Origin: Bacillota bacterium
GTDB taxonomy: Bacteria; Bacillota; Limnochordia; Darwinibacteriales; Darwinibacteriaceae
DNA: 64,000 nt
Direction: 5' to 3'
NCBI GenBank assembly: GCA_012840725.1
Contig: DURQ01000012.1
Coordinates: 1 to 64,000 of the forward strand
Shown here: in pieces, positions 1-64,000 of the stretch
Position numbering within the stretch: position 1 is the stretch's first letter
Layout of the letters: each line of letters begins with the position of its first letter
Made by a program: the position numbers and the translations under genes
The notes under the pieces: model-generated
Told to the model about the DNA's origin: nothing
Databases searched by the model: none
The model's input: the letters and a program-made list of their open reading frames with translations, nothing else

Positions 1-6
1 CCTCAT
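1..6 (-). other. probable start of the next minus-strand gene (cut off)
   Basis: An ATG on the minus strand at 6-4 is preceded by an AAGGAG ribosome-binding site (plus-strand 15-20) at normal spacing, 55 bases after the prfB stop. Only two codons lie in the window, so the product cannot be named. A loose inverted repeat (AAAGGCCTT at 23-31 and again at 47-55) separates it from prfB and may be a weak terminator. Confidence 0.35.
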
Positions 7-61
7 ACCTTTTTCTCCTTAAAAAGGCCTTTTTCTCCTCTGCGATAAAGGCCTTCGCTGT

Positions 62-1145
62 TCAGCGCTTCATCTTGAGATATGCCTCGATAAAGGGATC
101 GAGGTAACCGTCCATCACCGCTTCCACATTTCCTACTTCTGCATTGGTGCGGTGATCCTTGACCAGAGTATAGGGGCAGAAGACATAGGAGCGGATCTGG
201 CTGCCCCAGGCGATCTCCTGCTGTTCTCCCTTGATACTCTCCAGTTTGGCCCGCTGTTCCGCTAGCTGCCTTTCCTTGAGCCTGGCGCGCAGGATCTTCA
301 TGGCCGCGTCCTTGTTAGAGTGCTGGGAACGCTCTGACTGGCACTGCACCACAATCCCCGTGGGAAGGTGGGTGATGCGCACCGCCGATTCGGTCTTGTT
401 GACATGCTGGCCGCCGGCACCGCTGGAGCGGTAGGTATCGATGCGCAGGTCTTCAGGGTTGATCTGCACGCTCAGATCGTCCTCGATCTCCGGCATCACT
501 TCCACCGACGAAAAGGAGGTGTGCCTGCGGCCGGAAGAATCAAAAGGAGAAATGCGGACCAGGCGGTGCACACCCTTCTCGCTCCGCAAGTAGCCGTAGG
601 CATAGGGGCCTTTGACCAGGAGAGTCACATCCTTGATGCCCGCTTCATCACCAGCCTGGTAGTCAAGGAGTTCCACGCTGTAGCCCCGGTCTTCAGCCCA
701 GCGGGTGTACATCCTCCAGAGCATCGCAGCCCAATCCTGGGCCTCGGTGCCGCCGGCACCGGGATGGATCGCCACGATGGCGTTGCTGGCATCGTACTCT
801 CCGCTGAGGAGGGACTCAAGTTCCAGGCGATCTATTTCTTTCTCAAGCTGTTCAACGCTGCTTGCCAGCTCGGCTTGGAGCTCTTCGTCTTCTGACTCCT
901 CCACCAGTTCCAGCAGAACGACGGCATCCTCGTGGGAATCGCGCACGCTCTGCCACCGCTTGATAATTCTCTTCAGCTCGCTGATCTCCCTGGTGGTCTT
1001 CTGAGCCAATTCCTGGTCATTCCAGAAGCCAGCCTGAGACATGGTGTCCTCCAGTTCGCTCAGGCGTGCCTGCTTTTTATCTATGTCAAAGATAGCCCCG
1101 CATTTCTTCGATCCGTTTCCCCAAGTCTGCTAACACTTCATGCAT
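62..1145 (-). CDS. prfB: peptide chain release factor 2, with +1 programmed frameshift
   Basis: RF2 recognises UGA and UAA stop codons and triggers peptide release. The SPF codon-recognition motif (in [11 protein letters not shown]) and the catalytic GGQ (in [10 protein letters not shown]) are both present. The main frame opens at 1042, but an upstream frame starts at ATG 1145-1143 behind GGGAGGT, encodes [19 protein letters not shown] and meets an in-frame TGA inside CTTTGAC (1091-1085). Shifting +1 there continues as [16 protein letters not shown] into the main frame, giving about 360 residues, the usual RF2 length. This is the classical autoregulatory frameshift known in many bacteria. The start overlaps the end of secA by 8 bases, as expected for the secA-prfB pair. 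Confidence 0.95.
1085..1091 (-). promoter_or_regulatory. RF2 programmed +1 frameshift site (CTTTGAC)
   Basis: The slippery CTT followed by TGA C lies 19 codons into prfB, with a G-rich, Shine-Dalgarno-like GCGGGGC just upstream. When RF2 is scarce, termination at the UGA is slow, the ribosome slips +1 and full-length RF2 is made. The 19 upstream codons agree with known RF2 N termini in sense but not in exact sequence. Confidence 0.9.
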
Positions 1146-3654
1146 TGCTTGACCTCCCATGACACTTCTTGTATTTCAACCCGCTCCCGCAGGGGCAGGG
1201 GTCGTTGCGTCCCACTTTCTGCCCCACCTGGCGCGGCGTGCGCTGCACTTCTTCCCCCTGGTTGGTCTGTGCCTCGGCCAGCCGGTCCTTGGGCTGGGCC
1301 TTCTCTGCACCGACCAGGCGCACCTTGAAGAGCATGCTCATGCAGTCCTCCTGGATGGCGTGCACCATGTCCTCGAACATCTGGTAGGCCTCCAGGCGGT
1401 ACTCGATCAGGGGATCCCGCTGGCCATAGGCCCGCAGGCCGATGCCTTCCCGCAGATCATCCATGTTGCTGAGATGGGCCATCCATTTCTGATCCGTGAT
1501 CTGCAGCAGGACCAGCTTTTCAATGTGCCGCTGCAGCTCCGGTCCGTAGTTGGCCATCCTCCGTTCATAGACCCTCCGGGCCTGTTCGTAGAGGGCAGGG
1601 CCCATCCCTTTGGGGCCGAGCTCAGCCAGCTCCTCAGGGCTCAACGGGCAGGGCTGGCCAACATCCTCGGCGTACTGCCTCCGGATGGCTTCCAGGTCCC
1701 ACTCTTCCCGGTTGATCTTCTCATCGGCATGGCGCTGCACGAGCCTGTTCAGCACCTCGCCCATGATGGAGCTGATCTGCTCGGAGATGTTCTCGTTGAG
1801 AAGCACTGCCCGCCGCTGGGCGTAGATCACTTCACGCTGCTTGTTCATGACATCGTCATATTCCAGCACCTGGCGGCGGATTTCGAAGTGGCGGGTTTCC
1901 ACGCGTTTCTGTGCGTTTTCAATGGCCTTGCTGATCTGGGGATGATCGATGGGCTGATCTTCCTCCCAGCCCAGGCGGTCCATGATCCCCATGATGCGCT
2001 CGGAGCCAAACAGGCGCATCAGATCATCTTCCATGGACACGTAGAACTGAGATGAACCCGGGTCGCCCTGGCGGCCCGAACGGCCCCGCAGCTGGTTATC
2101 GATGCGCCTGGCCTCATGGCGCTCACTGCCGATCACATGCAGGCCGCCAAGCTCCACAACGCCTTCGCCCAGGACAATGTCGGTGCCTCGGCCGGCCATA
2201 TTGGTTGCGATGGTCACCATCCCGCGCTGACCGGCCAGCTTGATAATCTCCGCCTCTTTTTCATGGTACTTGGCGTTGAGCACCTGGTGGGGAACGCCTT
2301 CTTTTTTCAAGAGCTGGCTGAGGTGTTCCGACGCCTCAATGCTGATCGTGCCCACCAAAACCGGCTGACCCTTTTTGTGGCGCTCAACAATATCCGCGAT
2401 GATCGCGCGGATCTTGGCCTGTTTTGTCTTGAAGACCAGATCGGGGTAGTCCCGGCGGATCATGGGCTTGTTCGTGGGAATAACCACCACATCGAGCCCG
2501 TAGATCTTCCTGAACTCCTCTTCCTCCGTCTTGGCCGTACCGGTCATGCCGGCGAGCTTTTTGTACATGCGGAAATAGTTCTGGTAGGTGATGGAGGCCA
2601 GGGTCTGGCTCTCCTTGAGCACCGGCACTCCCTCTTTGGCCTCAATGCTCTGGTGCAGCCCGTCAGAGTAACGCCTTCCGGGCATGAGGCGGCCGGTAAA
2701 CTCGTCGACGATGATCACTTCACCGTCTTTGACCACGTAATCCCGGTCCCGCAGGAAGAATTCCTTAGCCTTCAGGGACTGGTTGAGGTAGTGGTTGAGC
2801 TCGAAATGGGCATCATCGAAGAGGTCTTCGATTCCCAAGATTTTCTCCACCCGGGACAGCCCTTCTTCCGTGATGGAGATCGTTTTTGCCTTTTCATCCA
2901 CTTCGTAGTCGCGCCCCCGCCTAAGCTGCGGAGCGATCTGGGCGAAACGCACGTAGTGCTGGGCTGAATCCTCAGCAGCCCCGGAGATGATCAGGGGAGT
3001 TCTCGCCTCATCGATCAAAATGGAGTCCACTTCGTCCACGATGGCGTAGTTCAGCGCTCTCTGGACGATCTGCTCGGGGTAGACCACCATATTATCCCGC
3101 AGGTAGTCGAAGCCGAACTCGTTGTTTGTACCGTAGGTGATCTGGCAGCTGTAGGCGGCTTGCCGTTCCTCAAAGCTGAGGCCGTGCACGATCACGCCAA
3201 CGCTCAGCCCCAGGAACTTGTAGACGGCGCCCATCCACTCCGCATCGCGCTTGGCCAGGTAATCGTTGACGGTGACCACATGCACGCCCTCATTGGTGAG
3301 CGCGTTAAGGTAAACGGGCAGAGTGGCCACAAGAGTCTTGCCTTCCCCCGTTTTCATCTCGGCGATGCGCCCCTGGTGCAGGATGATGCCGCCCAAAAGC
3401 TGTACATCGAAATGACGCATGCCCAAAGTCCGGCGCGCGGCTTCCCGCACGACGGCGAAGGCTTCAACAAGCAGGTCATCCAAACTGGCCCCGTTGGCCA
3501 GCTTCTGCTGGAAGTACGGGGTCTTTGCCTGAAGCTCCTCATCGCTGAGGGCCATCATCTGCGGTTCCAGGGCGTTGATTTCCTCAACCACCGAGCGCAG
3601 CCGCTTGAGCTCACGCTCCGTGGGATCAAGCCAGTTCTTCAGCTTCTCCAGCAC
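1138..3654 (-). CDS. secA: preprotein translocase ATPase SecA
   Basis: SecA is the motor that drives unfolded preproteins through SecYEG at the inner membrane. The 838-residue product has the Walker A loop ([14 protein letters not shown]), the DEAD-type motif ([15 protein letters not shown]), the helicase core motif [10 protein letters not shown], and the C-terminal zinc-binding tail ([17 protein letters not shown]) used for SecB or ribosome contact. I chose the GTG at 3654 because a GGGAGGT site lies just upstream and the protein then begins [13 protein letters not shown] as SecA proteins do; the frame stays open to 3744. It overlaps prfB by 8 bases, so the two are probably co-transcribed. 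Confidence 0.97.
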
Positions 3655-3707
3655 GTCCCTACCTCCCAGGATTATTGTACACAACCTCCAGCCCTGCCGC
3701 AACCAGG

Positions 3708-4850
3708 CTAGCTGCCTTTCAAACCTGCATCCACGAGCGCCCACAGCCCGCCGGCGACCAGGGAATGCCCGCCCAGGAGGATGGGGATGGGAGCTTCGAT
3801 CGCGGCGCGGGTAAACTCGCGCAGACCGTCATGGGAGATCAGGTCGAGTTCGCCCAGATCTGAAGCAAAACGGTCAGCAGCACTGAGCTGCCAATGAAAG
3901 TGTTCGAAAAGCACCCGCGTGTCTAAGACCGCACCCCCGGCCACTTCCGCCAGGAAATCGAAAAAGGCGCGGAAACCCAGCTCTTCCACGAGCTTTCCCA
4001 TGAGGGCTTTGACTTCTCCCCGGGCATCGCGGCCCAAGGCCTTCATGCCCCGTTCTTCCGAGTAGAGGCGCAGGCGGCAGCGGGTGTTGGCATCGAGATA
4101 CTGGAAAAGCGTTGAACCCACCCTCCCATAGATGATCAGCTCGCCGCTTGGCGTGCCGAGCAGCTCCTTGATGGCCTGAGCCCGGGAAAAGTCCCACTTC
4201 AGGTCCTGGACAGCCGCTCGAGTGTTCGCACCCAGCGAAGGGTGCACTGACATGATCATGACGTCGGTCGGTGTGTCCACATCGAAGTTCAGGCCTAACG
4301 TGCGCTGGAGGGGGATGAAGCGCAGGCCGCCTGCGTGGCTGAAAGCCAGCGGCAGAGCGTTGTCGATGGCGGGCAGTGTGATGCGCTCCAGGGCCTTCCC
4401 CGGTGCAAAACCCACGATATCTGCTGAGTAATAGTTGTTGGTCAGGAAGACATCCTCATTCTGCTCCAGGATCTCCCTCAGGTACTGAAGTTCTGCGGAA
4501 GAAATCAGGGGAGCGGCTGCTCCCCCCATGTACAACACCTTTTCCAGGCGGCACTTCTCCACCACATCCCGCAGACGCTGGCCGAAGTGGAAGGGCCTCT
4601 CGATTTCACTGCCCAGCAGCACCTGCGCCTGGCTTCCCCGGAGGCGCTGGGCCAGTTCCGGGTAGGAGGTTACGACCAGAATGTGCTCGAACCCCGCTTC
4701 CTGGGCCCGTTCAACCAGATCGAGGACCATACCCTCCCGCACTGCCTGCATCTGAGTCTCCAAGGCGCCGTGCACCGCACCGCCTTCAAAGATAACCAGA
4801 CTTACTAGTTGAGTCTCAGAACTCTGCTTCAATGAGCCCATAGTGCCCAT
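3708..4850 (-). CDS. nucleotidyltransferase-like protein (GT-A/CofC-like N terminus)
   Basis: I do not recognise this as a named gene. The roughly 380-residue protein starts with a Rossmann-like half: a beta strand, [15 protein letters not shown], then [12 protein letters not shown], then [13 protein letters not shown]. The last resembles the DxDTPxD element of MobA/CofC-type nucleotidyltransferases. The C-terminal half has no motif I can assign and ends in [17 protein letters not shown]. There is no signal peptide, so it is likely cytoplasmic. It overlaps the end of hpf by 35 bases, so translation may be coupled. Its place between hpf and secA is unusual, because those two are normally adjacent. 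ATG 4850 is preferred over GTG 4853, although the ribosome-binding site (AGGCGG) is weak. Confidence 0.6.
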
Positions 4851-5361
4851 CACGCCGCCTGTAAACTACGCTCACTTCACCGCTGTCCGCATCTCTGAAG
4901 ACAAAAAAATCATGCCCCAAGAGCTCCATCTGCATGACCGCTTCTTCCACATCCATGGGCTTCAGGGCAAAACGCTTCGTTCTCACAATCCGGGGAGCTG
5001 CCAACTCCTCCTCGCTTTCTGGGCCAGCTGCCTGAACTTCGCCAAGCTTGGGTCCCTGGCTTCTCTTCCAGAGCTTGGTCTTGAATTTGGTCAGCTGCCT
5101 TTCAATGCGGTCTACCGCACTGTCTATCGAGGTATACATATCTCCCGTTTTGCCTTCGCCCCTCAACAGGACTCCCGAGAGGTTTACGGTCACTTCGGCG
5201 ATGTGAGTGCCCCGCTCAATGCGCATCATCACTTCAGCAGAGGCCGTCCGATTGTCATTGAGGTATTTGTCAAGCTTCGAGACCTTTTTCTCCACGTAGC
5301 TGCGTAAGGCTTCCGTAATCTCAAGGTTCTTGCCGGAGATGCTGATCTTGATCTTCGCCAT
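4816..5361 (-). CDS. hpf: ribosome hibernation promoting factor, long form
   Basis: Long-form HPF dimerises 70S ribosomes into inactive 100S particles in stationary phase. The N-terminal domain (residues 1-100, MAKIKISISGKNLEITEAL onward) is the RaiA/YfiA ribosome-binding fold. A linker rich in Glu and Ala (105-125) leads to the C-terminal dimerisation domain (about 126-181, with RTKRFALKPMDVEEAV and GHDFFVFRD). At 181 residues it is the standard Firmicutes length. AAGGAG sits 10 bases before the ATG. In Bacillus subtilis the orthologue yvyD also lies between the fliS/fliT genes and secA. Confidence 0.95.
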   Translation of the reverse strand: MAKIKISISGKNLEITEALRSYVEKKVSKLDKYLNDNRTASAEVMMRIERGTHIAEVTVNLSGVLLRGEGKTGDMYTSIDSAVDRIERQLTKFKTKLWKRSQGPKLGEVQAAGPESEEELAAPRIVRTKRFALKPMDVEEAVMQMELLGHDFFVFRDADSGEVSVVYRRRDGHYGLIEAEF

Positions 5362-5396
5362 TTCACTTCACTCCTTCAATGACGACTTTATCTCTA

Positions 5397-5426
5397 ATAT
5401 TACCCTTAGCGAAAGTAAAATCCTTC
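5397..5426 (-). promoter_or_regulatory. candidate sigma-H-like promoter for hpf
   Basis: On the minus strand GAAGGATTT (5426-5418) matches the sigma-H -35 consensus RWAGGAWWT in full. The -10 region near 5402-5397 (GGTAATATT) matches the expected HGAAT poorly. The B. subtilis hpf gene is known to have sigma-H and sigma-B promoters, so this site is plausible, but only the -35 half is strong. Confidence 0.35.
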
Positions 5427-5432
5427 CGGGCA

Positions 5433-5463
5433 GAAAAAAATGGACTGAGTCTGCCCTCAGTCC
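5433..5463 (-). terminator. Rho-independent terminator of the late flagellar operon
   Basis: GGACTGAG and CTCAGTCC form an 8-bp perfect stem with a 6-base loop (5442-5463). On the minus strand it is followed by ATTTTTTT. It lies 34 bases after the last flagellar gene and closes that operon ahead of the hpf promoter. Confidence 0.85.
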
Positions 5464-5496
5464 CTGCCATGCTCAAAAACCGTTCTGGTCGTTATT

Positions 5497-5955
5497 TCAC
5501 TCGCCTCTGCCATAGGCCCTGCCGGCCTGTTTCCGCTGTTCCGACTGCTGCGCCTGGGCCCGTTTCAGATAGGCGTTGAGCGCAGATTCGTTTTGACGCT
5601 CCTGGGTCTCCAGCTCTTCCAGAACCGGTACCAGTTCGCTGATTACTGCGTTCAGAGCCGCCAGATCATCCTGGTAATACTCTGGCGCGGCAAGCCTCAA
5701 CTGCGGAAGAGAAAAGCTGGAGAGTCCAAAGTGACTGACCAGCTGATCCTGCAGAGTGCGGATCTGCTGTTCATGCTCCCCGGCACGCTTCAGCAGGCCC
5801 TCCTTGGTCTTCAGGACCTGCAGAAGGCGGTCGAGCTGTCCCTTTTCGATGAGCGCGCTCTCCTGCGAGCCTACCTCGCCGATCTCCTTGTACAGCTGAA
5901 GCTGTTCGGTGTAAGCTTGGTTGAGCGACGTGATTTTCTCGCGGATTTCTCTCAT
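5497..5955 (-). CDS. FliT/FlgN-like flagellar export chaperone
   Basis: This is a helical, Glu/Gln/Leu-rich protein of about 152 residues with no signal peptide, directly downstream of fliS. In B. subtilis that position is held by fliT, the chaperone for the filament cap and related export substrates. The start ATG at 5955 overlaps the fliS stop as ATGA, so translation is coupled; the longer frame to 5982 would run into fliS. Sequence alone does not separate FliT from FlgN-type chaperones, and the assignment rests mainly on position. No fliD, the usual FliT client, is found nearby. Confidence 0.6.
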   Translation of the reverse strand: MREIREKITSLNQAYTEQLQLYKEIGEVGSQESALIEKGQLDRLLQVLKTKEGLLKRAGEHEQQIRTLQDQLVSHFGLSSFSLPQLRLAAPEYYQDDLAALNAVISELVPVLEELETQERQNESALNAYLKRAQAQQSEQRKQAGRAYGRGE

Positions 5956-6329
5956 CGGACCTGGGCCACCACCTGTTCCCAAGTCTCCTTCAACTCGCTC
6001 AGCAGGTGGAGGGCTTCCTCGATGGCGTCCACATCCTTCTTGATGTTCGCCTTAACCAGACGTTCATAGATGTATTCGTACAACTGCTGCAGATTCTCGG
6101 CAATATCGCCAACGCGCAGATCGAGCGCAAAATTGAGTTCGCTTACGATGTCCTGAACCCGGATCAGTTTCTGGCTGGCTGCTTCCATTTCTCCGCGCTT
6201 GATATGCTCCTGAGCCTGGCGCCCGAAGCGGATCGCACCATCGAACAGCATGATCAGCAGTTCGCCTGGAGAAGCGGTAGATACTTGAGTCTGTCTGTAA
6301 GCTTGGTATGCATGTGCGTATGCGTTCAT
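5952..6329 (-). CDS. fliS: flagellin export chaperone FliS
   Basis: FliS binds flagellin in the cytoplasm and keeps it unpolymerised until export. The 125-residue protein has the family features: MNAYAHAYQAYRQTQV at the N terminus, SPGELLIMLFDGAIRF at 20-35 and LYEYIYERLVKAN near residue 90. The gene follows flaG by only 15 bases, with no fliD in between, which is unusual because flaG-fliD-fliS is the common order. The downstream chaperone gene overlaps by 4 bases. Confidence 0.95.
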   Translation of the reverse strand: MNAYAHAYQAYRQTQVSTASPGELLIMLFDGAIRFGRQAQEHIKRGEMEAASQKLIRVQDIVSELNFALDLRVGDIAENLQQLYEYIYERLVKANIKKDVDAIEEALHLLSELKETWEQVVAQVR

Positions 6330-6344
6330 TTAAGGCCCAACCCC

Positions 6345-6728
6345 CTAAGCCCGTTTGTCGACGAGAACACCGATCATTTCCCGGATCCTGGCCACAGTAT
6401 CCAGTACTTCTTCCGGCGGAATCTCCTTGATCACCTCATTGGTGTCCAGGTTCACCACCCTAACCTGCAGCCGCTGCGTGTCCTCATGGATGGAAAACCG
6501 GAGAGCACGGTTGATGTACTCCATGGAGTTATTCAGCGCCTCAACGGCCTCCTCAACCTCTAGGCGGTCCGGTTCTTCTCCGGGCTCGGCTTCTTTCTCC
6601 AACCTCTTTGCTGCCTTTTCCAACGCCCCTTCGGTGCCAGCGTGCTTGCTCCGTTCGACACCGAAAGCCGCGTTCATCTGAGGCATCAATTCAGTTTTCT
6701 TCAGATCCAGCGATCCCTGCACTTTCAT
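6345..6728 (-). CDS. flaG: FlaG family flagellar protein
   Basis: FlaG proteins influence filament length, but their exact role is poorly known. The C-terminal 75 residues match the family (LNNSMEYINRALRFSIHED, then VVNLDTNEVIKEIPPEEVLD). The N-terminal 50 residues are a charged, low-complexity lead. ATG 6728 is chosen because AGGAGG lies 8 bases upstream. The gene sits between csrA and fliS in the sigma-D-type operon. Confidence 0.9.
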   Translation of the reverse strand: MKVQGSLDLKKTELMPQMNAAFGVERSKHAGTEGALEKAAKRLEKEAEPGEEPDRLEVEEAVEALNNSMEYINRALRFSIHEDTQRLQVRVVNLDTNEVIKEIPPEEVLDTVARIREMIGVLVDKRA

Positions 6729-6758
6729 CCTTCTTCCCTCCTTTACCAGCACGCTTTT

Positions 6759-7013
6759 TTAGAAATCGCCCTGAACATTGGGCCTGACTTCACGCAGCGC
6801 TTGTTCCAGAGTGTCCACATCGACTTGTCTCTTAAGCGCTGCCCGCTTATTCTCCGCCTGGATTTCCTCATATACCTCGTGCCGGTAAACCGTGATGTGG
6901 CGCGGAGCGTCGATGCCAAGTTTGACCTGGTCGCCGCGGACATCCACCACAACGATACGCACATGATCTCCGATCATGATGCTCTGATCCACTTTGCGCG
7001 TCAACACCAGCAT
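6759..7013 (-). CDS. csrA: carbon storage regulator CsrA
   Basis: CsrA is a small RNA-binding translational repressor that recognises GGA motifs; in Firmicutes it represses flagellin synthesis and is held inactive by FliW. The first 60 residues are canonical ([20 protein letters not shown], then [19 protein letters not shown]). The C-terminal tail to residue 84 is longer than the 61-residue E. coli protein but normal for Firmicutes. The start is preceded by AGGGAGGGACAG. It lies just after fliW, its antagonist. The flagellin gene that normally follows is absent. Confidence 0.97.
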
Positions 7014-7057
7014 GTCTGTCCCTCCCTGGACTCTATTCTACCCGGATGAGTCCAGAT

Positions 7058-7582
7058 TTAGACGGATTCTGGAACCTCTTCCGCACTTTGCTGTTCCTTG
7101 CTCTTCTGCTGCAGCAGGTAAGCATTCTTATGCATCTCTGCAAGGACGTTGTGCTTCGTGTGGTACTTGTCCCCGCTTATGATCAGCTGCGCTCCCAGTT
7201 TATCCTTGGTGTTGATCACCACAGGCGCCTGCAGGTTAACCGTCATCTCTGCCACGTTTTCCGGGATAGTGACAATACCAAAAACCCTGCCATCCTCCGG
7301 CGAGCCTATCTGCAAAAGCTCGATCTCTTCATCGCTCAGTTCCACTTCATAATCAGCCCGCACAAGTTCAGGCATGATCACGACAAAACTCAGACCCGGC
7401 TCATCCACAGACTGGAGCAAGCAGAAGGAGCTGTTCTCCCGTTCAACGAGCACGTACCTGTGGTAGTCACCAAAACCCAAGATCCCTCTGGGGAAGTTGA
7501 TGATCTGGTCTTCCTCAACAGCGATGGTGCCAAACCTCGTCTCTAATTGCACCTTGCCCACCTCACCCTTATCCACGAACAT
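7058..7582 (-). CDS. fliW: flagellar assembly factor FliW
   Basis: FliW binds either flagellin or CsrA and so links flagellin level to its own translation. Family signatures are visible: TRFGTIAVEEDQIINFPRGI near the N terminus, LGFGDYHRYVLVE, and the LQAPVVINTKDKLGAQLI segment near residue 125. The start at ATG 7582 follows AGGTGGGG; a GTG at 7597 has no good site. The first codons overlap the end of the DUF6470 gene by 14 bases. At about 174 residues it is a little longer than B. subtilis FliW. Confidence 0.92.
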   Translation of the reverse strand: MFVDKGEVGKVQLETRFGTIAVEEDQIINFPRGILGFGDYHRYVLVERENSSFCLLQSVDEPGLSFVVIMPELVRADYEVELSDEEIELLQIGSPEDGRVFGIVTIPENVAEMTVNLQAPVVINTKDKLGAQLIISGDKYHTKHNVLAEMHKNAYLLQQKSKEQQSAEEVPESV

Positions 7583-8057
7583 CCACGTAAACCCCACCTA
7601 AGTGCCAGGTTATGGTAGGAGGATGTATGTAGTGTTTGATCGACACCCCACCTTGGCGCCAGTCGATCTGCTGCGCATAGAAAAACCTTATCTCGGGCCG
7701 CGATGTGGGGGCAGCCTGAACGGTCAGCTCGGGGATGCTCTCTAATATGCTGCGCCTGGCCTGGTCAGCAAAGATCATCTCCTCCCGGAAATGACCGGCC
7801 CTTTCAACAACCTCATCCCCTGCGGCCGCTATGTCCGCAATGGCCTGCAGGGTTGTGTTCTGCGCCGTATCCCGCACCTGCCGGGCGAAGTCTTCCAGCC
7901 TGGGCATACCCAATTCAGCCCAACAGCGGCGCTGGTCGATCTCAAGGCGGGGACCTTCCGTCTTAACCTGCACCTGGGATACCTGCTGGCGGATCTCTGC
8001 CCTGGGCCAGTGATACGCCAGTTCAAACCGGGGATAGACGGTTGTGATCTGCAGCAT
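7569..8057 (-). CDS. DUF6470 (YviE-like) protein of the flagellar operon
   Basis: The 162-residue product belongs by sequence style and position to the YviE family (DUF6470), which lies between flgL and fliW in Bacillus and many other Firmicutes. The function is unknown. The protein is soluble, has no signal peptide, starts MLQITTVYPRFELAYHWPRAE, and carries a C-terminal beta-rich part that includes WHLGGVYVDVRG. It lies 13 bases after flgL and overlaps fliW, so it is an integral member of the operon. Confidence 0.8.
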   Translation of the reverse strand: MLQITTVYPRFELAYHWPRAEIRQQVSQVQVKTEGPRLEIDQRRCWAELGMPRLEDFARQVRDTAQNTTLQAIADIAAAGDEVVERAGHFREEMIFADQARRSILESIPELTVQAAPTSRPEIRFFYAQQIDWRQGGVSIKHYIHPPTITWHLGGVYVDVRG

Positions 8058-8070
8058 GGTCCACCCTACC

Positions 8071-8994
8071 TTACCTCAAAAAGTCCACAAGCGACGGCTG
8101 GATGATGCGCGCTCCTACTGCCAGCGCAGTGCGGTAAGCGAACTCCTCCATTTTCAGCTCCATAATAGCTTCGGCGTAGTCCAGATCCTGTTCTTCAGAG
8201 AGGATCTTAGTTAGGTTCAACCTTAGGTCGCCCAAGCGTGCATTGGCAAGCTGAACCCTGTTCTGCTTTCCGCCAACTTCGGACACCTTGCTCAACACAT
8301 TGTCCAGCGCCGCATCCAGCTCACCCAAGGGCACATCGGGGTTGCCTTGACCCTTCAACTCACCGTAAAGCTTCTGAAGAGCCTTGAAAAGCGGTTGGAA
8401 CACCTTTTCCCCGTCTTTGGGATCATAGTCGATCACATTGACGCCCATAGTCACTCCAGCACCGATCTCGAAATCAATGGATAACTCTTCATCGCTGAGC
8501 ACTATGCCCCCAAGGAAGACCACATCACCGATGCTGTCTTCATCCACTTCTCCTCCGGAGAACGGCTGGGTATCAGTGTGCTGTCCGGCAAATATGTACC
8601 GCCCACCGTGGGTGGAGTTCGCCAGCTGCAGAAGGTTCCCATGGAGCTGGGCTACCTCATCGGCCAGCGCTTTGCGAGCCGAGTCATCGAGATGGGTGGA
8701 CGCTCCAGCAACCGCCAGCTCCCTGGCGCGATGGATTACGCTCATGACGTCCTGCAGTACCACATCGGTGGCATCCAGCCAAGATGCGGCTGCGTCCAGG
8801 TTGCGGATGAACTGCTCTGTCTCCCGGATGGAACTGTTTGTGCGCATGATCACGCCGGCTTTCACGGGATCGTCCGATGGAAGGTTGACCTTCTTTTTCG
8901 TACCGAGCTGGTTGTTGATGCGCTCCAGGCGTTCCATGCCGCGGTTTAAGTTCATCAGGAGGTTGTTGTTCATCATCTTGTTAGTTACACGCAT
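8071..8994 (-). CDS. flgL: flagellar hook-filament junction protein FlgL (HAP3)
   Basis: FlgL joins the hook-side junction protein FlgK to the flagellin filament. The 307-residue protein starts MRVTNKMMNNNLLMNLNRG, the flagellin-like N-terminal coiled coil, followed by VNLPSDDPVKAGVIMRTNSS and the HGGRYIFAGQHTDTQPF segment typical of FlgL. The C-terminal helix (about 265-307) pairs with the N-terminal one in the D0/D1 core. It is exported by the flagellar type III system and carries no Sec signal. The gene follows flgK by 13 bases. Confidence 0.95.
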   Translation of the reverse strand: MRVTNKMMNNNLLMNLNRGMERLERINNQLGTKKKVNLPSDDPVKAGVIMRTNSSIRETEQFIRNLDAAASWLDATDVVLQDVMSVIHRARELAVAGASTHLDDSARKALADEVAQLHGNLLQLANSTHGGRYIFAGQHTDTQPFSGGEVDEDSIGDVVFLGGIVLSDEELSIDFEIGAGVTMGVNVIDYDPKDGEKVFQPLFKALQKLYGELKGQGNPDVPLGELDAALDNVLSKVSEVGGKQNRVQLANARLGDLRLNLTKILSEEQDLDYAEAIMELKMEEFAYRTALAVGARIIQPSLVDFLR

Positions 8995-9007
8995 TGGCAG
9001 CTGCCTC

Positions 9008-10465
9008 CTAACGTCCCACGACGCCTAAGCGGTTAATGATGATATCCAAGGCCTCATCCACGGCCGTCATCATCCGCGCAGCGGCGCTGTAGGCATGCTG
9101 GAAACGAATCATATTTGCCATCTCTTCATCCAGGTTCACGCCTGATACTGATTCCTTGAGGTTCCTCAGGTGGCTCTCCAAGACGACCTGGTTCTCAGTC
9201 ATGCGGATTGCCTCCTGGGTCTGGACCCCGAGGGTGGAGATGAGTGCGTTGTACTGATCGGATATGATCCCGGAACGAAGGCCGGCAAGCCGACGAGCAT
9301 TCTCTCCGTTTCCCTTTGCTGTACCAACCGAGCTAGCCCTGATCAAATTGACATCTTCCACTATTGCTGCGTTGACCTCTATGTACCGGGCCGCATGGAA
9401 CAGCTCGTCAGGATCGTCCGGAACCTTGGCGTTGAAGGTGAAAAACGGGGCCGGACCCACTCCGCCGTTTCCGTACAGATCGAATCCCAGTGCGTGCTGA
9501 TCGTTGAACGCATTTACAAACTCCATGGTCCACTCATCAAGGGCTTGACTGATGCCCTTAATGTCGGCCGTTCCGTTGATCTGATCGCGGATGGCCATCA
9601 TGCCGCCGAGTTCTCCCGAGGTGATGCGCGCTTCGCTGCCCGTAGCAGCCCACACGACCCTGTTTATCTCGTAACCAGCATAACCGTCTTTTTCCGAGGT
9701 CATCACAGTCAAGGCGTATGCCGTACCACGGTGAACCAGACTGGCCCCGCCGATCGTTACATTGACCATGTTGCCGTAGTCCTGCGTAACGTCAATATCC
9801 ACCAGCTTGGACAGCTCCTCCAAGATGGCGTCCCTTGTATCGAGCAGATCGTTGGGAGTGCTGCCAGTGGCGGTCACCTTGCCGATCTCCGTGTTCAACC
9901 TCGCCAGTCTCTCGGCTAGAACGTTGATCTCATCCACCTTGATGACGACGTTGTTGTTGAAGTTCTCGCTGAGTCTCTGGAGCTGCTCTCGTGTGCCCCT
10001 GATGGACTCCACCAACACCTGTGCCCTCTGGACGACCACTTCCCTCACGGCCTGAAGCTCAGGATCGCGGCTCAGGTCTTGAAGGGAATCCCACAGCTGG
10101 TCAAGGGCATTGCTGATGCTGTTCTCACTGGGCTCGTTGAAGAACAGTTCTACCTGCCGCAGGCCGTCTTCTAAGGTTTCCCAGTAGTTCCGTCCATGGA
10201 GCTGCTGGCGCAGGCGCAGATCGACGAAGGCGTCCCGCATGCGCACGATCTGGCTGACCTCCACACCTGAACCCAGCTGCCCCTTGGTGGGAGCATATCC
10301 CATTGTGGGCGCGGGATAAGGCTTAGTAGCCGTGTGCAGAGCCACCTGTCTGGAGTAATTGGGGTTGTTGGCGTTGGCCACATTGTGCCCTGTTACATCC
10401 AGCGAAACCTGCTGCGCTTGGAGAGCCCGGAGGGCTATATATATACCGCTGAAACTCGTCCTCAT
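9008..10465 (-). CDS. flgK: flagellar hook-associated protein FlgK (HAP1)
   Basis: FlgK is the first hook-filament junction protein. The N terminus (FSGIYIALRALQAQQVSLDV, then TGHNVANANNPNYSRQ) and the C terminus (SVSGVNLDEEMANMIRFQ, then HAYSAAARMMTAVDEALD) are the conserved rod/hook/HAP-family helices. The central part (about 150-400) is variable. The length of 485 residues is normal. The gene starts 3 bases after the flgN stop and is read in the same operon. Confidence 0.97.
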   Translation of the reverse strand: MRTSFSGIYIALRALQAQQVSLDVTGHNVANANNPNYSRQVALHTATKPYPAPTMGYAPTKGQLGSGVEVSQIVRMRDAFVDLRLRQQLHGRNYWETLEDGLRQVELFFNEPSENSISNALDQLWDSLQDLSRDPELQAVREVVVQRAQVLVESIRGTREQLQRLSENFNNNVVIKVDEINVLAERLARLNTEIGKVTATGSTPNDLLDTRDAILEELSKLVDIDVTQDYGNMVNVTIGGASLVHRGTAYALTVMTSEKDGYAGYEINRVVWAATGSEARITSGELGGMMAIRDQINGTADIKGISQALDEWTMEFVNAFNDQHALGFDLYGNGGVGPAPFFTFNAKVPDDPDELFHAARYIEVNAAIVEDVNLIRASSVGTAKGNGENARRLAGLRSGIISDQYNALISTLGVQTQEAIRMTENQVVLESHLRNLKESVSGVNLDEEMANMIRFQHAYSAAARMMTAVDEALDIIINRLGVVGR

Positions 10466-10468
10466 GGC

Positions 10469-10927
10469 CTACACCTTCCGGTCAAAGAATGATCTACCCG
10501 GTGCACTGCCTTTTGGCCTGGAGTAAGTAGGTGCTGCCTCTTCCCCTGTGAGCAGGTTCATGGAAAACTGAACATAGCTCAAGGCTTGGGACAGCAGCTG
10601 CTGGTTAAGGCTGTTCAACGCCTGCAGTTCTCCCAGGTTTTCGGCTAGTTTCACCAGAAGAGGCTCTGCCTCCGTCCGCGGCCCCTCTTCCAAAGTGAGA
10701 AGCCATGCCTCCAGGCCGCGGCCTCCCGCCAGAACGTCGAAAAGCTCAGCCCGGCGGCGGTCAGCGGCCTCCAAGCGCTCCAGCACCTGCTGTTCGTCTT
10801 CTGCGATGCGGGCGACTTCCGGCGCGCTGTTGATCCGCTCCTGCTTCAGCTTGCCCAGGGCGATGAGTTCCTCAAGCAGGGCATTCTCTTCGGCGAGAAC
10901 TGCCACAAACTCTTCCCAGACGGTCAT
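10469..10927 (-). CDS. flgN: FlgN family export chaperone
   Basis: FlgN is the cytoplasmic chaperone for FlgK and FlgL, and its gene lies immediately before both. The 152-residue product is almost entirely helical (MTVWEEFVAVLAEENALLEE onward) and ends in a Pro/Gly/Arg tail. The B. subtilis equivalent is yvyG (flgN). The spacing is tight: 5 bases after flgM and 3 before flgK. Confidence 0.88.
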   Translation of the reverse strand: MTVWEEFVAVLAEENALLEELIALGKLKQERINSAPEVARIAEDEQQVLERLEAADRRRAELFDVLAGGRGLEAWLLTLEEGPRTEAEPLLVKLAENLGELQALNSLNQQLLSQALSYVQFSMNLLTGEEAAPTYSRPKGSAPGRSFFDRKV

Positions 10928-10932
10928 CTAGC

Positions 10933-11217
10933 TCAGCTCTCCTTCTCGGCCTTAAGTATCGCCTGGGCGATCTGCTTGGGCGACACCTTGTAGGTGCCGT
11001 TTTCCACTGCCACTTTGATCTCTTCCGCCTTAGGGCGCACATCGGGGGCCGCCTGCAGTTTCTGCAGCAGAGCCTGCATCTCCCTGCCCTCTGGCGAAAG
11101 GGTCACGGCATCGCCGTGGGAGGCGCTGTCGGTCTTTCTGGCGGTGCGCCTTGCCTGCTTGTTCTCAGCGTAGATCTGCGCAACTCGCTGAACCGCCGGC
11201 TTGTTGGAAATAATCAT
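10933..11217 (-). CDS. flgM: anti-sigma factor FlgM
   Basis: FlgM binds the flagellar sigma factor (sigma-D/sigma-28) until the hook is finished and FlgM is exported, so late genes wait for assembly. The 94-residue protein has the expected two parts: a disordered charged N-terminal half (ARRTARKTDSASHGDAVTLS) and the sigma-binding C-terminal helices (VRPKAEEIKVAVENGTYKVS, then PKQIAQAILK). It is the first gene after a good sigma-D promoter, so it is part of its own feedback loop. Confidence 0.93.
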   Translation of the reverse strand: MIISNKPAVQRVAQIYAENKQARRTARKTDSASHGDAVTLSPEGREMQALLQKLQAAPDVRPKAEEIKVAVENGTYKVSPKQIAQAILKAEKES

Positions 11218-11243
11218 GGTCTATCCCCTCTCCCCTCTCTACA

Positions 11244-11273
11244 TTAGTCGGCAGATTCACAGCAAAGCTTTAG
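11244..11273 (-). promoter_or_regulatory. sigma-D (FliA-type) promoter for flgM and the late flagellar operon
   Basis: On the minus strand CTAAA (11273-11269) is followed after 16 bases by GCCGACTAA (11252-11244), close to the consensus TAAA-N15/16-GCCGATAA with one inserted base in the -10 box. It lies 27 bases before flgM, at the end of the yvyF-like gene. A sigma-D promoter at this place is known in B. subtilis. Confidence 0.75.
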
Positions 11274-11669
11274 TCAGCGCTGCCGCCTTATTTGATCCAG
11301 GTAGCGCACCCGCGAACCATCGGAATCCTTCTCAGCCGGCGGCTTGTAGGCTTTCCCCTCCAGTTCAGAGCGGCAGTTGTGGCAGATGCGCCCCACGGTG
11401 ATCGGCCTGCCGCAGATCTCGCAGGTCAGCCCCGCATCTTTGGGAACCACACTGAGCCTGCCTTCCCGGATGAACTGGTAGATTACCTCCACATCCGTTT
11501 CTGCGGCCTGGGCGACCTCCGCCACAGTTGCTCCCGGGTTCTTCTGCAGGTACTCTTTTACCGCTCTGTACTTGGCCTGCACTTCGTTGTAACAGTCCTC
11601 GCAGAGAACACGCGTGGGGTGAGCGAACACCCGGCCGCATACTTCACAGTTCTTCAGCAACTTCCTCAA
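11274..11669 (-). CDS. YvyF-like flagellar operon protein with two zinc ribbons
   Basis: This small protein of about 131 residues is the counterpart of B. subtilis YvyF, which lies between comFC and flgM. It shows two Cys pairs at each end: NCEVCGR with CEDCYNEV near the N terminus and TCEICGRPI with CHNCRSEL in the C-terminal part, both typical of treble-clef or zinc-ribbon folds. Between them is a helix-turn-helix-like stretch (GATVAEVAQAAETDVEVIYQ). The start is uncertain: no ATG fits, and TTG at 11669 or 11660 are the best choices. Either makes the gene overlap comFC. It may regulate flagellar genes, but that is inference. Confidence 0.75.
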   Translation of the reverse strand: MRKLLKNCEVCGRVFAHPTRVLCEDCYNEVQAKYRAVKEYLQKNPGATVAEVAQAAETDVEVIYQFIREGRLSVVPKDAGLTCEICGRPITVGRICHNCRSELEGKAYKPPAEKDSDGSRVRYLDQIRRQR

Positions 11670-12330
11670 GCCCCCATTTCTCAGTTCGAGCCGCAAAGAG
11701 CCCCATGGGCCTTCCCCCGTAATGCTCCACAAGCCGGGCAAGGGCGGCAAATGTCTGGCCCGACGTGATCACATCGTCAATGATGAGGCAGCACCTGTTC
11801 TTAAGGCTTGTCCCGGGGAGGAGTGCAAAGGCTCTGCGCAGATTGCGTTTCCTTTCTTTCAAGGAAAGACCGCTCTGCGGCTTGGTCTCCCGCACCCTCA
11901 CTATCTGGCTGCAGACAGGGCGCTTCCAGACCCCCCTTATATTATCGGCAAGCACCGCTGCCTGGTTGAATCCCCTTTCCGCCATCCGCCTTGGTGCTAG
12001 AGGAACGGGCACCAGAAGATGCACTCGGGCGAGGTCCGGTTCTTCCCGGCAGGCTGTGCCCAGAAGCACGCCCAAGGCTGCGGCGATCTCGATGCGCCCC
12101 TGGAATTTCATCTCGTGAATCAGGTCCCGCCCAAAACCCTGGTAGGGAAAGAGCGAGAAGTAGGGATAACTACCCGCGGCGCCCTTTTCCCAGCGGATGT
12201 TCAGAGCATCCAAGCAGATCCGGCAGGCCCCTACGTCCAGGGCAGGCCGCTCCCGGCAGAGGCCGCAGGGCAGCTCCGGAGGGAAGAGCAGCTCTTCCAG
12301 GGCACGTCCCCACTCACGAAAGACCTGCAC
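11644..12330 (-). CDS. comFC: ComF family phosphoribosyltransferase-like protein (ComFC)
   Basis: ComFC-type proteins are needed for DNA uptake and act with the ComFA helicase. The N terminus has a zinc-binding cluster (PCGLCRERP and ACRICLDAL). The remainder is a type I phosphoribosyltransferase fold with the PRPP loop LIIDDVITSGQT at about residues 185-196. The length of 228 residues is normal. GTG 12330 is the likely start and overlaps the comFA stop by 17 bases, which suggests coupling. The next gene overlaps its end. Confidence 0.92.
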   Translation of the reverse strand: MQVFREWGRALEELLFPPELPCGLCRERPALDVGACRICLDALNIRWEKGAAGSYPYFSLFPYQGFGRDLIHEMKFQGRIEIAAALGVLLGTACREEPDLARVHLLVPVPLAPRRMAERGFNQAAVLADNIRGVWKRPVCSQIVRVRETKPQSGLSLKERKRNLRRAFALLPGTSLKNRCCLIIDDVITSGQTFAALARLVEHYGGRPMGLFAARTEKWGLEEVAEEL

Positions 12331-13981
12331 TGGACAGCAGCCCCCTTTCCCGGGCCTGCTTGTTCAGCTCCGCGATCATGGCAGCAGCCTCGCGCAGCGC
12401 CGCGGCCGGCCTGGCCGCAAAGAAGAGAACCGGCCCGGTGGGCGTTTCGGCGCTGCGGCCAACCCGCCCGGCGATCTGAACTAGGGCGCTTGCGGAAAAG
12501 ACGGAGTGATCAGCATAGAGCACCATCACCCCGATCCCCGGGAAGTTCACGCCCCGCTCCAGGACCGTTGTGGTCACGAGAACGTCCAGCCTGCCGCAGC
12601 GGAAGTCTTCCACCACTGCGCTGCGGTTTTCCAGTTTGGAGTGGCAGCGGACCACCGGGCGCTGCAGTACAGCAGCCAGCACACGCTGGATCGTCTCGCA
12701 CGCAGCGATGGTTGGGGCAAAGACCAGCCACCTATGAGCCGTAGATCCCAAGGCCTCCAATATTGATACTGGCAGGTTTCCCGGCTTCAGTTCGACCCAG
12801 GGAGGCAGCTTTTCCAGCACGATCTCTGGTTCCGGGAGGGGGAAGCCGTGGTGGCGGGCTGGAATGGTGATCACCCGCGGCGGCCTGCGGCCCGCAGGGG
12901 TTGCAGTCATCTCCACCAGCTGCCCGTTGGGGGCCAGCGCCCGCTCAAGCCCGTAGCGCAGCATCTCACTGCCCTGGTAAGGGAAAGCGTCCACTTCATC
13001 CAAAACGACAAGCCCGAAGCGCCGGTAAAAGCGGAGCACCTGGTGGGTCGTGGCGGCCACCAACCTGCCCGAAGCCAGCCAGGGCTGCCCGCCGAAATGG
13101 GCCGCAAGTTCCGTTCCGGGGAAGGCGGTGCGCAGGCGCTGCACCACCTCCCGGACAATATCCTGCCTGGGTATGGCAAAGAGCACTTCGTGGCCTTCCT
13201 CCAGCGCCCGCTGGATCAGGGCGAAGGCCACCTCGGTCTTGCCCGCGCCGCAGGCTGCCCAAACCAAGGCCCGGCCCTGGCGCTTTTCCCAAAAATCCAA
13301 AAGTTCGAGGGACGCCTCCTTCTGGGCTGGCGTGAGCTCGAAGTCCAAAGCGAGCTCAACGGGTTCTGGGCGGGCGACGCACCCCGGCCCCGGAACAGCC
13401 AGCAGAGTACTGCAGGAGCGGTGTTCTCCCAGACTGGAACAGCTTTGGCAGAGCAGGCAGTCCAGGCTTCCGCAGTGCCGGCAGGGAAGCGCCCTGGCTT
13501 CACTTCCTCCGCAGCGGCTGCAGATCTGCTCTCCCCAGGGTGCTGGAGCAAAACCCGGCATCTGGATGATCTCGCCCTTGAAGACCCCCGTGTCGAGGGC
13601 ACGGCCGATCTGGCTGGGCCAGTACCCCTCGCTGCGCAGCACTCTGTGGAGCCTGTGCTCAGCCACGATCCTCCCGGCCAGCACCTCCTTGATGCGCATC
13701 AGGAGCCCAGCGTCGGGTGTGTCCCGTTCAGGCGGCTGCACCCTGGGTCTGTGAACCCTTCGGTCCAAAAAGCGCCAGCGCAGACGCCCCAGCGGCCCCT
13801 GCAGCCTGCGCCTCCAGAGTTCCAGTTCCCGGTAGGCCTGAGAGCTGGGGAGTGGTGGAGTGAGAAGGGCTGCTTCCTGCTCACATCCTGGTGCCAGATC
13901 AGCCAGGTGCTCGGGGCTGCGCAGCAAGCCCAGGTTCAGCGCCCCGGAAGATTTGCACACAAAAATCTGTAATCTCTGCAT
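12314..13981 (-). CDS. comFA: competence DNA translocation helicase ComFA
   Basis: ComFA is a DEAD-box-like ATPase that helps pull transforming single-stranded DNA into the cytoplasm. The 555-residue protein has the zinc finger (CSRCGGSEARALPCRHCGS, CLLCQSC) before the motor, Walker A AACGAGKTEVAFALI, the DEVD box (LVVLDEVDAFPY), TATPAGRRP and the motif VI region VQIAGRVGRS. I start it at ATG 13981 because GGAGGATCT precedes it; the frame remains open upstream to 14146 without a site. The gene is intact, so natural competence is possible for this organism. Confidence 0.93.
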   Translation of the reverse strand: MQRLQIFVCKSSGALNLGLLRSPEHLADLAPGCEQEAALLTPPLPSSQAYRELELWRRRLQGPLGRLRWRFLDRRVHRPRVQPPERDTPDAGLLMRIKEVLAGRIVAEHRLHRVLRSEGYWPSQIGRALDTGVFKGEIIQMPGFAPAPWGEQICSRCGGSEARALPCRHCGSLDCLLCQSCSSLGEHRSCSTLLAVPGPGCVARPEPVELALDFELTPAQKEASLELLDFWEKRQGRALVWAACGAGKTEVAFALIQRALEEGHEVLFAIPRQDIVREVVQRLRTAFPGTELAAHFGGQPWLASGRLVAATTHQVLRFYRRFGLVVLDEVDAFPYQGSEMLRYGLERALAPNGQLVEMTATPAGRRPPRVITIPARHHGFPLPEPEIVLEKLPPWVELKPGNLPVSILEALGSTAHRWLVFAPTIAACETIQRVLAAVLQRPVVRCHSKLENRSAVVEDFRCGRLDVLVTTTVLERGVNFPGIGVMVLYADHSVFSASALVQIAGRVGRSAETPTGPVLFFAARPAAALREAAAMIAELNKQARERGLLSSAGLS

Positions 13982-14087
13982 AGATCCTCCTCCGTTCCCT
14001 GGGCGCGAACACAGTTCTGCAAAGGCTGCCGGGTTTCCTGCATGAAGAAAGCGACACCTATGTGACATAAATGCCGCCTTCACTGTC

Positions 14088-14306
14088 TTACTCCCGCTCC
14101 ACCAGGTCCTCCGAGCGGGCCAGGAGTGCCACCCTGGTCCGGTCATTCTCCCCCAGTTTGCGGTAGATATTGCTCACGTGGTTCTTTACCGTGTGCTCGC
14201 TGATGAACAGAGCGGAAGCAATCTCCCCGTTGGACATGCCCTGCGCGATGAGCCTGAGCACTTCGCGCTCCCTAGGGGTAAGGAGAGAAAGGTTTTTCGC
14301 TGCCAT
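14088..14306 (-). CDS. GerE-like stand-alone LuxR-type DNA-binding protein
   Basis: The 72-residue product is essentially only a LuxR/FixJ helix-turn-helix domain: [54 protein letters not shown]. There is no receiver domain. B. subtilis GerE, a late mother-cell regulator, has the same architecture, but the HTH matches the DegU output domain equally well, so a sporulation role is not shown. ATG 14306 has TAGGAGGG upstream. It lies 106 bases ahead of comFA on the same strand and heads the competence-flagella block. Confidence 0.85.
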
Positions 14307-14347
14307 GGGACACCCTCCTACCCAGTGCACTGATTCAGAGTTTGTTC

Positions 14348-14376
14348 ATCTTATTCTCCAGCGTGCCCGATGTCCA
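14348..14376 (-). promoter_or_regulatory. sigma-A-type promoter upstream of the GerE-like gene
   Basis: On the minus strand TGGACA (14376-14371) and TAAGAT (14353-14348) are separated by 17 bases. The -10 box ends 41 bases before the ATG. Two of the twelve hexamer bases differ from consensus. Confidence 0.55.
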
Positions 14377-14395
14377 CTGAACTGGGGAGAGAAAG

Positions 14396-14441
14396 AAAAA
14401 ACAGTAGCCGGGGGTTGGGGTTGGGGGTGGCTACTGTTTTT
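14396..14441. terminator. bidirectional terminator-like hairpin with a G-run loop
   Basis: ACAGTAGCC (14401-14409) pairs perfectly with GGCTACTGT (14429-14437). It is flanked by A5 on the left and T5 on the right, so it looks like a terminator read in either direction. The 19-base loop consists of G5, TT, G4, TT, G5 and T, which could fold as a G-quadruplex. It lies between two divergent genes, where a terminator is not expected. Confidence 0.6.
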
Positions 14442-14457
14442 GTGAGGCTTTCTGTAT

Positions 14458-14520
14458 TTAGTCTAACACGGAGGTGCTCCCTGCGGGAACTAGACTAAGG
14501 TCCCGTTTTTTTTGGGACCT
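14458..14520. other. structured intergenic element (two hairpins) of unknown role
   Basis: TTAGTCTA (14458-14465) pairs with TAGACTAA (14491-14498), enclosing GGAG/CTCC and CCC/GGG minihairpins. The next arm, AGGTCCC (14498-14504), pairs with GGGACCT (14514-14520) across a loop of G plus eight T. Both stems are perfect. No riboswitch family that I know matches. It lies upstream of the promoter of the HD-domain gene. Confidence 0.45.
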
Positions 14521-14537
14521 GCCCCGCAGGACCCCTC

Positions 14538-14567
14538 TTGCTCAGCCCGCTTTCGGTATGCTATACT
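14538..14567 (+). promoter_or_regulatory. sigma-A-type promoter for the HD-domain gene
   Basis: TTGCTC (14538-14543) and TATACT (14562-14567) have an 18-base spacer and end 29 bases before the ATG at 14597. Nine of twelve hexamer bases match consensus. Confidence 0.6.
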
Positions 14568-14596
14568 TAGTCAATTACTTAAAAGGGGGCCCAAGC

Positions 14597-15283
14597 ATGA
14601 TCACTCTTGCGGATATCCAAAGCGATCCGGACTTCAGGACGCTCATCGAGCGATCCGGTGCATCTCTCAAGGGGCGGGGCTACACCGAACACGGCCTCCG
14701 CCATGTCACCTATGTCGCAGAGAAGGCTGCCCAGATCCTCACTGAGCTTGGCTTCGATGATCGCACGGTGGAACTGGCGGCTATCGCCGGCTACCTTCAC
14801 GATGTGGGAAACCTCTTCAACCGTAAAGACCACGGTATCGCAGGAGCAGCCCTGGTCTACCAAGAGCTGCGCCGAAAAGGCATGGACCTGGACGAGATCT
14901 GCACCATCACAGGGGCCATCGGCAACCATGAAGAAAGCAATGGAAGGGCTGTCAGCCCGGTCTCTGCAGCCCTGATCCTAGCAGATAAGAGCGATGCCCA
15001 CCGCACCCGGGCCAACCGCCGGGAAGACGATCGCCGGCCTGGGGTCCACCACCGGGTGAACCTGGCCATCACCGACAGCCGGCTCTACGTAGACCGGGAG
15101 TCGAAAACGATCACCCTGGAAATCTCCTTCGACCAGACAATCTGCCAGATCATGGACTACTTCGAGATCTACCTGACCCGCATGGAGATGTGCAAGCAGG
15201 CCTCCACCCTCCTTGGCTGCCGCTTCCGCTTGATCATCAACAACCTGGAGTTCCTGGGGAATCTGGACCTGCGTCAGTGCTGA
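14597..15283 (+). CDS. HD-domain phosphohydrolase
   Basis: The 228-residue cytoplasmic protein carries the metal-binding HD signature: H in HGLRHV (about residue 33), HD in GYLHDVGN (about 67), and later ALILADKSD, which supplies the distal Asp. These folds are usually phosphomonoesterases or phosphodiesterases of nucleotides. The substrate cannot be told from the sequence. ATG 14597 is preceded by AAAAGGGGGC; the frame upstream is open to 14474 but crosses the promoter. Its last 10 bases overlap the end of the convergent degU-like gene. Confidence 0.82.
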   Translation: MITLADIQSDPDFRTLIERSGASLKGRGYTEHGLRHVTYVAEKAAQILTELGFDDRTVELAAIAGYLHDVGNLFNRKDHGIAGAALVYQELRRKGMDLDEICTITGAIGNHEESNGRAVSPVSAALILADKSDAHRTRANRREDDRRPGVHHRVNLAITDSRLYVDRESKTITLEISFDQTICQIMDYFEIYLTRMEMCKQASTLLGCRFRLIINNLEFLGNLDLRQC

Positions 15284-15951
15284 GCGAAGAGGCCTTGGCT
15301 GACGGCCCAGACAGCGGCCTGCGTGCGGTCTTCCACATCTAGCTTGCGCAGCAGGCTGGTGATGTGGTTCTTCACCGTCTTCTCGCTGATGAAGAGGGCA
15401 GCAGCAATTTCCTTATTGCTCATCCCCTCAACGATATACCTGAGAATCTCCAGTTCCCGTGAAGTGAGCGCCAGATCGCTGATGGCAGCTGCGCTCTGGA
15501 GTTTCCCGAACTTAACCTCAAGTTTGTGGTAGTGCTCCATGACCCGCTCCATCAAGTCGGTAGGGTAAACGGACTCGCCGGCTGCCACCTTCTTGATGGC
15601 CGCTATCACTTCGCGGGGTTCGGCGTCCTTGAGCAGGTATCCCTTGGCTCCGCTCCGGATCATCTCCTTGACGTAGGTTTCGTTGTCGTGGATGGTCAGG
15701 ACCAAAATGGCCACAGCGGGATGCTTCTCCCGCAGGATCTCAGCCACCTCGATACCGTTCATCCCCGGCATGTTTATGTCCAAAAGAATAACATCGGGCT
15801 TGAGCTGGTCGACCAGGCGCAGAGCTTCCGGCCCGTTGCTGGCTTGCCCCACCACCCTGATCTCCCCCTCCAGCTCCAGCAGGGTTTTTAACCCCTGGCG
15901 CAGCAGAGGATGATCGTCTACGATCAGTACTGCGATGCTGCCCGCAGTCAC
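15274..15951 (-). CDS. degU: NarL/FixJ-type response regulator, DegU-like
   Basis: DegU-type regulators are phosphorylated by DegS and switch cells between motility, competence and secreted-enzyme programmes. The receiver domain (1-125) has the acidic pair VDDH and the phospho-acceptor Asp in ILLDINMPGMNG, with Thr in VLTIHDN and Lys in YLLKDAE. The C-terminal LuxR HTH is LTSRELEILRYIVEGMSNKE onward. It overlaps its kinase gene by 4 bases. The position upstream of comFA and the flagellar genes matches B. subtilis degSU, so the name is likely, though targets are unproven. Confidence 0.88.
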   Translation of the reverse strand: MTAGSIAVLIVDDHPLLRQGLKTLLELEGEIRVVGQASNGPEALRLVDQLKPDVILLDINMPGMNGIEVAEILREKHPAVAILVLTIHDNETYVKEMIRSGAKGYLLKDAEPREVIAAIKKVAAGESVYPTDLMERVMEHYHKLEVKFGKLQSAAAISDLALTSRELEILRYIVEGMSNKEIAAALFISEKTVKNHITSLLRKLDVEDRTQAAVWAVSQGLFAQH

Positions 15952-17123
15952 TTCGCCACTCCTCCTTCTCCGTTGGTCAGCGGGATCGTCACCCGCAGGC
16001 GCGCCCCCCTGCCCGGTTCGCTCTGAAACTGCAGGGTACCGCCGAGCACCTTGGCCCGGCTCTGCATGTTCAGCAGCCCGAAGTGCTTGCCCGATTTCAA
16101 CTTTTCCTGGACGGCGGCGGTATCGAAGCCGACCCCGTCATCGCGCACGGAAACACTGATCTGCTGGCGGGCGTACTCTAGAATGACCTCGATCAAACTG
16201 GCACGGGCGTGCTTGATGCTGTTGTTTACAGCCTCCTGCACAATGCGAAAAACCGCCATCTCCAGGTTGGGTTCCAGGCGCTGCTCCTGCCCAAGAAGGA
16301 TGAAGCGGGTTTCAACTCCAGATTGCTTGGCCAGATTGTCCAGATAGTTTTTTATGGTGAGCACAAGGCCGAGATCCTCCAGGGTCATGGGGTTGAGATC
16401 GTAGATGATCCGGCGCAGTTCGGCCATGGTTCCCTGGGCGATGCGCTTGACGCCGGAAAACTGCTCCTGGGCCTCGCCCTTCCTGCCCGCGCCGTACAAC
16501 CGCTCGCAGATCTCCAGCTGGACGACCAAATTCGCCAGGTCCTGGACCGGTCCGTCGTGCAGGGCTCCCGCCATACGCTTGCGTTCGATCTCCTGCCCGA
16601 GGAGCATCTCCTGGCCCGCCTGCTCCCGGAGCTGCAGGTTCTCAAGCTGCTTGTTCAGATCCTCAAAGCTGCCGGAGAGGTAACTTAAGGCCACCCCGAC
16701 TTGGGAGACGAGCCTGTCAGCCTTGTCTGCGATATCCTTCATCTTGGCCAGGGTCTGCTGCAGGTTATCCCGGCGCACCCGCAGAAGACGCTCCCGCTCT
16801 TTGGCGGCGGCCAGGGCCGTCCTGATCTGGTCGGCCTCTTCGTAGATACGGCGCCTATCTGCGTCCGTGTATTCCTGAAGGTCTCGGCTGGCTCTCAGCA
16901 GTTCCACCCGGACCTTGGTGAACCTTCTTGTAAGCTCCTCGACCTCAACGATGGACTCTTCCATCTCTGTCTGGACGCTTTTCAGAACGGCCTCCGTGCG
17001 GCTGCATTCGGTGCGGGCGGCTTCAGCCACCTCAAAGACCTGCGAACGGCCTTCTTCCAGAGCCATCCGCGTCTTCCGCAAGATCTCTTCCAAGGTCTTG
17101 GTGGACAAGAGTTCCTTAGCCAT
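15948..17123 (-). CDS. degS: cytoplasmic sensor histidine kinase, DegS-like
   Basis: This 391-residue kinase has no transmembrane segment, as in DegS. The N-terminal 185 residues are a long coiled coil. The HisKA_3 phospho-acceptor site is MAGALHDGPVQDLANLV (about 195-212), and the GHKL ATPase domain follows with NSIKHARA and VRDDGVGFD. It ends in an ATGA overlap with the regulator gene. The family's dimerisation and ATP-binding motifs all appear intact. Confidence 0.9.
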   Translation of the reverse strand: MAKELLSTKTLEEILRKTRMALEEGRSQVFEVAEAARTECSRTEAVLKSVQTEMEESIVEVEELTRRFTKVRVELLRASRDLQEYTDADRRRIYEEADQIRTALAAAKERERLLRVRRDNLQQTLAKMKDIADKADRLVSQVGVALSYLSGSFEDLNKQLENLQLREQAGQEMLLGQEIERKRMAGALHDGPVQDLANLVVQLEICERLYGAGRKGEAQEQFSGVKRIAQGTMAELRRIIYDLNPMTLEDLGLVLTIKNYLDNLAKQSGVETRFILLGQEQRLEPNLEMAVFRIVQEAVNNSIKHARASLIEVILEYARQQISVSVRDDGVGFDTAAVQEKLKSGKHFGLLNMQSRAKVLGGTLQFQSEPGRGARLRVTIPLTNGEGGVAK

Positions 17124-17204
17124 CCCGACAAACCCGCCTCCCCCGAGCTCTCTGTTCCTAATATAACATTTTTTGCTAAGCTTGGCTAGAAGTGCTTCCG
17201 GCTA

Positions 17205-17234
17205 TTGACAATGACGGAACTGTTGATCTATACT
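17205..17234 (+). promoter_or_regulatory. promoter of the metNIQ operon
   Basis: TTGACA (17205-17210), a perfect -35, is followed after 18 bases by TATACT (17229-17234), one base off consensus. Transcription would begin about 20 bases before the SAM-I aptamer. Confidence 0.85.
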
Positions 17235-17261
17235 GATTTCAATTTAATACTGCAGCTGCTG

Positions 17262-17372
17262 CTCTTATCCAGAGAGGCGGAGGGACTGGCCCAATGAAGC
17301 CCGGCAACCACTGCGCATGGTGCGCAGAGCGGTGCCAATTCCAGCTGAACCGGTGGTTCAGAGAGATGAGAG
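17262..17372 (+). promoter_or_regulatory. SAM-I (S-box) riboswitch controlling metNIQ
   Basis: The aptamer is closed by P1 (CTCTTATC at 17262-17269 with GATGAGAG at 17365-17372) and contains the S-box core GGGACTGGCCCAATGAAGCC, then CGGCAACC, then GGTGCCAATTCC and GCTGAACC. Binding of S-adenosylmethionine stabilises P1 and frees the downstream terminator. The 3' arm GAGAGGAGAGG can pair instead with CCTCTTCT of the terminator, forming the antiterminator, so high SAM turns the operon off. Confidence 0.97.
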
Positions 17373-17402
17373 GAGAGGCACCCTATTTAGTAAACTAGAT
17401 AG

Positions 17403-17431
17403 AAACCTCTTCTTTCGAGAAGAGGTTTTTT
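17403..17431 (+). terminator. riboswitch-controlled terminator of metNIQ
   Basis: AAACCTCTTCT, a TTCG tetraloop and AGAAGAGGTTT form an 11-bp perfect stem followed by TTT. It lies between the aptamer and metN and is the expression platform of the S-box. Confidence 0.95.
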
Positions 17432-17446
17432 GTTAGGAGGGGTAGG

Positions 17447-18448
17447 TTGATCCGCCTGAAGAATGTGAGCAAGACATATCAAGGCAAAAACTCAGTACAC
17501 GCACTTACCGGGATCGATCTGAACATCCCGGCGGGCCAGATCTACGGCATCATCGGCCAGAGCGGTGCGGGCAAGTCCACCCTGCTGCGCTGCATCAACA
17601 TGCTGGAACGGCCTGAAGCGGGTGAAGTTTGGGTGGGAGACACGCTCATGACCAGCCTGAGCCCGAAGGAGCTGCGGGCGGCGCGCCGCAGGATCGGCAT
17701 GGTCTTCCAGCAGTTCAATCTGCTGAACTCCAGGACGGTGTTCGGCAACATCGCTTTCCCCCTGGAGCTGAATGGGACGCCGGGCAAAGATGTGCGCAGT
17801 CGGGTGGAAGAGCTGGCGGAACTGGTTGGGCTGGCGGACAAGCTTCAGGCCTACCCAAGGCAGCTCAGCGGAGGTCAGAAGCAGAGAGTCGGCATCGCGC
17901 GGGCACTGGCCACAGAACCTACAGTTCTCCTCTGCGATGAACCTACGTCGGCCCTCGACCCGGAGACGACCGGATCCGTCCTCAACCTGCTGCAGGAAAT
18001 CAACGAGCGGCTCGGACTGACCGTCGTTCTTGTCACCCACGAAATGGCCGTCATCCAGGAAATCTGCCATTCCGTGGCCGTGCTGGATGGAGGCACCGTT
18101 CAGGAGGCGGGGCCGGTAACGGAAATCTTCACCCACCCGAAGTCAGAAGCTGCCCAGCGCTTGCTGCAGGGCCTTCTCGCCACCAGGTTCTCCCTGCCCC
18201 CAGGCCATCCCGACGGCACCTTCATCCGGCTGACCTTCGGAGCCAACCGGGCCACCCAGCCCATCATCTCCAGAATGGTCCGCAGTCACGAGGTGGAGGC
18301 GAACATTCTGTTCGGCCGCATCGACCAGATGAAAGGCTCGCCCTTCGGCATGCTCCTGGTGGAACTGCGCGGCACTCCCAGCCAGAAAGAAGCTGCCCTG
18401 AACTTCTTGGCTGAAAACCAGGTGGAAGTGGAGGTGTTGAACCAGTGA
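17447..18448 (+). CDS. metN: methionine ABC transporter ATPase MetN
   Basis: MetN powers methionine import through MetI. Walker A is GQSGAGKSTLLR (about residue 37), the signature LSGGQKQRVGIARAL and Walker B VLLCDEPTSALDPET follow, and the C-terminal NIL domain (about 255-333, TFIRLTFGANRATQPIISRM) is the regulatory methionine-binding domain of this family. The start is TTG 17447 with AGGAGG 6 bases upstream; no ATG fits. It lies directly under SAM-I riboswitch control and overlaps metI by 4 bases. Confidence 0.96.
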   Translation: MIRLKNVSKTYQGKNSVHALTGIDLNIPAGQIYGIIGQSGAGKSTLLRCINMLERPEAGEVWVGDTLMTSLSPKELRAARRRIGMVFQQFNLLNSRTVFGNIAFPLELNGTPGKDVRSRVEELAELVGLADKLQAYPRQLSGGQKQRVGIARALATEPTVLLCDEPTSALDPETTGSVLNLLQEINERLGLTVVLVTHEMAVIQEICHSVAVLDGGTVQEAGPVTEIFTHPKSEAAQRLLQGLLATRFSLPPGHPDGTFIRLTFGANRATQPIISRMVRSHEVEANILFGRIDQMKGSPFGMLLVELRGTPSQKEAALNFLAENQVEVEVLNQ

Positions 18449-19101
18449 ATTCCGAAGCCCTTAACATGCTCTGGAACGCCACCCTGGAGACGCTGCTCAT
18501 GGTGGGTTCCGCCACTGTCTTAGCCGTGCTCGGAGGACTGCCCCTGGGCATACTGCTGGCGGCCACAGCCCCGGGGGGCATCCTGGAACGCTCCTGGTTC
18601 AACCGGGTGCTGGGGGCGGTGATCAACCTCGGCCGTTCAGTGCCCTTCATCATCCTGATGGTGGCCATCATCCCCTTCACCCGCCGGATCGTGGGAACCT
18701 CCATCGGGACGACAGCGGCCATCGTGCCCCTCACAGTTGCCGCGATACCGTTTTTTGCCCGGCTGGTAGAAGGGGCCCTGAAAGAGGTGGATCCGGGAGT
18801 GATCGAGGCGGCGCAGAGCATGGGGACAACGCCGCTCCAGATCATCTTCAAGGTCCTGCTGCCGGAGGCCCTGCCGGCCCTGGCCCTGGCGGTCACGGTG
18901 ACGGCTGTCAACCTGGTGGGCTACTCGGCGATGGCCGGGGCGATCGGCGGCGGGGGACTGGGCGACCTGGCCATCCGGTACGGCTATCAACGGTTCAGAG
19001 GGGATATCATGGTGCAGACCATAGCCATCCTGGTCCTCTTGGTTCAGGGCATGCAGATGCTGGGAGATAGAATCGCTCACAAACTCTACGAAAGACATTG
19101 A
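18445..19101 (+). CDS. metI: methionine ABC transporter permease MetI
   Basis: MetI is the inner-membrane channel of the methionine importer. The 218-residue protein has five hydrophobic segments and the cytoplasmic EAA loop (GVIEAAQSMGTTPLQIIFKV, then LLPEALP). The GTG start at 18445 overlaps the metN stop as GTGA. The end GDRIAHKLYERH is typical of the family. Confidence 0.95.
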   Translation: MNSEALNMLWNATLETLLMVGSATVLAVLGGLPLGILLAATAPGGILERSWFNRVLGAVINLGRSVPFIILMVAIIPFTRRIVGTSIGTTAAIVPLTVAAIPFFARLVEGALKEVDPGVIEAAQSMGTTPLQIIFKVLLPEALPALALAVTVTAVNLVGYSAMAGAIGGGGLGDLAIRYGYQRFRGDIMVQTIAILVLLVQGMQMLGDRIAHKLYERH

Positions 19102-19113
19102 GGAGGTTCGAAC

Positions 19114-19899
19114 ATGAAAAGAAGGCTTGTGATCATCAGTGCAGTACTGCTCATCTTGTCTGCCGGCCAGGGGGTTCTCGCTGCTTCCCTCAAAGTCGGC
19201 GCCACTCCTGTCCCCCATGCCGAAATCCTGCAGCGTGTCGTACCCATCTTAGCCGAACAGGGCATCACCCTGGAAATCGTGGAGTTTACGGACTATGTGC
19301 GCCCCAATCTGGCACTGAACGAAGGCGACCTTGACGCTAACTTCTTCCAGCACGTCCCCTACCTGGAATCCTTTAACCAGGACGCAGGCACCGACCTGGT
19401 TTCCATCGGCGGGATCCACATCGAACCCCTGGGCGTCTATTCCCAGAAGGTGACCTCTCTGGAGGAACTTCCGGCACGGGCATCCATCGCCATCCCCAAC
19501 GATGCCACCAACGGCGGTCGGGCGCTGCTCCTGCTGCAGGAGGCGGGCTTGATCACCATCGACCCGGAAGCCGGTATCACCCCCACTGTCTTCGATATCA
19601 CCGCCAACAAGCTCCAGATCCGCTTTGTGGAACTAGAGGCAGCTCAGCTGTCCCGCAGCCTCCCCGATGTCCACGCCGCCGTGATCAACGGGAACTACGC
19701 CCTGCAGGCCGGACTCAACCCGATCAAGGACGCCATCTTCTTGGAGGGTGCCGAATCCCCCTATGTGAACGTGATCGCCGTGCGGACGGCAGATGCGGAA
19801 CGGGAAGACCTTAAAAAGCTTGTGCAGGCCCTGCTCACTCCCGAGATCCGCGAGTTCATCCTGGAAGAATACCAGGGCGCAGTAGTACCTGTTTTCTAA
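19114..19899 (+). CDS. metQ: methionine-binding protein MetQ, without lipobox
   Basis: MetQ delivers methionine to MetNI. The 261-residue NlpA/MetQ family protein has a signal peptide (residues 1-24, cleaved after GQGVLAA or near it) and the family motifs LKVGATPVPHAEILQ, VEFTDYVRPNLALNEGDLDA and NFFQHVPYL. Most MetQ proteins, in Firmicutes and Proteobacteria, have a lipobox cysteine. Here the signal peptide contains no cysteine, so the mature protein should be soluble, fitting a periplasm enclosed by an outer membrane. AGGAGG lies just upstream of the ATG. Confidence 0.94.
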   Translation: MKRRLVIISAVLLILSAGQGVLAASLKVGATPVPHAEILQRVVPILAEQGITLEIVEFTDYVRPNLALNEGDLDANFFQHVPYLESFNQDAGTDLVSIGGIHIEPLGVYSQKVTSLEELPARASIAIPNDATNGGRALLLLQEAGLITIDPEAGITPTVFDITANKLQIRFVELEAAQLSRSLPDVHAAVINGNYALQAGLNPIKDAIFLEGAESPYVNVIAVRTADAEREDLKKLVQALLTPEIREFILEEYQGAVVPVF

Positions 19900-19914
19900 C
19901 CTAACCTGAACGTG

Positions 19915-19943
19915 AAAAGGGGCTCCTCCGGGAACCCCTTTTT
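19915..19943. terminator. bidirectional terminator between metQ and the amylase gene
   Basis: AAAAGGGGCTCC, a TCCG loop and GGAACCCCTTTTT form a stem with one mismatch. Runs of A on the left and T on the right let it serve both convergent genes. Confidence 0.88.
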
Positions 19944-19946
19944 CCT

Positions 19947-21677
19947 TTAGGCCAAGATCCGCACTCCGTATGGCCCCATCTTCAGACTGCCAAGCTTCAG
20001 CTTCTCCCCGCTCAGCAGGTCCCGGAGCTGCTTTGGCGCGGCGAGAGGCCAGCTGATCTCCCTCAGATTAACCTCCTGGGGCTGCCCGGAGTTGTTCAGC
20101 AGCACTAGGATCTGCTCGCGCCCTTCAAAGCGCACGAAACCGAAGACGTTTGTGATGCTGTCCGCCAGAACAGTCCTGGTGCGGCCGCGGCGCAGGGCTT
20201 CGTGCCTGCGGCGCAGAGCAATAAGCTCCTTGTACCAGCTGAACAGCTCCCAGTTCTGTTCCTCCTCGTTCCAGATCATCCCTCTGCGGCAGTCTGGATC
20301 GTTGAGGCCTTCCATACCCACCTCATCGCCGTAGTAGATCATGGGGGCGCCTTCGTAGGTCAGCTGGAAGGCAGCGGCCAGGGCCAGCTTGGCCGCATCA
20401 CCGCCGCAGCTTGTGAGAAAGCGCTCAGTGTCATGGCTGCCCAAGAGGTTAAACATGGCTAGGTTGACCCCGTGGGTGTGGTTAACCTGCACCTTGGCAA
20501 GGCGGTTGGCGAAGGAGCGGGCCCGGATCGCCTGGCGGGCGAAGAAATCGAAACAGGCCTGCTGCAGCGGATAGTTCATCACGCAGTCGAACTGGTCGCC
20601 CCGCAGCCAGTCGCTGGCTTCATGCCAGACCTCCCCGACAATGAGGGCCTCGGGATTTACCGCCTTCACGGCCTGGCGGAACTCCCGCCAGAACTGATGG
20701 TCGATCTCGTTGGCCACATCAAGGCGCCAGCCATCGATGCCAAACTCCCGCACCCAGTAGACGGCAACGTCCAGCAGGTACTGCTTGACTTCGGGGTTAT
20801 GGGTCATCAGTTTGGGCATGGTGGCGATCTCGCGAGCAAAGGTCTCGTAGTTGGGAGGATCGGTCTTCACGGGAAAGCCGCCGATGTTGAACCAACCTGC
20901 GTAGGGCGACCGCCTGCCCTTTTTGAGCACGTCCTGGAAGGCGGGGAACTCGCTGCCGCAGTGGTTGAACACGGCATCGAGGACGATCTTCATCCCGTGC
21001 TCGTGGCAGAGGGAGATCAGCTCCCGCAGGTCCTCTTCTGTCCCGAAGTGGGGATCGATGCGGTAGTAATCGGCGGTGTCGTACTTATGGTTGCTGGGCG
21101 AAGCGAAGATGGGAGTCAGGTAGAGCACTTCCACGCCCAGCTCCACCAGGTGGGGAAAACGCTGGATGATGCCCCGCAGGTCTCCCCCCTTGAAGCTGGT
21201 GCGCTGAGGCGGCAGATCCCAGGCTTCCACCTTCGGCGGATCGTTTTCCGGATCGCCGTTGGCAAAACGCTCGGGGAAGATCTGGTAGACCACCGCCCCC
21301 TGCGCCCACCTGGGCGGTTCCCAGAGATCTCCCGGTGCGATGTAGGGGTAGTGAAACTGGGTGTTGAGCGGCAGATCCTCAAAGAAGCCCTTTTCTGTGT
21401 AGAAGAGAGACTGCCCGCCGTCGTCCAGCAGGAACACGTAGGCAAAGCGCTTAGTGTTCAGCTGCACATCAGCTTGGTAGTAAGAAAACAGCTCGTCCTC
21501 GGCTGCAAGGTTCATGTCTGCATTCAGCACGGGCGAGCTCCCGTAGCGGTCCCAGTAGAGCACGGCTACCCGCTTGAGATCCCCGCGCCCTGTGCGCAGG
21601 GTCAGGCGCAGGGTGTCTGCAGAAACGGGATATGCCCAGCTCCCGTGGGCAGTGTGGAAAACCGCCTCCCTCAGCAT
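19947..21677 (-). CDS. GH13 neopullulanase/cyclomaltodextrinase-type amylase, cytoplasmic
   Basis: This 576-residue glycoside hydrolase family 13 enzyme fits subfamily 20 (neopullulanase, cyclomaltodextrinase, maltogenic amylase), which hydrolyses alpha-1,4 links of maltodextrins or cyclodextrins. An N-terminal beta domain (1-120, CBM34-like) precedes the barrel. Catalytic residues are visible: nucleophile Asp in DGWRLDVANE, general acid Glu in IVGEVWHE, third Asp in LLGSHDTERF, plus DAVFNHCG. No signal peptide is present, so it probably acts on imported oligosaccharides or stored glycogen. AAGGAG precedes the ATG. It lies 47 bases downstream of the secreted cassette, on the same strand. Confidence 0.9.
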   Translation of the reverse strand: MLREAVFHTAHGSWAYPVSADTLRLTLRTGRGDLKRVAVLYWDRYGSSPVLNADMNLAAEDELFSYYQADVQLNTKRFAYVFLLDDGGQSLFYTEKGFFEDLPLNTQFHYPYIAPGDLWEPPRWAQGAVVYQIFPERFANGDPENDPPKVEAWDLPPQRTSFKGGDLRGIIQRFPHLVELGVEVLYLTPIFASPSNHKYDTADYYRIDPHFGTEEDLRELISLCHEHGMKIVLDAVFNHCGSEFPAFQDVLKKGRRSPYAGWFNIGGFPVKTDPPNYETFAREIATMPKLMTHNPEVKQYLLDVAVYWVREFGIDGWRLDVANEIDHQFWREFRQAVKAVNPEALIVGEVWHEASDWLRGDQFDCVMNYPLQQACFDFFARQAIRARSFANRLAKVQVNHTHGVNLAMFNLLGSHDTERFLTSCGGDAAKLALAAAFQLTYEGAPMIYYGDEVGMEGLNDPDCRRGMIWNEEEQNWELFSWYKELIALRRRHEALRRGRTRTVLADSITNVFGFVRFEGREQILVLLNNSGQPQEVNLREISWPLAAPKQLRDLLSGEKLKLGSLKMGPYGVRILA

Positions 21678-21724
21678 ACGCTCACTCCTTGTATGAAAAC
21701 GTTAGCACACTCTCTCTATTCGCA

Positions 21725-23425
21725 TCATCGGGGAGTTTCCCTGCCGCCCAGGGGCAGGACTATCCCCGCCTTCCAGTGCAGCCCGCGCTGACTGTCCCAG
21801 CCAGCTGCGGCCACCAGATTGGGCTTGGGAGTAAAGACCGCGCCAAGCCCTGCGCGCCAGGCTGGCTCGGGGCCAAAACCAAGAACCCCCTCGGCATAGA
21901 GTGTGCACCATGGAGAGAGCACATAACCCGCGGTCTGCCCCACCTCCCACAGAACGCGTCCATCCTTCAGCTGCCATGCCCCCCGGCTCGCAAACAACCA
22001 GCGCCCCTTTGCCCAGGCCTGCCTGAAACGCAGGCCCAGTTCAGGTCCTTCAGCACTGCATCTCGCGTAGCCTTCCCAGGGGGGGAGCTGTCCTTCCAAA
22101 CGGACTTCTTTGGGGTCGAGGAGCAGACCGAACCGGCTCTGCCCATCGGGACGCCAGTCCGCTTTCAGGCGCTCTCCCTGCAGTGCGAGGCGGAAAGACC
22201 GGTCCCGCCGTTCCAGCCAGATGGTGCCGGAAGCCGCAGCTGCACCCCAAGACCAGCCGCCTTCTGCGAACTGGAAGCGCAGATCTCCTGGATCCAGCTG
22301 CAGGCGCAGCTTCTCTGAGCGGTACTGCACAGAGCAAGCTGGCGTCTGCCCCTCCTGCGCGGGCAGATCCACTGTTAGGCGCCACCTGCCCTCCTGCCAG
22401 CTGCCCCGGTAACCCGCGGAAGTGCGCTGCCACTCCCAGTTTCCCTCAGCGGCATGGCTCCTAACTGACAGAGAGGCCCGCAGACCTCCGGGCAGACCTT
22501 CCAGCAAGAGCGGTCCCCAACTGAGCTTGACGCCCTTCGGATAGGCGTGCATCAAAGCCGGATCAGACCAGGCAGCGATCCGCCAGGTAAAGCCCTGATC
22601 CCAGAGGAGGATGGGCACGAAACCGCTGGCAAAGCTATCTTCACGGGGTTCCAAAGACCATTCAACCGCTTCTGAAAAAGGAAGACCGGTCCAGATAGGC
22701 GTGTGGGGGCTGTGTAGCGGAAGAACAACGTCCAGGGCTCCGCCGGGCACGCTGACCGCGGCCCCGTCCCCGGCCAGGCGCCCGTCGGGCAGGAGAAGCG
22801 GTCCGCTGCCTTCTGCTATCCTGATGAGCTGCCGGCCGTGATAGTTCAGCCAGCTTGGCCTAAGCGGGCCCTCAAGATCGGGATCGGCACTCTTGGGTGC
22901 ATCCAAGGCCTGTTCTGCCCCCAAAAGCAGTCTCTGCCCCCGCCAGAAGACAAAGTCTTCGGGCTGAACCAGAAACCACCTGTCTGGCGCAGGCTCGATA
23001 CGCTCTCCGAGGCGATCAACTGCGAGCTGATCGCTGCCAAAGGGAAGGAGCCACCAGCTGCCGTCGATTTTGAGCCCCACCACGCCCCCGGCCCCCTGCA
23101 GAGCCAGTTCAAACTCCCACTCATAGGTGCCCGCGGCGAAAGGGGGCTGGCAGTGCAGCTCCAAACAGAACTCTCCGTCCAGCGAGCCATGCCCCTCGAG
23201 CAGCACTGCGGCGGAACGGACCCTCCCTTCACCATCCCTGACGGCCAATCCAGGTGAGCAGTACGCGGTAAGCTGCCAGGGTCCAGAGGCATCCACCCAC
23301 AGGTGCAGATGCTGTTCGATCACGACCAATTCCTGCCCCGCCTCCGCCACTGAGAAGAGGCGGGGTGCCCCCGCTTGAACCCCTGAGGTCCAGAGGAGCA
23401 CCCCGATGATCAGCCAGCACAGCAT
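21725..23425 (-). CDS. secreted beta-rich protein, last gene of a three-gene cassette
   Basis: I do not recognise this 566-residue protein. It starts with a signal peptide (about 1-19, ending SGVQAG) and is beta-rich throughout. The N-terminal part (20-130) resembles an Ig-like sandwich. The C-terminal 180 residues consist of alternating short amphipathic strands (for example CTLYAEGVLGFGPEPAWRAG and WKAGIVLPLGG) that look like outer-membrane barrel hairpins. The final residue is not aromatic, so a BAM-dependent barrel is plausible but not shown. The start TGATG overlaps the preceding gene. An usher-like or anchoring role would fit the neighbours, but that is inference. Confidence 0.55.
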   Translation of the reverse strand: MLCWLIIGVLLWTSGVQAGAPRLFSVAEAGQELVVIEQHLHLWVDASGPWQLTAYCSPGLAVRDGEGRVRSAAVLLEGHGSLDGEFCLELHCQPPFAAGTYEWEFELALQGAGGVVGLKIDGSWWLLPFGSDQLAVDRLGERIEPAPDRWFLVQPEDFVFWRGQRLLLGAEQALDAPKSADPDLEGPLRPSWLNYHGRQLIRIAEGSGPLLLPDGRLAGDGAAVSVPGGALDVVLPLHSPHTPIWTGLPFSEAVEWSLEPREDSFASGFVPILLWDQGFTWRIAAWSDPALMHAYPKGVKLSWGPLLLEGLPGGLRASLSVRSHAAEGNWEWQRTSAGYRGSWQEGRWRLTVDLPAQEGQTPACSVQYRSEKLRLQLDPGDLRFQFAEGGWSWGAAAASGTIWLERRDRSFRLALQGERLKADWRPDGQSRFGLLLDPKEVRLEGQLPPWEGYARCSAEGPELGLRFRQAWAKGRWLFASRGAWQLKDGRVLWEVGQTAGYVLSPWCTLYAEGVLGFGPEPAWRAGLGAVFTPKPNLVAAAGWDSQRGLHWKAGIVLPLGGRETPR

Positions 23426-23934
23426 CAAGAGGCCTCACCCGGCGGCTCAGGCCGGAATTCAGATCGCGGCACCAACGCCTCCCGTCCCAGGCACGTGCCG
23501 TCTTCTTCCGTGGAAAGCAGCAGGAGCACAGCCAGGCGCGCCGACACTCCCGGTTCGATCGCCCTCACGAGCAGAGCCGCCTGAAGCTGGTGGAAATCTG
23601 CGGCTGCGACCTGCACCTGGATGGTCTGCACTTCTCCTGGCCGCAGGCTGAAACGGCGCGGTTCGAGATCCAGAAACGCCTCCGCCCTGGCTTTGCTCAA
23701 CTCATCTTCCAAAAGGAGCACGCCGCCTGGGCTGTTTCGGGCAAACAGAGCTAAGGAGAGCTCGATTTCGACCTCCTCCTGGCCCTGGTTGCGGCAGGAC
23801 ACGCTGAAGCTTCTCCCTGCCTGAACAGAGACTGCCTCGATGATCGCCGGCGCCACAGAAATGCGGGCTTCGGCGCGCCCCCATCCTACCAGGAGCAGGA
23901 GCAGAAGGGCCGCGCAGAACCGTTTGAACCTCAT
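23425..23934 (-). CDS. small secreted PapD/DUF916-like chaperone candidate
   Basis: The 169-residue protein has a signal peptide (1-22) and a single Ig-like domain with the pattern of pilus chaperone domain 1: ISVAPAIIEAVSVQAGRSFS, then NQGQEEVEIELSLALF, then LDLEPRRFSLRPGEVQTIQV. Classical chaperones have two Ig domains and about 230 residues, so this one is reduced. It has no C-terminal membrane anchor such as DUF916 proteins carry. ATG 23934 overlaps the upstream stop as ATGA. A role in folding or guarding the small secreted partner is inferred from fold and gene order. Confidence 0.5.
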   Translation of the reverse strand: MRFKRFCAALLLLLLVGWGRAEARISVAPAIIEAVSVQAGRSFSVSCRNQGQEEVEIELSLALFARNSPGGVLLLEDELSKARAEAFLDLEPRRFSLRPGEVQTIQVQVAAADFHQLQAALLVRAIEPGVSARLAVLLLLSTEEDGTCLGREALVPRSEFRPEPPGEAS

Positions 23935-24377
23935 AGCGCAGGCACCACGGTGAACTCGAGCCGGAAACTGTAGTTGCCAGGAAGGTCGCCATATGTACCT
24001 GTGCAGCGAATGGGAACTTTGATCACTCTTCCCTCCGACCCTGTCACATCCTGGTTCCAGTACAACAGCTTGGTGCCGCTCAAGGTGACCCATGTCTCTT
24101 CCATGTCCTGCATTTCCACCTTCATGGGTGGGTTGGAACCTTCGGCAAGGGTCACGCTCAGCTCCCACGGCACATTGGACCACACGTTCAGCTCCATATC
24201 GGTACGCCGCTGCTCTTCTGGCGCAAGAGCCCCTATGATGATGTTACCTGGGCCGGATATGCTGAATCCCTTTAGGATTGTGACCTGAACAGTGACCGTT
24301 TCAGAGGCCTGCGCGCTGGCTGCGGCAAGCAGCACGGCCAGGCTAAGCGCCATGCAAGCCGCTTTTCTTCTCGCCAT
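23931..24377 (-). CDS. small secreted beta-sandwich protein (pilin- or WxL-like)
   Basis: The 148-residue product has a signal peptide (1-25, ending ASAQA) and a mature beta-sandwich-like sequence: VTVQVTILKGFSISGPGNII, then WSNVPWELSVTLAEG, ending LPGNYSFRLEFTVVPAL. The SN-x-PW element and the closing G-x-YSFRLEFTV strand are typical of secreted Ig-like subunits such as WxL or DUF4402 types; I cannot assign a family. AAGGAGGAG precedes ATG 24377. It is the first gene of the cassette and could be the structural subunit. Confidence 0.5.
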   Translation of the reverse strand: MARRKAACMALSLAVLLAAASAQASETVTVQVTILKGFSISGPGNIIIGALAPEEQRRTDMELNVWSNVPWELSVTLAEGSNPPMKVEMQDMEETWVTLSGTKLLYWNQDVTGSEGRVIKVPIRCTGTYGDLPGNYSFRLEFTVVPAL

Positions 24378-24465
24378 CAGTCTCCTCCTTACGCGATAGA
24401 CCCTGGGCATAGTATACAATACCCATATGTTTCTGTCAATTACCTGTTTTCTGAATCATGTTCGC

Positions 24466-24493
24466 AAAAAAAGGGGGAGCTTGCGCTCCACCC
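24466..24493 (-). terminator. terminator of metK
   Basis: On the minus strand GGTGGAGC, GCAA and GCTCCCCC form a G/C-rich stem followed by T7. It begins at the metK stop codon. Confidence 0.88.
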
Positions 24494-25674
24494 TAAGCCT
24501 TCAGTGCTGAGACTTTGTCCAGCCGCTCCCAGGGCAGGTCCAGATCGAGGCGGCCGAAATGCCCGTAGGCGGCAACCTGCCGGTAGATCGGGCGCTGGAG
24601 GTCGAGGTTGCGGATGATCGCCGCAGGCCGCAGGTCAAAGTTCCTGCGGATCAGCTCCTCGATTTCGTAGTCGGGGATCACCCCGGTGCCGAAGGAATCG
24701 ACATGCAGAGAAACGGGACTGGCAACCCCTATGGCATAGGCGACCTGAACCTCCAAACGCCTGGCCAGGCCAGCCGCGACGAGGTTCTTGGCCACATAGC
24801 GGGCAGCATAGGCCCCCGAGCGATCCACTTTTGTCGGGTCTTTCCCGGAAAAAGCGCCTCCACCGTGGCGGGCACAGCCGCCGTAGGTATCAACAATGAT
24901 CTTTCTGCCGGTAAGCCCCGAGTCCCCCTTTGGGCCCCCGACAACAAAGCGCCCTGTCGGGTTGATCAGCACCTTGGTGTTCTGGGTCCACAGCTCGGCA
25001 GGGATGACCGCTTCAATGACATGCTCGCGGAGATCGCGCTCGATGGTGGGCTGGTCAACATCGGGGTGATGCTGGGCGGAGACGACCACAGTGTCCACGG
25101 CCACGGGCTTGAAATCCTCGTCATAGATGACGGAGATCTGGGTCTTGCCATCGGGCCTGAGGTAAGGAACAATGCCCTGTCTGCGCACTTCAGCGAGGCG
25201 CCGTGCCAGCCGGTGGGCGAGATCAATGGGCATGGGCATGAGCGACTGTGTTTCATCGGTGGCATAGCCGAACATGATGCCCTGATCGCCGGCACCGACC
25301 TTGGCGAACTCGTCTTCCTGGCCCAAACGCGTCTCCAGAGCGTGGTTCACCCCAAGGGCGATGTCTGGAGATTGCTCCTCGATAGAGGTCAGTACGGCGC
25401 AGGTGTCGGCGTCAAACCCGTACTTCGCCCGGTCATAGCCAATATCCCTGATCACGCCGCGCACAATGTTGGGGATGTCCACATAACAGGCGGTGCTGAT
25501 CTCTCCCATGACCAGCACCAGCCCAGTGGTGATGGCGGCTTCGCAGGCCACTCGTGCCTGCGGATCCTCGCTGAGAATGGCATCAAGAATGGCATCGGAA
25601 ATCTGGTCGCAGATCTTGTCCGGATGTCCTTCCGTCACAGATTCAGAGGTGAAAATGTACCTTCGTGCAGTCAC
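24493..25674 (-). CDS. metK: S-adenosylmethionine synthetase
   Basis: MetK makes S-adenosylmethionine from methionine and ATP. The 393-residue protein is canonical: [20 protein letters not shown] at the N terminus, [12 protein letters not shown], the phosphate loop [15 protein letters not shown] and YGHFGR near the end. The start is GTG 25674 in [11 protein letters not shown]. It stands alone between its riboswitch and a terminator. Control by SAM itself closes the loop. Confidence 0.98.
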
Positions 25675-25694
25675 TGCTGCCCACCATCCTTTCC

Positions 25695-25729
25695 AAAAAC
25701 AAGTCCTCCCCCGGACGGGAGAGGACTAA
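25695..25729 (-). terminator. riboswitch-controlled terminator upstream of metK
   Basis: On the minus strand AGTCCTCTCCC, GTCC and GGGGGAGGACT form a long stem followed by TGTTTTT. It lies 21 bases before the metK start and is the expression platform of the S-box. Confidence 0.9.
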
Positions 25730-25744
25730 ACGCTCCTTGAGTGT

Positions 25745-25863
25745 TTCTCCCATCTTTCAAAACCTTCTCCAAGGCTTTGCAGGAATTAGCACCTTTCGCA
25801 GGCAGAGCCTGCACAGGTTGCCGGGCTTCATTGGGCCAGTCCCTCCACCACTCTCGATGAGAA
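25745..25863 (-). promoter_or_regulatory. SAM-I (S-box) riboswitch controlling metK
   Basis: The minus strand reads TTCTCATC (P1 5' arm, 25863-25856), then GGGACTGGCCCAATGAAGCC, CGGCAACC, GGTGCTAATTCC and finally GATGGGAGAA (P1 3' arm, 25754-25745). The core matches the metNIQ riboswitch base for base over the P2-P3 junction, while P3 and P4 differ. It should lower metK expression when SAM is plentiful. Confidence 0.97.
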
Positions 25864-25872
25864 CCTAATATG

Positions 25873-25901
25873 ATTGTACCAGGCTTATCCTAACTCGTCA
25901 A
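25873..25901 (-). promoter_or_regulatory. promoter of metK
   Basis: On the minus strand TTGACG (25901-25896) and TACAAT (25878-25873) have a 17-base spacer and lie just upstream of the riboswitch. Each box is one base from consensus. Confidence 0.85.
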
Positions 25902-25910
25902 ACCCTGGCG

Positions 25911-26645
25911 CTACTTCTGGTCGACTTTTTCCCAAGTGTAGTAGGGCATGATGTCTGCCGTGAACTTGGTGACAGCCTGCCGGATGGCATTCTGCCTTAC
26001 CCAAGATACCTGGTTGGTGCTGACGGCGGGCAGATCCCAGGTGCTCGGCCGCCGATCAGCCGGCCACCATTCCCGCGGATAGCGGATGATCTCCTTGCGG
26101 TCGCTGGAATACTCGCCTTCAGCCCGCACGCGGTGGATGACGTTGCCGCCGTTAGTCTCCATCACCCGTCCGGTGAAGTTGACCATCACCTTGGTTGTTT
26201 CCATGTATTCGTACTGGTACTCCAATCTGCCATCTGCCCCAACCCTGGTGCGTCCCGTGGGATAGGGTGGAGTCTGGGTCACGGGCTGGAAGTATCCCGA
26301 TACTTCACCGACAATAATGGCATCCACGCCGAGCATCTGCCCCAACCTGATCGCTTGGTTGCGGTCTGGAGACTGGCCGCGGAGGAGCCCGATGCGCACC
26401 AGCGCCCACTCAACTTCCGAGGGCTGCAGTACCCGGTAGTACCCGGACAGGGTCTTGATTATCTCCTGTTCCACATCATGGGAGATGGAGTAATCACTCG
26501 TGAAGTTGTCGAAGAAGAGAACAGCTACCGTATTGCTCCCGCCGATCGTGATCTTGGGCGGATGCTGCACCTGCTCGTAACCAAAGCAGCCCGCGAGCAG
26601 CGCAGCTGCTAGAACGAGCACCACCAACAACAGCTTGCGTTTCAT
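25911..26645 (-). CDS. lipoprotein with CsgG/LpoB-like features
   Basis: The 244-residue protein has a clear lipobox, LLAGC (Cys 20), so it is lipid-anchored after cleavage. The mature part begins with the pattern TVAVLFFDNFTSDYSISHDV, followed by EQEIIKTLSGYYRVLQPSEV and LGVDAIIVGEVSGYFQPV. This order (strand, helix, strand, then VDAIIVGEV) is the fold pattern of the CsgG/LpoB/GNA1162 group of envelope lipoproteins. The exact role, for example penicillin-binding-protein activation or secretion, cannot be told. It ends just upstream of the metK promoter. Confidence 0.65.
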   Translation of the reverse strand: MKRKLLLVVLVLAAALLAGCFGYEQVQHPPKITIGGSNTVAVLFFDNFTSDYSISHDVEQEIIKTLSGYYRVLQPSEVEWALVRIGLLRGQSPDRNQAIRLGQMLGVDAIIVGEVSGYFQPVTQTPPYPTGRTRVGADGRLEYQYEYMETTKVMVNFTGRVMETNGGNVIHRVRAEGEYSSDRKEIIRYPREWWPADRRPSTWDLPAVSTNQVSWVRQNAIRQAVTKFTADIMPYYTWEKVDQK

Positions 26646-26846
26646 GCCTGTTCACCCCACGTAGTATTTTCTCATCAAAAAACCGAGCTAAGCACAGGTG
26701 CCTTACTAAGACCTTTTCTGAATTCGTCAGCGCGCCTGGTTTTCCCTACCTGTTTCACCAGGTTTCGATGAAAAAAGAGGAAATCCCCAGCGAATACTAG
26801 AAGTAGGCAGTGCTCTGCTGCTAAACTTAAGGGAGGAGGTGCTCCC

Positions 26847-28016
26847 ATGCAACACGAGATCTACCTGGACAACAGTGCCACCACCCCCGTGGCCGAAGAG
26901 GTTGTGCAGGCCATGGAACCCTACTGGTCTGTCCAGTTCGGCAACCCTTCTTCGCCGCATCTCCGGGGCGTGGCGGCCCAGAAAATCGTAAGCAGCTGCC
27001 GGGCACAGCTAGCCGCAATCCTGCGCGCGCAGCCCAGTGAACTCTACTTCACGGGCAGCGGCACCGAGGCCAATAACCTAGCCCTTCAAGGGGTGGTAAA
27101 TGCCCCCTTTTTCCTGCGCAATCCGGGCCACATCATCACCACGCCTGTGGAGCACCCTTCGGTGCTGAACGTTGTCAAGCACCTGGAGAAACTGGGCTGG
27201 GAAGTAACCTACCTGCCTGTGGACAGGTACGGCAAGATCAGCCCGGAGGAGTTTCTGAGACATCTGCGGCCCAATACCAAAATTGTCAGTGTGATGCTGG
27301 TCAACAACGAGCTGGGCACGATCAACCCTGTGCGTCAGGTGGGCGAGATCATCCAGAGAGAGAATCAAGGGCGCCAGCACAAGATCATCTTCCATGTGGA
27401 TGCTGTCCAGGCTCTGGGGCACATTCCCGTAAAGATACCAGACCTTAAGGCCCATCTCTGCACCTTCAGCGCTCACAAAATCTTCGGCCCCAAGGGCATC
27501 GGCCTGCTCTATGCCCACAAAGACGCCCAGCTGCGGCCGATCATCTTTGGAGGCAACCAGGAAAGCGGGCTGCGGTCGGGAACTGAAAACGTCCCGGCCA
27601 TCGTGGGGCTGACCAAAGCTGCACAGCTGGCCAGCGACGGCCTCGAAGAGAACATGGCGAAACTGGAGCAGCTCAAAAGCGCCCTGGTTGAGGGCATCAG
27701 GGGCATCCCCGATGCTCAAATAAACAGTCCCGAGGACGGTGCTCCCCACATCATCAACGTCAGCTTCCCCGGCGTGCGCGGCGAGGTTCTGGTGCACTTC
27801 CTCGAGCAAAAGAGGATTTTTGTCTCCATGGGCGCGGCGTGTTCTTCGCGCAAAAGGGATGTCTCCCACGTGCTTAAGGCCGTTGGCCTCGAATCGGATC
27901 AGGCCCTCTCCGCGGTCCGGCTGAGCCTGGCTCCGCAGATCACCCTTGCCCAAATCGAATACGTAGTTTATAGTCTTAAGGAGACTGTGGAAGAAATCCG
28001 CAACATCTACATCTAG
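26847..28016 (+). CDS. cysteine desulfurase (NifS/IscS family)
   Basis: This PLP enzyme removes sulfur from cysteine and passes it as persulfide to acceptors. The 389-residue protein has NSATTPVAEEV, the PLP lysine in FSAHKIFGPKG, and the catalytic Cys loop MGAACSSRKRD. Its pairing with thiI 18 bases downstream matches the Firmicutes NifZ-ThiI pair, so it likely feeds 4-thiouridine in tRNA and thiazole synthesis. AGGGAGGAGG precedes ATG 26847. No iscU is next to it, which also argues against a dedicated Fe-S cluster operon. Confidence 0.93.
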   Translation: MQHEIYLDNSATTPVAEEVVQAMEPYWSVQFGNPSSPHLRGVAAQKIVSSCRAQLAAILRAQPSELYFTGSGTEANNLALQGVVNAPFFLRNPGHIITTPVEHPSVLNVVKHLEKLGWEVTYLPVDRYGKISPEEFLRHLRPNTKIVSVMLVNNELGTINPVRQVGEIIQRENQGRQHKIIFHVDAVQALGHIPVKIPDLKAHLCTFSAHKIFGPKGIGLLYAHKDAQLRPIIFGGNQESGLRSGTENVPAIVGLTKAAQLASDGLEENMAKLEQLKSALVEGIRGIPDAQINSPEDGAPHIINVSFPGVRGEVLVHFLEQKRIFVSMGAACSSRKRDVSHVLKAVGLESDQALSAVRLSLAPQITLAQIEYVVYSLKETVEEIRNIYI

Positions 28017-28034
28017 TATCCTAAGGAGATGCTT

Positions 28035-29210
28035 ATGTATCCTCTTCTCTTGGTGCGCTACGGAGAGCTGAGCCTCAAAGGGCGCAACCGCAAAGTCTTC
28101 GAAGACCTCCTGCTGGCAAACATAAAGGCGAGCATCGCCGGTCTGCCCCACGGTGGAATCCGCAAAACCTACGGGCGCATCTACCTGGAAGCCCAGGACA
28201 ACTGGGAAGAATTGGCCGAACGCCTCGGGCGAGTCTTCGGGATTGTTTCTATCTCCCCGGTCCTGCGCCGGGAGCTCGATCTTGAGGAGATCCAGGACGG
28301 AGCCGCCCTGGTTGCGCAGGATACACCTGGGAACACCTTTAAGGTTGAGGTTCGGCGGGCTGACAAAACCTTTCCCCTGAACTCGCCGGAGCTCGCCAGG
28401 CTGGTCGGGGGGCACCTGCTGCGCATCTTCCCCCACCTCAAAGTTGACGTGCATCAGCCAGACTTCACCGTCAACATAGAAGTGCGCCGGGAAGGCGCCT
28501 TCATCTACTCCAAGGTGATCCCCTGCCTGGGCGGGCTGCCTGCCGGTTCTGCCGGCAAAGGCCTTCTGCTCCTCTCCGGCGGCATTGACAGCCCGGTAGC
28601 CGGCTTTTTGACCATGAAGCGCGGAGTTAATGTGGAAGGAGTGCACTTCCACTCCTATCCCTTCACTTCCGAGCAGTCCAAAGAGAAGGTGCTGCAGCTC
28701 GGCAGGCTCCTGGCACCCTACAACGCAAAAGGCAGGTTCCGGCTCTGGCTGGTCTACTTCACCGAGATCCAGAAAGCCCTCCACAAGGGCTCCTACCCCT
28801 CTCTCAGCATCACGCTGATGCGCCGCTTCATGCTGCGTATCGCTTCCGAGCTGGCCAAGAGGGAGGGAGCGCTTGCCCTGATCACAGGAGACAGCTTGGG
28901 GCAGGTGGCCAGCCAGACGATGGAAAGCATCCACACCATCAACGCTGTGACCTCAATGCCTGTGTTCAGGCCCCTGATCGGCCTGGACAAACAGGAGATC
29001 GTTGAGCTGGCGGTGAAGATCGGAACCTTCGAAACCTCCATCCTCCCTTACGAAGACTGCTGCACCGTCTTTGTACCGAAAAACCCGGCAACGAGGCCCA
29101 CGATCGAACAGGTGGTCAGGGCCGAAGCGGAACTGAATGTTGAGGACCTCATTGCCGAAGCCCTGGCCAGGACGGAGCTGGTTGAGCTCACCCCTGGAAA
29201 ACACTTCTGA
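28035..29210 (+). CDS. thiI: tRNA 4-thiouridine synthetase ThiI
   Basis: ThiI uses the persulfide from the desulfurase to thiolate U8 of tRNA and also supports thiamine thiazole synthesis. Domains in order are the N-terminal ferredoxin-like part (LLVRYGELSLKGRNRKVFE), THUMP (about 60-165), and the PP-loop pyrophosphatase fold with LLLSGGIDSPVAGFL. The protein stops at 391 residues without the rhodanese domain of the E. coli form; the CCTVF near residue 340 is the only other Cys pair. ATG 28035 has AAGGAG upstream. Confidence 0.95.
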   Translation: MYPLLLVRYGELSLKGRNRKVFEDLLLANIKASIAGLPHGGIRKTYGRIYLEAQDNWEELAERLGRVFGIVSISPVLRRELDLEEIQDGAALVAQDTPGNTFKVEVRRADKTFPLNSPELARLVGGHLLRIFPHLKVDVHQPDFTVNIEVRREGAFIYSKVIPCLGGLPAGSAGKGLLLLSGGIDSPVAGFLTMKRGVNVEGVHFHSYPFTSEQSKEKVLQLGRLLAPYNAKGRFRLWLVYFTEIQKALHKGSYPSLSITLMRRFMLRIASELAKREGALALITGDSLGQVASQTMESIHTINAVTSMPVFRPLIGLDKQEIVELAVKIGTFETSILPYEDCCTVFVPKNPATRPTIEQVVRAEAELNVEDLIAEALARTELVELTPGKHF

Positions 29211-29286
29211 CTTTCTCCCGTACGGCAGGAAAATCCCCTAAAGTGACGAAGGGAATTCTTAGCATCTTGGTGAGGAGCCACATCCC

Positions 29287-29460
29287 ATGAACATCTCCCT
29301 TGAACAAGTCCAGCACCTGCTCGATGAGATTGAGCGCCTGCGTCGAGAAAACGCCATGCTGCGCAGAGCAGCGGGCATCAATGTTACCCCTGACGACTCC
29401 GACGAACCCGTGGAAGTATCGACGCAGGAACGAAAAGCCCTCTTGAGGAAAACCATCTGA
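29287..29460 (+). CDS. 57-residue coiled-coil protein of unknown function
   Basis: This short frame follows thiI by 76 bases on the same strand. It starts at ATG 29287 with GAGGAG 9 bases upstream and encodes a helix with heptad-like leucines (LEQVQHLLDEIERLRRENAM, then LRRAAG) followed by an acidic linker and a basic tail ending in RKALLRKTI. It stops just before the convergent terminator. The amphipathic helix, good ribosome site and placement support a real gene, but the function is unknown. Confidence 0.55.
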   Translation: MNISLEQVQHLLDEIERLRRENAMLRRAAGINVTPDDSDEPVEVSTQERKALLRKTI

Positions 29461-29465
29461 GAAAG

Positions 29466-29500
29466 CCAAAAAAGGCCCCGAACTGGGGCCTTCTTCTTTT
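29466..29500. terminator. bidirectional terminator
   Basis: AAGGCCCC (29472-29479) pairs with GGGGCCTT (29485-29492). A-rich sequence on the left and TCTTCTTTT on the right let it end both convergent transcripts. Confidence 0.85.
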
Positions 29501-29513
29501 GTGACAGCTATCT

Positions 29514-30395
29514 CTAGCGGTAGATACCAACGTTCAATATCCGTCCGATATTCGCTTCGGGCTCGAGGCGGTAACCCAGAGTACCGTCAATGCAGGTGAA
29601 GAGGGTGGTCACTCCAGGTCCGTGGCCCGCAAGCAGGCAGTCGGAATGGACAACCACGCCGATGGACAGCGCACCCTTGCGGTAGCTGCGTCCGAAGCGG
29701 TTGTCGCAGTCCTCCAGGGCAACCAGATCGCCGAAGCGGAGCCTGTCGATGCCCAGGGCCTTGATCTCTTCCTGGTCGGTGGTGGTAATGTCATAGTCCC
29801 CCGAGGCGGCGCTGGCAGAACCGATGCCCGATCCCATCAGCCTGGCGGGAACCACACCTGCCACGGGCACGATCAACCTGCCGTTTTCCTCGGTAATACC
29901 CAGCTTCTCCAGGAGCGCTGGATCCAGGTTGCGCACGGTGATCCCGGGGTAGTCCAGGAGCTCCAGCCCCACTCCGCAGGCCTTGATCTGGATCTTGTCA
30001 TCTATCGCCATCTTCTCCAGGTCTTCCTGGGCAAAGTCGATCAAAACATGCTCAATGCCCCCGTGTTTGCCGGTGACAATCCCTTTCGCTCCCTTGGCAT
30101 CACCTGAGACGACCACAGCTTCGTTTCCCACGCAGGCCAGGGTGTTGTAGGCCTGGTTTTTTGCACTGCTGCGGTCATCGATGGTCGCCGCAGTTGATAC
30201 CCCAGGCTCAACATGGTCAGCAGCCCAGCCGAAGGCGGGATGGCCCACCTTGACGTTGTAAGCGATGCCGCCCACCCCAGGCAGGACAAAGGGGACGCCT
30301 TCCCTGTCCACGGCGTAAGCGGTGCGCCTGACGGGCGGCGCAATCTGGCCCTGCACCGAAAGCATGACCAACTTAGATGAGTTAGTTCTCAGCAT
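29514..30395 (-). CDS. DUF4438 protein
   Basis: This 293-residue soluble protein matches DUF4438 (the Thermotoga TM1086 family), which has no assigned function. Typical segments are GGIAYNVKVGHPAFGWAADH, VEPGVSTAATIDD, GKHGGIEHVLIDF, MGSGIGSASAASGDYDI, and GHGPGVTTLFTC at the C terminus. ATG 30395 lies downstream of GGGAGG and overlaps the vanZ stop by 14 bases. It is the last gene of a small operon. Confidence 0.82.
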   Translation of the reverse strand: MLRTNSSKLVMLSVQGQIAPPVRRTAYAVDREGVPFVLPGVGGIAYNVKVGHPAFGWAADHVEPGVSTAATIDDRSSAKNQAYNTLACVGNEAVVVSGDAKGAKGIVTGKHGGIEHVLIDFAQEDLEKMAIDDKIQIKACGVGLELLDYPGITVRNLDPALLEKLGITEENGRLIVPVAGVVPARLMGSGIGSASAASGDYDITTTDQEEIKALGIDRLRFGDLVALEDCDNRFGRSYRKGALSIGVVVHSDCLLAGHGPGVTTLFTCIDGTLGYRLEPEANIGRILNVGIYR

Positions 30396-30846
30396 CTTTT
30401 TCCACAACCTCCCTGTGTTTTTTCCTGGCGGAAGACCGCAGGCCGAGAGCTGCGGCAACCGCAGCTGTGCCAAGGGAATCGATCAGTACATCCATCCACG
30501 CCCCACTGCGGTGCTGCAGGCGCCTCTGGTAGCTCTCATCGGCAGCTGCGACCAGGAGAGCCGTGAGCACGGCGATGATCAAGGCCCGGCCGCGCAGCCT
30601 CTTTGTGCTCCGGGATGCGGAATAGACCAGAAGGGTCAAAACCGCATAGGCCAGCACATGCCCTGCCTTGCGCAGCAGCCAGACAAGCTGCCGCAGTTCA
30701 GCACTGCTCAGCTGAGGAAACCACCTTGCCAACAGCTGAGCTGTGTAGCCAGCGCTGGAAACGTCCTGGCGGGTAAAGACAAACATGGCAAGGATGTATG
30801 CTGCGACAATGGCCCATTGGATCAATGCGATTCCCCTTCCGCTCAC
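30382..30846 (-). CDS. VanZ-like membrane protein
   Basis: The 154-residue protein has about four transmembrane helices (near 7-25, 60-78, 88-104 and 120-138) and the VanZ-family pattern LLRKAGHVLAYAVLTLLVYS, AADESYQRRLQHRSGAWMDV and LIDSLGTAAVAA. The family's biochemical function is not established apart from low-level teicoplanin resistance for the founding member. It lies 3 bases after the tiny Cys-rich gene. Confidence 0.88.
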   Translation of the reverse strand: MSGRGIALIQWAIVAAYILAMFVFTRQDVSSAGYTAQLLARWFPQLSSAELRQLVWLLRKAGHVLAYAVLTLLVYSASRSTKRLRGRALIIAVLTALLVAAADESYQRRLQHRSGAWMDVLIDSLGTAAVAAALGLRSSARKKHREVVEKDAEN

Positions 30847-30849
30847 ACC

Positions 30850-30987
30850 CTAACTGCCTGCATAGGCAGGACAGGATTGGCACCGTTCCAGCAGATTGAG
30901 ATCGATCCGCCGGTCAAAATGCCTGCAGTAAAACTCCAGTTTTCCCTCCCGATCCTGCGAAGTGTGCATGAACTTACAGAAAACCAC
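30850..30987 (-). CDS. 45-residue Cys-rich small protein
   Basis: The minus-strand frame from GTG 30987 to TAG 30850 encodes 45 residues with four cysteines, at positions 4, 21, 36 and 39 (FCKF, FYCRHF, RCQSCPAY), a pattern that could bind zinc or an Fe-S cluster. GGGAGGT lies 7 bases before the GTG. It ends 3 bases before vanZ and has a promoter of its own upstream. No homologue comes to mind. Confidence 0.55.
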   Translation of the reverse strand: MVFCKFMHTSQDREGKLEFYCRHFDRRIDLNLLERCQSCPAYAGS

Positions 30988-31006
30988 TGGCAGCACCTCC
31001 CGTTCT

Positions 31007-31036
31007 AATATACGGAAGGGCCGCCGGTCTTATCCA
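31007..31036 (-). promoter_or_regulatory. candidate promoter of the small Cys-rich gene, vanZ and DUF4438
   Basis: On the minus strand TGGATA (31036-31031) and TATATT (31012-31007) have an 18-base spacer. It lies between the phosphatase stop and the GTG at 30987. The -35 box is weak, three bases off consensus. Confidence 0.4.
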
Positions 31037-31040
31037 CTCT

Positions 31041-31805
31041 TCACCGCCAGAATGGGAAGAGGCGGCGTTTCTTAACGTACTCCCTCGGCTGGCGCTTGAC
31101 CGCAAAGCTTCCCGCCAGCATCTCCCGGGGGTTGTCCTCCACCAGTTCCCGCGCCCGCTGAGCGCCGAGGAGCTTCACCAGTGCGGTGTGGGCCTCCGGC
31201 AGATCCAGCGGTCGGCGCCGCATACTGTGCCCGTCGCTGGCAACGAACTGGGCCCAGTCGTGAGTGAGGAGGATTTCCGCGGCTGCCGCCACCTCGCGGC
31301 CGAACCGCCCCAAGATGCTCCCCGTGTTCACCTGCACCAGACAGCCCTGCTCCAGCCAGCCGAAAACCATACTGGGGTTCTCCATTACGGCAGCATAGCG
31401 TTCAGGATGGGCGATGATAGGTGTGATCCCCTTGGTCTGCAGATCAAAGAGCACTTCATCAGTGTACATCGGCAGGTATCCCATGGGAAACTCGATCAGG
31501 CAGAACCGGCCCGCAGCCCCGTAGGTTGGGATTTCTCCAGGCTCGAGCTGGAAGAGGTCTGTGTCCAGCATCAACTCCGCGCCGGGAACCAGTTCCAGGG
31601 GAATCTGGGCCTGGGCAAGATGCTGCCGCAGCTCTTTAACCTTCTCTTGTATGTCTGCCCACGTAATTGGGTTCAAAAAATGGGGAGTAGCGGCGACCAC
31701 TGTAAGCCCCCGCTCTACCCCATCACGCGCCATTGCTAAGGCAGTCTCCACATCGGCAGGACCATCGTCCACTGCGGGCAGAATGTGCGTGTGAAGATCA
31801 ATCAT
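31041..31805 (-). CDS. PHP-family tyrosine phosphatase (CpsB/YwqE-like)
   Basis: This 254-residue enzyme belongs to the manganese-dependent PHP phosphatases that remove phosphate from BY-kinases of capsule and exopolysaccharide operons. Metal-binding motifs are present: MIDLHTHILPAVDDG at the N terminus, TPHF, GAELML, IAHPERYA and SDGHSMRRRP. It follows the kinase gene by 5 bases, as usual. Kinase and phosphatase cycle together to control chain length or export. Confidence 0.93.
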   Translation of the reverse strand: MIDLHTHILPAVDDGPADVETALAMARDGVERGLTVVAATPHFLNPITWADIQEKVKELRQHLAQAQIPLELVPGAELMLDTDLFQLEPGEIPTYGAAGRFCLIEFPMGYLPMYTDEVLFDLQTKGITPIIAHPERYAAVMENPSMVFGWLEQGCLVQVNTGSILGRFGREVAAAAEILLTHDWAQFVASDGHSMRRRPLDLPEAHTALVKLLGAQRARELVEDNPREMLAGSFAVKRQPREYVKKRRLFPFWR

Positions 31806-31810
31806 GGCAT

Positions 31811-32527
31811 CTACTCCGCTTCTGATGAGGAGTAATAGTAGTGGTAATGATAGTAATAATAGCCTGAACCGCCGCGGCCCGCTACTCTGTTCAGAACCAC
31901 GCCGAGAATGTTAGCCTTGGCCCGTTCCAGAAGCTGAACGGCCTGGGCTGCCACATCTTTTGGTGTCTCTCCCGCTTCTACAACCAGGACTGTCCCGTCT
32001 GTCTGGCTGGCAACCACGGCAGCATCGGTCACGGCGATAACCGGAGCACCATCGCAGATAACCACATCGTAACGCTCCCTCAGATCCTTAAAGCACTGCC
32101 GCATCGCTTTGGACTGCAGCAGCTCGGCTGGGTTTGGCGGCACGGGCCCCGAGGGTATGAAATCGAGGTTTGGTACAGAAGTGGGCACGATGACAGCATC
32201 GAGTGATGCCCGGCCGGTGAGATAACCCGTCAACCCGGGAGTGTTCCGGATCCCAAAGATCTGGTGCAGAACCGGCCTGCGCAGATCGCAGGACAGGAGC
32301 AGCACCCGCGAACCGGATTGAGCCCAGGCTGCTGAAAGGTTGGAACTCACGGTGGACTTCCCATCGCCAGGCGCCGCACTGGTTATCAAGATGGTCTTTA
32401 TCTCCCTATCCGGGCTGGTAAACTGAAGGTTGGTGCGAAGAGTCCGGAAGGCCTCGCTGGCCACAGCTTTGGGGTTACCTTGTACAATGAGGGGATGATC
32501 TTGCTTCTGCTTCTTCCGTCTACGCAC
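31811..32527 (-). CDS. BY-kinase (CpsD/CapB/YwqD-like)
   Basis: This is the cytoplasmic tyrosine autokinase partner of the Wzz-like membrane protein. It has Walker A SAAPGDGKST, Walker A' LLLSCDLRRP and Walker B VVICDGAPV. The C-terminal tyrosine cluster that is autophosphorylated is unusually dense: YYYYHYHYYYSSSEAE, eight Tyr among the last 16 residues. It overlaps the membrane-protein gene by 8 bases. The 238-residue length is typical of the split, Firmicutes-type arrangement. Confidence 0.95.
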   Translation of the reverse strand: MRRRKKQKQDHPLIVQGNPKAVASEAFRTLRTNLQFTSPDREIKTILITSAAPGDGKSTVSSNLSAAWAQSGSRVLLLSCDLRRPVLHQIFGIRNTPGLTGYLTGRASLDAVIVPTSVPNLDFIPSGPVPPNPAELLQSKAMRQCFKDLRERYDVVICDGAPVIAVTDAAVVASQTDGTVLVVEAGETPKDVAAQAVQLLERAKANILGVVLNRVAGRGGSGYYYYHYHYYYSSSEAE

Positions 32528-33962
32528 TCAACCCACGTCCTTTTCTCATCCCAAATCGCTTCCCATCGCCAACAGCTTCAATCTTGTTCAGATCGGGAAT
32601 TTGCCCCAGCACTGGAAGCCCCAGAACCTTCTCCACATCTTCCTTGCTCTTGATGGTGTTGTCCATAAATTCAAGCAGGAAGGCCAAGCCCACACCCAGG
32701 AACATGCCCAGCACGCCCCCGATGGCTATGTTCAGCTTCACTCTGGGTTTCACGGGTTTGCCGGGCACCACTGCCGGATCAATTACCCGCACGTCTGCCG
32801 TTTCCATCGCTTCCGAGATCCGCGCTTCCTCACGCCTGGTGCGCAGAAGGACATAGAGCTCTTCGAGAACCTTGGCATCCCGCTGCAGGCGGGCAAGCTC
32901 CAGTTCCTGAGCGGGCAGGTGGCTGAGGTCCCGCTCCCTCTCCTCGATGACAGAGGTGAGGGCGGCCTCTTTGGCAGCCAATGCGTTGGCTTCAACTTCC
33001 AGGTTGATCAGGGTACCGTACAGCTGCTGGTAGATGGTGTTCAGGGTTCTCGTCTCAGTCCCCACAACCCGCTCTACTTCCGCAGCCAGCTTCTGCCGCA
33101 CATCTTCGATCTCAGCCTGCAGGGCCAGGATCTCCGGGTGGCGGTCAGTGTATTTTTCCCTGGCACTCGACAGCCGGATCTCGAGATCCGCCAAGCGGGT
33201 GCGGTACTCGGTCACAAAACGGTTATCAGCAATGGTAGTGGAAGAAATGAGAGTTTCATCCTGCTCGGCCAAACTGGCCCGAACCTGCTTGATCCGTTCC
33301 TGGATCTCCTCCTTGGCTATGGCAAGCTCGGTGAGATTGGACTGCAGGGAAGCCAGCTGGCTGACGAGAGCCGTCGTCTCCTGGCTCGGAGCCAGCACAC
33401 CCTGCTCCTCCTTGTAGGCCTGCAGCCTCTCCTCCGCTGCGCGGAGGTCCTCCTCCACCTTCTGCAGCTGCGACTCAATAAACACCCGGGCCGCCCGGCG
33501 GTCATCCTGCCGGTAATCCAGGTTCCAGTTGATAAACACATCGGCCAGAGTATTGACCACCGCTTGGGCAAGCTCAGGTTCGGGGGACTGCATGGAGATC
33601 TTCAGGACATCGCTTCCCTGGACCGTCTGGATGGTGATCGCCTTCTCGAGCATGCCATGGGTGAGGTCGTCCCGCCCGAGCCTCTGCACCACCTGTTCCA
33701 GGATGGTCCGGCTCTTCATGATCTGCATGTAATTCTGGGCCGTGTTCTTGCCCACGGTCGTTATCCCGTCAAAGAGTATGGCCTCCACACCCGAACCAGC
33801 TTCCCGCACCATCATAGTCGTAAATGCTTCATAGATGGGTGTGGCCATCAGACTGTAGACGGTGACTCCTGCAACTGTAAGTATGAAGACTGCGACAATA
33901 AGGGCGCGTTTCTTGACTATTATCTCCCAGTATTCTCGCAGATCCATTTCTTCCATTTCCAT
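32520..33962 (-). CDS. Wzz/CapA-like polysaccharide co-polymerase
   Basis: The 480-residue protein has one transmembrane helix at each end (about 18-42 and 425-447) and a long periplasmic coiled coil between them (about 165-390), as in Wzz-type proteins with extended ectodomains. The N-terminal Wzz domain reads MEMEEMDLREYWEIIVKKRA. The Pro-rich element VVPGKPVKPRVKLN precedes the second helix. Together with the kinase it should set chain length and activate export. ATG 33962 has GGGAGC upstream; GTG codons at 33974 and 33971 are alternatives. Confidence 0.92.
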   Translation of the reverse strand: MEMEEMDLREYWEIIVKKRALIVAVFILTVAGVTVYSLMATPIYEAFTTMMVREAGSGVEAILFDGITTVGKNTAQNYMQIMKSRTILEQVVQRLGRDDLTHGMLEKAITIQTVQGSDVLKISMQSPEPELAQAVVNTLADVFINWNLDYRQDDRRAARVFIESQLQKVEEDLRAAEERLQAYKEEQGVLAPSQETTALVSQLASLQSNLTELAIAKEEIQERIKQVRASLAEQDETLISSTTIADNRFVTEYRTRLADLEIRLSSAREKYTDRHPEILALQAEIEDVRQKLAAEVERVVGTETRTLNTIYQQLYGTLINLEVEANALAAKEAALTSVIEERERDLSHLPAQELELARLQRDAKVLEELYVLLRTRREEARISEAMETADVRVIDPAVVPGKPVKPRVKLNIAIGGVLGMFLGVGLAFLLEFMDNTIKSKEDVEKVLGLPVLGQIPDLNKIEAVGDGKRFGMRKGRGLSA

Positions 33963-33974
33963 TGCTCCCACCAC

Positions 33975-36917
33975 CTACCTGTCAAAGATGTTGAATATTG
34001 CGCTCTTGAAGGAACTGATTGCGCCGACAAAGCCGAAGATCTTGGTCCAATCAGGTTTCTTCGTCTCTGGCACGTAGATGATATCGCCTGGGCGGAGCAG
34101 AGGATTCTCCTGCGCATCGCCTGTGAACAGCACCTTATCCTGTCCCATGGGGACCTGTTCCGACTCGCCAAGCGTTCCGTCGCGGTAGATACCCACATTC
34201 TCCAAAGCAGCCCGATCCTGAGGCCCGCCGGCCAGGGCAATGGCATCCATCAGCCTTGCCCCCGCCGGGAGGTTATACGCTCCGGGGTTCTTGACCATGC
34301 CAAGAACCAGGATCTGGCGGCGCACCGCCGGCACGTAGACAACATCTCCGCCGGAAAGCGGGAGGTTGTGCGTGCTCTGTGCGCCCATCAGTTCGGCATA
34401 GGTCACCTGCCAGACCTGCTCCCCATCATCGGACTGTCTCGTGATCACTACCTGCTCAGTACCGATGTTGGACTGGAGGCCGCCTGCTTCCGCCAGGATG
34501 TCAAGGAGCTTGCCTTCGGGCGGAAGCGTGTATGTTCCGGCGCGCACCACATCTCCAAATACGAGCACCTTGTTGTTCAGCTTCGGCACGGTGATGACCT
34601 CTCCGCCTGCCAGCTGGCGGGTGTAGTCGGATCCGGTGAGCACATCTAGGTTCACGGTCTCGGTGACCACGCCTTCAGCACCCTCCAAGGCCACGACCAC
34701 CTTGGTGGGATCGGCATCGGTGGTAAAGCCTCCCGCACGCCCGATCAGATCAAGGTAAGTATCGCCTGGGCGGAAGGTGTAGTAGCCGGGGCTGCGCACC
34801 TGGCCCAAGACCAGGGCGTTGAGGGTGCTGCGGGGCACAACGATTACATCGCCATCTTCCAGGAGGCGGTCAGATTCAACGTAGCGCTCTTCCCTAAGCC
34901 GGCTGAAGTCGATCATCTCTACAGCTGCGCCGTCTTCGGCCCGCTTTGTCACGGACACCCGGGCTTCATCCGCACTGTCCAGGAATCCTCCGGCAAGCAT
35001 TATGGCATCTAAGACGCTGTCACCGGCCTTAAACTGGTAGTATCCCGGGCGCTGCACCTCACCAAGGACTATAACCCCGCGGGTGGCCTTCGGCACGATG
35101 ATCACATCGCCATCCTCAAGCGGACGGTCACCCTGTACAACCCGATCTTCCTTGAGGAGACTGAAGTCGATCATCTCGACCAGGGAACCATCTGCAGTCT
35201 GCCGGGTCAGGGAGACACCTGCCTCATCGGCACTCTCCAAAAAGCCTCCCGCCAGCATGATCGCATCGAGAACCTGGTCGCCTTCCCTGAACTGATAGTA
35301 TCCGGGACGCTGCACTTCACCAAGGACGATCACTCCCCTGGTGGCGCGGGGCACGATGATCACATCTCCGCTCTGCAGGGGCAGGTTATCTGCCAGGAAA
35401 CGGTTGCTCATCAGGGCGGTAAAGTCAATCGTCCTGACATCGACGCCCTCTGCTGTCCGCCTGCTCAGGGAGACCTGCTCCTCCCAAGCCTCATCGGTCA
35501 GCCCGCCGGCCAGGCCGATTGCGTCGAGGAGCCGGTCGCCCCGCTTGAACTGGTAAGAACCGGGCCTGGCCACTTCTCCCAAGACCAGCACCTGCCTGCT
35601 GCCTTCTCCTATGTAGAGCACATCACCGGGAAGCACCTTCTCGTTCTGGAGGCCCAAACGCTCCAGGGCCCCGAGATCGATGGTCCGGGCTGCGCCTTCG
35701 CGGATCAGAGTAAGTTCTTCGCCGGCCCGATCGGTGGTCCCGCCGGCAGCGGCAATGAGATCGAGAATACGGGTCTGTTCCCGCACCGTAAAGGAGCCTG
35801 GGCTGCGGACTTCACCGAGGACCAGCGCATTCTGGTAACCCTCAGGCACGAAGATCAAGTCGTCGGGCTTGACCACGGGGTTATCCGCGCCGCCCTTGCC
35901 GCTGAGTGCGGGCAGGATGTCAGCCACGATAATCTCCTGCTCCTGGCCGCGGCGGGTGATCGATACCGCCGATGGATCGCCGCTGGCCAGCACTCCGCCG
36001 GCCTTGGCGATGATTTCAAGAAGTCGGGTTTCACTCTGCAGCTGGTATATGCCTGGGCTGCGCACCGCACCCAGCACCATGACCTGCTGCTTCTTGGGGA
36101 CAAAGACCACATCGTTGGGTTTCAAGACCAGGGTACTGCCCCGTCCGCCCAGCAGCTCCTGGACGTTAACTACCTGCTCCACCGTTTCGCCGCCGGTCTG
36201 GCTGGTCACCACGACCCGCTCCAGGTCTGCACTGTCTAGGGCTCCACCGGCCATGGCCAGCAGTTCCAGGATATCCATATCCCGGCTCAGGGAATAGCTC
36301 GCCGGTTCGCGCACTTCCCCGAAGATCGCTACAGTGCCCGCGCGCGGGACGTAGACCATATCGCCGCTCTCGATGAGGGGATTGGCTGTAAGATCGCCAG
36401 CGGTCAAAAAGCTGTTCACGTCCACCTGAAGCACTTCGCTCCGTTCCACGCCGCCTTCATCAAGCACATAGCGGGTTACCGTGACGCTGCTGAGGTCAGC
36501 GGTGGCGTTGGGGCCTCCCGCCAGGGCCAGTACGTCTGCCAAACGCGCCCCGGCCTTCAGCTGGTAGTAACCTGATTGCTTCACTTCACCCAGCACCTGC
36601 ACGTGCAGCGTGCGAAACTGGGTTACAAGCACAGTGACCTGTGGTTTGACGATGAACTCAGACAGGAGGGTCTGCAGCTCTGCAGCTACTTGAGGCGGGG
36701 TCTTGTCCACTGCCCAGAGGTCTCCCACGAGAGGAAAGGTAAGGTAGCCATCTGGCCTGACGGCAACCTCTGTGGTCAGATCGGAATGCCCCCAGACTGA
36801 AATGCGAAGAACATCGCCCACACCGAGCGTGTACTCGCTGGCCGCGACGGGAGTGACGAAAGTCACTAACGTCAGCAGGACCAAGGCAGAAACAAGACTT
36901 GTCCCCAACTTCTTCAT
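33975..36917 (-). CDS. polysaccharide export protein with ten SLBB repeats (Wza-like)
   Basis: This 980-residue secreted protein has a signal peptide (1-26), a Poly_export domain (about 28-105, YTLGVGDVLRISVWGHSDLT) and ten SLBB domains in tandem (about 108-945). Each repeat begins with a strand such as VIVLGEVQRPGYYQF and ends in LDAIMLAGG or a close variant. The C terminus, DWTKIFGFVGAISSFKSAIF, is an amphipathic helix like the one that crosses the outer membrane in Wza. Wza itself has two or three SLBB domains, so this form is far larger. There is no lipobox. It heads the Wzz, kinase and phosphatase genes. Confidence 0.92.
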   Translation of the reverse strand: MKKLGTSLVSALVLLTLVTFVTPVAASEYTLGVGDVLRISVWGHSDLTTEVAVRPDGYLTFPLVGDLWAVDKTPPQVAAELQTLLSEFIVKPQVTVLVTQFRTLHVQVLGEVKQSGYYQLKAGARLADVLALAGGPNATADLSSVTVTRYVLDEGGVERSEVLQVDVNSFLTAGDLTANPLIESGDMVYVPRAGTVAIFGEVREPASYSLSRDMDILELLAMAGGALDSADLERVVVTSQTGGETVEQVVNVQELLGGRGSTLVLKPNDVVFVPKKQQVMVLGAVRSPGIYQLQSETRLLEIIAKAGGVLASGDPSAVSITRRGQEQEIIVADILPALSGKGGADNPVVKPDDLIFVPEGYQNALVLGEVRSPGSFTVREQTRILDLIAAAGGTTDRAGEELTLIREGAARTIDLGALERLGLQNEKVLPGDVLYIGEGSRQVLVLGEVARPGSYQFKRGDRLLDAIGLAGGLTDEAWEEQVSLSRRTAEGVDVRTIDFTALMSNRFLADNLPLQSGDVIIVPRATRGVIVLGEVQRPGYYQFREGDQVLDAIMLAGGFLESADEAGVSLTRQTADGSLVEMIDFSLLKEDRVVQGDRPLEDGDVIIVPKATRGVIVLGEVQRPGYYQFKAGDSVLDAIMLAGGFLDSADEARVSVTKRAEDGAAVEMIDFSRLREERYVESDRLLEDGDVIVVPRSTLNALVLGQVRSPGYYTFRPGDTYLDLIGRAGGFTTDADPTKVVVALEGAEGVVTETVNLDVLTGSDYTRQLAGGEVITVPKLNNKVLVFGDVVRAGTYTLPPEGKLLDILAEAGGLQSNIGTEQVVITRQSDDGEQVWQVTYAELMGAQSTHNLPLSGGDVVYVPAVRRQILVLGMVKNPGAYNLPAGARLMDAIALAGGPQDRAALENVGIYRDGTLGESEQVPMGQDKVLFTGDAQENPLLRPGDIIYVPETKKPDWTKIFGFVGAISSFKSAIFNIFDR

Positions 36918-36959
36918 GTTAGCGCCACCTCAGATCCCCAAGAGTTAAAGGCAATCACA

Positions 36960-36997
36960 AAACGAGAACCGTGGAACCATCACGGGCCGCGGTTCTC
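36960..36997 (-). terminator. weak terminator or attenuator before the SLBB gene
   Basis: GAGAACCG (36964-36971) pairs with CGGTTCTC (36990-36997). On the minus strand it is followed by GTTTTG, a short T run. It may reduce read-through from the two upstream genes into the export genes. Confidence 0.5.
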
Positions 36998-37020
36998 CAA
37001 AGCCCCACGCAGGTATAGTT

Positions 37021-37950
37021 CTACTGGACGAGCGCAGGCCTAAAATAGAAGCCCAGTACAGGCGCGGAACGCTCGGTTTCTACGTAGAACTGAGTGTTGG
37101 CTTCGATCTGCACGTCCTTACCCTTAACGAAATAACCACCCACAAGCCCGACCGGCCCCAAGAGGATGATCCCGGCCATGCTGGCACCGGCGGCCAGTTC
37201 GAGGGAGCGGTTCTTTTCCGTGGCCCGTTCATCGACTTTCAGGCGGATGGAGGTTCCGTCCAAGGCCTGAACAGAGCCGAAATCCACGAGTACGCGCCCA
37301 TCCTTGCCCAGGCGCCCCGCGGCCGTGACTTCGGTCACTGTAGCGGTGCTCTTCGTGCCGGCAGGGATGACAACCCGTCCATCCACCATGACGTCTTCCG
37401 TCACCCTGAACTCCACCCGGTCGCCCACATCGGCCGTAGCCGAGTCAATAGTCTTCTCCAGGGCGATTTTCACCAGAGTCTGGGCAGGCAGCGTAACCTG
37501 TTTCACATCAAGTTTGGTGGTACCCCAGATATCCATCATGAGGTTCTCCGCCCGCTGAGAGATGTTCCCAGGCTGCTCAGCCCCGTAGAGCACGATCTCC
37601 AGCCCCTGAAGCCTCTCCAGGAGGGGCTTGTTCCCGGACAGGGTCGCAGAAAAGCCCCACTCGGCAAGGTTCAACTGCAGATGAAGACCGCCATCGCCAT
37701 CGTTGTTCTGAAGGAATGTGAGCATGCGGTCGATGCGCACCAAGACTGCGCCTTCTTGAGTCTGACCGTAAATATCCAGCTCCACCCGCTCGATGCGCTG
37801 GAGCAGAGCCCCTGTTTGAGCTTGTCCATAGAGAAGCTCTTCCACCATCTCTAATGACCGCAGTGGCGTGACATTAGCCGCCATGGTAGAGGGAACAAAT
37901 ACTGACGATAAGAGCAGTGTTAGGGTCATCAGGGCGATGCATTTCCTCAA
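37021..37950 (-). CDS. secreted protein with YGQxQxG repeats
   Basis: The 309-residue product has a signal peptide (1-24, ending STMAA). Residues 30-140 contain three or four copies of a roughly 28-residue helical motif (EELLYGQAQTGALLQRIERV, ELDIYGQTQEGAVLVRIDRM, GLEIVLYGAEQPGNISQRAE). The second half is beta-rich (VGDRVEFRVTEDVMVDGRVV, then IPAGTKSTATVTEV) and ends in a hydrophobic glycine-rich stretch (AAGASMAGIILLGPVGLVGG). I know no family name. It lies between an outer-membrane barrel gene and the SLBB gene, so an envelope role in polysaccharide export is likely but unproven. Confidence 0.6.
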   Translation of the reverse strand: MRKCIALMTLTLLLSSVFVPSTMAANVTPLRSLEMVEELLYGQAQTGALLQRIERVELDIYGQTQEGAVLVRIDRMLTFLQNNDGDGGLHLQLNLAEWGFSATLSGNKPLLERLQGLEIVLYGAEQPGNISQRAENLMMDIWGTTKLDVKQVTLPAQTLVKIALEKTIDSATADVGDRVEFRVTEDVMVDGRVVIPAGTKSTATVTEVTAAGRLGKDGRVLVDFGSVQALDGTSIRLKVDERATEKNRSLELAAGASMAGIILLGPVGLVGGYFVKGKDVQIEANTQFYVETERSAPVLGFYFRPALVQ

Positions 37951-37969
37951 GGCTATCCCTCCGTATTAT

Positions 37970-39238
37970 CTAAAACTTGATCGAAAAAGCCGCCTCAGCT
38001 TCGGCCCCGAAATCCCGCTCCATGCTGCTGAAGTCGATCAGGCGGTAGTTAAAGTGCAGAGAACTGTCGTTAAACAACTGGTAGCTGAGTCCCAACTCAG
38101 CGACATTGCGCGTCGTCTTAGATTCACCGCCCGCGGGACCAAGTCCTCCCAGTTCAGAAAGATTCCATTCCTGGGTCATGCCCAACCGCACCTGGCCTCG
38201 GTTCATGGGCACGGTCAGCTCGACTGATGTCACCAGCGGCGCGCCGCTCTCATCTGCCGCTCCGTCCTGGAGCCTTTCCCGCAGTTTGTAGCCTGCGCTG
38301 AGGGTAAACAGATTAGCCCAGTCCCAGGCCAGGTCCAGCGATGTACTGGCCGCTTTCGGAACGAGCTGCGGATCAACCGCGAGATCAACCGCCGTCTGCA
38401 GCGAAACATCGCCCACCTTAAGCGATAGGCCGTAGCCCGCGCTTCCATCAGACTCTAAGTTCTGCCAGGAAGGGGTGTTAGACGGATATGCCCGTAGGGC
38501 ACCATTCAGCACGAGGCTGCCGATCTGGATCGGAGCCTGGGGTTCTTGAGCAGCGGTTTCCTCTGCCACAAGGCTTTGGGCAGGAGGAAGCAGACGGACG
38601 GACGAGGATAACTGTCCGGTCCACAGGCTGCGCACCTCCTGGGCTGAGTCACTTGGTGTCGGTTCCAAAACTTCCTCAACCGGAGCCGGAGCAGACAGAG
38701 CCCCAGTCTCAACTCTTCGGGCAGCAGCCAAGGCCTGTTCCGAATACACCAAAGGACGGCTGGTAAGAGACAGCCCGCGCTCCCGCGCGAGGTTTTGAGC
38801 CAAGAGGAGGTTGAAGTCCTGAACGTCAAAACCGAGCACCTCAAGCTCGGTACGGAATTCTAGGACTAGGCTGTATAGAGTTTCCACCTCGTTGACCGTA
38901 AAGGCCTTTTCGGGTTCCACCCGTTGGTTGTAAGTGAAGATCATGTCATCCAAGTAAACAGTGCGGCTGACGCCGAAACGGCGCGAATCCAGGCGATCCT
39001 CACCGCTGATGTGCTGGAGAAGCCGAGCCAGAAGAAGCGCCTCCTGACTGCGGTTCGGATCCTCGGGCACGGCGAAGCCTGGGATATCGCGGCTTTGGCC
39101 CAGCGCCCTGATGGCGTCACTGATCCAGCTTCCCCCTGAAGGCGTACTCGTCAAGGAAGAGCCGGCCCAGGCAGGCACGCTGAAACAGGCCCCCATAAGG
39201 ACCACCAGGAACAACAACCACACTGCTCTGTTCCGCAC
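37970..39238 (-). CDS. outer-membrane beta-barrel protein of the exopolysaccharide operon
   Basis: The 422-residue protein has a signal peptide (1-25, ending VPAWA), a helical N-terminal region (30-180), a Pro/Glu-rich linker, and a C-terminal half made of about ten alternating amphipathic strands (GYGLSLKVGDVSLQTAVDLA to AEAEAAFSIKF). The final Phe and the strand pattern match the BAM recognition signal of outer-membrane proteins. GTG 39238 follows GGGAGGGAG. It may anchor or open the outer-membrane end of the export path; this is inferred from its neighbours. Confidence 0.72.
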   Translation of the reverse strand: MRNRAVWLLFLVVLMGACFSVPAWAGSSLTSTPSGGSWISDAIRALGQSRDIPGFAVPEDPNRSQEALLLARLLQHISGEDRLDSRRFGVSRTVYLDDMIFTYNQRVEPEKAFTVNEVETLYSLVLEFRTELEVLGFDVQDFNLLLAQNLARERGLSLTSRPLVYSEQALAAARRVETGALSAPAPVEEVLEPTPSDSAQEVRSLWTGQLSSSVRLLPPAQSLVAEETAAQEPQAPIQIGSLVLNGALRAYPSNTPSWQNLESDGSAGYGLSLKVGDVSLQTAVDLAVDPQLVPKAASTSLDLAWDWANLFTLSAGYKLRERLQDGAADESGAPLVTSVELTVPMNRGQVRLGMTQEWNLSELGGLGPAGGESKTTRNVAELGLSYQLFNDSSLHFNYRLIDFSSMERDFGAEAEAAFSIKF

Positions 39239-39322
39239 AGCTCTCCCTCCCTTCTACCTTTCTGCCAAAATGGGGATAATCCGGTATTTCTCCAAAAACC
39301 GCCGAAAACCTTCCGGTTCCAC

Positions 39323-39748
39323 CTATTTTCCAATAGATGGCTGGCCGTCGCTCAGACGAGCTTGAGAGCGCAGAAAACGGCGTGCCAAAATGACGGCAAC
39401 ATAGTCATCATAGGGCTCCGGCGGGACCTGCATGCTCACCGGCAGCAGCCGCCGCCATCCCCGGGGCGGATGGTCAACCCAGTAGAGCTTGCGGGCCTCC
39501 TCCGACGAAAACCGTTCGTCGATAGTGGCGGCTGGTACATCGGGCAGGCTTCTCCTGACCTCTTTTACCACCGCCCCAGATCCCGTTCCATCTCCTATTA
39601 TAATCTGTTCTACCCGAAATTGGTGAACCCAATTCGCTGCCGTTTCCAAGAAATCTGCACGCGGCACAACCTTTTTGGCCAGGACCCGTCCTTCCCGTAC
39701 CACAGCCAATCCGCATTTATCGCTGCCTGGATCAATGCCTAAGACGAC
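39323..39748 (-). CDS. RuvX/YqgF-like RNase H-fold nuclease
   Basis: The 141-residue protein starts MVVLGIDPGSDKCGLAVV, the beta strand with the first catalytic Asp of the RuvC/YqgF fold. Further Asp and Glu lie in IIIGDGTGSGAVV and ATIDERFSSEEARKLY, and DDYVAVILARRFL closes the active site. YqgF orthologues process the 5' end of 16S rRNA; this copy may instead be a divergent RuvC-like protein. ATG 39748 follows GGTGGTGAC, and the frame upstream is open to 39775. Confidence 0.75.
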   Translation of the reverse strand, partial: VVLGIDPGSDKCGLAVVREGRVLAKKVVPRADFLETAANWVHQFRVEQIIIGDGTGSGAVVKEVRRSLPDVPAATIDERFSSEEARKLYWVDHPPRGWRRLLPVSMQVPPEPYDDYVAVILARRFLRSQARLSDGQPSIGK

Positions 39749-39805
39749 CATGTCACCACCACCCTGCACCCACACCCTTCGACTCGTACGCTGACCTTAT
39801 GAGGG

Positions 39806-39840
39806 TAAAAAAAGGCCCTCCCAAGAGGGGAGGACCTTTT
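39806..39840 (-). terminator. terminator of the OmpM-type gene
   Basis: AAAGGCCCTCCC, AAGA and GGGGAGGACCTTT form a 12-bp stem with one mismatch. On the minus strand it is followed by T7. It lies 28 bases after the stop. Confidence 0.88.
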
Positions 39841-39867
39841 GAGCAGTTGTGCTGTTCGAAGCTGGGC

Positions 39868-42072
39868 TTAGAAAGCGACGGTCAGACCAGCGGTGTAACC
39901 GAACTGGTTCGAAATGTCGTTCTTGCCAGCGATGGTCTGCTTAACCGTTCCACCAAAGGTGAGTTTCACATCCTTGGTGAAGCCGTAAGCGATGTCCAGC
40001 TTGTGGGTCAGGGTCATGTTCTGATCCTTCGGCTGGGTCGGCAGGGTAAAGGCGGCCTTGTAGTCCACATCAAACTTGGCGCTGCTCAGATCCAAACCGT
40101 AGCCGATGTTGGCGCCGATCCGCACTTCATCGTTGGTGGTGTACTGCTTTGGATCTTTCCAGTTCGGGTTGTCGGGATCCTTCCAGAGGTTCTTCTCGTA
40201 AGCCGCATTCACGCCGTAGCGCAGACCATAATCACCCGTCTTCGCCACTTCGATCTTAGCCAGGGCATGCTGTACCATGTCGCCGCTGCCCTGCTTCGCC
40301 GCCGAATACTCAGCAGTTACGGTCACAGGCACGAAGAGATCGAAGGAAGCGGATGCATCGGCCCGGAAGGCCAGGATGTCCTTGTCGCCAACAGCGGCAC
40401 CCGTCACGGCCTTTTCAGGAAGCCCTTCATAGTAGGCACGGCCCTTCAGGGTCAGCATGCTGAGTTTGGTCTCAACGCCGCCTTCAACACTGAGTCTGTT
40501 GTCGTCGTTGTTCACCAGCGGTTTGGTAATGTCGTAGTTCTTCTCTTTGAACACGACTTTGCCATCAAGCTTCAGGCCGCTGAACTCGGTCTTCAAGGTG
40601 GCTACTCCGATGTAATTCTTCTCCTTGACGGTGTCGAAGTCCATCGCGAAGTCACCAGTGTACTCAATGCCAGCTACCTTACCGAACAGGCCGGCACCGG
40701 CTGCATAGCCCTCAAACATGCCGCTGTAAGGCTTGGTGGCTTTGCCCTTCAGGCGGAGACCGATAGCATCGCTGAACTTGTACTCCAGAGCCAGAGCGGC
40801 ATCAGCTTTGCCATCATCCTTGCCCTTCTGGGCGATGAGGAGCTGTGCGCTGAGGTTGTCGATGATGTCGACCTTAGCAAGACCGCCGAATCCGTAATCG
40901 GCGCTGGCGAGTACATAGCCAAACGGCGAGAGGTTGGCCTTCAGAATCTTACCAACCAGCAGACGGCTGAGCGGCGTGGACGAGGTCACTTCAACGTAGT
41001 AGTTGTTCAGCTGGGCAGCACCCTTGTCGAACGGAGCAAGCTCCCAATCGACGAAGGTCTTGACGGTGGTGGCGTCGGAAGCCTTGATGGTGAGGCTGAC
41101 CTTGCCGGTTTGAGTCAGGGTCCAGCTGCCTGCGCCAACCTTCTTCTCGCCTTTCAGGCTCAGGCTGCCGGACATCTTGATCTTCTCCAGCTCAGCAACG
41201 CTGCTCTTCAGGCCGGCAACGTCTTCCTTCAGAGTGGAGACATCACTGTCAAGGTCGTTTACCCAGTCGGACAGAGCAGCGATCATCGCCCTGTTCTCTT
41301 CGATCATCAGCTCGAGCCTCTGAACCTGAGTGCGGATCAGGGCTTCAGCGATGAACTCAACGTCTTCTTTCGTCAGCTCAGGAGTGGTGGCAACAACGCG
41401 CTCGATGATCGTGGTTTCCTTCGCAGCAGCGGCTGCTTCAAGGATGCTCTCTTCGATCCTCTTGGCGATCAGAGCTTCGATCTCGTCCATTGACGGCGGC
41501 TCGACATAGGCAGCCTCATGGGCTTCCTGCTGAGCCTTCAGCTGTTCGAGATCATAGCGGATGCCGTCCATCAAGCCGAGCATTCTGGCTTCGAGGTAAG
41601 CCATATCGCCTGCAAGGGCTTCGGTGGCAACCTCAGCAGCGCGGATGCGGGCTGCTGCTTCTTCATCGAGTTCCTTCTCGACGATGACTCTTTCGACAAC
41701 GGTGGTCTCGATGGGCTGCTTCTCGGCTGCAGCTGCGGCAGCGGCCTTAGCGGCTTCGATCTCGGCCATCAGTTCAGCCTTGATCTTGTCCAGCTCAGGC
41801 AGCAGATCGATGGCAGCAATCTGGCCTTCGAGGCGCTGCAGGGCACGAGCGAAGACCATAGCAGCTTCGTAACGGGTCATCATCCTGGAGCCGCCATAGG
41901 TTCCATCCGGATATCCCTCGATCAGGCCGGCAGCGGCGAGCTGCACGATGGCATCGTATGCCCAGTGATCAGCGGGAACATCCGCGAAGGGACTGGCGAA
42001 TGCCGGTGTCAGTGTACCAGCCATGAGTACGATGGCCAGTACCAGGGCAAACTTCTTAAACTTCATGTTCAT
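39868..42072 (-). CDS. OmpM-type outer-membrane porin with SLH domain
   Basis: Proteins of this type tether the outer membrane of diderm Firmicutes to the cell wall and form its main porin. The 734-residue protein has a signal peptide (1-26), one SLH domain (27-72, FADVPADHWAYDAIVQLAAA to TRYEAAMVFARAL), a long periplasmic coiled coil (about 80-330) and a C-terminal barrel (about 335-734) with many 10-residue strands, ending in GLTVAF. The SLH domain binds pyruvylated or polyamine-decorated wall polymers in relatives. The gene stands alone with its own long leader and terminator, fitting an abundant protein. Confidence 0.93.
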   Translation of the reverse strand: MNMKFKKFALVLAIVLMAGTLTPAFASPFADVPADHWAYDAIVQLAAAGLIEGYPDGTYGGSRMMTRYEAAMVFARALQRLEGQIAAIDLLPELDKIKAELMAEIEAAKAAAAAAAEKQPIETTVVERVIVEKELDEEAAARIRAAEVATEALAGDMAYLEARMLGLMDGIRYDLEQLKAQQEAHEAAYVEPPSMDEIEALIAKRIEESILEAAAAAKETTIIERVVATTPELTKEDVEFIAEALIRTQVQRLELMIEENRAMIAALSDWVNDLDSDVSTLKEDVAGLKSSVAELEKIKMSGSLSLKGEKKVGAGSWTLTQTGKVSLTIKASDATTVKTFVDWELAPFDKGAAQLNNYYVEVTSSTPLSRLLVGKILKANLSPFGYVLASADYGFGGLAKVDIIDNLSAQLLIAQKGKDDGKADAALALEYKFSDAIGLRLKGKATKPYSGMFEGYAAGAGLFGKVAGIEYTGDFAMDFDTVKEKNYIGVATLKTEFSGLKLDGKVVFKEKNYDITKPLVNNDDNRLSVEGGVETKLSMLTLKGRAYYEGLPEKAVTGAAVGDKDILAFRADASASFDLFVPVTVTAEYSAAKQGSGDMVQHALAKIEVAKTGDYGLRYGVNAAYEKNLWKDPDNPNWKDPKQYTTNDEVRIGANIGYGLDLSSAKFDVDYKAAFTLPTQPKDQNMTLTHKLDIAYGFTKDVKLTFGGTVKQTIAGKNDISNQFGYTAGLTVAF

Positions 42073-42371
42073 GTTAACCCCCTTGGTTAATTGAGATTTT
42101 CATCATGTTGCGGGTATGTGCTTGATGAAAACCCTCCCGTCCGTTTGCCCTGAGTTTCCTAGTTCCCTCAGGTTAAGGTCGGAACAAGAGTGTAATCATC
42201 TCTCAGTATCTCCAGCTGGCGGTAACCGCGGGCACCTCCTTTCCAACCGCCCTAGCTTGTAAGATACTGAAATTGTTTACTTGTAATAGAGCGTAGTTCT
42301 CCACTTGTTTCCCAATTCCTCCTGGCCTTTGATCTTTTTGGCTCGCATGGGAAACAACGGGCGCCCCCTGT
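42073..42371 (-). promoter_or_regulatory. long 5' leader of the OmpM-type gene
   Basis: About 290 bases separate the extended -10 promoter from the ATG at 42072, with no credible gene. The minus strand holds an inverted repeat, GGCGGT (42251-42246) with ACCGCC (42223-42218), whose loop contains AAAGGAGG. Further down are CCTGAG/CTCAGG arms and an 8-codon frame (MITLLFRP) behind GGAGATACTGAGAG. AAGGGGG lies 5 bases before the start codon. Long leaders commonly stabilise or regulate porin messages; what this one does is unknown. Confidence 0.5.
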
Positions 42372-42380
42372 ATTATAGCA
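42372..42380 (-). promoter_or_regulatory. extended -10 promoter of the OmpM-type gene
   Basis: The minus strand reads TGCTATAAT (42380-42372), a perfect extended -10 element. No good -35 box is seen, which such promoters do not require. Confidence 0.65.
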
Positions 42381-42458
42381 TACGGAGGGCTGTCCACGAC
42401 AGAATGATTTCCATGTCGGGCGGTAAATTCCTGCACAGCCATACCTTACATTTTTTGG

Positions 42459-43583
42459 TTACGAGACAATCTCAAGGTAGAGCAGTACGGGGCTGGTGGA
42501 GCGCCAGGCGTCTTCCGCCACCACTAGGCGGATTTCAACTGGCTGGCTGATGGAGCGGGAAGCCTCGATGGCATCGAAGAAGTAGCTGCCGGGCAGGAGG
42601 ACTGCCCCCCTCCGATCTGGGCTGAGGGCCATGCCGACATTGAGCGCGGCGTTGTTGGCCTGGTTGAGGATATCCAGGATTGCAAGGTCGATCTCATCGC
42701 CGCTTCTCGGATCCCATGTGCCAGTGGCCAGAACGGTGCCTTTGGAAAAGACCATCTGGTCGAGGAAGTTTTCAAGGTAGACGCGCACAGGCACTCCCGG
42801 GATGCTGTTAGCTTCGCTGACAGCGCGCACGATCACATCCCCGGGAGCCAGCAGCACATCCTCTACCACGAGATCAACCACTCCCGGCGGCAGGTAAATA
42901 GCCCGGTAAGGTTCAGAGTCGCCTGCTCTGGCACTCCGCCGGTAGGCTACCTCGTCTACTTCGAGGAGGAAGTCCTCGAGGGCGGCCCGCACTTCTGCGC
43001 GGCTCTGGCCCTTCTCGATCACTGTGGAGAGGATAACTTCACTGGCGTAAAAGGCGATGTCCGCCGAGCGGATCTGTCCGAAAGCCGTCTCAACGAGGTC
43101 GTAGAGCCAGCTCAGCTGCTCCGCAGTGGCCTGCAGCGCTGCCACTTCACCTTCCAGGACGGACCTTTCCTGCTTGAGGTCCTCCACCGACTGCCTGGCC
43201 AGTTCCAGTTCTGATGTGATTACGGCGTAGCTTTCCTCCACGGCAGCCAGCCTGGCTTCGGCCTCGGTGAGTTCTTCCTGGGCAGAGTCGCGCTGCTGCC
43301 TCATTTCAGCGTAGTCTGTCTGCAGGTCCCGCAGCTCCTGCTGAATCTCCTTGATCCGGAACAGAGCGATGCGCACATCCTGCGAAGCTATGCTGAGCAC
43401 AACGATGGAAGCGGTGGCGATCAAAACTCCTGTGACGATCGTCACCAAGATACTTGTATGTTTCGGGCGCAGGCCAAACAGGGTGAGCTTCTTGCGGCCG
43501 ATCCGCATGCCCAAGCGATCACCGATATAAGCGATAGCACCGCCCACAACGGCCAGAGTAACGATGAGGGCAAAGCCATACAT
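42459..43583 (-). CDS. DUF3084 membrane protein
   Basis: The 374-residue protein has two N-terminal transmembrane helices (about 3-24 and 44-68) and a coiled coil (about 80-165) followed by a soluble domain with QIRSADIAFYASEVILSTVI and GTVLATGTWDPRSGDEIDLA. This matches DUF3084, known from cyanobacteria and diderm Firmicutes, with no assigned function. It is the last gene of the operon that carries LptB and LpxB, which suggests an envelope role. The start is ATG 43583 after AAGAAGG; GTG 43592 is possible. Confidence 0.8.
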   Translation of the reverse strand: MYGFALIVTLAVVGGAIAYIGDRLGMRIGRKKLTLFGLRPKHTSILVTIVTGVLIATASIVVLSIASQDVRIALFRIKEIQQELRDLQTDYAEMRQQRDSAQEELTEAEARLAAVEESYAVITSELELARQSVEDLKQERSVLEGEVAALQATAEQLSWLYDLVETAFGQIRSADIAFYASEVILSTVIEKGQSRAEVRAALEDFLLEVDEVAYRRSARAGDSEPYRAIYLPPGVVDLVVEDVLLAPGDVIVRAVSEANSIPGVPVRVYLENFLDQMVFSKGTVLATGTWDPRSGDEIDLAILDILNQANNAALNVGMALSPDRRGAVLLPGSYFFDAIEASRSISQPVEIRLVVAEDAWRSTSPVLLYLEIVS

Positions 43584-43601
43584 GGGCTGCACCTTCTTTC
43601 T

Positions 43602-44327
43602 CTAGAGCGTAAAGTTCTCCCCCAGGTAGTACTTGCGGGCCAGTTCATCTACGGCCACCTCCTGGGTCGGGCCTGAAACCAGGACTCTCCCCAGGTGGAT
43701 GATGTAAGCCCGGTCGGTGATGCGCAGTGTCTCCCGCACATTGTGATCAGTGATGATGATCCCTAGATTGCTCGACCTCAGGTGAGCTACAATCTCCTGG
43801 ATCTCCCCTACTGCGATTGGGTCAACGCCGGCAAAGGGTTCATCGAGGAAGATGAACGCGGGATCGAGGGCTAAGGCCCGGGCGATCTCCGTGCGGCGCC
43901 GCTCGCCGCCGGAAAGCTGGTACCCCTTCTGATTGCGGACGTCTTCCAGGTTGAACTCGGCAAGCAGGCGCTGGAGCACATCATGCTGCGCCTTTTTGGA
44001 CAGGTCTCGGCGCAGCTGAAGAACACTCCGCAGGTTCTCTTCCACGGTGAGTTTGCGGAATACGGAGGGCTCCTGAGGCAGGTAGCCCAACCCCAACCTG
44101 GTCCTCTTGTACATGGGCAGGTGCGTGATATCCCGGCCATCGAGGCTGATCCTTCCGCCGTTGGGTTTGGTCAGGCCGAGGATCATCCCGAAGATGGTTG
44201 TCTTCCCCGCCCCATTTGGCCCCAAAAGGCCCACGATCTCGCCGCGATCTGCCTGGAAATCAACCCCCTGCACCACCGTTCGCTTGCCGTACACTTTGAC
44301 CAGCTGTTCAGCTGCTAGCTGCGCCAT
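43602..44327 (-). CDS. lptB: LPS transport ATPase LptB
   Basis: LptB is the cytoplasmic ATPase that powers lipopolysaccharide extraction by LptFG. The 241-residue protein has Walker A LLGPNGAGKTTIFGMILGL, the LptB-typical YLPQEPSVFRKLTVEENLR, signature LSGGERRRTEIARAL, Walker B FIFLDEPFAGVDPIAV and the H-loop IITDHNVRETLRITDRAYI. It overlaps the LpxB gene by 20 bases, and DUF3084 follows within 20 bases. The other Lpt genes lie about 5 kb upstream on the same strand, so its permease partner is probably the 51,916 gene. Confidence 0.95.
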   Translation of the reverse strand: MAQLAAEQLVKVYGKRTVVQGVDFQADRGEIVGLLGPNGAGKTTIFGMILGLTKPNGGRISLDGRDITHLPMYKRTRLGLGYLPQEPSVFRKLTVEENLRSVLQLRRDLSKKAQHDVLQRLLAEFNLEDVRNQKGYQLSGGERRRTEIARALALDPAFIFLDEPFAGVDPIAVGEIQEIVAHLRSSNLGIIITDHNVRETLRITDRAYIIHLGRVLVSGPTQEVAVDELARKYYLGENFTL

Positions 44328-45471
44328 CGCTGCCCTCACATCCAGCCATTCTCAAGACTACCCGTGCAGCCCGCTCCACGGCACCGGGCTCTCCCAGCTC
44401 CTTGTCCAGCTGGGCAAGGTCCGCAAGCAGCGAGCGGCGGGCCTGATCATCGTAGATCAGTTCCTCAATTGTCTTGGCAATTTTCAAAGGGTTTGCATCG
44501 CCCTGAATAAACTCGGGTATTACATTCTTTCGCAGTATCTTGTTGGTTATGGTCATGCTTGGTCGGCGGTCAAGTACTTTTTCTGCTAAGTACGCGGCGT
44601 GGGGTAAGCGGTAAACCGCAAGAGAAGGCACGCCCATCAGCGAGGCCTCCAGTGACACGGTGCCGATGGAAGTAACGGCCGCATCGGCGGCGCTGAGCGC
44701 ACAGTACGTGTCCCTTTCGATGTGCATATCGCTGAAATGTGCGCCTTTCAGGATCTCCTCTGCCACTGCCCCGGGGACGGTGGGCGGAAGAGAGAGCACG
44801 GCCTTGAGTTCTGGGTGCTCTTGGGTCAGGTGACTGAGCGCCTTAAGCACGGGAGGCAGCACATGCTTCACTTCTATTTCCCGGGCTCCTGGCAGAACTG
44901 CGACCACCTTCGCCTCCGGGGATATGCCCAGCCTTTCCCGGGCCTGGTTGGGAGACACAGAGCGATCTGCCAGGTCCATCAGCGGGTGCCCCACAAACTC
45001 GGCAGCAATACCTGCTTCCTGGCAGAGAGCTTCCTCTGTTCGGCTGATGGCTGCGACCTTTGTCACCACGCTGCTGAACTGGCGCATGTTAACGCTGGCG
45101 AAGCCGCGGCTGAACGGTGTGTAATAGTAGAGGACCGGGATCTCCCTGGCCCGAGCGATCCCCAAGAGTTTAAAAGCAAAAACGGGCAGTCCGATCTGGA
45201 GGACCACCGCAGGGGTTTCCTGGTCCATCGCTTCGACTACCCGCGCGATCAGGCGCTTGATCACAGTAGAACCACGTAGAGAGTGAAAAGCACCCAAGCT
45301 CACAATCTCGGAAATGTCAAAAAGAAGACGCACTCCGGCGTCGCTCATTAAGGGACCCCCAACCCCATAGACATTCGCATCCGGGCAGAGCTCGTGGATC
45401 CTAGAGGTGAGAGCGGCTCCAAAGCGGTCACTGGTATTGTCGCCACCGAGCATCAAGATGTTCTGATTCAT
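44308..45471 (-). CDS. lpxB: lipid-A-disaccharide synthase-like protein (LpxB family), divergent
   Basis: LpxB joins UDP-2,3-diacylglucosamine and lipid X to form the lipid A disaccharide. The overall family pattern is clear (NVYGVGGPLMSDAGVRLLFD, AEFVGHPLMD, VAVLPGAREIEV, SIGTVSLEASLMGVPSLAVY, NVIPEFIQGDANP). Two conserved sites differ: the N-terminal GExSGD is GGDNTSDRFG, and the HYVSPxVWAW segment is YYYTPFSRGF. The 387-residue length is normal. It lies next to lptB, which supports a lipid A or related glycolipid role, but the changed sites leave substrate open. Confidence 0.78.
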   Translation of the reverse strand: MNQNILMLGGDNTSDRFGAALTSRIHELCPDANVYGVGGPLMSDAGVRLLFDISEIVSLGAFHSLRGSTVIKRLIARVVEAMDQETPAVVLQIGLPVFAFKLLGIARAREIPVLYYYTPFSRGFASVNMRQFSSVVTKVAAISRTEEALCQEAGIAAEFVGHPLMDLADRSVSPNQARERLGISPEAKVVAVLPGAREIEVKHVLPPVLKALSHLTQEHPELKAVLSLPPTVPGAVAEEILKGAHFSDMHIERDTYCALSAADAAVTSIGTVSLEASLMGVPSLAVYRLPHAAYLAEKVLDRRPSMTITNKILRKNVIPEFIQGDANPLKIAKTIEELIYDDQARRSLLADLAQLDKELGEPGAVERAARVVLRMAGCEGSDGAASS

Positions 45472-45587
45472 AGCGAGCCATCCTCCTGGGCAGGTGAAAA
45501 CCCCACACCCCTGCCGACTTCTATAGAGGGTTCGGCATCACTCCGGCTTTTCCTCTTTTTCCAGACGATGCTCCTCCCGCCGCCCAT

Positions 45588-46319
45588 TCAGCTGATCAGG
45601 AGTTTCCTGTACAGCCTGGCGATTTCAGACCTGGGCTCGGCAAAGACCCGCTCGGGTTCGCCCTCCTCTACCACCTGGCCCCGATCCATGAAGACGATGC
45701 GGTCAGCCGCCCGCAGGGCAAAGGACACCTCGTGGGTAACGATCACCATAGTGGTACCGGAGTGTTCCACCAATTCCTCCATAACCTCCAAGACTTCGCC
45801 CACAAGGATCGGGTCCAGGGAAGCGGTGGGTTCGTCCCAAAGCATGATCTCGGGGCTGCTGACCAGGGCCCGGGCAATGCCCACTCTCTGCTGCTGCCCG
45901 CCGCTGAGCTGGTCGGGGCGGCGCTCGGCTGCGGCTTTAAGTCCAACCCGATCGAGAGCAGCGAGGGCCCTCTCCGCGGCTTCCTCCCTCTCCATGCCGC
46001 CCATCACCAGATGGAACATGACGTTCTCAAGCGCCGTCAACCTGGCGATCAGATTGAAATGCTGGAAGACAAACCCGACCCGGCGGCGGAAATCCTGGAG
46101 CTCCTTCCCCTGGAGAGCCAGGACGTCCCGGCCCCCTAAGACAATGGAGCCGCTGTCCGGTTCGGTGAGGCGGTTCACGCAGCGGATCAGTGTCGATTTG
46201 CCGCAGCCCGACGGCCCCATGATCACAACCGTCTCACCCCTAGCCACGTCGAAATCCACTCCCGCTAAAGCGGTCGTTTTCCCGTAACTCTTGTGCAGAT
46301 CCCTGATTTCCAGCAACAC
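45588..46319 (-). CDS. ABC transporter ATPase, GlnQ/PhnC-like, paired with a large-ectodomain permease
   Basis: The 243-residue ATPase has Walker A IMGPSGCGKSTLIRCVNRL, signature LSGGQQQRVGIARALVS, Walker B EIMLWDEPTASLDPI and the H-loop IVTHEV. The nearest style is that of polar amino-acid or phosphonate importers (GlnQ, PhnC) rather than LolD or MacB. It follows the 707-residue membrane protein by 17 bases, with GTG 46319 behind GAGGAGGT. No solute-binding protein is nearby. The gene lies in the operon with LpxB and LptB, so an envelope-lipid or lipoprotein cargo is possible. Confidence 0.85.
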   Translation of the reverse strand: MLLEIRDLHKSYGKTTALAGVDFDVARGETVVIMGPSGCGKSTLIRCVNRLTEPDSGSIVLGGRDVLALQGKELQDFRRRVGFVFQHFNLIARLTALENVMFHLVMGGMEREEAAERALAALDRVGLKAAAERRPDQLSGGQQQRVGIARALVSSPEIMLWDEPTASLDPILVGEVLEVMEELVEHSGTTMVIVTHEVSFALRAADRIVFMDRGQVVEEGEPERVFAEPRSEIARLYRKLLIS

Positions 46320-46336
46320 CCCGCACCTCCTCTCAC

Positions 46337-48460
46337 TCAAAACTGCTGCTTCCACCGGTTAAGCAGGTTCAGCAGCCCGGGCCGGCTGGGCGGGATGACC
46401 ACTTCCCGCATGAGCTGCACATTGGACAGTCCCAAGGCCTGGGCTGCCATGAGCTCCATGCTGTCCACCGGACTGAAACGCTCCGACAAAGCCACGACCA
46501 GCACTCCCATGCCAAACCCCAGCAGGGAAATGACCACCGGGCCGCAGAAGGGAATCTCCCCGCCGGCCAGATGGTAGATGCTGCTCAGCAGCACGCTGCC
46601 CACTGCTCCGCCCAAGAGAAGAAGGGGGTCAGCCCAGCGCAGCAGAGGCCTTTTCTGGAACCTGCGCCCTGCCCGCAGTTGTTTCAGGGTGCTGAAGATG
46701 GTTGCGTGGTCCAGCACCAGAACGATCAGTGCGAAGATGATGGCCAGAAGGCCGGCAACAATCGAACGGACCTCCCTGAGGATGCGGAAGATCTCCCCGC
46801 GTGCATCGGGCGAAACCATGCCTGCCGATGTAGAGTAAGTGTGCAGGTAGGAGTTGCCCAGTTCTTCCTGGAAGGTCCTTTCCAGCTCCTTTTCGTTGAG
46901 CCTCTCGCCCCGGATCAGCAGCTGGACCCGCTCTCCAGGGATGACCTGCCCGCCCAGGTAGGTGTTGATCAGGCGGATGGACTGGCCGATCTCCGCGTCG
47001 CTGAGGTCAGGCAGAGTATCCCGGACAAAACCTATCTGCTCCATGATCGCCGCCACATCAATCTGCTGCACATTGGCGATCTGGGTGCTGATGCCGTTCA
47101 GGCTGCGGCGCATCTCCTCGATGTCCAGGTTCTCCAGGGAATCCAGGGATTCCTCACCGCTGCTCAGCACACCCTTGGCCAGAGTCTGCAGCAGGCCGTT
47201 GAGGAGCAGGCTGACCAGGAACTGCTCGCCTGTGGGTTTGGCCTCACCATTGGCGATGCCTTCGTTGAGCTGGCGCATCTGGACCTGGAGCACCTCAAGC
47301 TGCAGGAGCGCTTCCTGGAACGTGACCAGAACAGCCTCGGCGTTGTCCACGGCGGCGCTGGCCTGCACCGCCAGCTCTTCCAGCTCGCCCAGGAGCCTGA
47401 GACTCTCATCCACAGCATAGGCCAGGCGGTAGCGCTCGTTTTCGATCTCCACCTCGCCGATGAACTCGCCCAGCTCGCCGTTGTCTGCCGGCCGGAAGCC
47501 CCTGTAAACCACCCGGTCTGTGGACTGGACAGGCGACCCCTCAATGATCATCCCTTCGCCCAAACCGCTGAACACACCGGTCACTTCAACGATCAGCTCT
47601 CCCTCTGATTGCCCTGCTCCTTTCAAGACCAGGCGCTCGCCGATGGCCAGCCCAACCCCTGGCTCGGGTGAAATGCGCACCTTCGAAGCGTAGCTGCCTA
47701 GAAAATCGCGCATCTCCACCAGGGTCTTCAAAAAGGCGTCCAGATCCTCGCCGTACTGGGCGGAAGTGACGTTGGCAAAACGGCTGCCGGAAGAGCCTGC
47801 CTGGGTCCGCAGAACCTCCAGAGCCCTCTCGCCCACCTCCTGAGTATCCACGGCAAAACCCATGGGAAAGCGCAGCTCGAGAATCTGGTACTGCCCGAGG
47901 ATGTCTTCAATCTGGGCACTCGCCTTCGGAAGGTCGTCTTCGCTTTGGGCGAGCACCACCAGGTTGCTCCCGTCCTTCACCGCAAAGCGCACTGCGGGCA
48001 GGGCTTCGATCCTCTCAATCAGCTCGTCCCGCACCCCCGGGTGTACTCCCCGGATCAGGACGCTGGGCTGAACCATCAGGGTGTAGCCGCTCAAGCCCGG
48101 AACCGCGCCAAAATAGGAGGTAATGCTCTCAAATACCTCCCTAGTGCGGTATTCCGGCGGCAGTCCGAAGAATACGTTGGCCTGCCCGGCGATGGTCAGG
48201 GTCTGGCCAAGTTTGTACCCGGGAAAGGACTGCTCGCCGATGCGCCTCAGCTCGCGCAGGGCCGCATCCACTGCTTCTTCTCGGATGTGCAGCATCAGAT
48301 CATACTCTCCGTACTCGCCGATCATCTGGTCGAGGGTGTCGCCGAAATACTCATCGATTGCCCAAGCGGTTCCCTGGGAAAAGCCGGCGCCCAGCAGTAT
48401 GGTGATCACAAGCAGGAGGGCGAGATCTTTATAGAATCCATCGCGAAAAAAATCGAGCAT
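46337..48460 (-). CDS. ABC permease with MacB/FtsX-like topology and very large periplasmic domain
   Basis: I do not know a name for this 707-residue protein. One transmembrane helix lies at 12-33, then about 530 periplasmic residues, then three helices near 568-588, 612-630 and 640-660. This is the one-plus-three layout of type VII (MacB/LolC/FtsX) permeases. The cytoplasmic C-terminal tail holds MELMAAQALGLSNVQLMREV followed by VIPPSRPG, an EAA-type ATPase-docking loop normally found in type I importers. The ectodomain includes two alpha/beta parts (about 60-220) and coiled coils (340-420). GAGGAGG precedes the ATG. Its ATPase follows by 17 bases. Confidence 0.75.
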   Translation of the reverse strand: MLDFFRDGFYKDLALLLVITILLGAGFSQGTAWAIDEYFGDTLDQMIGEYGEYDLMLHIREEAVDAALRELRRIGEQSFPGYKLGQTLTIAGQANVFFGLPPEYRTREVFESITSYFGAVPGLSGYTLMVQPSVLIRGVHPGVRDELIERIEALPAVRFAVKDGSNLVVLAQSEDDLPKASAQIEDILGQYQILELRFPMGFAVDTQEVGERALEVLRTQAGSSGSRFANVTSAQYGEDLDAFLKTLVEMRDFLGSYASKVRISPEPGVGLAIGERLVLKGAGQSEGELIVEVTGVFSGLGEGMIIEGSPVQSTDRVVYRGFRPADNGELGEFIGEVEIENERYRLAYAVDESLRLLGELEELAVQASAAVDNAEAVLVTFQEALLQLEVLQVQMRQLNEGIANGEAKPTGEQFLVSLLLNGLLQTLAKGVLSSGEESLDSLENLDIEEMRRSLNGISTQIANVQQIDVAAIMEQIGFVRDTLPDLSDAEIGQSIRLINTYLGGQVIPGERVQLLIRGERLNEKELERTFQEELGNSYLHTYSTSAGMVSPDARGEIFRILREVRSIVAGLLAIIFALIVLVLDHATIFSTLKQLRAGRRFQKRPLLRWADPLLLLGGAVGSVLLSSIYHLAGGEIPFCGPVVISLLGFGMGVLVVALSERFSPVDSMELMAAQALGLSNVQLMREVVIPPSRPGLLNLLNRWKQQF

Positions 48461-48487
48461 TACCCTTCCTCCTCACCCAGTGGCTTC

Positions 48488-48516
48488 ATTATAACACGCC
48501 TCTAGCTGGGTCTTAA
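48488..48516 (-). promoter_or_regulatory. promoter of the permease-ATPase-lpxB-lptB-DUF3084 operon
   Basis: On the minus strand TTAAGA (48516-48511), a 17-base spacer and a perfect TATAAT (48493-48488) lie 28 bases before the permease ATG. This separates the operon from the lptC-lptA unit ending at 48564. Confidence 0.75.
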
Positions 48517-48563
48517 GTGGTAATGCCCGTCAGTATTGTCACATCTTACTCTGCTTCAGCCCG

Positions 48564-49130
48564 TTAATCCTCCGTGTTGAACAGGCCTTGGAACGCTCCG
48601 AAGAACTGAAGTTCGCTGGTCTCCAGGAACATCACGAACTTCTCGCCAGTCAGCTCTCCATCTTCGAAGACCACCCTCACGTTCCCGATGAACACCGCCT
48701 GGTCAGTTTCCTCATCGTAATCGAAGGTATCGGAGTACACGGTGGCGTCCTCGGTCACCACAACCACGCTGCCTTGACCTTTGAGCTTGTTGGCATCGCC
48801 GTAGTATTCTATGGTCTCCGCTGTGAGGGTGAAGTCCTCTTTGGTCAGGGTGGCTCCGGTGGTGAAGATCAGGTAATCATCGTCTGTGCGCCACTCCATC
48901 TTCTGGCCCACGATCTTCACTTCCTCGAAGGTGACCTGGACCAAGGCCCCTTCGATGCCGGTCACGTCTGCAGAAAAGATTCCCGCCTGACGGTCATAGC
49001 GCCCCGTGGACAGCTCGGGGGGTGCACCGATAATCTCCAGCTTCCCGGTGTCGCCCTGGGCCCAGCAGACCGCCGGCGCCGCCACCAGCAGAACGACGAG
49101 CAAAGATGGTACGATCAACTTCCTAATCAC
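48564..49130 (-). CDS. lptA: LptA/OstA-like periplasmic LPS-transport protein
   Basis: LptA forms the periplasmic bridge that carries lipopolysaccharide to LptD. The 188-residue protein has a signal peptide (1-24, ending VCWAQ) and the repeated OstA-fold strands (LIFTTGATLTKEDFTLTAET, YYGDANKLKGQGSVVVVTED, then FIGNVRVVFEDGELTGEKFV). GTG 49130 overlaps the lptC stop by 8 bases and follows GGAGGAGG. It is adjacent to lptC and lptD, as in Proteobacteria. Confidence 0.85.
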   Translation of the reverse strand: MIRKLIVPSLLVVLLVAAPAVCWAQGDTGKLEIIGAPPELSTGRYDRQAGIFSADVTGIEGALVQVTFEEVKIVGQKMEWRTDDDYLIFTTGATLTKEDFTLTAETIEYYGDANKLKGQGSVVVVTEDATVYSDTFDYDEETDQAVFIGNVRVVFEDGELTGEKFVMFLETSELQFFGAFQGLFNTED

Positions 49131-49761
49131 TGCCAGCCTCCTCCTCCAGAATAACGTTCCCGAAGAAATCCATTGACTCTGCCTGCAGGTCATAGACCGC
49201 TTCCTCCAGCTTCCAGAGCAGGCCACCATCGCGGATCTGCACGCCTCCGGAAAGGTGCACCAGCCCTTTCTCGGTGTCCATGCCCATCTCCGCCGCCTCA
49301 ATCTCCATGCCGCTCCAGAGGATGCGCACCGGCCCCGGAGAGACCAGTGTCGCGCTGGACCCGAGCCACTCCAAATAGTCGCTTTCCAGCTGGAAGTTGT
49401 CTTGCTCTCCCACAACAAGCACCGGACCGTACAGCCTTAGAACCTCGGTCTTGCGGTTCCACTGGGCCCGGGGGGCCTCAATGTTCAGGTAGGGCTCCTG
49501 GTCTTGGAAGACGACCATTTCTTCCAGATCGCCCAGGGTGACCAGCTCGCCCTCCTGCAGCACCGAGCGGCTGAGGATCTCCCACTGCCGCTGCCCATCT
49601 TTGCGCCCCACGAGCCTCGATTCCAGCAGCTGCACGCTGGGGGGCACGGCCACTGCCGGGGGCGCCGGCTGGCTGAGGAAGCGCACGGTGATGAAGATGA
49701 TGACCGCAACCAGCACGGCGCTGCAGGCAGCGATCCGCTTCGCTTTGGTTGACAGGGGCAT
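49123..49761 (-). CDS. lptC: LPS export protein LptC
   Basis: LptC is anchored in the inner membrane by one helix (about 8-29) and hands LPS from LptFG to LptA. The 212-residue protein continues with LptC-type beta strands (LVTLGDLEEMVVFQDQEPYL, RAQWNRKTEVLRLYGPVLVV, KGLVHLSGGVQIRDGGLLWK). ATG 49761 overlaps the lptD stop as TGATG. The coupling with lptD and lptA supports the name. Confidence 0.85.
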   Translation of the reverse strand: MPLSTKAKRIAACSAVLVAVIIFITVRFLSQPAPPAVAVPPSVQLLESRLVGRKDGQRQWEILSRSVLQEGELVTLGDLEEMVVFQDQEPYLNIEAPRAQWNRKTEVLRLYGPVLVVGEQDNFQLESDYLEWLGSSATLVSPGPVRILWSGMEIEAAEMGMDTEKGLVHLSGGVQIRDGGLLWKLEEAVYDLQAESMDFFGNVILEEEAGSD

Positions 49762-51899
49762 CACTCCTCCACATCGATAATATCCGCCACATCCTCGAAG
49801 TCAAACAGGCTCAAGCCGCCCTGGCTGTCCCAGCCGATGGGCAGAGTGGGAAAAGCGTTGATGGTCAGCTGCACCGCAACCCGGCCCGAAACGTGATCGT
49901 AGGCAAAGGTGAGTGTGCGGCAGTGCAGCTCCTGGTTGACCGCCAGCACCCCCTTGGTGAACTTCCTGGAACCGGGGTTGTAAATGCTGTCATAGGTCAC
50001 CGACAAGCTCGAGGCCAGGGGAAGGGTGAAGCGCATGTCCACCCGCTCCAGCTCATCGATATCCGGCCGGTAGCGCAGGCCGAACTTCAGGCTGAACTGG
50101 TCCCGCTTGTACTCGATCAGCGGCACGACGCGGGTCAGCTTCTTGGCGTTCAAATCATAGCTGGCATAGACATCCAAGCGCCACTGATCGCTGGCCTTCA
50201 GCCCTGTATTGAGGGTCAGGCCGCTGAACTTTTTGGTCAAGAAGTCGTATGTGGTCGTGGCGCTGGCCTGCACTTTCCCCTGGTTGTAGTTCAGGCGCAC
50301 ATTCAGGTCTTGGAGCGGTTTTTGGGCGTCAAACTTAAACGGCGTCGACCCCCAGACATCCCGGCGCCGGTAAGTGCCGCTCAAAGACAGCCTCTGTCCC
50401 AGGCTCTGGCTCAGGCTCACCCGCCCGTACAGCCAGGCTTGGCTGTGCTCGTCGGAGTAAAGCGCTCCGTTCAAATCTCCCTGGTAGGTGATGGTGGTGC
50501 CGGCTCGCGGACGCCAGGTCTTGGACCGCAGGGTGAGCTGGCCGTAGGCCCGATTCTTCACAATATCAGACGGTTTTTCTCCGTAGCGGCCGACCATCAG
50601 CTGGGCCTGGAGCGGCAGGCTGCTCAGGCCGAGGTCGCTTATTTCCCATTTAAGCTCCGGCACGCGCTGCACGCTGCGCCAGTCCTTGGCTCCCGACCCT
50701 AAAAGGTCGGGGTTGAACTGCTGCTCGAAGGTGAGGGTGAATTTATTCTTGCCCTTGGTATAGACCGCCGAGCCGAGGTAGTCCAGGATGCGCACCTCTT
50801 CGCTGGTGAGCTTCTGGACATAATTGCCCTTCACGTTGACGGTCAACCGGTCAGTCAGCTTCTTGGTGGCCTGCAGCCCCAGGTCAGTCTGCTTCTTGGT
50901 GGACTGTTCGGGGGTGTTTTTGTAGTTCAGCCATACCTTCCCTGTGAAATCATCTGTGGAAAAGCTCAGGGTGGTGTCGGATGTTGTCTGCTCGCGGATC
51001 CAGGTCTTCTCCACGCTGTTCTTCGTGGTGAGGGTCCAGCTCTTTTTGCTCAGGCTGTGTTCCCAGGCCGCCTTGTAGGCCTTCTCGCTGCTGGTGGGGA
51101 TGCCCCACAGGTAGAGGTGGCCTTCGCCCAGCTCTTCGAGCCTGTAGTTGTGCTTGATACCCAAGCCGACTCCCAAGCGGGTGTAGAGATCGACGTAGAT
51201 GTTGCCGTAGGAATTGGCATTCCTGTAGTAATTGAAGGCTGTCTTGATGAAGTATCCTTCCTGCTCGCTGTAGCCGATAACCGGCAGGCTGACCAGAAGA
51301 TCCTTCAAGTCTTCCCTGAGGGGCACCACCAGATAAGGCCAGTAAAAGAGGGGCAGCTTCCCTTCGTAGTAGATGACGTGGCGGACGATGGCCCTATCCC
51401 CCGGATAGAGCTCAACCTCCCGGGTGACCAGGCGGTAGTGGCTCTCCTCCAGATCGCAGGTGGTGAAGGACGCATCGCTGAAGTTGTACTTTTGCGCGTC
51501 GAACAGCACGGTGTGGCCAGCCACATACACCGTTCCGTCTGGAACCAGCAGATCGGCCCGGATCTCCTGGAAAGTTCCCTCGCCCGTTTCCAGATCGTAG
51601 GTCAGAAGCTCCCCCCGGATCTCCTGGTCGTCCCGGACCAGGCGCACCGAACCATGCAGGGTGGCCACCGCTCCAGCCAGATCAGCATGGAGGTAGTCGC
51701 CGTAGAGCACCACATCATCCCCCACGTGCACCTCCACACCGCCCTCTGCCGTGAAAACCCGGCTCTCCAGATCATAGGAGCCCGAATTGGACGCGACGAT
51801 GCGCACCATCTGCTCAGCACTGTGAACAGGCGGTGCGGGAAGGGTCAGCATGAAAATGAGAGCTGCGGCCAGCAGCGCAGTGCCCTTCCGGAGCAGCAT
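49761..51899 (-). CDS. lptD: LPS assembly outer-membrane protein LptD
   Basis: LptD is the outer-membrane translocon for lipopolysaccharide. The 712-residue protein has a signal peptide (1-27), an OstA N-terminal domain (about 30-150, RVFTAEGGVEVHVGDDVVLY, GELLTYDLETGEGTFQEI) and the LptD hallmark SFTTCDLEESHYRLVTREVE with KLPLFYWPYLVVPL, followed by a large barrel rich in aromatic-ended strands. The single Cys in that hallmark suggests that the interdomain disulfides of E. coli LptD are not conserved. No LptE lipoprotein is seen nearby. LptF/G ends 16 bases upstream. Confidence 0.93.
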   Translation of the reverse strand: MLLRKGTALLAAALIFMLTLPAPPVHSAEQMVRIVASNSGSYDLESRVFTAEGGVEVHVGDDVVLYGDYLHADLAGAVATLHGSVRLVRDDQEIRGELLTYDLETGEGTFQEIRADLLVPDGTVYVAGHTVLFDAQKYNFSDASFTTCDLEESHYRLVTREVELYPGDRAIVRHVIYYEGKLPLFYWPYLVVPLREDLKDLLVSLPVIGYSEQEGYFIKTAFNYYRNANSYGNIYVDLYTRLGVGLGIKHNYRLEELGEGHLYLWGIPTSSEKAYKAAWEHSLSKKSWTLTTKNSVEKTWIREQTTSDTTLSFSTDDFTGKVWLNYKNTPEQSTKKQTDLGLQATKKLTDRLTVNVKGNYVQKLTSEEVRILDYLGSAVYTKGKNKFTLTFEQQFNPDLLGSGAKDWRSVQRVPELKWEISDLGLSSLPLQAQLMVGRYGEKPSDIVKNRAYGQLTLRSKTWRPRAGTTITYQGDLNGALYSDEHSQAWLYGRVSLSQSLGQRLSLSGTYRRRDVWGSTPFKFDAQKPLQDLNVRLNYNQGKVQASATTTYDFLTKKFSGLTLNTGLKASDQWRLDVYASYDLNAKKLTRVVPLIEYKRDQFSLKFGLRYRPDIDELERVDMRFTLPLASSLSVTYDSIYNPGSRKFTKGVLAVNQELHCRTLTFAYDHVSGRVAVQLTINAFPTLPIGWDSQGGLSLFDFEDVADIIDVEE

Positions 51900-51915
51900 G
51901 GCTACCTCCCCACTT

Positions 51916-52992
51916 CTAGTACCAGCGGTCGGAAAGAATCAAGAAGACAAAACCGGTCACTGCGAACAAGGTGTTCACCAGCCAGGCCGAGACCAGCGGC
52001 GGCAGGACCTCATTGATGCCCAGGGAGCGGGCGACGGAGACAGCCACGTAGTAGACGAGCAAAATGGCCAGGCTGAGCACGATCCCAAACGCCCGCCCGC
52101 CTTTGCCCATCAGGGCCAGGGGCGCCGCAAAAAGGGCAAAGACGAAGGAAGCCATGGGCAGCGCGAGCCGCATGTGGTGCTCAATAACCCAGGAGCGCAC
52201 CTTCAGCCCGCCCCTCTGGAAGCGCTCAATGTACTCGGCCAGCTCCCGGCGGCTCATCTCCTCCACAGAGCGCTGATTGCCGAAGTAGACCTCGCCCTCC
52301 TGTTCGGTGACGATTTCCATGCGCTCAAAGCGGCTCTCGAACTGAACAAAACCGTCCTCATCAAGCTCCTGGTAAACCCCGTCAAAGAGGACCCAGACCC
52401 TGTCGTGGAAGATCCCGGTCTGGGCGGTGGTGATGTTGGGGAACCCGTTGGTAGACAGTTCGTAAACCAAGATCTTTTTCAGCTCGTGGGTCTTGGTATC
52501 AACCTCGCCGATGTAGAAATACCGGTCATCTCCACCGTGGAAAAACACATTCTCTTCCACCAGGGGCACCCCGTCAGAGAAGATGATCCGCCGCAGCGTG
52601 TTCTCAAACTTAGTGTTGGCCGGAGGCACTATGTACTCCGAGGCCAGGTAGGTACCGGCACTGATCAGCAGGCCCAGGACCAGGATGGGCACGATCAAGC
52701 GGGGATAGGCGACTCCGCTTCCCCGCATCACGGTCATTTCGCTATCCTGCACCAAGCGTCCCACGGCCAGCAGGGTGGAGAACAGGGTAGCGATGGGCAG
52801 TGTGGTCACCACCGTGGCCGGTATGCGGTAAAGCAGCATCCTGGCCACCGTCCCCACGGCCACATCGTGCACGAAGATCAGGTCTGTCAGCTGGAACAGC
52901 AGCCCGGTCAGAAGCACGACGGTAAAGCCGAAGACGCAGAAAGAAAACGGTCCCAAGAGTTCTCTGGTCAGATAGCGGTCGAGGATCTTCAT
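51916..52992 (-). CDS. LptF/LptG family permease (YjgP/YjgQ)
   Basis: The 358-residue protein has the family layout: three N-terminal helices (about 14-115), a periplasmic beta-jellyroll (about 135-260), and three C-terminal helices (270-353). Signature segments are MKILDRYLTRELLGPFSFCV, VGRLVQDSEMTVMRGSGVAY and RLALPMASFVFALFAAPLAL. Only one such gene is found here, whereas E. coli uses an LptF-LptG heterodimer, so it may act as a homodimer or pair with a copy elsewhere. With LptB it would extract LPS from the inner membrane. Confidence 0.93.
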   Translation of the reverse strand: MKILDRYLTRELLGPFSFCVFGFTVVLLTGLLFQLTDLIFVHDVAVGTVARMLLYRIPATVVTTLPIATLFSTLLAVGRLVQDSEMTVMRGSGVAYPRLIVPILVLGLLISAGTYLASEYIVPPANTKFENTLRRIIFSDGVPLVEENVFFHGGDDRYFYIGEVDTKTHELKKILVYELSTNGFPNITTAQTGIFHDRVWVLFDGVYQELDEDGFVQFESRFERMEIVTEQEGEVYFGNQRSVEEMSRRELAEYIERFQRGGLKVRSWVIEHHMRLALPMASFVFALFAAPLALMGKGGRAFGIVLSLAILLVYYVAVSVARSLGINEVLPPLVSAWLVNTLFAVTGFVFLILSDRWY

Positions 52993-53020
52993 CCCAGCAA
53001 CACCTCGCGGTGAGCGTGAA

Positions 53021-53614
53021 CTAAAAAGCCAGCTTGAAATGGATCCCGAAATTCAAGCCCCTTCCCAGCGCCACGCCCAGGTTAGCCCCAAGCTCCGGGC
53101 TGAACTGGGCTGTCACTCCTCCGCTCAGGTTGTGGCCGTCGTACTCCATGAAGAGCGATGCGGTTGGCACGCTGCTTACCTTGACGGGATTGAGCATCAG
53201 CGTAACCCCGGCCATGCCCCGGGAATAGCGGCCCAGGCCCCAGGCCAGGTGGCCGCGGAGGTGGGGTGCTCCCAGCTGCTTCGAGAGAACGGCGTACAGA
53301 TCCTGGCTCCCCGAGGAAAACTCTCCGCCCACGGCGATCCCCGGCAGCTGAGCAGTCTCCTCCATCAGCACGGCCTTGGCAGTGACGTAGAACCTGCCCC
53401 CCACGACCTGCCTCACCCCAGCGCTGAAGTTGGGATGGAGCCCGAGCTCAAGGCCGACGGCATGCACGCCGCCGTAGGTATAGGCAAGCTCCACGGTGCC
53501 AGAGGCGACCGCATCGGCAGTAGGCACGGCAGACAACTGAACCGCCCCCACAGAGCCGGAACAGAACGCCAGAACCACAAATATGCTCCAGATCATGCTG
53601 CGAATGTTCTTCAT
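53021..53614 (-). CDS. small outer-membrane barrel protein
   Basis: The 197-residue product has a signal peptide (1-24, ending SGSVGA) and about eight to ten amphipathic strands (TVELAYTYGGVHAVGLELGL, GRFYVTAKAVLMEETAQL, AGVTLMLNPVKVSSVPTASL) ending with FGIHFKLAF. The terminal Phe and strand pattern point to a small outer-membrane barrel. I know no family. The start ATG 53614 is preferred over ATG 53626, which lies too close to AGGAG. It lies 28 bases upstream of lptF/G. Confidence 0.65.
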   Translation of the reverse strand: MKNIRSMIWSIFVVLAFCSGSVGAVQLSAVPTADAVASGTVELAYTYGGVHAVGLELGLHPNFSAGVRQVVGGRFYVTAKAVLMEETAQLPGIAVGGEFSSGSQDLYAVLSKQLGAPHLRGHLAWGLGRYSRGMAGVTLMLNPVKVSSVPTASLFMEYDGHNLSGGVTAQFSPELGANLGVALGRGLNFGIHFKLAF

Positions 53615-53703
53615 TTCTGTCCTCATCTCCTAGCTTTGCTGGTCACTATTCTCCCTTGGCGGAGCGATCACCTGCCGGGGTGGGGTTGGGAGTTCGTGGA
53701 TTC

Positions 53704-53725
53704 AAAAAAACCGCCTGGCGGCGGT
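53704..53725 (-). terminator. terminator after the Skp/OmpH gene
   Basis: ACCGCC, GCCA and GGCGGT form a short GC-rich stem that starts right at the stop codon. On the minus strand it is followed by T7. Confidence 0.8.
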
Positions 53726-54144
53726 CATTTTAACTTACTGATCACTTCGTCTGTAAGGTCGGTTCCCCCATAGCGGATCACATCGCTGTCAAACACCACT
53801 GAGATCTTGCGGCTCTCGGCAACTTCCTTGACGGCAGCGTTCACTTCCTTTTCCAGCTGCAGTTCCAGTTCCTGGCGGTAGGCTAGGTATTCGGCATAGG
53901 CTTCCCGCTCCCGCTGCGCCCGGCCCACGTCGTCTTCCGTTGGTTCCTCCTCCAGATCGAAGCGGGTGAGCAGTTCCTGGTAGCGTGCGGCCAGTTTCTC
54001 GTTCAACTCCTGAGCCCTGGGGCTTTCGTCCACCACCCTCAGGAGATCGACAACGCCCACCGCTCCGCCCCCGAGGCCGGCGAAAAGCGCCCAGATCAGG
54101 GCGGCAGCCAGCACGCCGGCCACGGCCCAAGGTAGATATTTCAC
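53725..54144 (-). CDS. OmpH/Skp-family periplasmic chaperone
   Basis: Skp-type trimers hold unfolded outer-membrane proteins in the periplasm and pass them to BamA. The 139-residue protein has an N-terminal hydrophobic segment (5-28) that may be an uncleaved anchor, then the family pattern VGVVDLLRVVDESPRAQELN, coiled-coil arms, and the closing SVVFDSDVIRYGGTDLTDEV. It follows another coiled-coil secreted gene by 47 bases and lies near bamA, the usual neighbourhood. Confidence 0.88.
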   Translation of the reverse strand: MKYLPWAVAGVLAAALIWALFAGLGGGAVGVVDLLRVVDESPRAQELNEKLAARYQELLTRFDLEEEPTEDDVGRAQREREAYAEYLAYRQELELQLEKEVNAAVKEVAESRKISVVFDSDVIRYGGTDLTDEVISKLK

Positions 54145-54191
54145 TCTGCGGTCACCACCTTGCTTTGGGATAAGAGCGCCGTTCCACCTTA

Positions 54192-54821
54192 TTATGACCG
54201 ATCATACGCAGACCTAGACAGGCGGCCAGCAAGTTCAGCCCAGAGCTGCCGGTCAAAGGCCGCCACTTCCTCCGCCACGGCTTGCTCCAGCTCTGCCTGG
54301 AAGGCCAGCAGGCGCTCCCGGGCGGCTTCAACGTGTTCTGCCTGCAGCTGCCCCAACCTCTCCCCATACTCCACTTGCAGCTCTTCCTGCTTACTCTGAA
54401 GCTCATCCTGGAGTTCGGCGAGCCTCGCCAGCCGCGCCTCTTCTTCCTCGGGCGAGAGGGAGACCAGAAACAGTTCCAGCTGCAGCTCCAGCATTTCCCT
54501 GGTCAGTTCCGCCTGTTCCGCTCGGGCTTCAGCCTGCAGGGCATCCCGCAGTTCCCGGGCAGCGTCGTGGAGCTTCTGAGCGTGCTCCCGGCGGATCTCA
54601 CCGGCCTTCTCCGCAAGCAGCTCTTCAGCGGGGGCCAGAAGCTCAGCCCGGAAGGCAGCCAGCTCCTCTGCCTGCTGGGCAGCGAGACTCTCGGCGGCGG
54701 GCTCACTTCCTCCCTCAGAAACCTGAACCCCTTCCGCCGCAGTTCCGCCAACCGCAAGCGATGACCCGCTGAGGAGGCCAGAAATCAACAACAGGATCAA
54801 GACTGCCGGCAGAATTCTCAT
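54192..54821 (-). CDS. secreted coiled-coil protein, Skp-like
   Basis: The 209-residue product has a signal peptide (1-23) and, from about 45 to 200, an almost continuous Glu/Ala/Leu-rich coiled coil (EELAAFRAELLAPAEELLAE to LAFQAELEQAVAEEVAAFDR). It lacks the strand that closes typical Skp proteins, so assignment to that family is tentative. Its own promoter and its partner Skp gene make a two-gene unit. It could supply a longer chaperone arm or a wall-to-membrane spacer. ATG 54821 follows GGAAAGGGGGA. Confidence 0.6.
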   Translation of the reverse strand: MRILPAVLILLLISGLLSGSSLAVGGTAAEGVQVSEGGSEPAAESLAAQQAEELAAFRAELLAPAEELLAEKAGEIRREHAQKLHDAARELRDALQAEARAEQAELTREMLELQLELFLVSLSPEEEEARLARLAELQDELQSKQEELQVEYGERLGQLQAEHVEAARERLLAFQAELEQAVAEEVAAFDRQLWAELAGRLSRSAYDRS

Positions 54822-54854
54822 GGCCGTCCCCCTTTCCAAGTGCCTAACGGGGCC

Positions 54855-54884
54855 ATTATACCAGCGGGGAGAAGGCCAGGACAA
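54855..54884 (-). promoter_or_regulatory. promoter of the Skp-like pair
   Basis: On the minus strand TTGTCC (54884-54879), an 18-base spacer and TATAAT (54860-54855) preceded by TGG form an extended -10 promoter. It lies 33 bases before the ATG at 54821. Confidence 0.75.
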
Positions 54885-54889
54885 ATGCA

Positions 54890-54931
54890 AAAAAAGCCGG
54901 TGAACCCGCCTTTTGGCAGGCTCACCGGCCT
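54890..54931 (-). terminator. terminator of bamA
   Basis: GCCGGTGAACCCGCC (54896-54910), TTTT and GGCAGGCTCACCGGC (54915-54929) form a long stem with mismatches. On the minus strand it is followed by T7. It ends the bamA transcript. Confidence 0.9.
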
Positions 54932-54952
54932 TACGTCTGCTTTTGATTGTCT

Positions 54953-56686
54953 CTAGAAAGCCTGGCCGATCCCGAAGTAGAACTGTCCTTTGCGGTGGTT
55001 CTCCGCATCCTTGCCCAGGCCGTAGTCCAGGCGCAACAGTCCCAGAGGCGTATCCAGGCGCACGCCTATACCAAAGGAGTTCTTGAGATCCTTCATGTTG
55101 AACGACTGGCCTTGGTTCCAGGTGGTTCCCCAGTCGGTGAAGACTACGCCCTGAACCTTCTCCACGATGGGGAAGCGGAACTCGGCATTCATGACCAGCA
55201 TGTTGTCGCCAACAAGGCCAAGGGACGAATCTCCATAGGAGTAGCCGCGCAGGGTGTCCGCGCCACCGATGCGGAACTTGTCCGCCTCGGGCAGGCTGCC
55301 GCCCAAGAGCCGTCCGCCCATTCCCCGCAGGGCCAGGACGTAACCGCCGTCTTTCACTTCAAAGAACCGGCTGTGCTCCAGGCTCAGCTTAGCGTAGGCG
55401 CTGGTACCGCCGAAGAGCGTGGTACCCAGTTCCAAGTAGACATCGTTCTTGTAACCCTCTGTGGGGAAGAAGGGATGGTCGACGGTGTTGGTGTTCAGAC
55501 CGACACCGATGTTCCTCGTCTTGGAATCATCGGGCACGCCGCCGATCGGTCCGTCCTCATGGGCATAGGTGTTGTTCTCCAGCTTGAAGGTGAGGCGCCC
55601 TCTGGTAAACTCGGTGAGGGGCTTGCCCAGGGTGAGATCGCCGCCGATGGAGGTGCGCTTGCTCTTGGTTTCCTCATCGCTGTCAGGATCAGCCGTCTTG
55701 ACCTCGCTGATGCGCCGGTAGAGGCTGGTACCAAGCGAGATACCCGACTTGGTGATATACGGTTCATAGAACTCAAACTCGTAGGAGGTGACCTTCTGCC
55801 CCAAGCTGACATTGGCCTTGACCATCTGCCCGCGTCCGAGGAAGTTATCATCGGACACCTGGAGGAAGCCCACCAGGCCCTCCGCCGTGCTGTAGCCAAC
55901 ACCAAAGGTAGCGGCGCCGGTCTTGCGCTCCTTGAGGTTGATGGTCAGCACCGTTTTGTCCGGGTCATCCTCTTGGGAAAACTCGCGGCTGATCTCATCG
56001 AAGTACCCGAGCATCAGCAGGCGGCGCAGGCTCTGGTCGATGGCCTTGATGTCCACGGGATCTCCAGCCTCGAAGGTGAGCTCGCGCTCGATAACGAAGT
56101 CTTTTGTCTTCTCGTTGCCGGTGATGACTATATCCTGCAGTGTGGTTTGGGCAAGCTCAATGCCGATCCGTCCATCCGTATCCGCGCTCAGGGAAGTGAC
56201 GCGCACAAGATAACCGTACTCACCGAGCACCCATTCCCACAGCCCTTCCAGGTCTTCCCAGATATCATGGGCGTTGAGGATGAGACCAGGCTGCGTCTTC
56301 ATGTCCCTGGCATACTTCTCGAAGGCTATGCCGGGCACTCCCGAGAAGGTGACTTCCCGTACGATTGGATTCTCCACGACGTGAAAGACTACCTCGACTC
56401 CGCCCAGCGCAGGATCGACTGTGGCCTGCACGTCCTCGAAATACCCCAGGTCATAGATGGCCCGGATGTCGTCGATAATCTTCTGCTCGGTTGCCTCTTC
56501 ACCGAGCCGCGTCTTGAGGATGCTAGCTCTGATGGTCTCGGTGTCCACGAAATTATTGCCTTCGATCGTGATCAGCCTCACGACCCCGAGCTCCTGGCCC
56601 TGCGCCTGCACCGCCGAGCTGCCGACCGAAGCCAGCAGGCCCAACACGAGCAGCGCAATGACCAACCTGGCTGAACGTTGCCTCAT
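54953..56686 (-). CDS. bamA: outer-membrane protein assembly factor BamA
   Basis: BamA folds and inserts barrel proteins into the outer membrane. The 577-residue protein has a signal peptide (1-28), three POTRA domains (about 33-105, 106-180, 181-255; for example ITIEGNNFVDTETIRASILK and IVITGNEKTKDFVIERELTF), and a 16-strand barrel with the RGYSYG loop (in ADTLRGYSYGDSSLG). It ends with FYFGIGQAF. E. coli BamA has five POTRA domains, so this is a shorter form. ATG 56686 follows GGGAGGCAG. Barrel proteins in this window are likely clients. Confidence 0.95.
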   Translation of the reverse strand: MRQRSARLVIALLVLGLLASVGSSAVQAQGQELGVVRLITIEGNNFVDTETIRASILKTRLGEEATEQKIIDDIRAIYDLGYFEDVQATVDPALGGVEVVFHVVENPIVREVTFSGVPGIAFEKYARDMKTQPGLILNAHDIWEDLEGLWEWVLGEYGYLVRVTSLSADTDGRIGIELAQTTLQDIVITGNEKTKDFVIERELTFEAGDPVDIKAIDQSLRRLLMLGYFDEISREFSQEDDPDKTVLTINLKERKTGAATFGVGYSTAEGLVGFLQVSDDNFLGRGQMVKANVSLGQKVTSYEFEFYEPYITKSGISLGTSLYRRISEVKTADPDSDEETKSKRTSIGGDLTLGKPLTEFTRGRLTFKLENNTYAHEDGPIGGVPDDSKTRNIGVGLNTNTVDHPFFPTEGYKNDVYLELGTTLFGGTSAYAKLSLEHSRFFEVKDGGYVLALRGMGGRLLGGSLPEADKFRIGGADTLRGYSYGDSSLGLVGDNMLVMNAEFRFPIVEKVQGVVFTDWGTTWNQGQSFNMKDLKNSFGIGVRLDTPLGLLRLDYGLGKDAENHRKGQFYFGIGQAF

Positions 56687-56795
56687 TGTCCTGCCTCCCA
56701 CACAGTAATTTTCGATCTCCTAACTTATTTCTCCCCGTATGCACAGATTCCTCTTGCCAACTCCGGGGGTGTATGACACAAAAAACCAGCCTGAC

Positions 56796-58529
56796 TCAGC
56801 GGGAGATGCTGAGGTCGAAGGTTGCCATGCCTTCCAGCACGAACTGTGTGGAAAGACGGGCCACAACTGGTTCCACAGGCTCGGCCCAGGCGTAATAGCC
56901 GAGATCATTGAGAGCCTGCTCTTCCTCGGTCGCATCCTCTATTTCCGGGCTGTCCAGGAAGGGGTAGAACTCTGCGACCAGTTCGTTGTTCCTCTCCCTA
57001 TCCATATATTCTTCGATCAGATCATCCAAGGTGTCCGCATCGGCGATGAAAGAGCGCATGGGCTCCTCATCGTCCTCCGCTTCGCCCTCAGCGGACAGGA
57101 TGCTGGTGTGCACCGGCGGATCGATGTCGTAATAACTCTCTGCACCGCTGCGCACCGTCACGGTTAACAGGCCTTCAGCCGTATCCGGCGGGATGTTCAG
57201 CCGCAGGGTCCTGGTCTCCAGCTGCCCCCGGTAGGGCCTGATCAAGACCTCCACATCTACGCTCTCCCCGGCCTTAACATGGGATGTGCTCGGGGTTGCC
57301 CTTTCTATCGTAGCCGTCTTCCGTTCCCGGGAGATCTCCACCTCGATCTTGATCTGCTGCAGGTCCACCGCCTGGAGGTTGTTGTGCATGAGCAGTTCCA
57401 ACCCGGACTCGAGATCGACCAGGCACCACACGGCGATGTCTGAATCGCTGTAGAACAGGTTCTCCCTGATCATCCTCTGGGTAAAGTCCTGGGAGACAAA
57501 CTCCACCCGCACATAGGCGGTGCCATCGCCGATGCGGTCCAGGGCAGCATCGATGCTCTGATAGGCACTGCTGACCACCAAAGGAATGAGCACCTGCTCA
57601 TCCTTGACCGACTCCACGTAGTAGCTCTTGCGCTGGCCCCGTTCGGTATCGTTGACCACAATACTGATGGGAACGTAATCCACGGGTGTTCCCAAGATGC
57701 CGCCCACGCCGGCGGACCGATCCTGGGCGACCTTGCCGACAGTTGCCCCCAGGGACACGATCTTCATGGGCGCCTCCAGGTTGGGGAGGGTGTAGTGCAC
57801 GTAGGCTGCAGAGGCGAAGAACTCCACAGCTCCCCGGTGGAAGACAGGGTGTCCCATGGCGATGAACCTTCCATCGTCCTTGACATGGGTAACAGTGCCA
57901 AAGCTGGCTACTTGAAAGTCTCCCCTGAGAAGCTGGACTCCAAACATGCTCCCCGGCTCGAAAGCCGCTGGGATGGAAATGGACGCTGCCGAGAAAGAGG
58001 GCATAACTTGACTTCTGGAAGCACCCAGCCCCTTGAGCAGGTAATCCATGTTTCGCTCATTCAGTCCCTGCACCAGAAGGGGCGCGGCTACCGCAACCAC
58101 ATCTTCTGGGAGAACCGGTTCGGGTGTGGGCATCTCGCCGTAAATCTTGAACATGTCTACCGCTGGTGTCACCAGGCCGATGCGGTGATCCGAGTAGGTG
58201 TAGACATGGGAAATGGCGCCAAGCAGCCTATCCTGGATGTAGACAGGTGATCCGCTCATGCCCAGGGCAATGCCCCCGGCGCGGTCAACAGCATCGCCGC
58301 TCACTCTGACCATGATGTAGCTGCTCAGAGGAGGGCTCTGGGGAACGACGCCCAGGACCTCCACATCGAAGGTCTCAATTGTGTTCCCCGAAATGACCGT
58401 CCTGGCGATGCCGCGCAGGCCGGGCCTGACTTCTTCTGGCAAAAAAAGCTCTACCGCAAAAACCTGCCCGGAAACGCCGCAGATGATCACCAGCAGGGCC
58501 AGTCCATACCATAACGGCAGTTTTCGCAT
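56796..58529 (-). CDS. SpoIVB-like S55 serine-peptidase domain protein
   Basis: The 577-residue exported protein has a signal peptide (1-25) and an S55 peptidase domain (about 30-270): GIALGMSGSPVYIQDRLLGA carries the Ser, and GRFIAMGHPVFHRG resembles another conserved S55 segment. SpoIVB, the founding member, starts the sigma-K checkpoint in sporulation, but it has a PDZ domain before the S55 domain, which I do not see here. About 300 C-terminal residues are beta-rich and then acidic (SAEGEAEDDEEPMRSFIADA). The gene follows the glycosidase-family gene by 22 bases and lies upstream of bamA. Confidence 0.8.
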   Translation of the reverse strand: MRKLPLWYGLALLVIICGVSGQVFAVELFLPEEVRPGLRGIARTVISGNTIETFDVEVLGVVPQSPPLSSYIMVRVSGDAVDRAGGIALGMSGSPVYIQDRLLGAISHVYTYSDHRIGLVTPAVDMFKIYGEMPTPEPVLPEDVVAVAAPLLVQGLNERNMDYLLKGLGASRSQVMPSFSAASISIPAAFEPGSMFGVQLLRGDFQVASFGTVTHVKDDGRFIAMGHPVFHRGAVEFFASAAYVHYTLPNLEAPMKIVSLGATVGKVAQDRSAGVGGILGTPVDYVPISIVVNDTERGQRKSYYVESVKDEQVLIPLVVSSAYQSIDAALDRIGDGTAYVRVEFVSQDFTQRMIRENLFYSDSDIAVWCLVDLESGLELLMHNNLQAVDLQQIKIEVEISRERKTATIERATPSTSHVKAGESVDVEVLIRPYRGQLETRTLRLNIPPDTAEGLLTVTVRSGAESYYDIDPPVHTSILSAEGEAEDDEEPMRSFIADADTLDDLIEEYMDRERNNELVAEFYPFLDSPEIEDATEEEQALNDLGYYAWAEPVEPVVARLSTQFVLEGMATFDLSISR

Positions 58530-58551
58530 GAAGCCACCCCTTCACTACCCT

Positions 58552-59955
58552 CTACTTAGAACCTGGAACAACCACTATGGCGTTTCCTACTGCTCGCTCT
58601 TTTCCGTCTGAGGGCAGATTCAAAACCAAGTCCCGGATCACCATGGTCGTGGAACCGCCTCCGTCAAGATTCATGGCCTCAAGCGCTCCCAGCTCAATAA
58701 GGAGGTTCCCAAGTTCATCCAAAGTCATGCCTACGCTGATATTCGGCTGCCTTCCATTCACGGTCACCAAGAGAAGCTTCTGATCAGCGGTGACGCCGAT
58801 TGCGGTTCGGGGAGCCCGCCCCTTAAGGATATCATCCTTAAAGAGCTCCGCCTCGCCGGTTATGTCCAGCACTCCGTTCCGCACGAGCCTGGGCCCGCCC
58901 CCGATGATCTGGTCGATCCCCAGCTCTGTCCAGTCCGGCTGGAGCTGGACGTGCACTTCCACCCTGTCCCCCACCTTCAGCTTGGACAGGGTTTCCCGCT
59001 GCACTCCATGGCCGGAAAGCACCAGGCCGCCTTCGGGTATGGTGCTGTTACCCTGAGGCTGGAGCTGGGTGACCACACCGTGAACTACAACTACCTCGTA
59101 ACCGTAGACATTGGTGTTGGTCTTTGTCCCATAGGCTTCAGTGTAGACGATCAGCTCGTCCTGGAGCCGGGGCCGGTTGATGCCGGAAACAGCTGCGAGA
59201 AGCTGACCCTCATGCCAGATTTCGCCGGTAAAGCCCACATTGTCTATCACTGCCCCGCCGGGCCCGAGGCCTATCGCGGTTCGGTTGGCATAGGGCTCGG
59301 TGATGAGCTCGCCATCGATCATGAAAACGCCCAGGGGCCGCCCGTTCGAGGCGAAATAGGCGCCGTTGACCGCGGCAAGGGCACCGACCCGCTTAGCCAT
59401 ATCGCTCACCCGCTCCGCTCCATAGATGCAGTCCTGAGCCAGGACAAGCTTCACTTCATAGCTGCGCCTTAGGTCTATCTCCAAGTAGTTTACCACATTT
59501 GGCCCGTAGCTGTCAGCCCTGCGCTGATGCCCGTAAACCACGCCGGGTTCCACCAAACGGGTGGTGGTGTGGGCAAAGGCCTTGGGGATGACCAGCTGGA
59601 AGCGCTCCGCATCCTCACTCACTTCGCCTTCGGGCAGCTGGTAGTTGAATTCCAGTACAAGGCGGTAAGACCCGCCCTGCTGGGCGAAGCGCACCTCCTT
59701 GAGGGCAACGTCGCCAACCGCCTGCTGCGCGGGCCAGCCTTGCAGCGGCAGGTTGGAATCGATGATGGCCTTCATGGGGTGGGAAGTGTAGCTGACCCGG
59801 AACTCCTGGCCCGGGGCTTTGGGCAGGGTGAGGACGACCTGTTCCGGCAGCACGAGCAGGGAATCTGGCAGAGCAGTACTGGCCAGCGCAGGACTGATGG
59901 CAGTGAAAAATGTCAATAATATGAAAACAGCTGGCCGGGCCCATCTCCCCTGCAC
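58552..59955 (-). CDS. phosphodiester glycosidase family (NAGPA-like) secreted protein
   Basis: The 467-residue product has a signal peptide (1-25) and a C-terminal NAGPA-type domain with RAPRTAIGVTADQKLLLVTV, NGRQPNISVGMTLDELGNLL, LGALEAMNLDGGGSTTMV and ERAVGNAIVV. NAGPA-family enzymes cleave N-acetylglucosamine phosphodiesters, and bacterial members act on exopolysaccharide or wall phosphodiesters. The N-terminal 150 residues look like an AMIN-type beta domain (VALKEVRFAQQGGSYRLVLE). GTG 59955 sits behind AAAGGGGGA; TTG 59961 is the alternative. The gene forms a probable two-gene unit with the S55 gene. Confidence 0.87.
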   Translation of the reverse strand: MQGRWARPAVFILLTFFTAISPALASTALPDSLLVLPEQVVLTLPKAPGQEFRVSYTSHPMKAIIDSNLPLQGWPAQQAVGDVALKEVRFAQQGGSYRLVLEFNYQLPEGEVSEDAERFQLVIPKAFAHTTTRLVEPGVVYGHQRRADSYGPNVVNYLEIDLRRSYEVKLVLAQDCIYGAERVSDMAKRVGALAAVNGAYFASNGRPLGVFMIDGELITEPYANRTAIGLGPGGAVIDNVGFTGEIWHEGQLLAAVSGINRPRLQDELIVYTEAYGTKTNTNVYGYEVVVVHGVVTQLQPQGNSTIPEGGLVLSGHGVQRETLSKLKVGDRVEVHVQLQPDWTELGIDQIIGGGPRLVRNGVLDITGEAELFKDDILKGRAPRTAIGVTADQKLLLVTVNGRQPNISVGMTLDELGNLLIELGALEAMNLDGGGSTTMVIRDLVLNLPSDGKERAVGNAIVVVPGSK

Positions 59956-60015
59956 ACGCAATCCCCCTTTATTTTCCTATTACAATTCGGGGCAGCAGGG
60001 TGTTTTCCTGCAACG

Positions 60016-60048
60016 AAAAAAACTCCACAACGGCTTGCTGTGGAGTTT
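60016..60048 (-). terminator. terminator of the flagellar rod/ring operon
   Basis: AAACTCCACA (60020-60029) pairs perfectly with TGTGGAGTTT (60039-60048). On the minus strand it is followed by T7. It comes directly after the flgJ-like gene. Confidence 0.88.
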
Positions 60049-60055
60049 ACGAACT

Positions 60056-60373
60056 TCACTCTTTCTCATCGGGAAGGTAGCGGGACATCTGCTCGTAGAT
60101 CAGCTTCGCCAGGCCGAGGCTCTGGGCTTGGGAGCTGTTTACCGCCAGTTCCTGGTCCAAAAGGGACTGGAACAGCTTCTCAGCCCGCCTGTCGCCAAGC
60201 AGGTCGTTGTCTGGGACAGTGCGCCGCATCTCGCTGAGGAGCATCTGGACAAACAGGGCTTCGAACTCCTGCGCCGCTTTCTCCAGTTCCTTGTGGGAGG
60301 AAGACTGCTTCTTGCTGCCCAGATTCTCTGCCTTTGCAGCCAGCAGATCGTCCGGGTTCCAGTTCACCCGCAT
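60056..60373 (-). CDS. flgJ: flagellar rod-binding protein (FlgJ N-terminal domain)
   Basis: The 105-residue protein matches only the rod-cap part of FlgJ: KELEKAAQEFEALFVQMLLS, EMRRTVPDNDLLGDRRAEKL and YEQMSRYLP. The C-terminal muramidase domain of enterobacterial FlgJ is absent, as in many bacteria that use a separate wall hydrolase. It would cap the growing rod. ATG 60373 follows AGGGGGATT. It ends the flgG-flgA-flgH-flgI-flgJ operon. Confidence 0.9.
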   Translation of the reverse strand: MRVNWNPDDLLAAKAENLGSKKQSSSHKELEKAAQEFEALFVQMLLSEMRRTVPDNDLLGDRRAEKLFQSLLDQELAVNSSQAQSLGLAKLIYEQMSRYLPDEKE

Positions 60374-60384
60374 GGGCAATCCCC

Positions 60385-61497
60385 CTATAAAATGATCAGC
60401 TCTCCGAACAGCGCGCCAGCCGCCTTTACGGCCTGGAGGATGGCGATGATGTCCTTCGGCGAGGCGCCAACCGCATTGAGGGCATCGACCAGTTCCTGAA
60501 CGCTGGGGGTGCCGCCGAGCACGGTCGAGGTTCCATAACGCGCCTCCTGCATCATCAGTTCGTCAAAGAAACCGTCCACTCCTTCAGCTCCGCTCCGGTT
60601 TTCGCTGCCGATCTGCACCTTGAGATTTCCGTGGGACACGGCTATGGGTGCGATGCGCACCTGGGAACCCATGACCACCGTACCCGTCCGCTCGTTGATC
60701 ACCACCCGGGCATTGCTGTCGGGCCTGATGGGCAGTTCCTCCAGCTCCGCGATGAAGGCCACTACGTTGCCGAGGTAACCGAGGGGAACCTCAACCTCGA
60801 CCGTTCCCTGATCTCTCGCACGGGCCAAAACGGTCCCGAAAGCCGCGTTGATCACATCTACAAGGCGCTGGGCAGTGGTGAAATCTGGATCCAGCAGTAC
60901 AAGGGAGAGGCGGCCGTCGGCAGCCAGGTTCCTGTACTCCAGTTCCCGCTCCACGATCGCGCCGCTGGGCACGGTGCCAACTGTGGTGATGGTACTCGAG
61001 GAGCCCGAGCTCCTTCCAGAAGCGCCGCCCACCGAGAGCGGCCCCTGGGCCACGGCAAATATCTGCCCGTTCGCCGCCTGCAGAGGGGTCTGGAGAAGGT
61101 ACCCGCCGGCAAGGCTTCGCGCATCGCCGATGGAAGCAACGGTCACATCAATCCGGTCGCCCACCCGCAGGGAGGTGGGCAGGTCGGCCGTAACCATCAC
61201 CGCCGCCACGTTGCGCAGGCGCAGGTCGGAAGCGGACACGGTGATCCCGAAATTCTCCAGCATGTTGGCAATCATCTGCAGGTTGGCTCGGGAACCGGCA
61301 CCGTCGCCGGTACCTTGAAGGCCCACCACCAGGCCCAGCCCGTAGATCTGGTTGTCCCGCACTCCCTGGACGCGGGCCACATCTTTAACTCTCACAATCG
61401 GTGTATCGTAGCGCAGGGGTTCCACGCTCTGGCCCAGGGCAGCCCCTGAAACAAGCAGGATGATCCCCAGCGCCAACCAAGCAGTCTTCTTCCACAT
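60385..61497 (-). CDS. flgI: flagellar P-ring protein FlgI
   Basis: FlgI forms the ring around the rod in the peptidoglycan layer and is found only in bacteria with an outer membrane. The 370-residue protein has a signal peptide (1-22), then VRVKDVARVQGVRDNQIYGL, GLVVGLQGTGDGAGSRANLQ and NVAAVMVTADLPTSLRVGDR, and ends with VDALNAVGASPKDIIAILQ and VKAAGALFGELIIL, all typical of FlgI. The gene follows flgH by 20 bases. Together with flgH it shows that the flagellum crosses an outer membrane. Confidence 0.97.
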   Translation of the reverse strand: MWKKTAWLALGIILLVSGAALGQSVEPLRYDTPIVRVKDVARVQGVRDNQIYGLGLVVGLQGTGDGAGSRANLQMIANMLENFGITVSASDLRLRNVAAVMVTADLPTSLRVGDRIDVTVASIGDARSLAGGYLLQTPLQAANGQIFAVAQGPLSVGGASGRSSGSSSTITTVGTVPSGAIVERELEYRNLAADGRLSLVLLDPDFTTAQRLVDVINAAFGTVLARARDQGTVEVEVPLGYLGNVVAFIAELEELPIRPDSNARVVINERTGTVVMGSQVRIAPIAVSHGNLKVQIGSENRSGAEGVDGFFDELMMQEARYGTSTVLGGTPSVQELVDALNAVGASPKDIIAILQAVKAAGALFGELIIL

Positions 61498-61517
61498 CTG
61501 CCTTCCTCCTCGCTGCG

Positions 61518-62114
61518 CTAGAAGAGCCAGTTGAACACGCGGGTGATCAGGCCGGGCTTGTTCTTCTCGGCCAGCGCACCGGTGCCGACAAATGAAATCT
61601 CTGCATCAGCAACAAACGTGGACAGCACCGTGTTGTCTGAAGCCACGTCTTCAGTGCGCACCAAGCCCGTAAGCACGATCTCCTGCTCTTCGCCGTTAAT
61701 AACTATCTTCTGCCTGCCTTCCAGGCGCATGGTGTTGTTGGGGTAAACCTCCACAACCTTGGTGGTGACCTTTGCTGTTAAGCTTCCTCCCCTGGTAGTG
61801 GCACCGTTGGCGGCGAAGGTGTCGCCGCCGCCCAGGCGCAGCAGGGGGATCAGATCGGCCAGCACTCCGCCGCCGGGTCCCACCGACACTTCCGAATCCT
61901 TGCCGGTGCTGGTCCCCGCCGTCTGCCTCGCTTGGGCCTGCTCCACGATGATCACCGTGACCAGATCACCGGGGCGCCGGGCCTTGCGGTCGGCATACAT
62001 GGACGCAGGCTGATCCACCGGGAAGAGGGACTCGGCCAGCGTCAGCAGGGAACATCCCATAACCATACCCAGGATGGAAAGCAGAGTCACGGACACCAAA
62101 AGGAACCTCCTCAC
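61518..62114 (-). CDS. flgH: flagellar L-ring lipoprotein FlgH
   Basis: FlgH forms the outer-membrane ring of the flagellar bushing. The 198-residue protein has a lipobox (MVMGC, Cys 21), consistent with outer-membrane lipid anchoring, and the signatures LFPVDQPASMYADRKARRPG, DLVTVIIVEQAQARQTA and NTMRLEGRQKIVINGEEQEI. GTG 62114 overlaps the flgA stop as GTGA. It is shorter than E. coli FlgH (232 residues), but all conserved blocks are present. Confidence 0.96.
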   Translation of the reverse strand: MRRFLLVSVTLLSILGMVMGCSLLTLAESLFPVDQPASMYADRKARRPGDLVTVIIVEQAQARQTAGTSTGKDSEVSVGPGGGVLADLIPLLRLGGGDTFAANGATTRGGSLTAKVTTKVVEVYPNNTMRLEGRQKIVINGEEQEIVLTGLVRTEDVASDNTVLSTFVADAEISFVGTGALAEKNKPGLITRVFNWLF

Positions 62115-62893
62115 GGCATACCTGCCCCTTTCATAAACACCTGAACAGTCTGGGCATCGATGATCTCACCGCTCACCCGCTGTTTGGACAGTGTGTTCTC
62201 AACTTCAATAACATCTCCCAGCCCGCCGCTCTGCCTGGCCACCCCCGGTGCGCTCACGCTCAAGGTGCCGGTGTGCACCAGGATGGTCACCGCGGCGCCC
62301 TTTTCGATGATGGGAACTGCCTCCACGTGGAGTTCAGTGATGGCCGTCCCCTCGGGGACGATCCTCGTGGTGCGCAGCCCCACGAAATCCTCCAGGCTGC
62401 GGGCTTCCGCGGGCCCGCTCCTCAGCTCCCGTTCCTCCACCCGCAGGTCTTCCCGGGAGAGAACCTCGCCGCGCTTGAGATCCCGGGCCGCCACCACTAC
62501 TTGGTATATCCCCGCTTCCTGCTGCGCCCCGCTGCTGGCGGAAGCGGCAGCAGTGCGGAACACCTGCACGGTTTCGGCTCCCTGGAACTCCACCAGCTTC
62601 GGGTCGATCCCCGCCTGGCGCAGGCGGACCTGGATCTGCCCCCGGCTGAGCCGCCGGGAGCTGCCCGGCTGGGGCGAGGTGCCGGCGCTGACCTTGGCCA
62701 GCTCGGCTGCGAGATCAAGCGGGCCGCTGATCTCCGCGATTTCCCCTAAAAGAAGCTCGGCTCCCTGCACGCTGGCTGTTTCGGGAAGAAGGATAACAGC
62801 CCTGTCCTGCTCAGCTCCCCAGGCCGCGGAGCCGGCAAAGACCAGCACAAGGACCGCCAGGGCCAGAGCCCTCAATGCAGCTCGCTTAATCAT
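62111..62893 (-). CDS. flgA: flagellar P-ring assembly chaperone FlgA
   Basis: FlgA is a periplasmic chaperone for FlgI polymerisation. The 260-residue protein has a signal peptide (1-26, ending SAAWGA), an N-terminal domain, and the SAF domain near 130-195 (VVVAARDLKRGEVLSREDLR, LRTTRIVPEGTAITELHVE), ending with LSKQRVSGEIIDAQTVQVFM. It lies between flgG and flgH, overlapping flgH by 4 bases. It is a further gene typical of flagella built across an outer membrane. Confidence 0.94.
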   Translation of the reverse strand: MIKRAALRALALAVLVLVFAGSAAWGAEQDRAVILLPETASVQGAELLLGEIAEISGPLDLAAELAKVSAGTSPQPGSSRRLSRGQIQVRLRQAGIDPKLVEFQGAETVQVFRTAAASASSGAQQEAGIYQVVVAARDLKRGEVLSREDLRVEERELRSGPAEARSLEDFVGLRTTRIVPEGTAITELHVEAVPIIEKGAAVTILVHTGTLSVSAPGVARQSGGLGDVIEVENTLSKQRVSGEIIDAQTVQVFMKGAGMP

Positions 62894-62899
62894 GGACGC

Positions 62900-63688
62900 T
62901 TACCGGCGCAGGTTGTTTGCGGCCTGGAGCATCTCATCGGAGGCCTGGATAGCCTTGGAATTGCTTTCGTAAGCCCTTTGGGCCACGATCATGTTGACCA
63001 TTTCTTCCACTACCTGGACATTGGACATCTCCAGGAAGTGCTGGGCCAGCGTTCCGAACCCGTCTAAGCCCGGTGTGCCGATCACGGCCTCACCGCTGGC
63101 TGCGGTGGCAGTAAAGAGGTTGCGGCCTTCGCTCTTCAAACCGCCGGGGTTGACGAAGCGGACGATCTGAAGCTCACCGATGCGCTCCGGTTCTTCGCTG
63201 CCCGGGCGCATAACGGTGACAGTGCCGTCGGAAGCGATGCTCAGTTCCAGGCTGTCTGCGGGCACGACGATCTCCGGCTCAATCGGAAAACCATCTGATG
63301 TTGTGATCCGGCCGTCGGCATCGAGTTTGAAGGCGCCGTCCCTAGTGTAGCGGATGCCTCCATCGGGGAGGAGCACCTGGAAAAAGCCATCACCCTCGAT
63401 GACAACGTCTAGGGGGTTGTCCGTCTGCTGGTACATGCCCTGAGAGAAAACCCGCTGCGTGGCTACGGTGCGCACGCCGTGCCCGATCTGGATACCGGTG
63501 GGCACCTGAGCACCGAGGGTGCTGGGTGTCCCGGCGTACTTCACCGTCTGGTAGAGAAGATCCTGAAAGTCTACTCGGCTCTTCTTAAACCCGGTGGTGT
63601 TGACGTTGGCCAGGTTGTTGGAAATCACATCGATCTTGGTCTGCTGGGCGGACATGCCGGAGGCTGCCGTCCACAAGGCGCGCATCAT
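62900..63688 (-). CDS. flgG: flagellar basal-body distal rod protein FlgG
   Basis: FlgG builds the distal rod. The 262-residue protein starts [20 protein letters not shown], then [20 protein letters not shown], and has [20 protein letters not shown] in the middle and [30 protein letters not shown] at the C terminus, all canonical. It is exported by the flagellar type III system without a Sec signal. AAAGGAGGG lies 9 bases before ATG 63688. The frame runs upstream to 63727 but lacks another site. Confidence 0.96.
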
Positions 63689-63841
63689 AACAAAAAACCC
63701 TCCTTTTTGCTGTCCATCATCAAGCACAGCCTAAGAGAGGGGTCTTTGAAGCTATTTCAGTCGGTCAATAGCTTCGCGGCTTCTGTTTCCAGTCCAGCCT
63801 CTGCCTTCCCCTCATATCTTTCAGCTGTTCGATGAAGATGA

Positions 63842-64000
63842 TTATACCTCGTTGATAATCTTGCCGAGCGTCTCATCGAAGGCCTGCACAACCTTCTGGT
63901 TGGCCTCGTAAGCCCGCTGGATGTTGATCAGGTTCACCATTTCTCTGACCACATTCACATTGGCCAGCTCGATCATGCCTGGTGCCAATACCGCCCGGTA
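63842..64000 (-). CDS. flagellar rod/hook-family protein, FlgF- or FlgG-like (5' end beyond the window)
   Basis: The 52 C-terminal codons encode the conserved terminal helix of the rod and hook family: [20 protein letters not shown] followed by [20 protein letters not shown] and a TAA stop at 63844-63842. In the usual order flgF-flgG this is most likely flgF or a second flgG-type gene; the C terminus alone cannot separate them. It lies 153 bases upstream of the FlgG start. Confidence 0.85.

Follow-up and report, generated by a model that had tools for sequence, protein, structure and literature searches.

A conserved three-gene cassette points to a possible, so far undescribed chaperone-assisted surface system of outer-membrane Firmicutes

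Gene layout and genomic setting of the cassette

The stretch of DNA analysed here, 64,000 nucleotides long and referred to as the window, comes from a Limnochordia genome represented by an incomplete assembly of 2.06 Mb. It carries a cassette of three genes encoding, in order of transcription, a small subunit, a chaperone-like protein and a larger third protein (Table 1). Their coordinates confirm the overlapping arrangement described in the initial annotation, with an ATGA overlap between the subunit and chaperone genes (23934-23931) and a TGATG overlap between the chaperone and third genes (23427-23423). The third protein is 566 aa long when read from its ATG, and 567 aa when read from an alternative TTG.

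The signal-peptide-like N-termini that had been proposed for all three proteins also stand. Judged from the sequence, each leader combines positive charge, a hydrophobic stretch and an A-x-A-like motif, and a leader helix is visible in the models of both orthologues that were folded (the chaperone and the third protein of locus L021); the exported nature of the proteins is supported by computation. The block previously described as PapD-style, LDLEPRRFSLRPGEVQTIQV, is present in the second, chaperone-like protein. No Pfam or NCBIfam family covers any of the three proteins, and PADLOC gave nothing of note.

Table 1. Genes of the cassette and features located within them (positions in the window)
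Feature	Position	Strand	Basis and remarks
Subunit gene	23931..24377	-	148 aa; orthologues in relatives
Chaperone-like gene	23425..23934	-	169 aa; putative PapD/WxLIP-superfamily member, only domain 1 in the window genome
Chaperone residues 147-154, just before the missing domain 2	23473..23496	-	Alignment
Third gene	21725..23425	-	Leader, subunit-like domain, predicted C-terminal amphipathic beta meander
N-terminal subunit-like domain of the third protein	23093..23365	-	hhalign to the subunit profile
Third-protein junction LEGPLRP/SWLN, site of ~110 missing residues	22844..22876	-	Alignment, orthologue model
C-terminal run of ~26 short amphipathic strands in the third protein	21743..22621	-	L021 model, face alternation, 6x9z match

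The cassette is preceded upstream by metK and followed downstream, on the opposite strand, by an alpha-amylase-family gene and the methionine ABC transporter genes metNIQ (names read from the sequence). This synteny holds throughout the family, as it would if the cassette took part in starch or methionine metabolism; however, in other families and classes the cassette is flanked by unrelated genes. We dropped such a metabolic role, to which we give next to no probability, because the neighbours change elsewhere.

The diderm nature of the host, already assumed in the initial annotation, was borne out by the presence of Omp85 in all 21 of the relatives' genomes checked, and Limnochordia have been reported to be diderm (PMC11456536). 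The window itself contains an Omp85/BamA gene at 54953-56701 (Omp85 match ~54956-55846), which marks a diderm envelope. Adjoining it, at 49761-54890, are apparent envelope-biogenesis genes, read from their sequences as LptD/OstA-like and Skp/OmpH-like. Moreover, the protein encoded at 39868-42072, with an SLH-like N-terminus and an aromatic C-terminal end, resembles OmpM, which tethers the outer membrane in diderm Firmicutes.

Conservation of the cassette and domain loss in the window copy

Of 61 relatives, 28 have a homologue of the subunit, most of them inside the order; the chaperone has homologues in 30 of the 37 order genomes, a few of them being weak matches to a longer paralogue only. 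The third protein has homologues in most of the order and almost none outside. Nearly all complete loci retain both the gene order subunit-chaperone-third and the overlaps. Since homologues of all three genes occur across the order, usually adjacent and overlapping, the triplet goes far beyond chance, and the conservation check suggested by the initial annotation returned an operon conserved through most of the order. Peptide-pattern scans of 84,980 species retrieved near relatives only.

Three genomes of a single genus (G024, G031 and G033) keep the chaperone with no detectable third gene, and two of them, G031 and G033, also keep the subunit. A Flp/Tad-pilus-like gene set is located some kilobases from the subunit and chaperone genes in both of the latter (loci L042 and L041, respectively).

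The copy in the window is shorter than those of its relatives. A single-domain chaperone and a third protein of 566 aa, as first described, are correct for the window but not for the family, where the chaperone has two domains and ~226-235 aa and the third protein 636-724 aa; in the same way, the terms reduced or minimal suit the system of the window genome but not that of its family. Alignment with the relatives indicates that the ~58 residues by which the window chaperone is short correspond to domain 2, while the ~110 residues missing from the third protein correspond to the second Ig-like domain of the relatives; one assembly stands behind both losses. As nearly all relatives possess a two-domain chaperone, the single-domain form represents a local reduction. 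Short chaperones were also detected in G002, which belongs to the same genus (156 aa), and in G010 (146 aa), placed outside the window's genus by a MetK tree. Given the short chaperone of G010 and this placement, domain 2 was lost at least twice, and as G010 has a full-length third protein, there is no strict coupling between the two losses.

These shortenings could be read as early loss steps of a cassette that is decaying in the window genome, where two domains are gone, and the third gene is indeed missing from some relatives. Nevertheless, every frame is open, both losses are in frame, the overlaps are retained, and domain 2 is also lost in G002 and in the independent lineage of G010, so we regard decay as quite unlikely. 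The repeated loss of domain 2 offers natural minimal chaperones for testing which domain is needed.

The three proteins and their wider family

The AlphaFold model of the full-length L021 chaperone (mean pLDDT 90.6) displays two beta-sandwich domains. When used in a fold search, its best PDB matches were CfaA (a class 5 chaperone), CsuC (an archaic one), WxLIP, FimC, CupB2, DraB and Caf1M, covering the whole length with E values from 7e-9 to ~2e-6; TM-scores of ~0.43-0.58 and rmsd values of 6-10 A indicate a match of fold and domain plan rather than a close superposition. Single chaperone members gave WxLIP_PGBD at 1.6e-3 and PapD_N at 0.03, both short of the Pfam cut-offs. We also built a phylum-wide chaperone profile from sequences with trimmed leaders (A6), which matched eleven PapD-type chaperones of E. 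coli K-12 (Prob 85, E 5.9e-6, 161 columns) as well as eight WxLIP proteins (Prob 82, E 9.8e-6, 191 columns, both domains). The true scores were not approached by any of 60 block-shuffled controls, and reversed ones yielded E 0.3-0.45. WxLIP and PapD, compared directly in the same profile test, did not match each other; a chaperone family related to both is thus a testable intermediate.

In PDB sequence searches A6 retrieved EfmWxLIP1 at E 0.0015 and, at E 0.05, EcpB, a fimbrial chaperone; the order-level profiles gave only hits that were weak or generic. A link between the untrimmed chaperone and PapD (Prob 36) was dropped as it largely disappeared once signal peptides were removed, and it took the broader profile of the whole phylum, with leaders trimmed, for a PapD link to reappear. 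The fold search and the trimmed profile-profile match bear out the PapD-like chaperone of the initial annotation, and the WxLIP profile match does so for the link to DUF916/WxLIP. The protein has the fold of this superfamily, and models and profiles together support its designation as a putative PapD/WxLIP-superfamily chaperone. Clear counterparts of both basic residues of the PapD R8/K112 cleft were not found in it: strand A1 contains no Arg, and the invariant Arg131 is located at the start, not the end, of strand G1. Class 5 chaperones likewise lack an R8 counterpart (PMC4133393).

The searches returned no family match for the subunit. Its motif SNxxWxL, the single WxL-like motif of the protein, is conserved, and the residues invariant in the order include P53, V65, N68, W71, L73, W96, T112 and R124. 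In 21 of the 22 order members the chain ends 12 residues past Tyr136, and in the remaining one 13; across the phylum this distance is 11-12 and constant in 12 of 13 sequences, despite a strongly variable remainder. A C-terminus fixed in this way is expected from recognition of a free C-terminus, as in pilus subunits. A link of the subunit to E. coli pilins (untrimmed Prob 81) vanished on signal-peptide trimming and was discarded. Comparison with WxL domains by hhalign gave a Prob of 0.3, the WxL sequences being the real records retrieved by a consensus-like query; the subunit profile matched TLP-1/TLP-2 (PDB 9ikj/9ikk) weakly, at E 0.09.

Homology between the subunit and the first domain of the third protein was seen by hhalign (Prob 83, E 9e-6; E 0.76 for the reversed control); the subunit HMM also matches this N-terminal region directly in distant partner proteins, with E values of 2e-8 to 4e-3. 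The model of the L021 third protein (677 aa, pLDDT 83, pTM 0.60) has two N-terminal Ig-like domains and, at residues 376-664, ~26 short antiparallel strands, in nearly all of which a hydrophobic face opposes a polar one; the last strands match 6x9z, a designed transmembrane barrel (E 5e-4). Strands of 11 residues make this meander short by the standard of classical membrane barrels. Foldseek placed the PapC usher first (E 3e-7), followed by FimD and porins; superposition on ushers is poor (TM 0.14-0.20, with 0.14-0.18 for PapC; rmsd >20 A), so the fold hits reflect barrel-like strand runs and not an usher. Pfam Usher (PF00577) was detected in none of the 73 genomes of the class, and the third-protein profile scored no better against E. 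coli ushers than its reversed control. We therefore abandoned the view of this protein as a small usher; by sequence it is none, and it has a subunit-like N-terminal domain instead. The barrel-like strands proposed for its C-terminus did find support in the model, the face alternation, the 6x9z match and the fold hits; this C-terminus is of outer-membrane type, and by model and sequence it is probably an outer-membrane barrel or sheet.

A leader, passenger-like Ig domains and C-terminal strands also make up the architecture of an autotransporter-like protein, whose barrel would export its own subunit-like domain while chaperone and subunit merely assist. We find this distinctly improbable: a separate subunit gene is retained, even in genomes without the third gene, and the third protein matches zero Pfam families of any kind above cut-off, autotransporter barrels included.

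Across the phylum, 52 of the 399 genomes have a match to the chaperone profile. Several of these chaperones have two kinds of neighbour, a homologue of the subunit and a large (652-1395 aa) multidomain protein that is secreted; some of these large partners carry FlgD_ig, CarboxypepD_reg, SdrD_B or DUF11-like domains, and some end in SdrD_B-like domains, not strands. At one locus (L186, 85-1455) a 456-aa protein adjoins a subunit and a longer chaperone (391 aa). It begins with a subunit-like domain, continues with Ig-like and carboxypeptidase-regulatory-like stretches and has no barrel, and is perhaps a truncated protein or an adhesin.

A second cassette is present in the window's own genome (L129, contig C10, 2333-9923) and in many genomes of the class. 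Its genes encode a secretin, recognised in the orthologue L109 with E 3e-39, along with a barrel-like protein, several subunits, which in L129 end in a GxYxGxIxVTV-like strand, and a tandem chaperone of ~510 aa (507 aa in L129), whose profile has matches in 55 of the 73 genomes of the class. It resembles the triplet in having homologous subunits (hhalign, Prob 90, E 1.8e-6) and a homologous chaperone (triplet chaperone against the ~510-aa double form, Prob 96, E 4e-9), but differs in that its channel candidate is a true secretin (PF00263) and its chaperone a tandem.

Proposed mechanism and comparison with known systems

We lean towards reading the triplet as an outer-membrane cassette for chaperone-assisted display or assembly. 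It is most likely a strand-complementation system for display or assembly, intermediate between chaperone-usher systems and WxL clusters. Export by Sec would bring the subunit, and likewise the third protein's N-terminal domain, into the periplasm, where the PapD/WxLIP-like chaperone would complete or protect them as incomplete beta-sandwich domains, recognising the fixed C-terminus of the subunit, and by analogy with PapD and WxLIP it may do so by strand complementation. The C-terminal sheet or barrel would anchor the third protein in the outer membrane, with its subunit-like domain serving as a base or acceptor at which the subunit docks. We further infer that the subunit may be handed over and exported across the outer membrane, to be displayed or polymerised at the surface, possibly by donor-strand exchange and into fibres.

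On a wider scale, the data raise the possibility, which we put forward tentatively, of a new phylum-wide class of strand-complementation systems in diderm Bacillota linking chaperone-usher pili and WxL clusters, with either a barrel-like protein carrying a subunit domain or a secretin as the outer-membrane partner, and with a chaperone that can be reduced to one domain. This bears on the possible surface systems of the diderm ancestor proposed for Firmicutes.

WxL clusters have been described from Gram-positive bacteria, and the strongest rival to an assembly system is a diderm counterpart of them, a static surface complex in which a WxLIP-like partner stays bound, with neither pore nor polymer. 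WxL clusters mostly consist of two WxL proteins and one WxLIP, and the sandwich of WxL is predicted to be completed by a hairpin strand of the WxLIP (PMC10599100). The triplet is similar in that a small subunit and a large protein with a related domain accompany an interacting protein, whose profile matches WxLIP (DUF916/DUF3324) over both domains, and in the invariant WxL-like motif of the subunit (W71 and L73). The differences are that the triplet has an outer-membrane-type C-terminus on its third protein and a diderm host, that the window chaperone has no C-terminal membrane helix in its sequence, unlike WxLIP, and that the WxL domain (PF13731, with two WxL motifs) was found neither by Pfam in the window genome or the sampled order and class members nor by profile comparison. 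On balance we consider a static complex rather unlikely.

Chaperone-usher systems have been described from Proteobacteria, Cyanobacteria and Deinococcus-Thermus (PMC4654587). The triplet shares with them the two-domain PapD-like chaperone fold of the relatives, an exported small subunit with a fixed C-terminus and an outer-membrane-type partner, all in one operon. Chaperone-usher subunits are pilin-like, with an incomplete Ig fold and a donor strand, a pattern with which the fixed C-terminus would agree. Unlike them, it has a single subunit gene, a one-domain chaperone in the window and a third protein with a subunit-like N-terminal domain, without usher family match and without domains after the barrel, the usher being built of a 24-strand barrel, a plug, an N-terminal and two C-terminal domains. 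The chaperone-usher-like reading of the initial annotation thus holds for the PapD-like chaperone, the outer-membrane-type C-terminus, the diderm host and the triplet, but not for the usher or for a family-wide single domain. As the usher and the WxL domain were looked for and not found, membership in either system is not established; the triplet likely works like a chaperone-usher or a WxL system, and its three proteins together point to a possible chaperone-assisted surface system of outer-membrane Firmicutes that is as yet undescribed.
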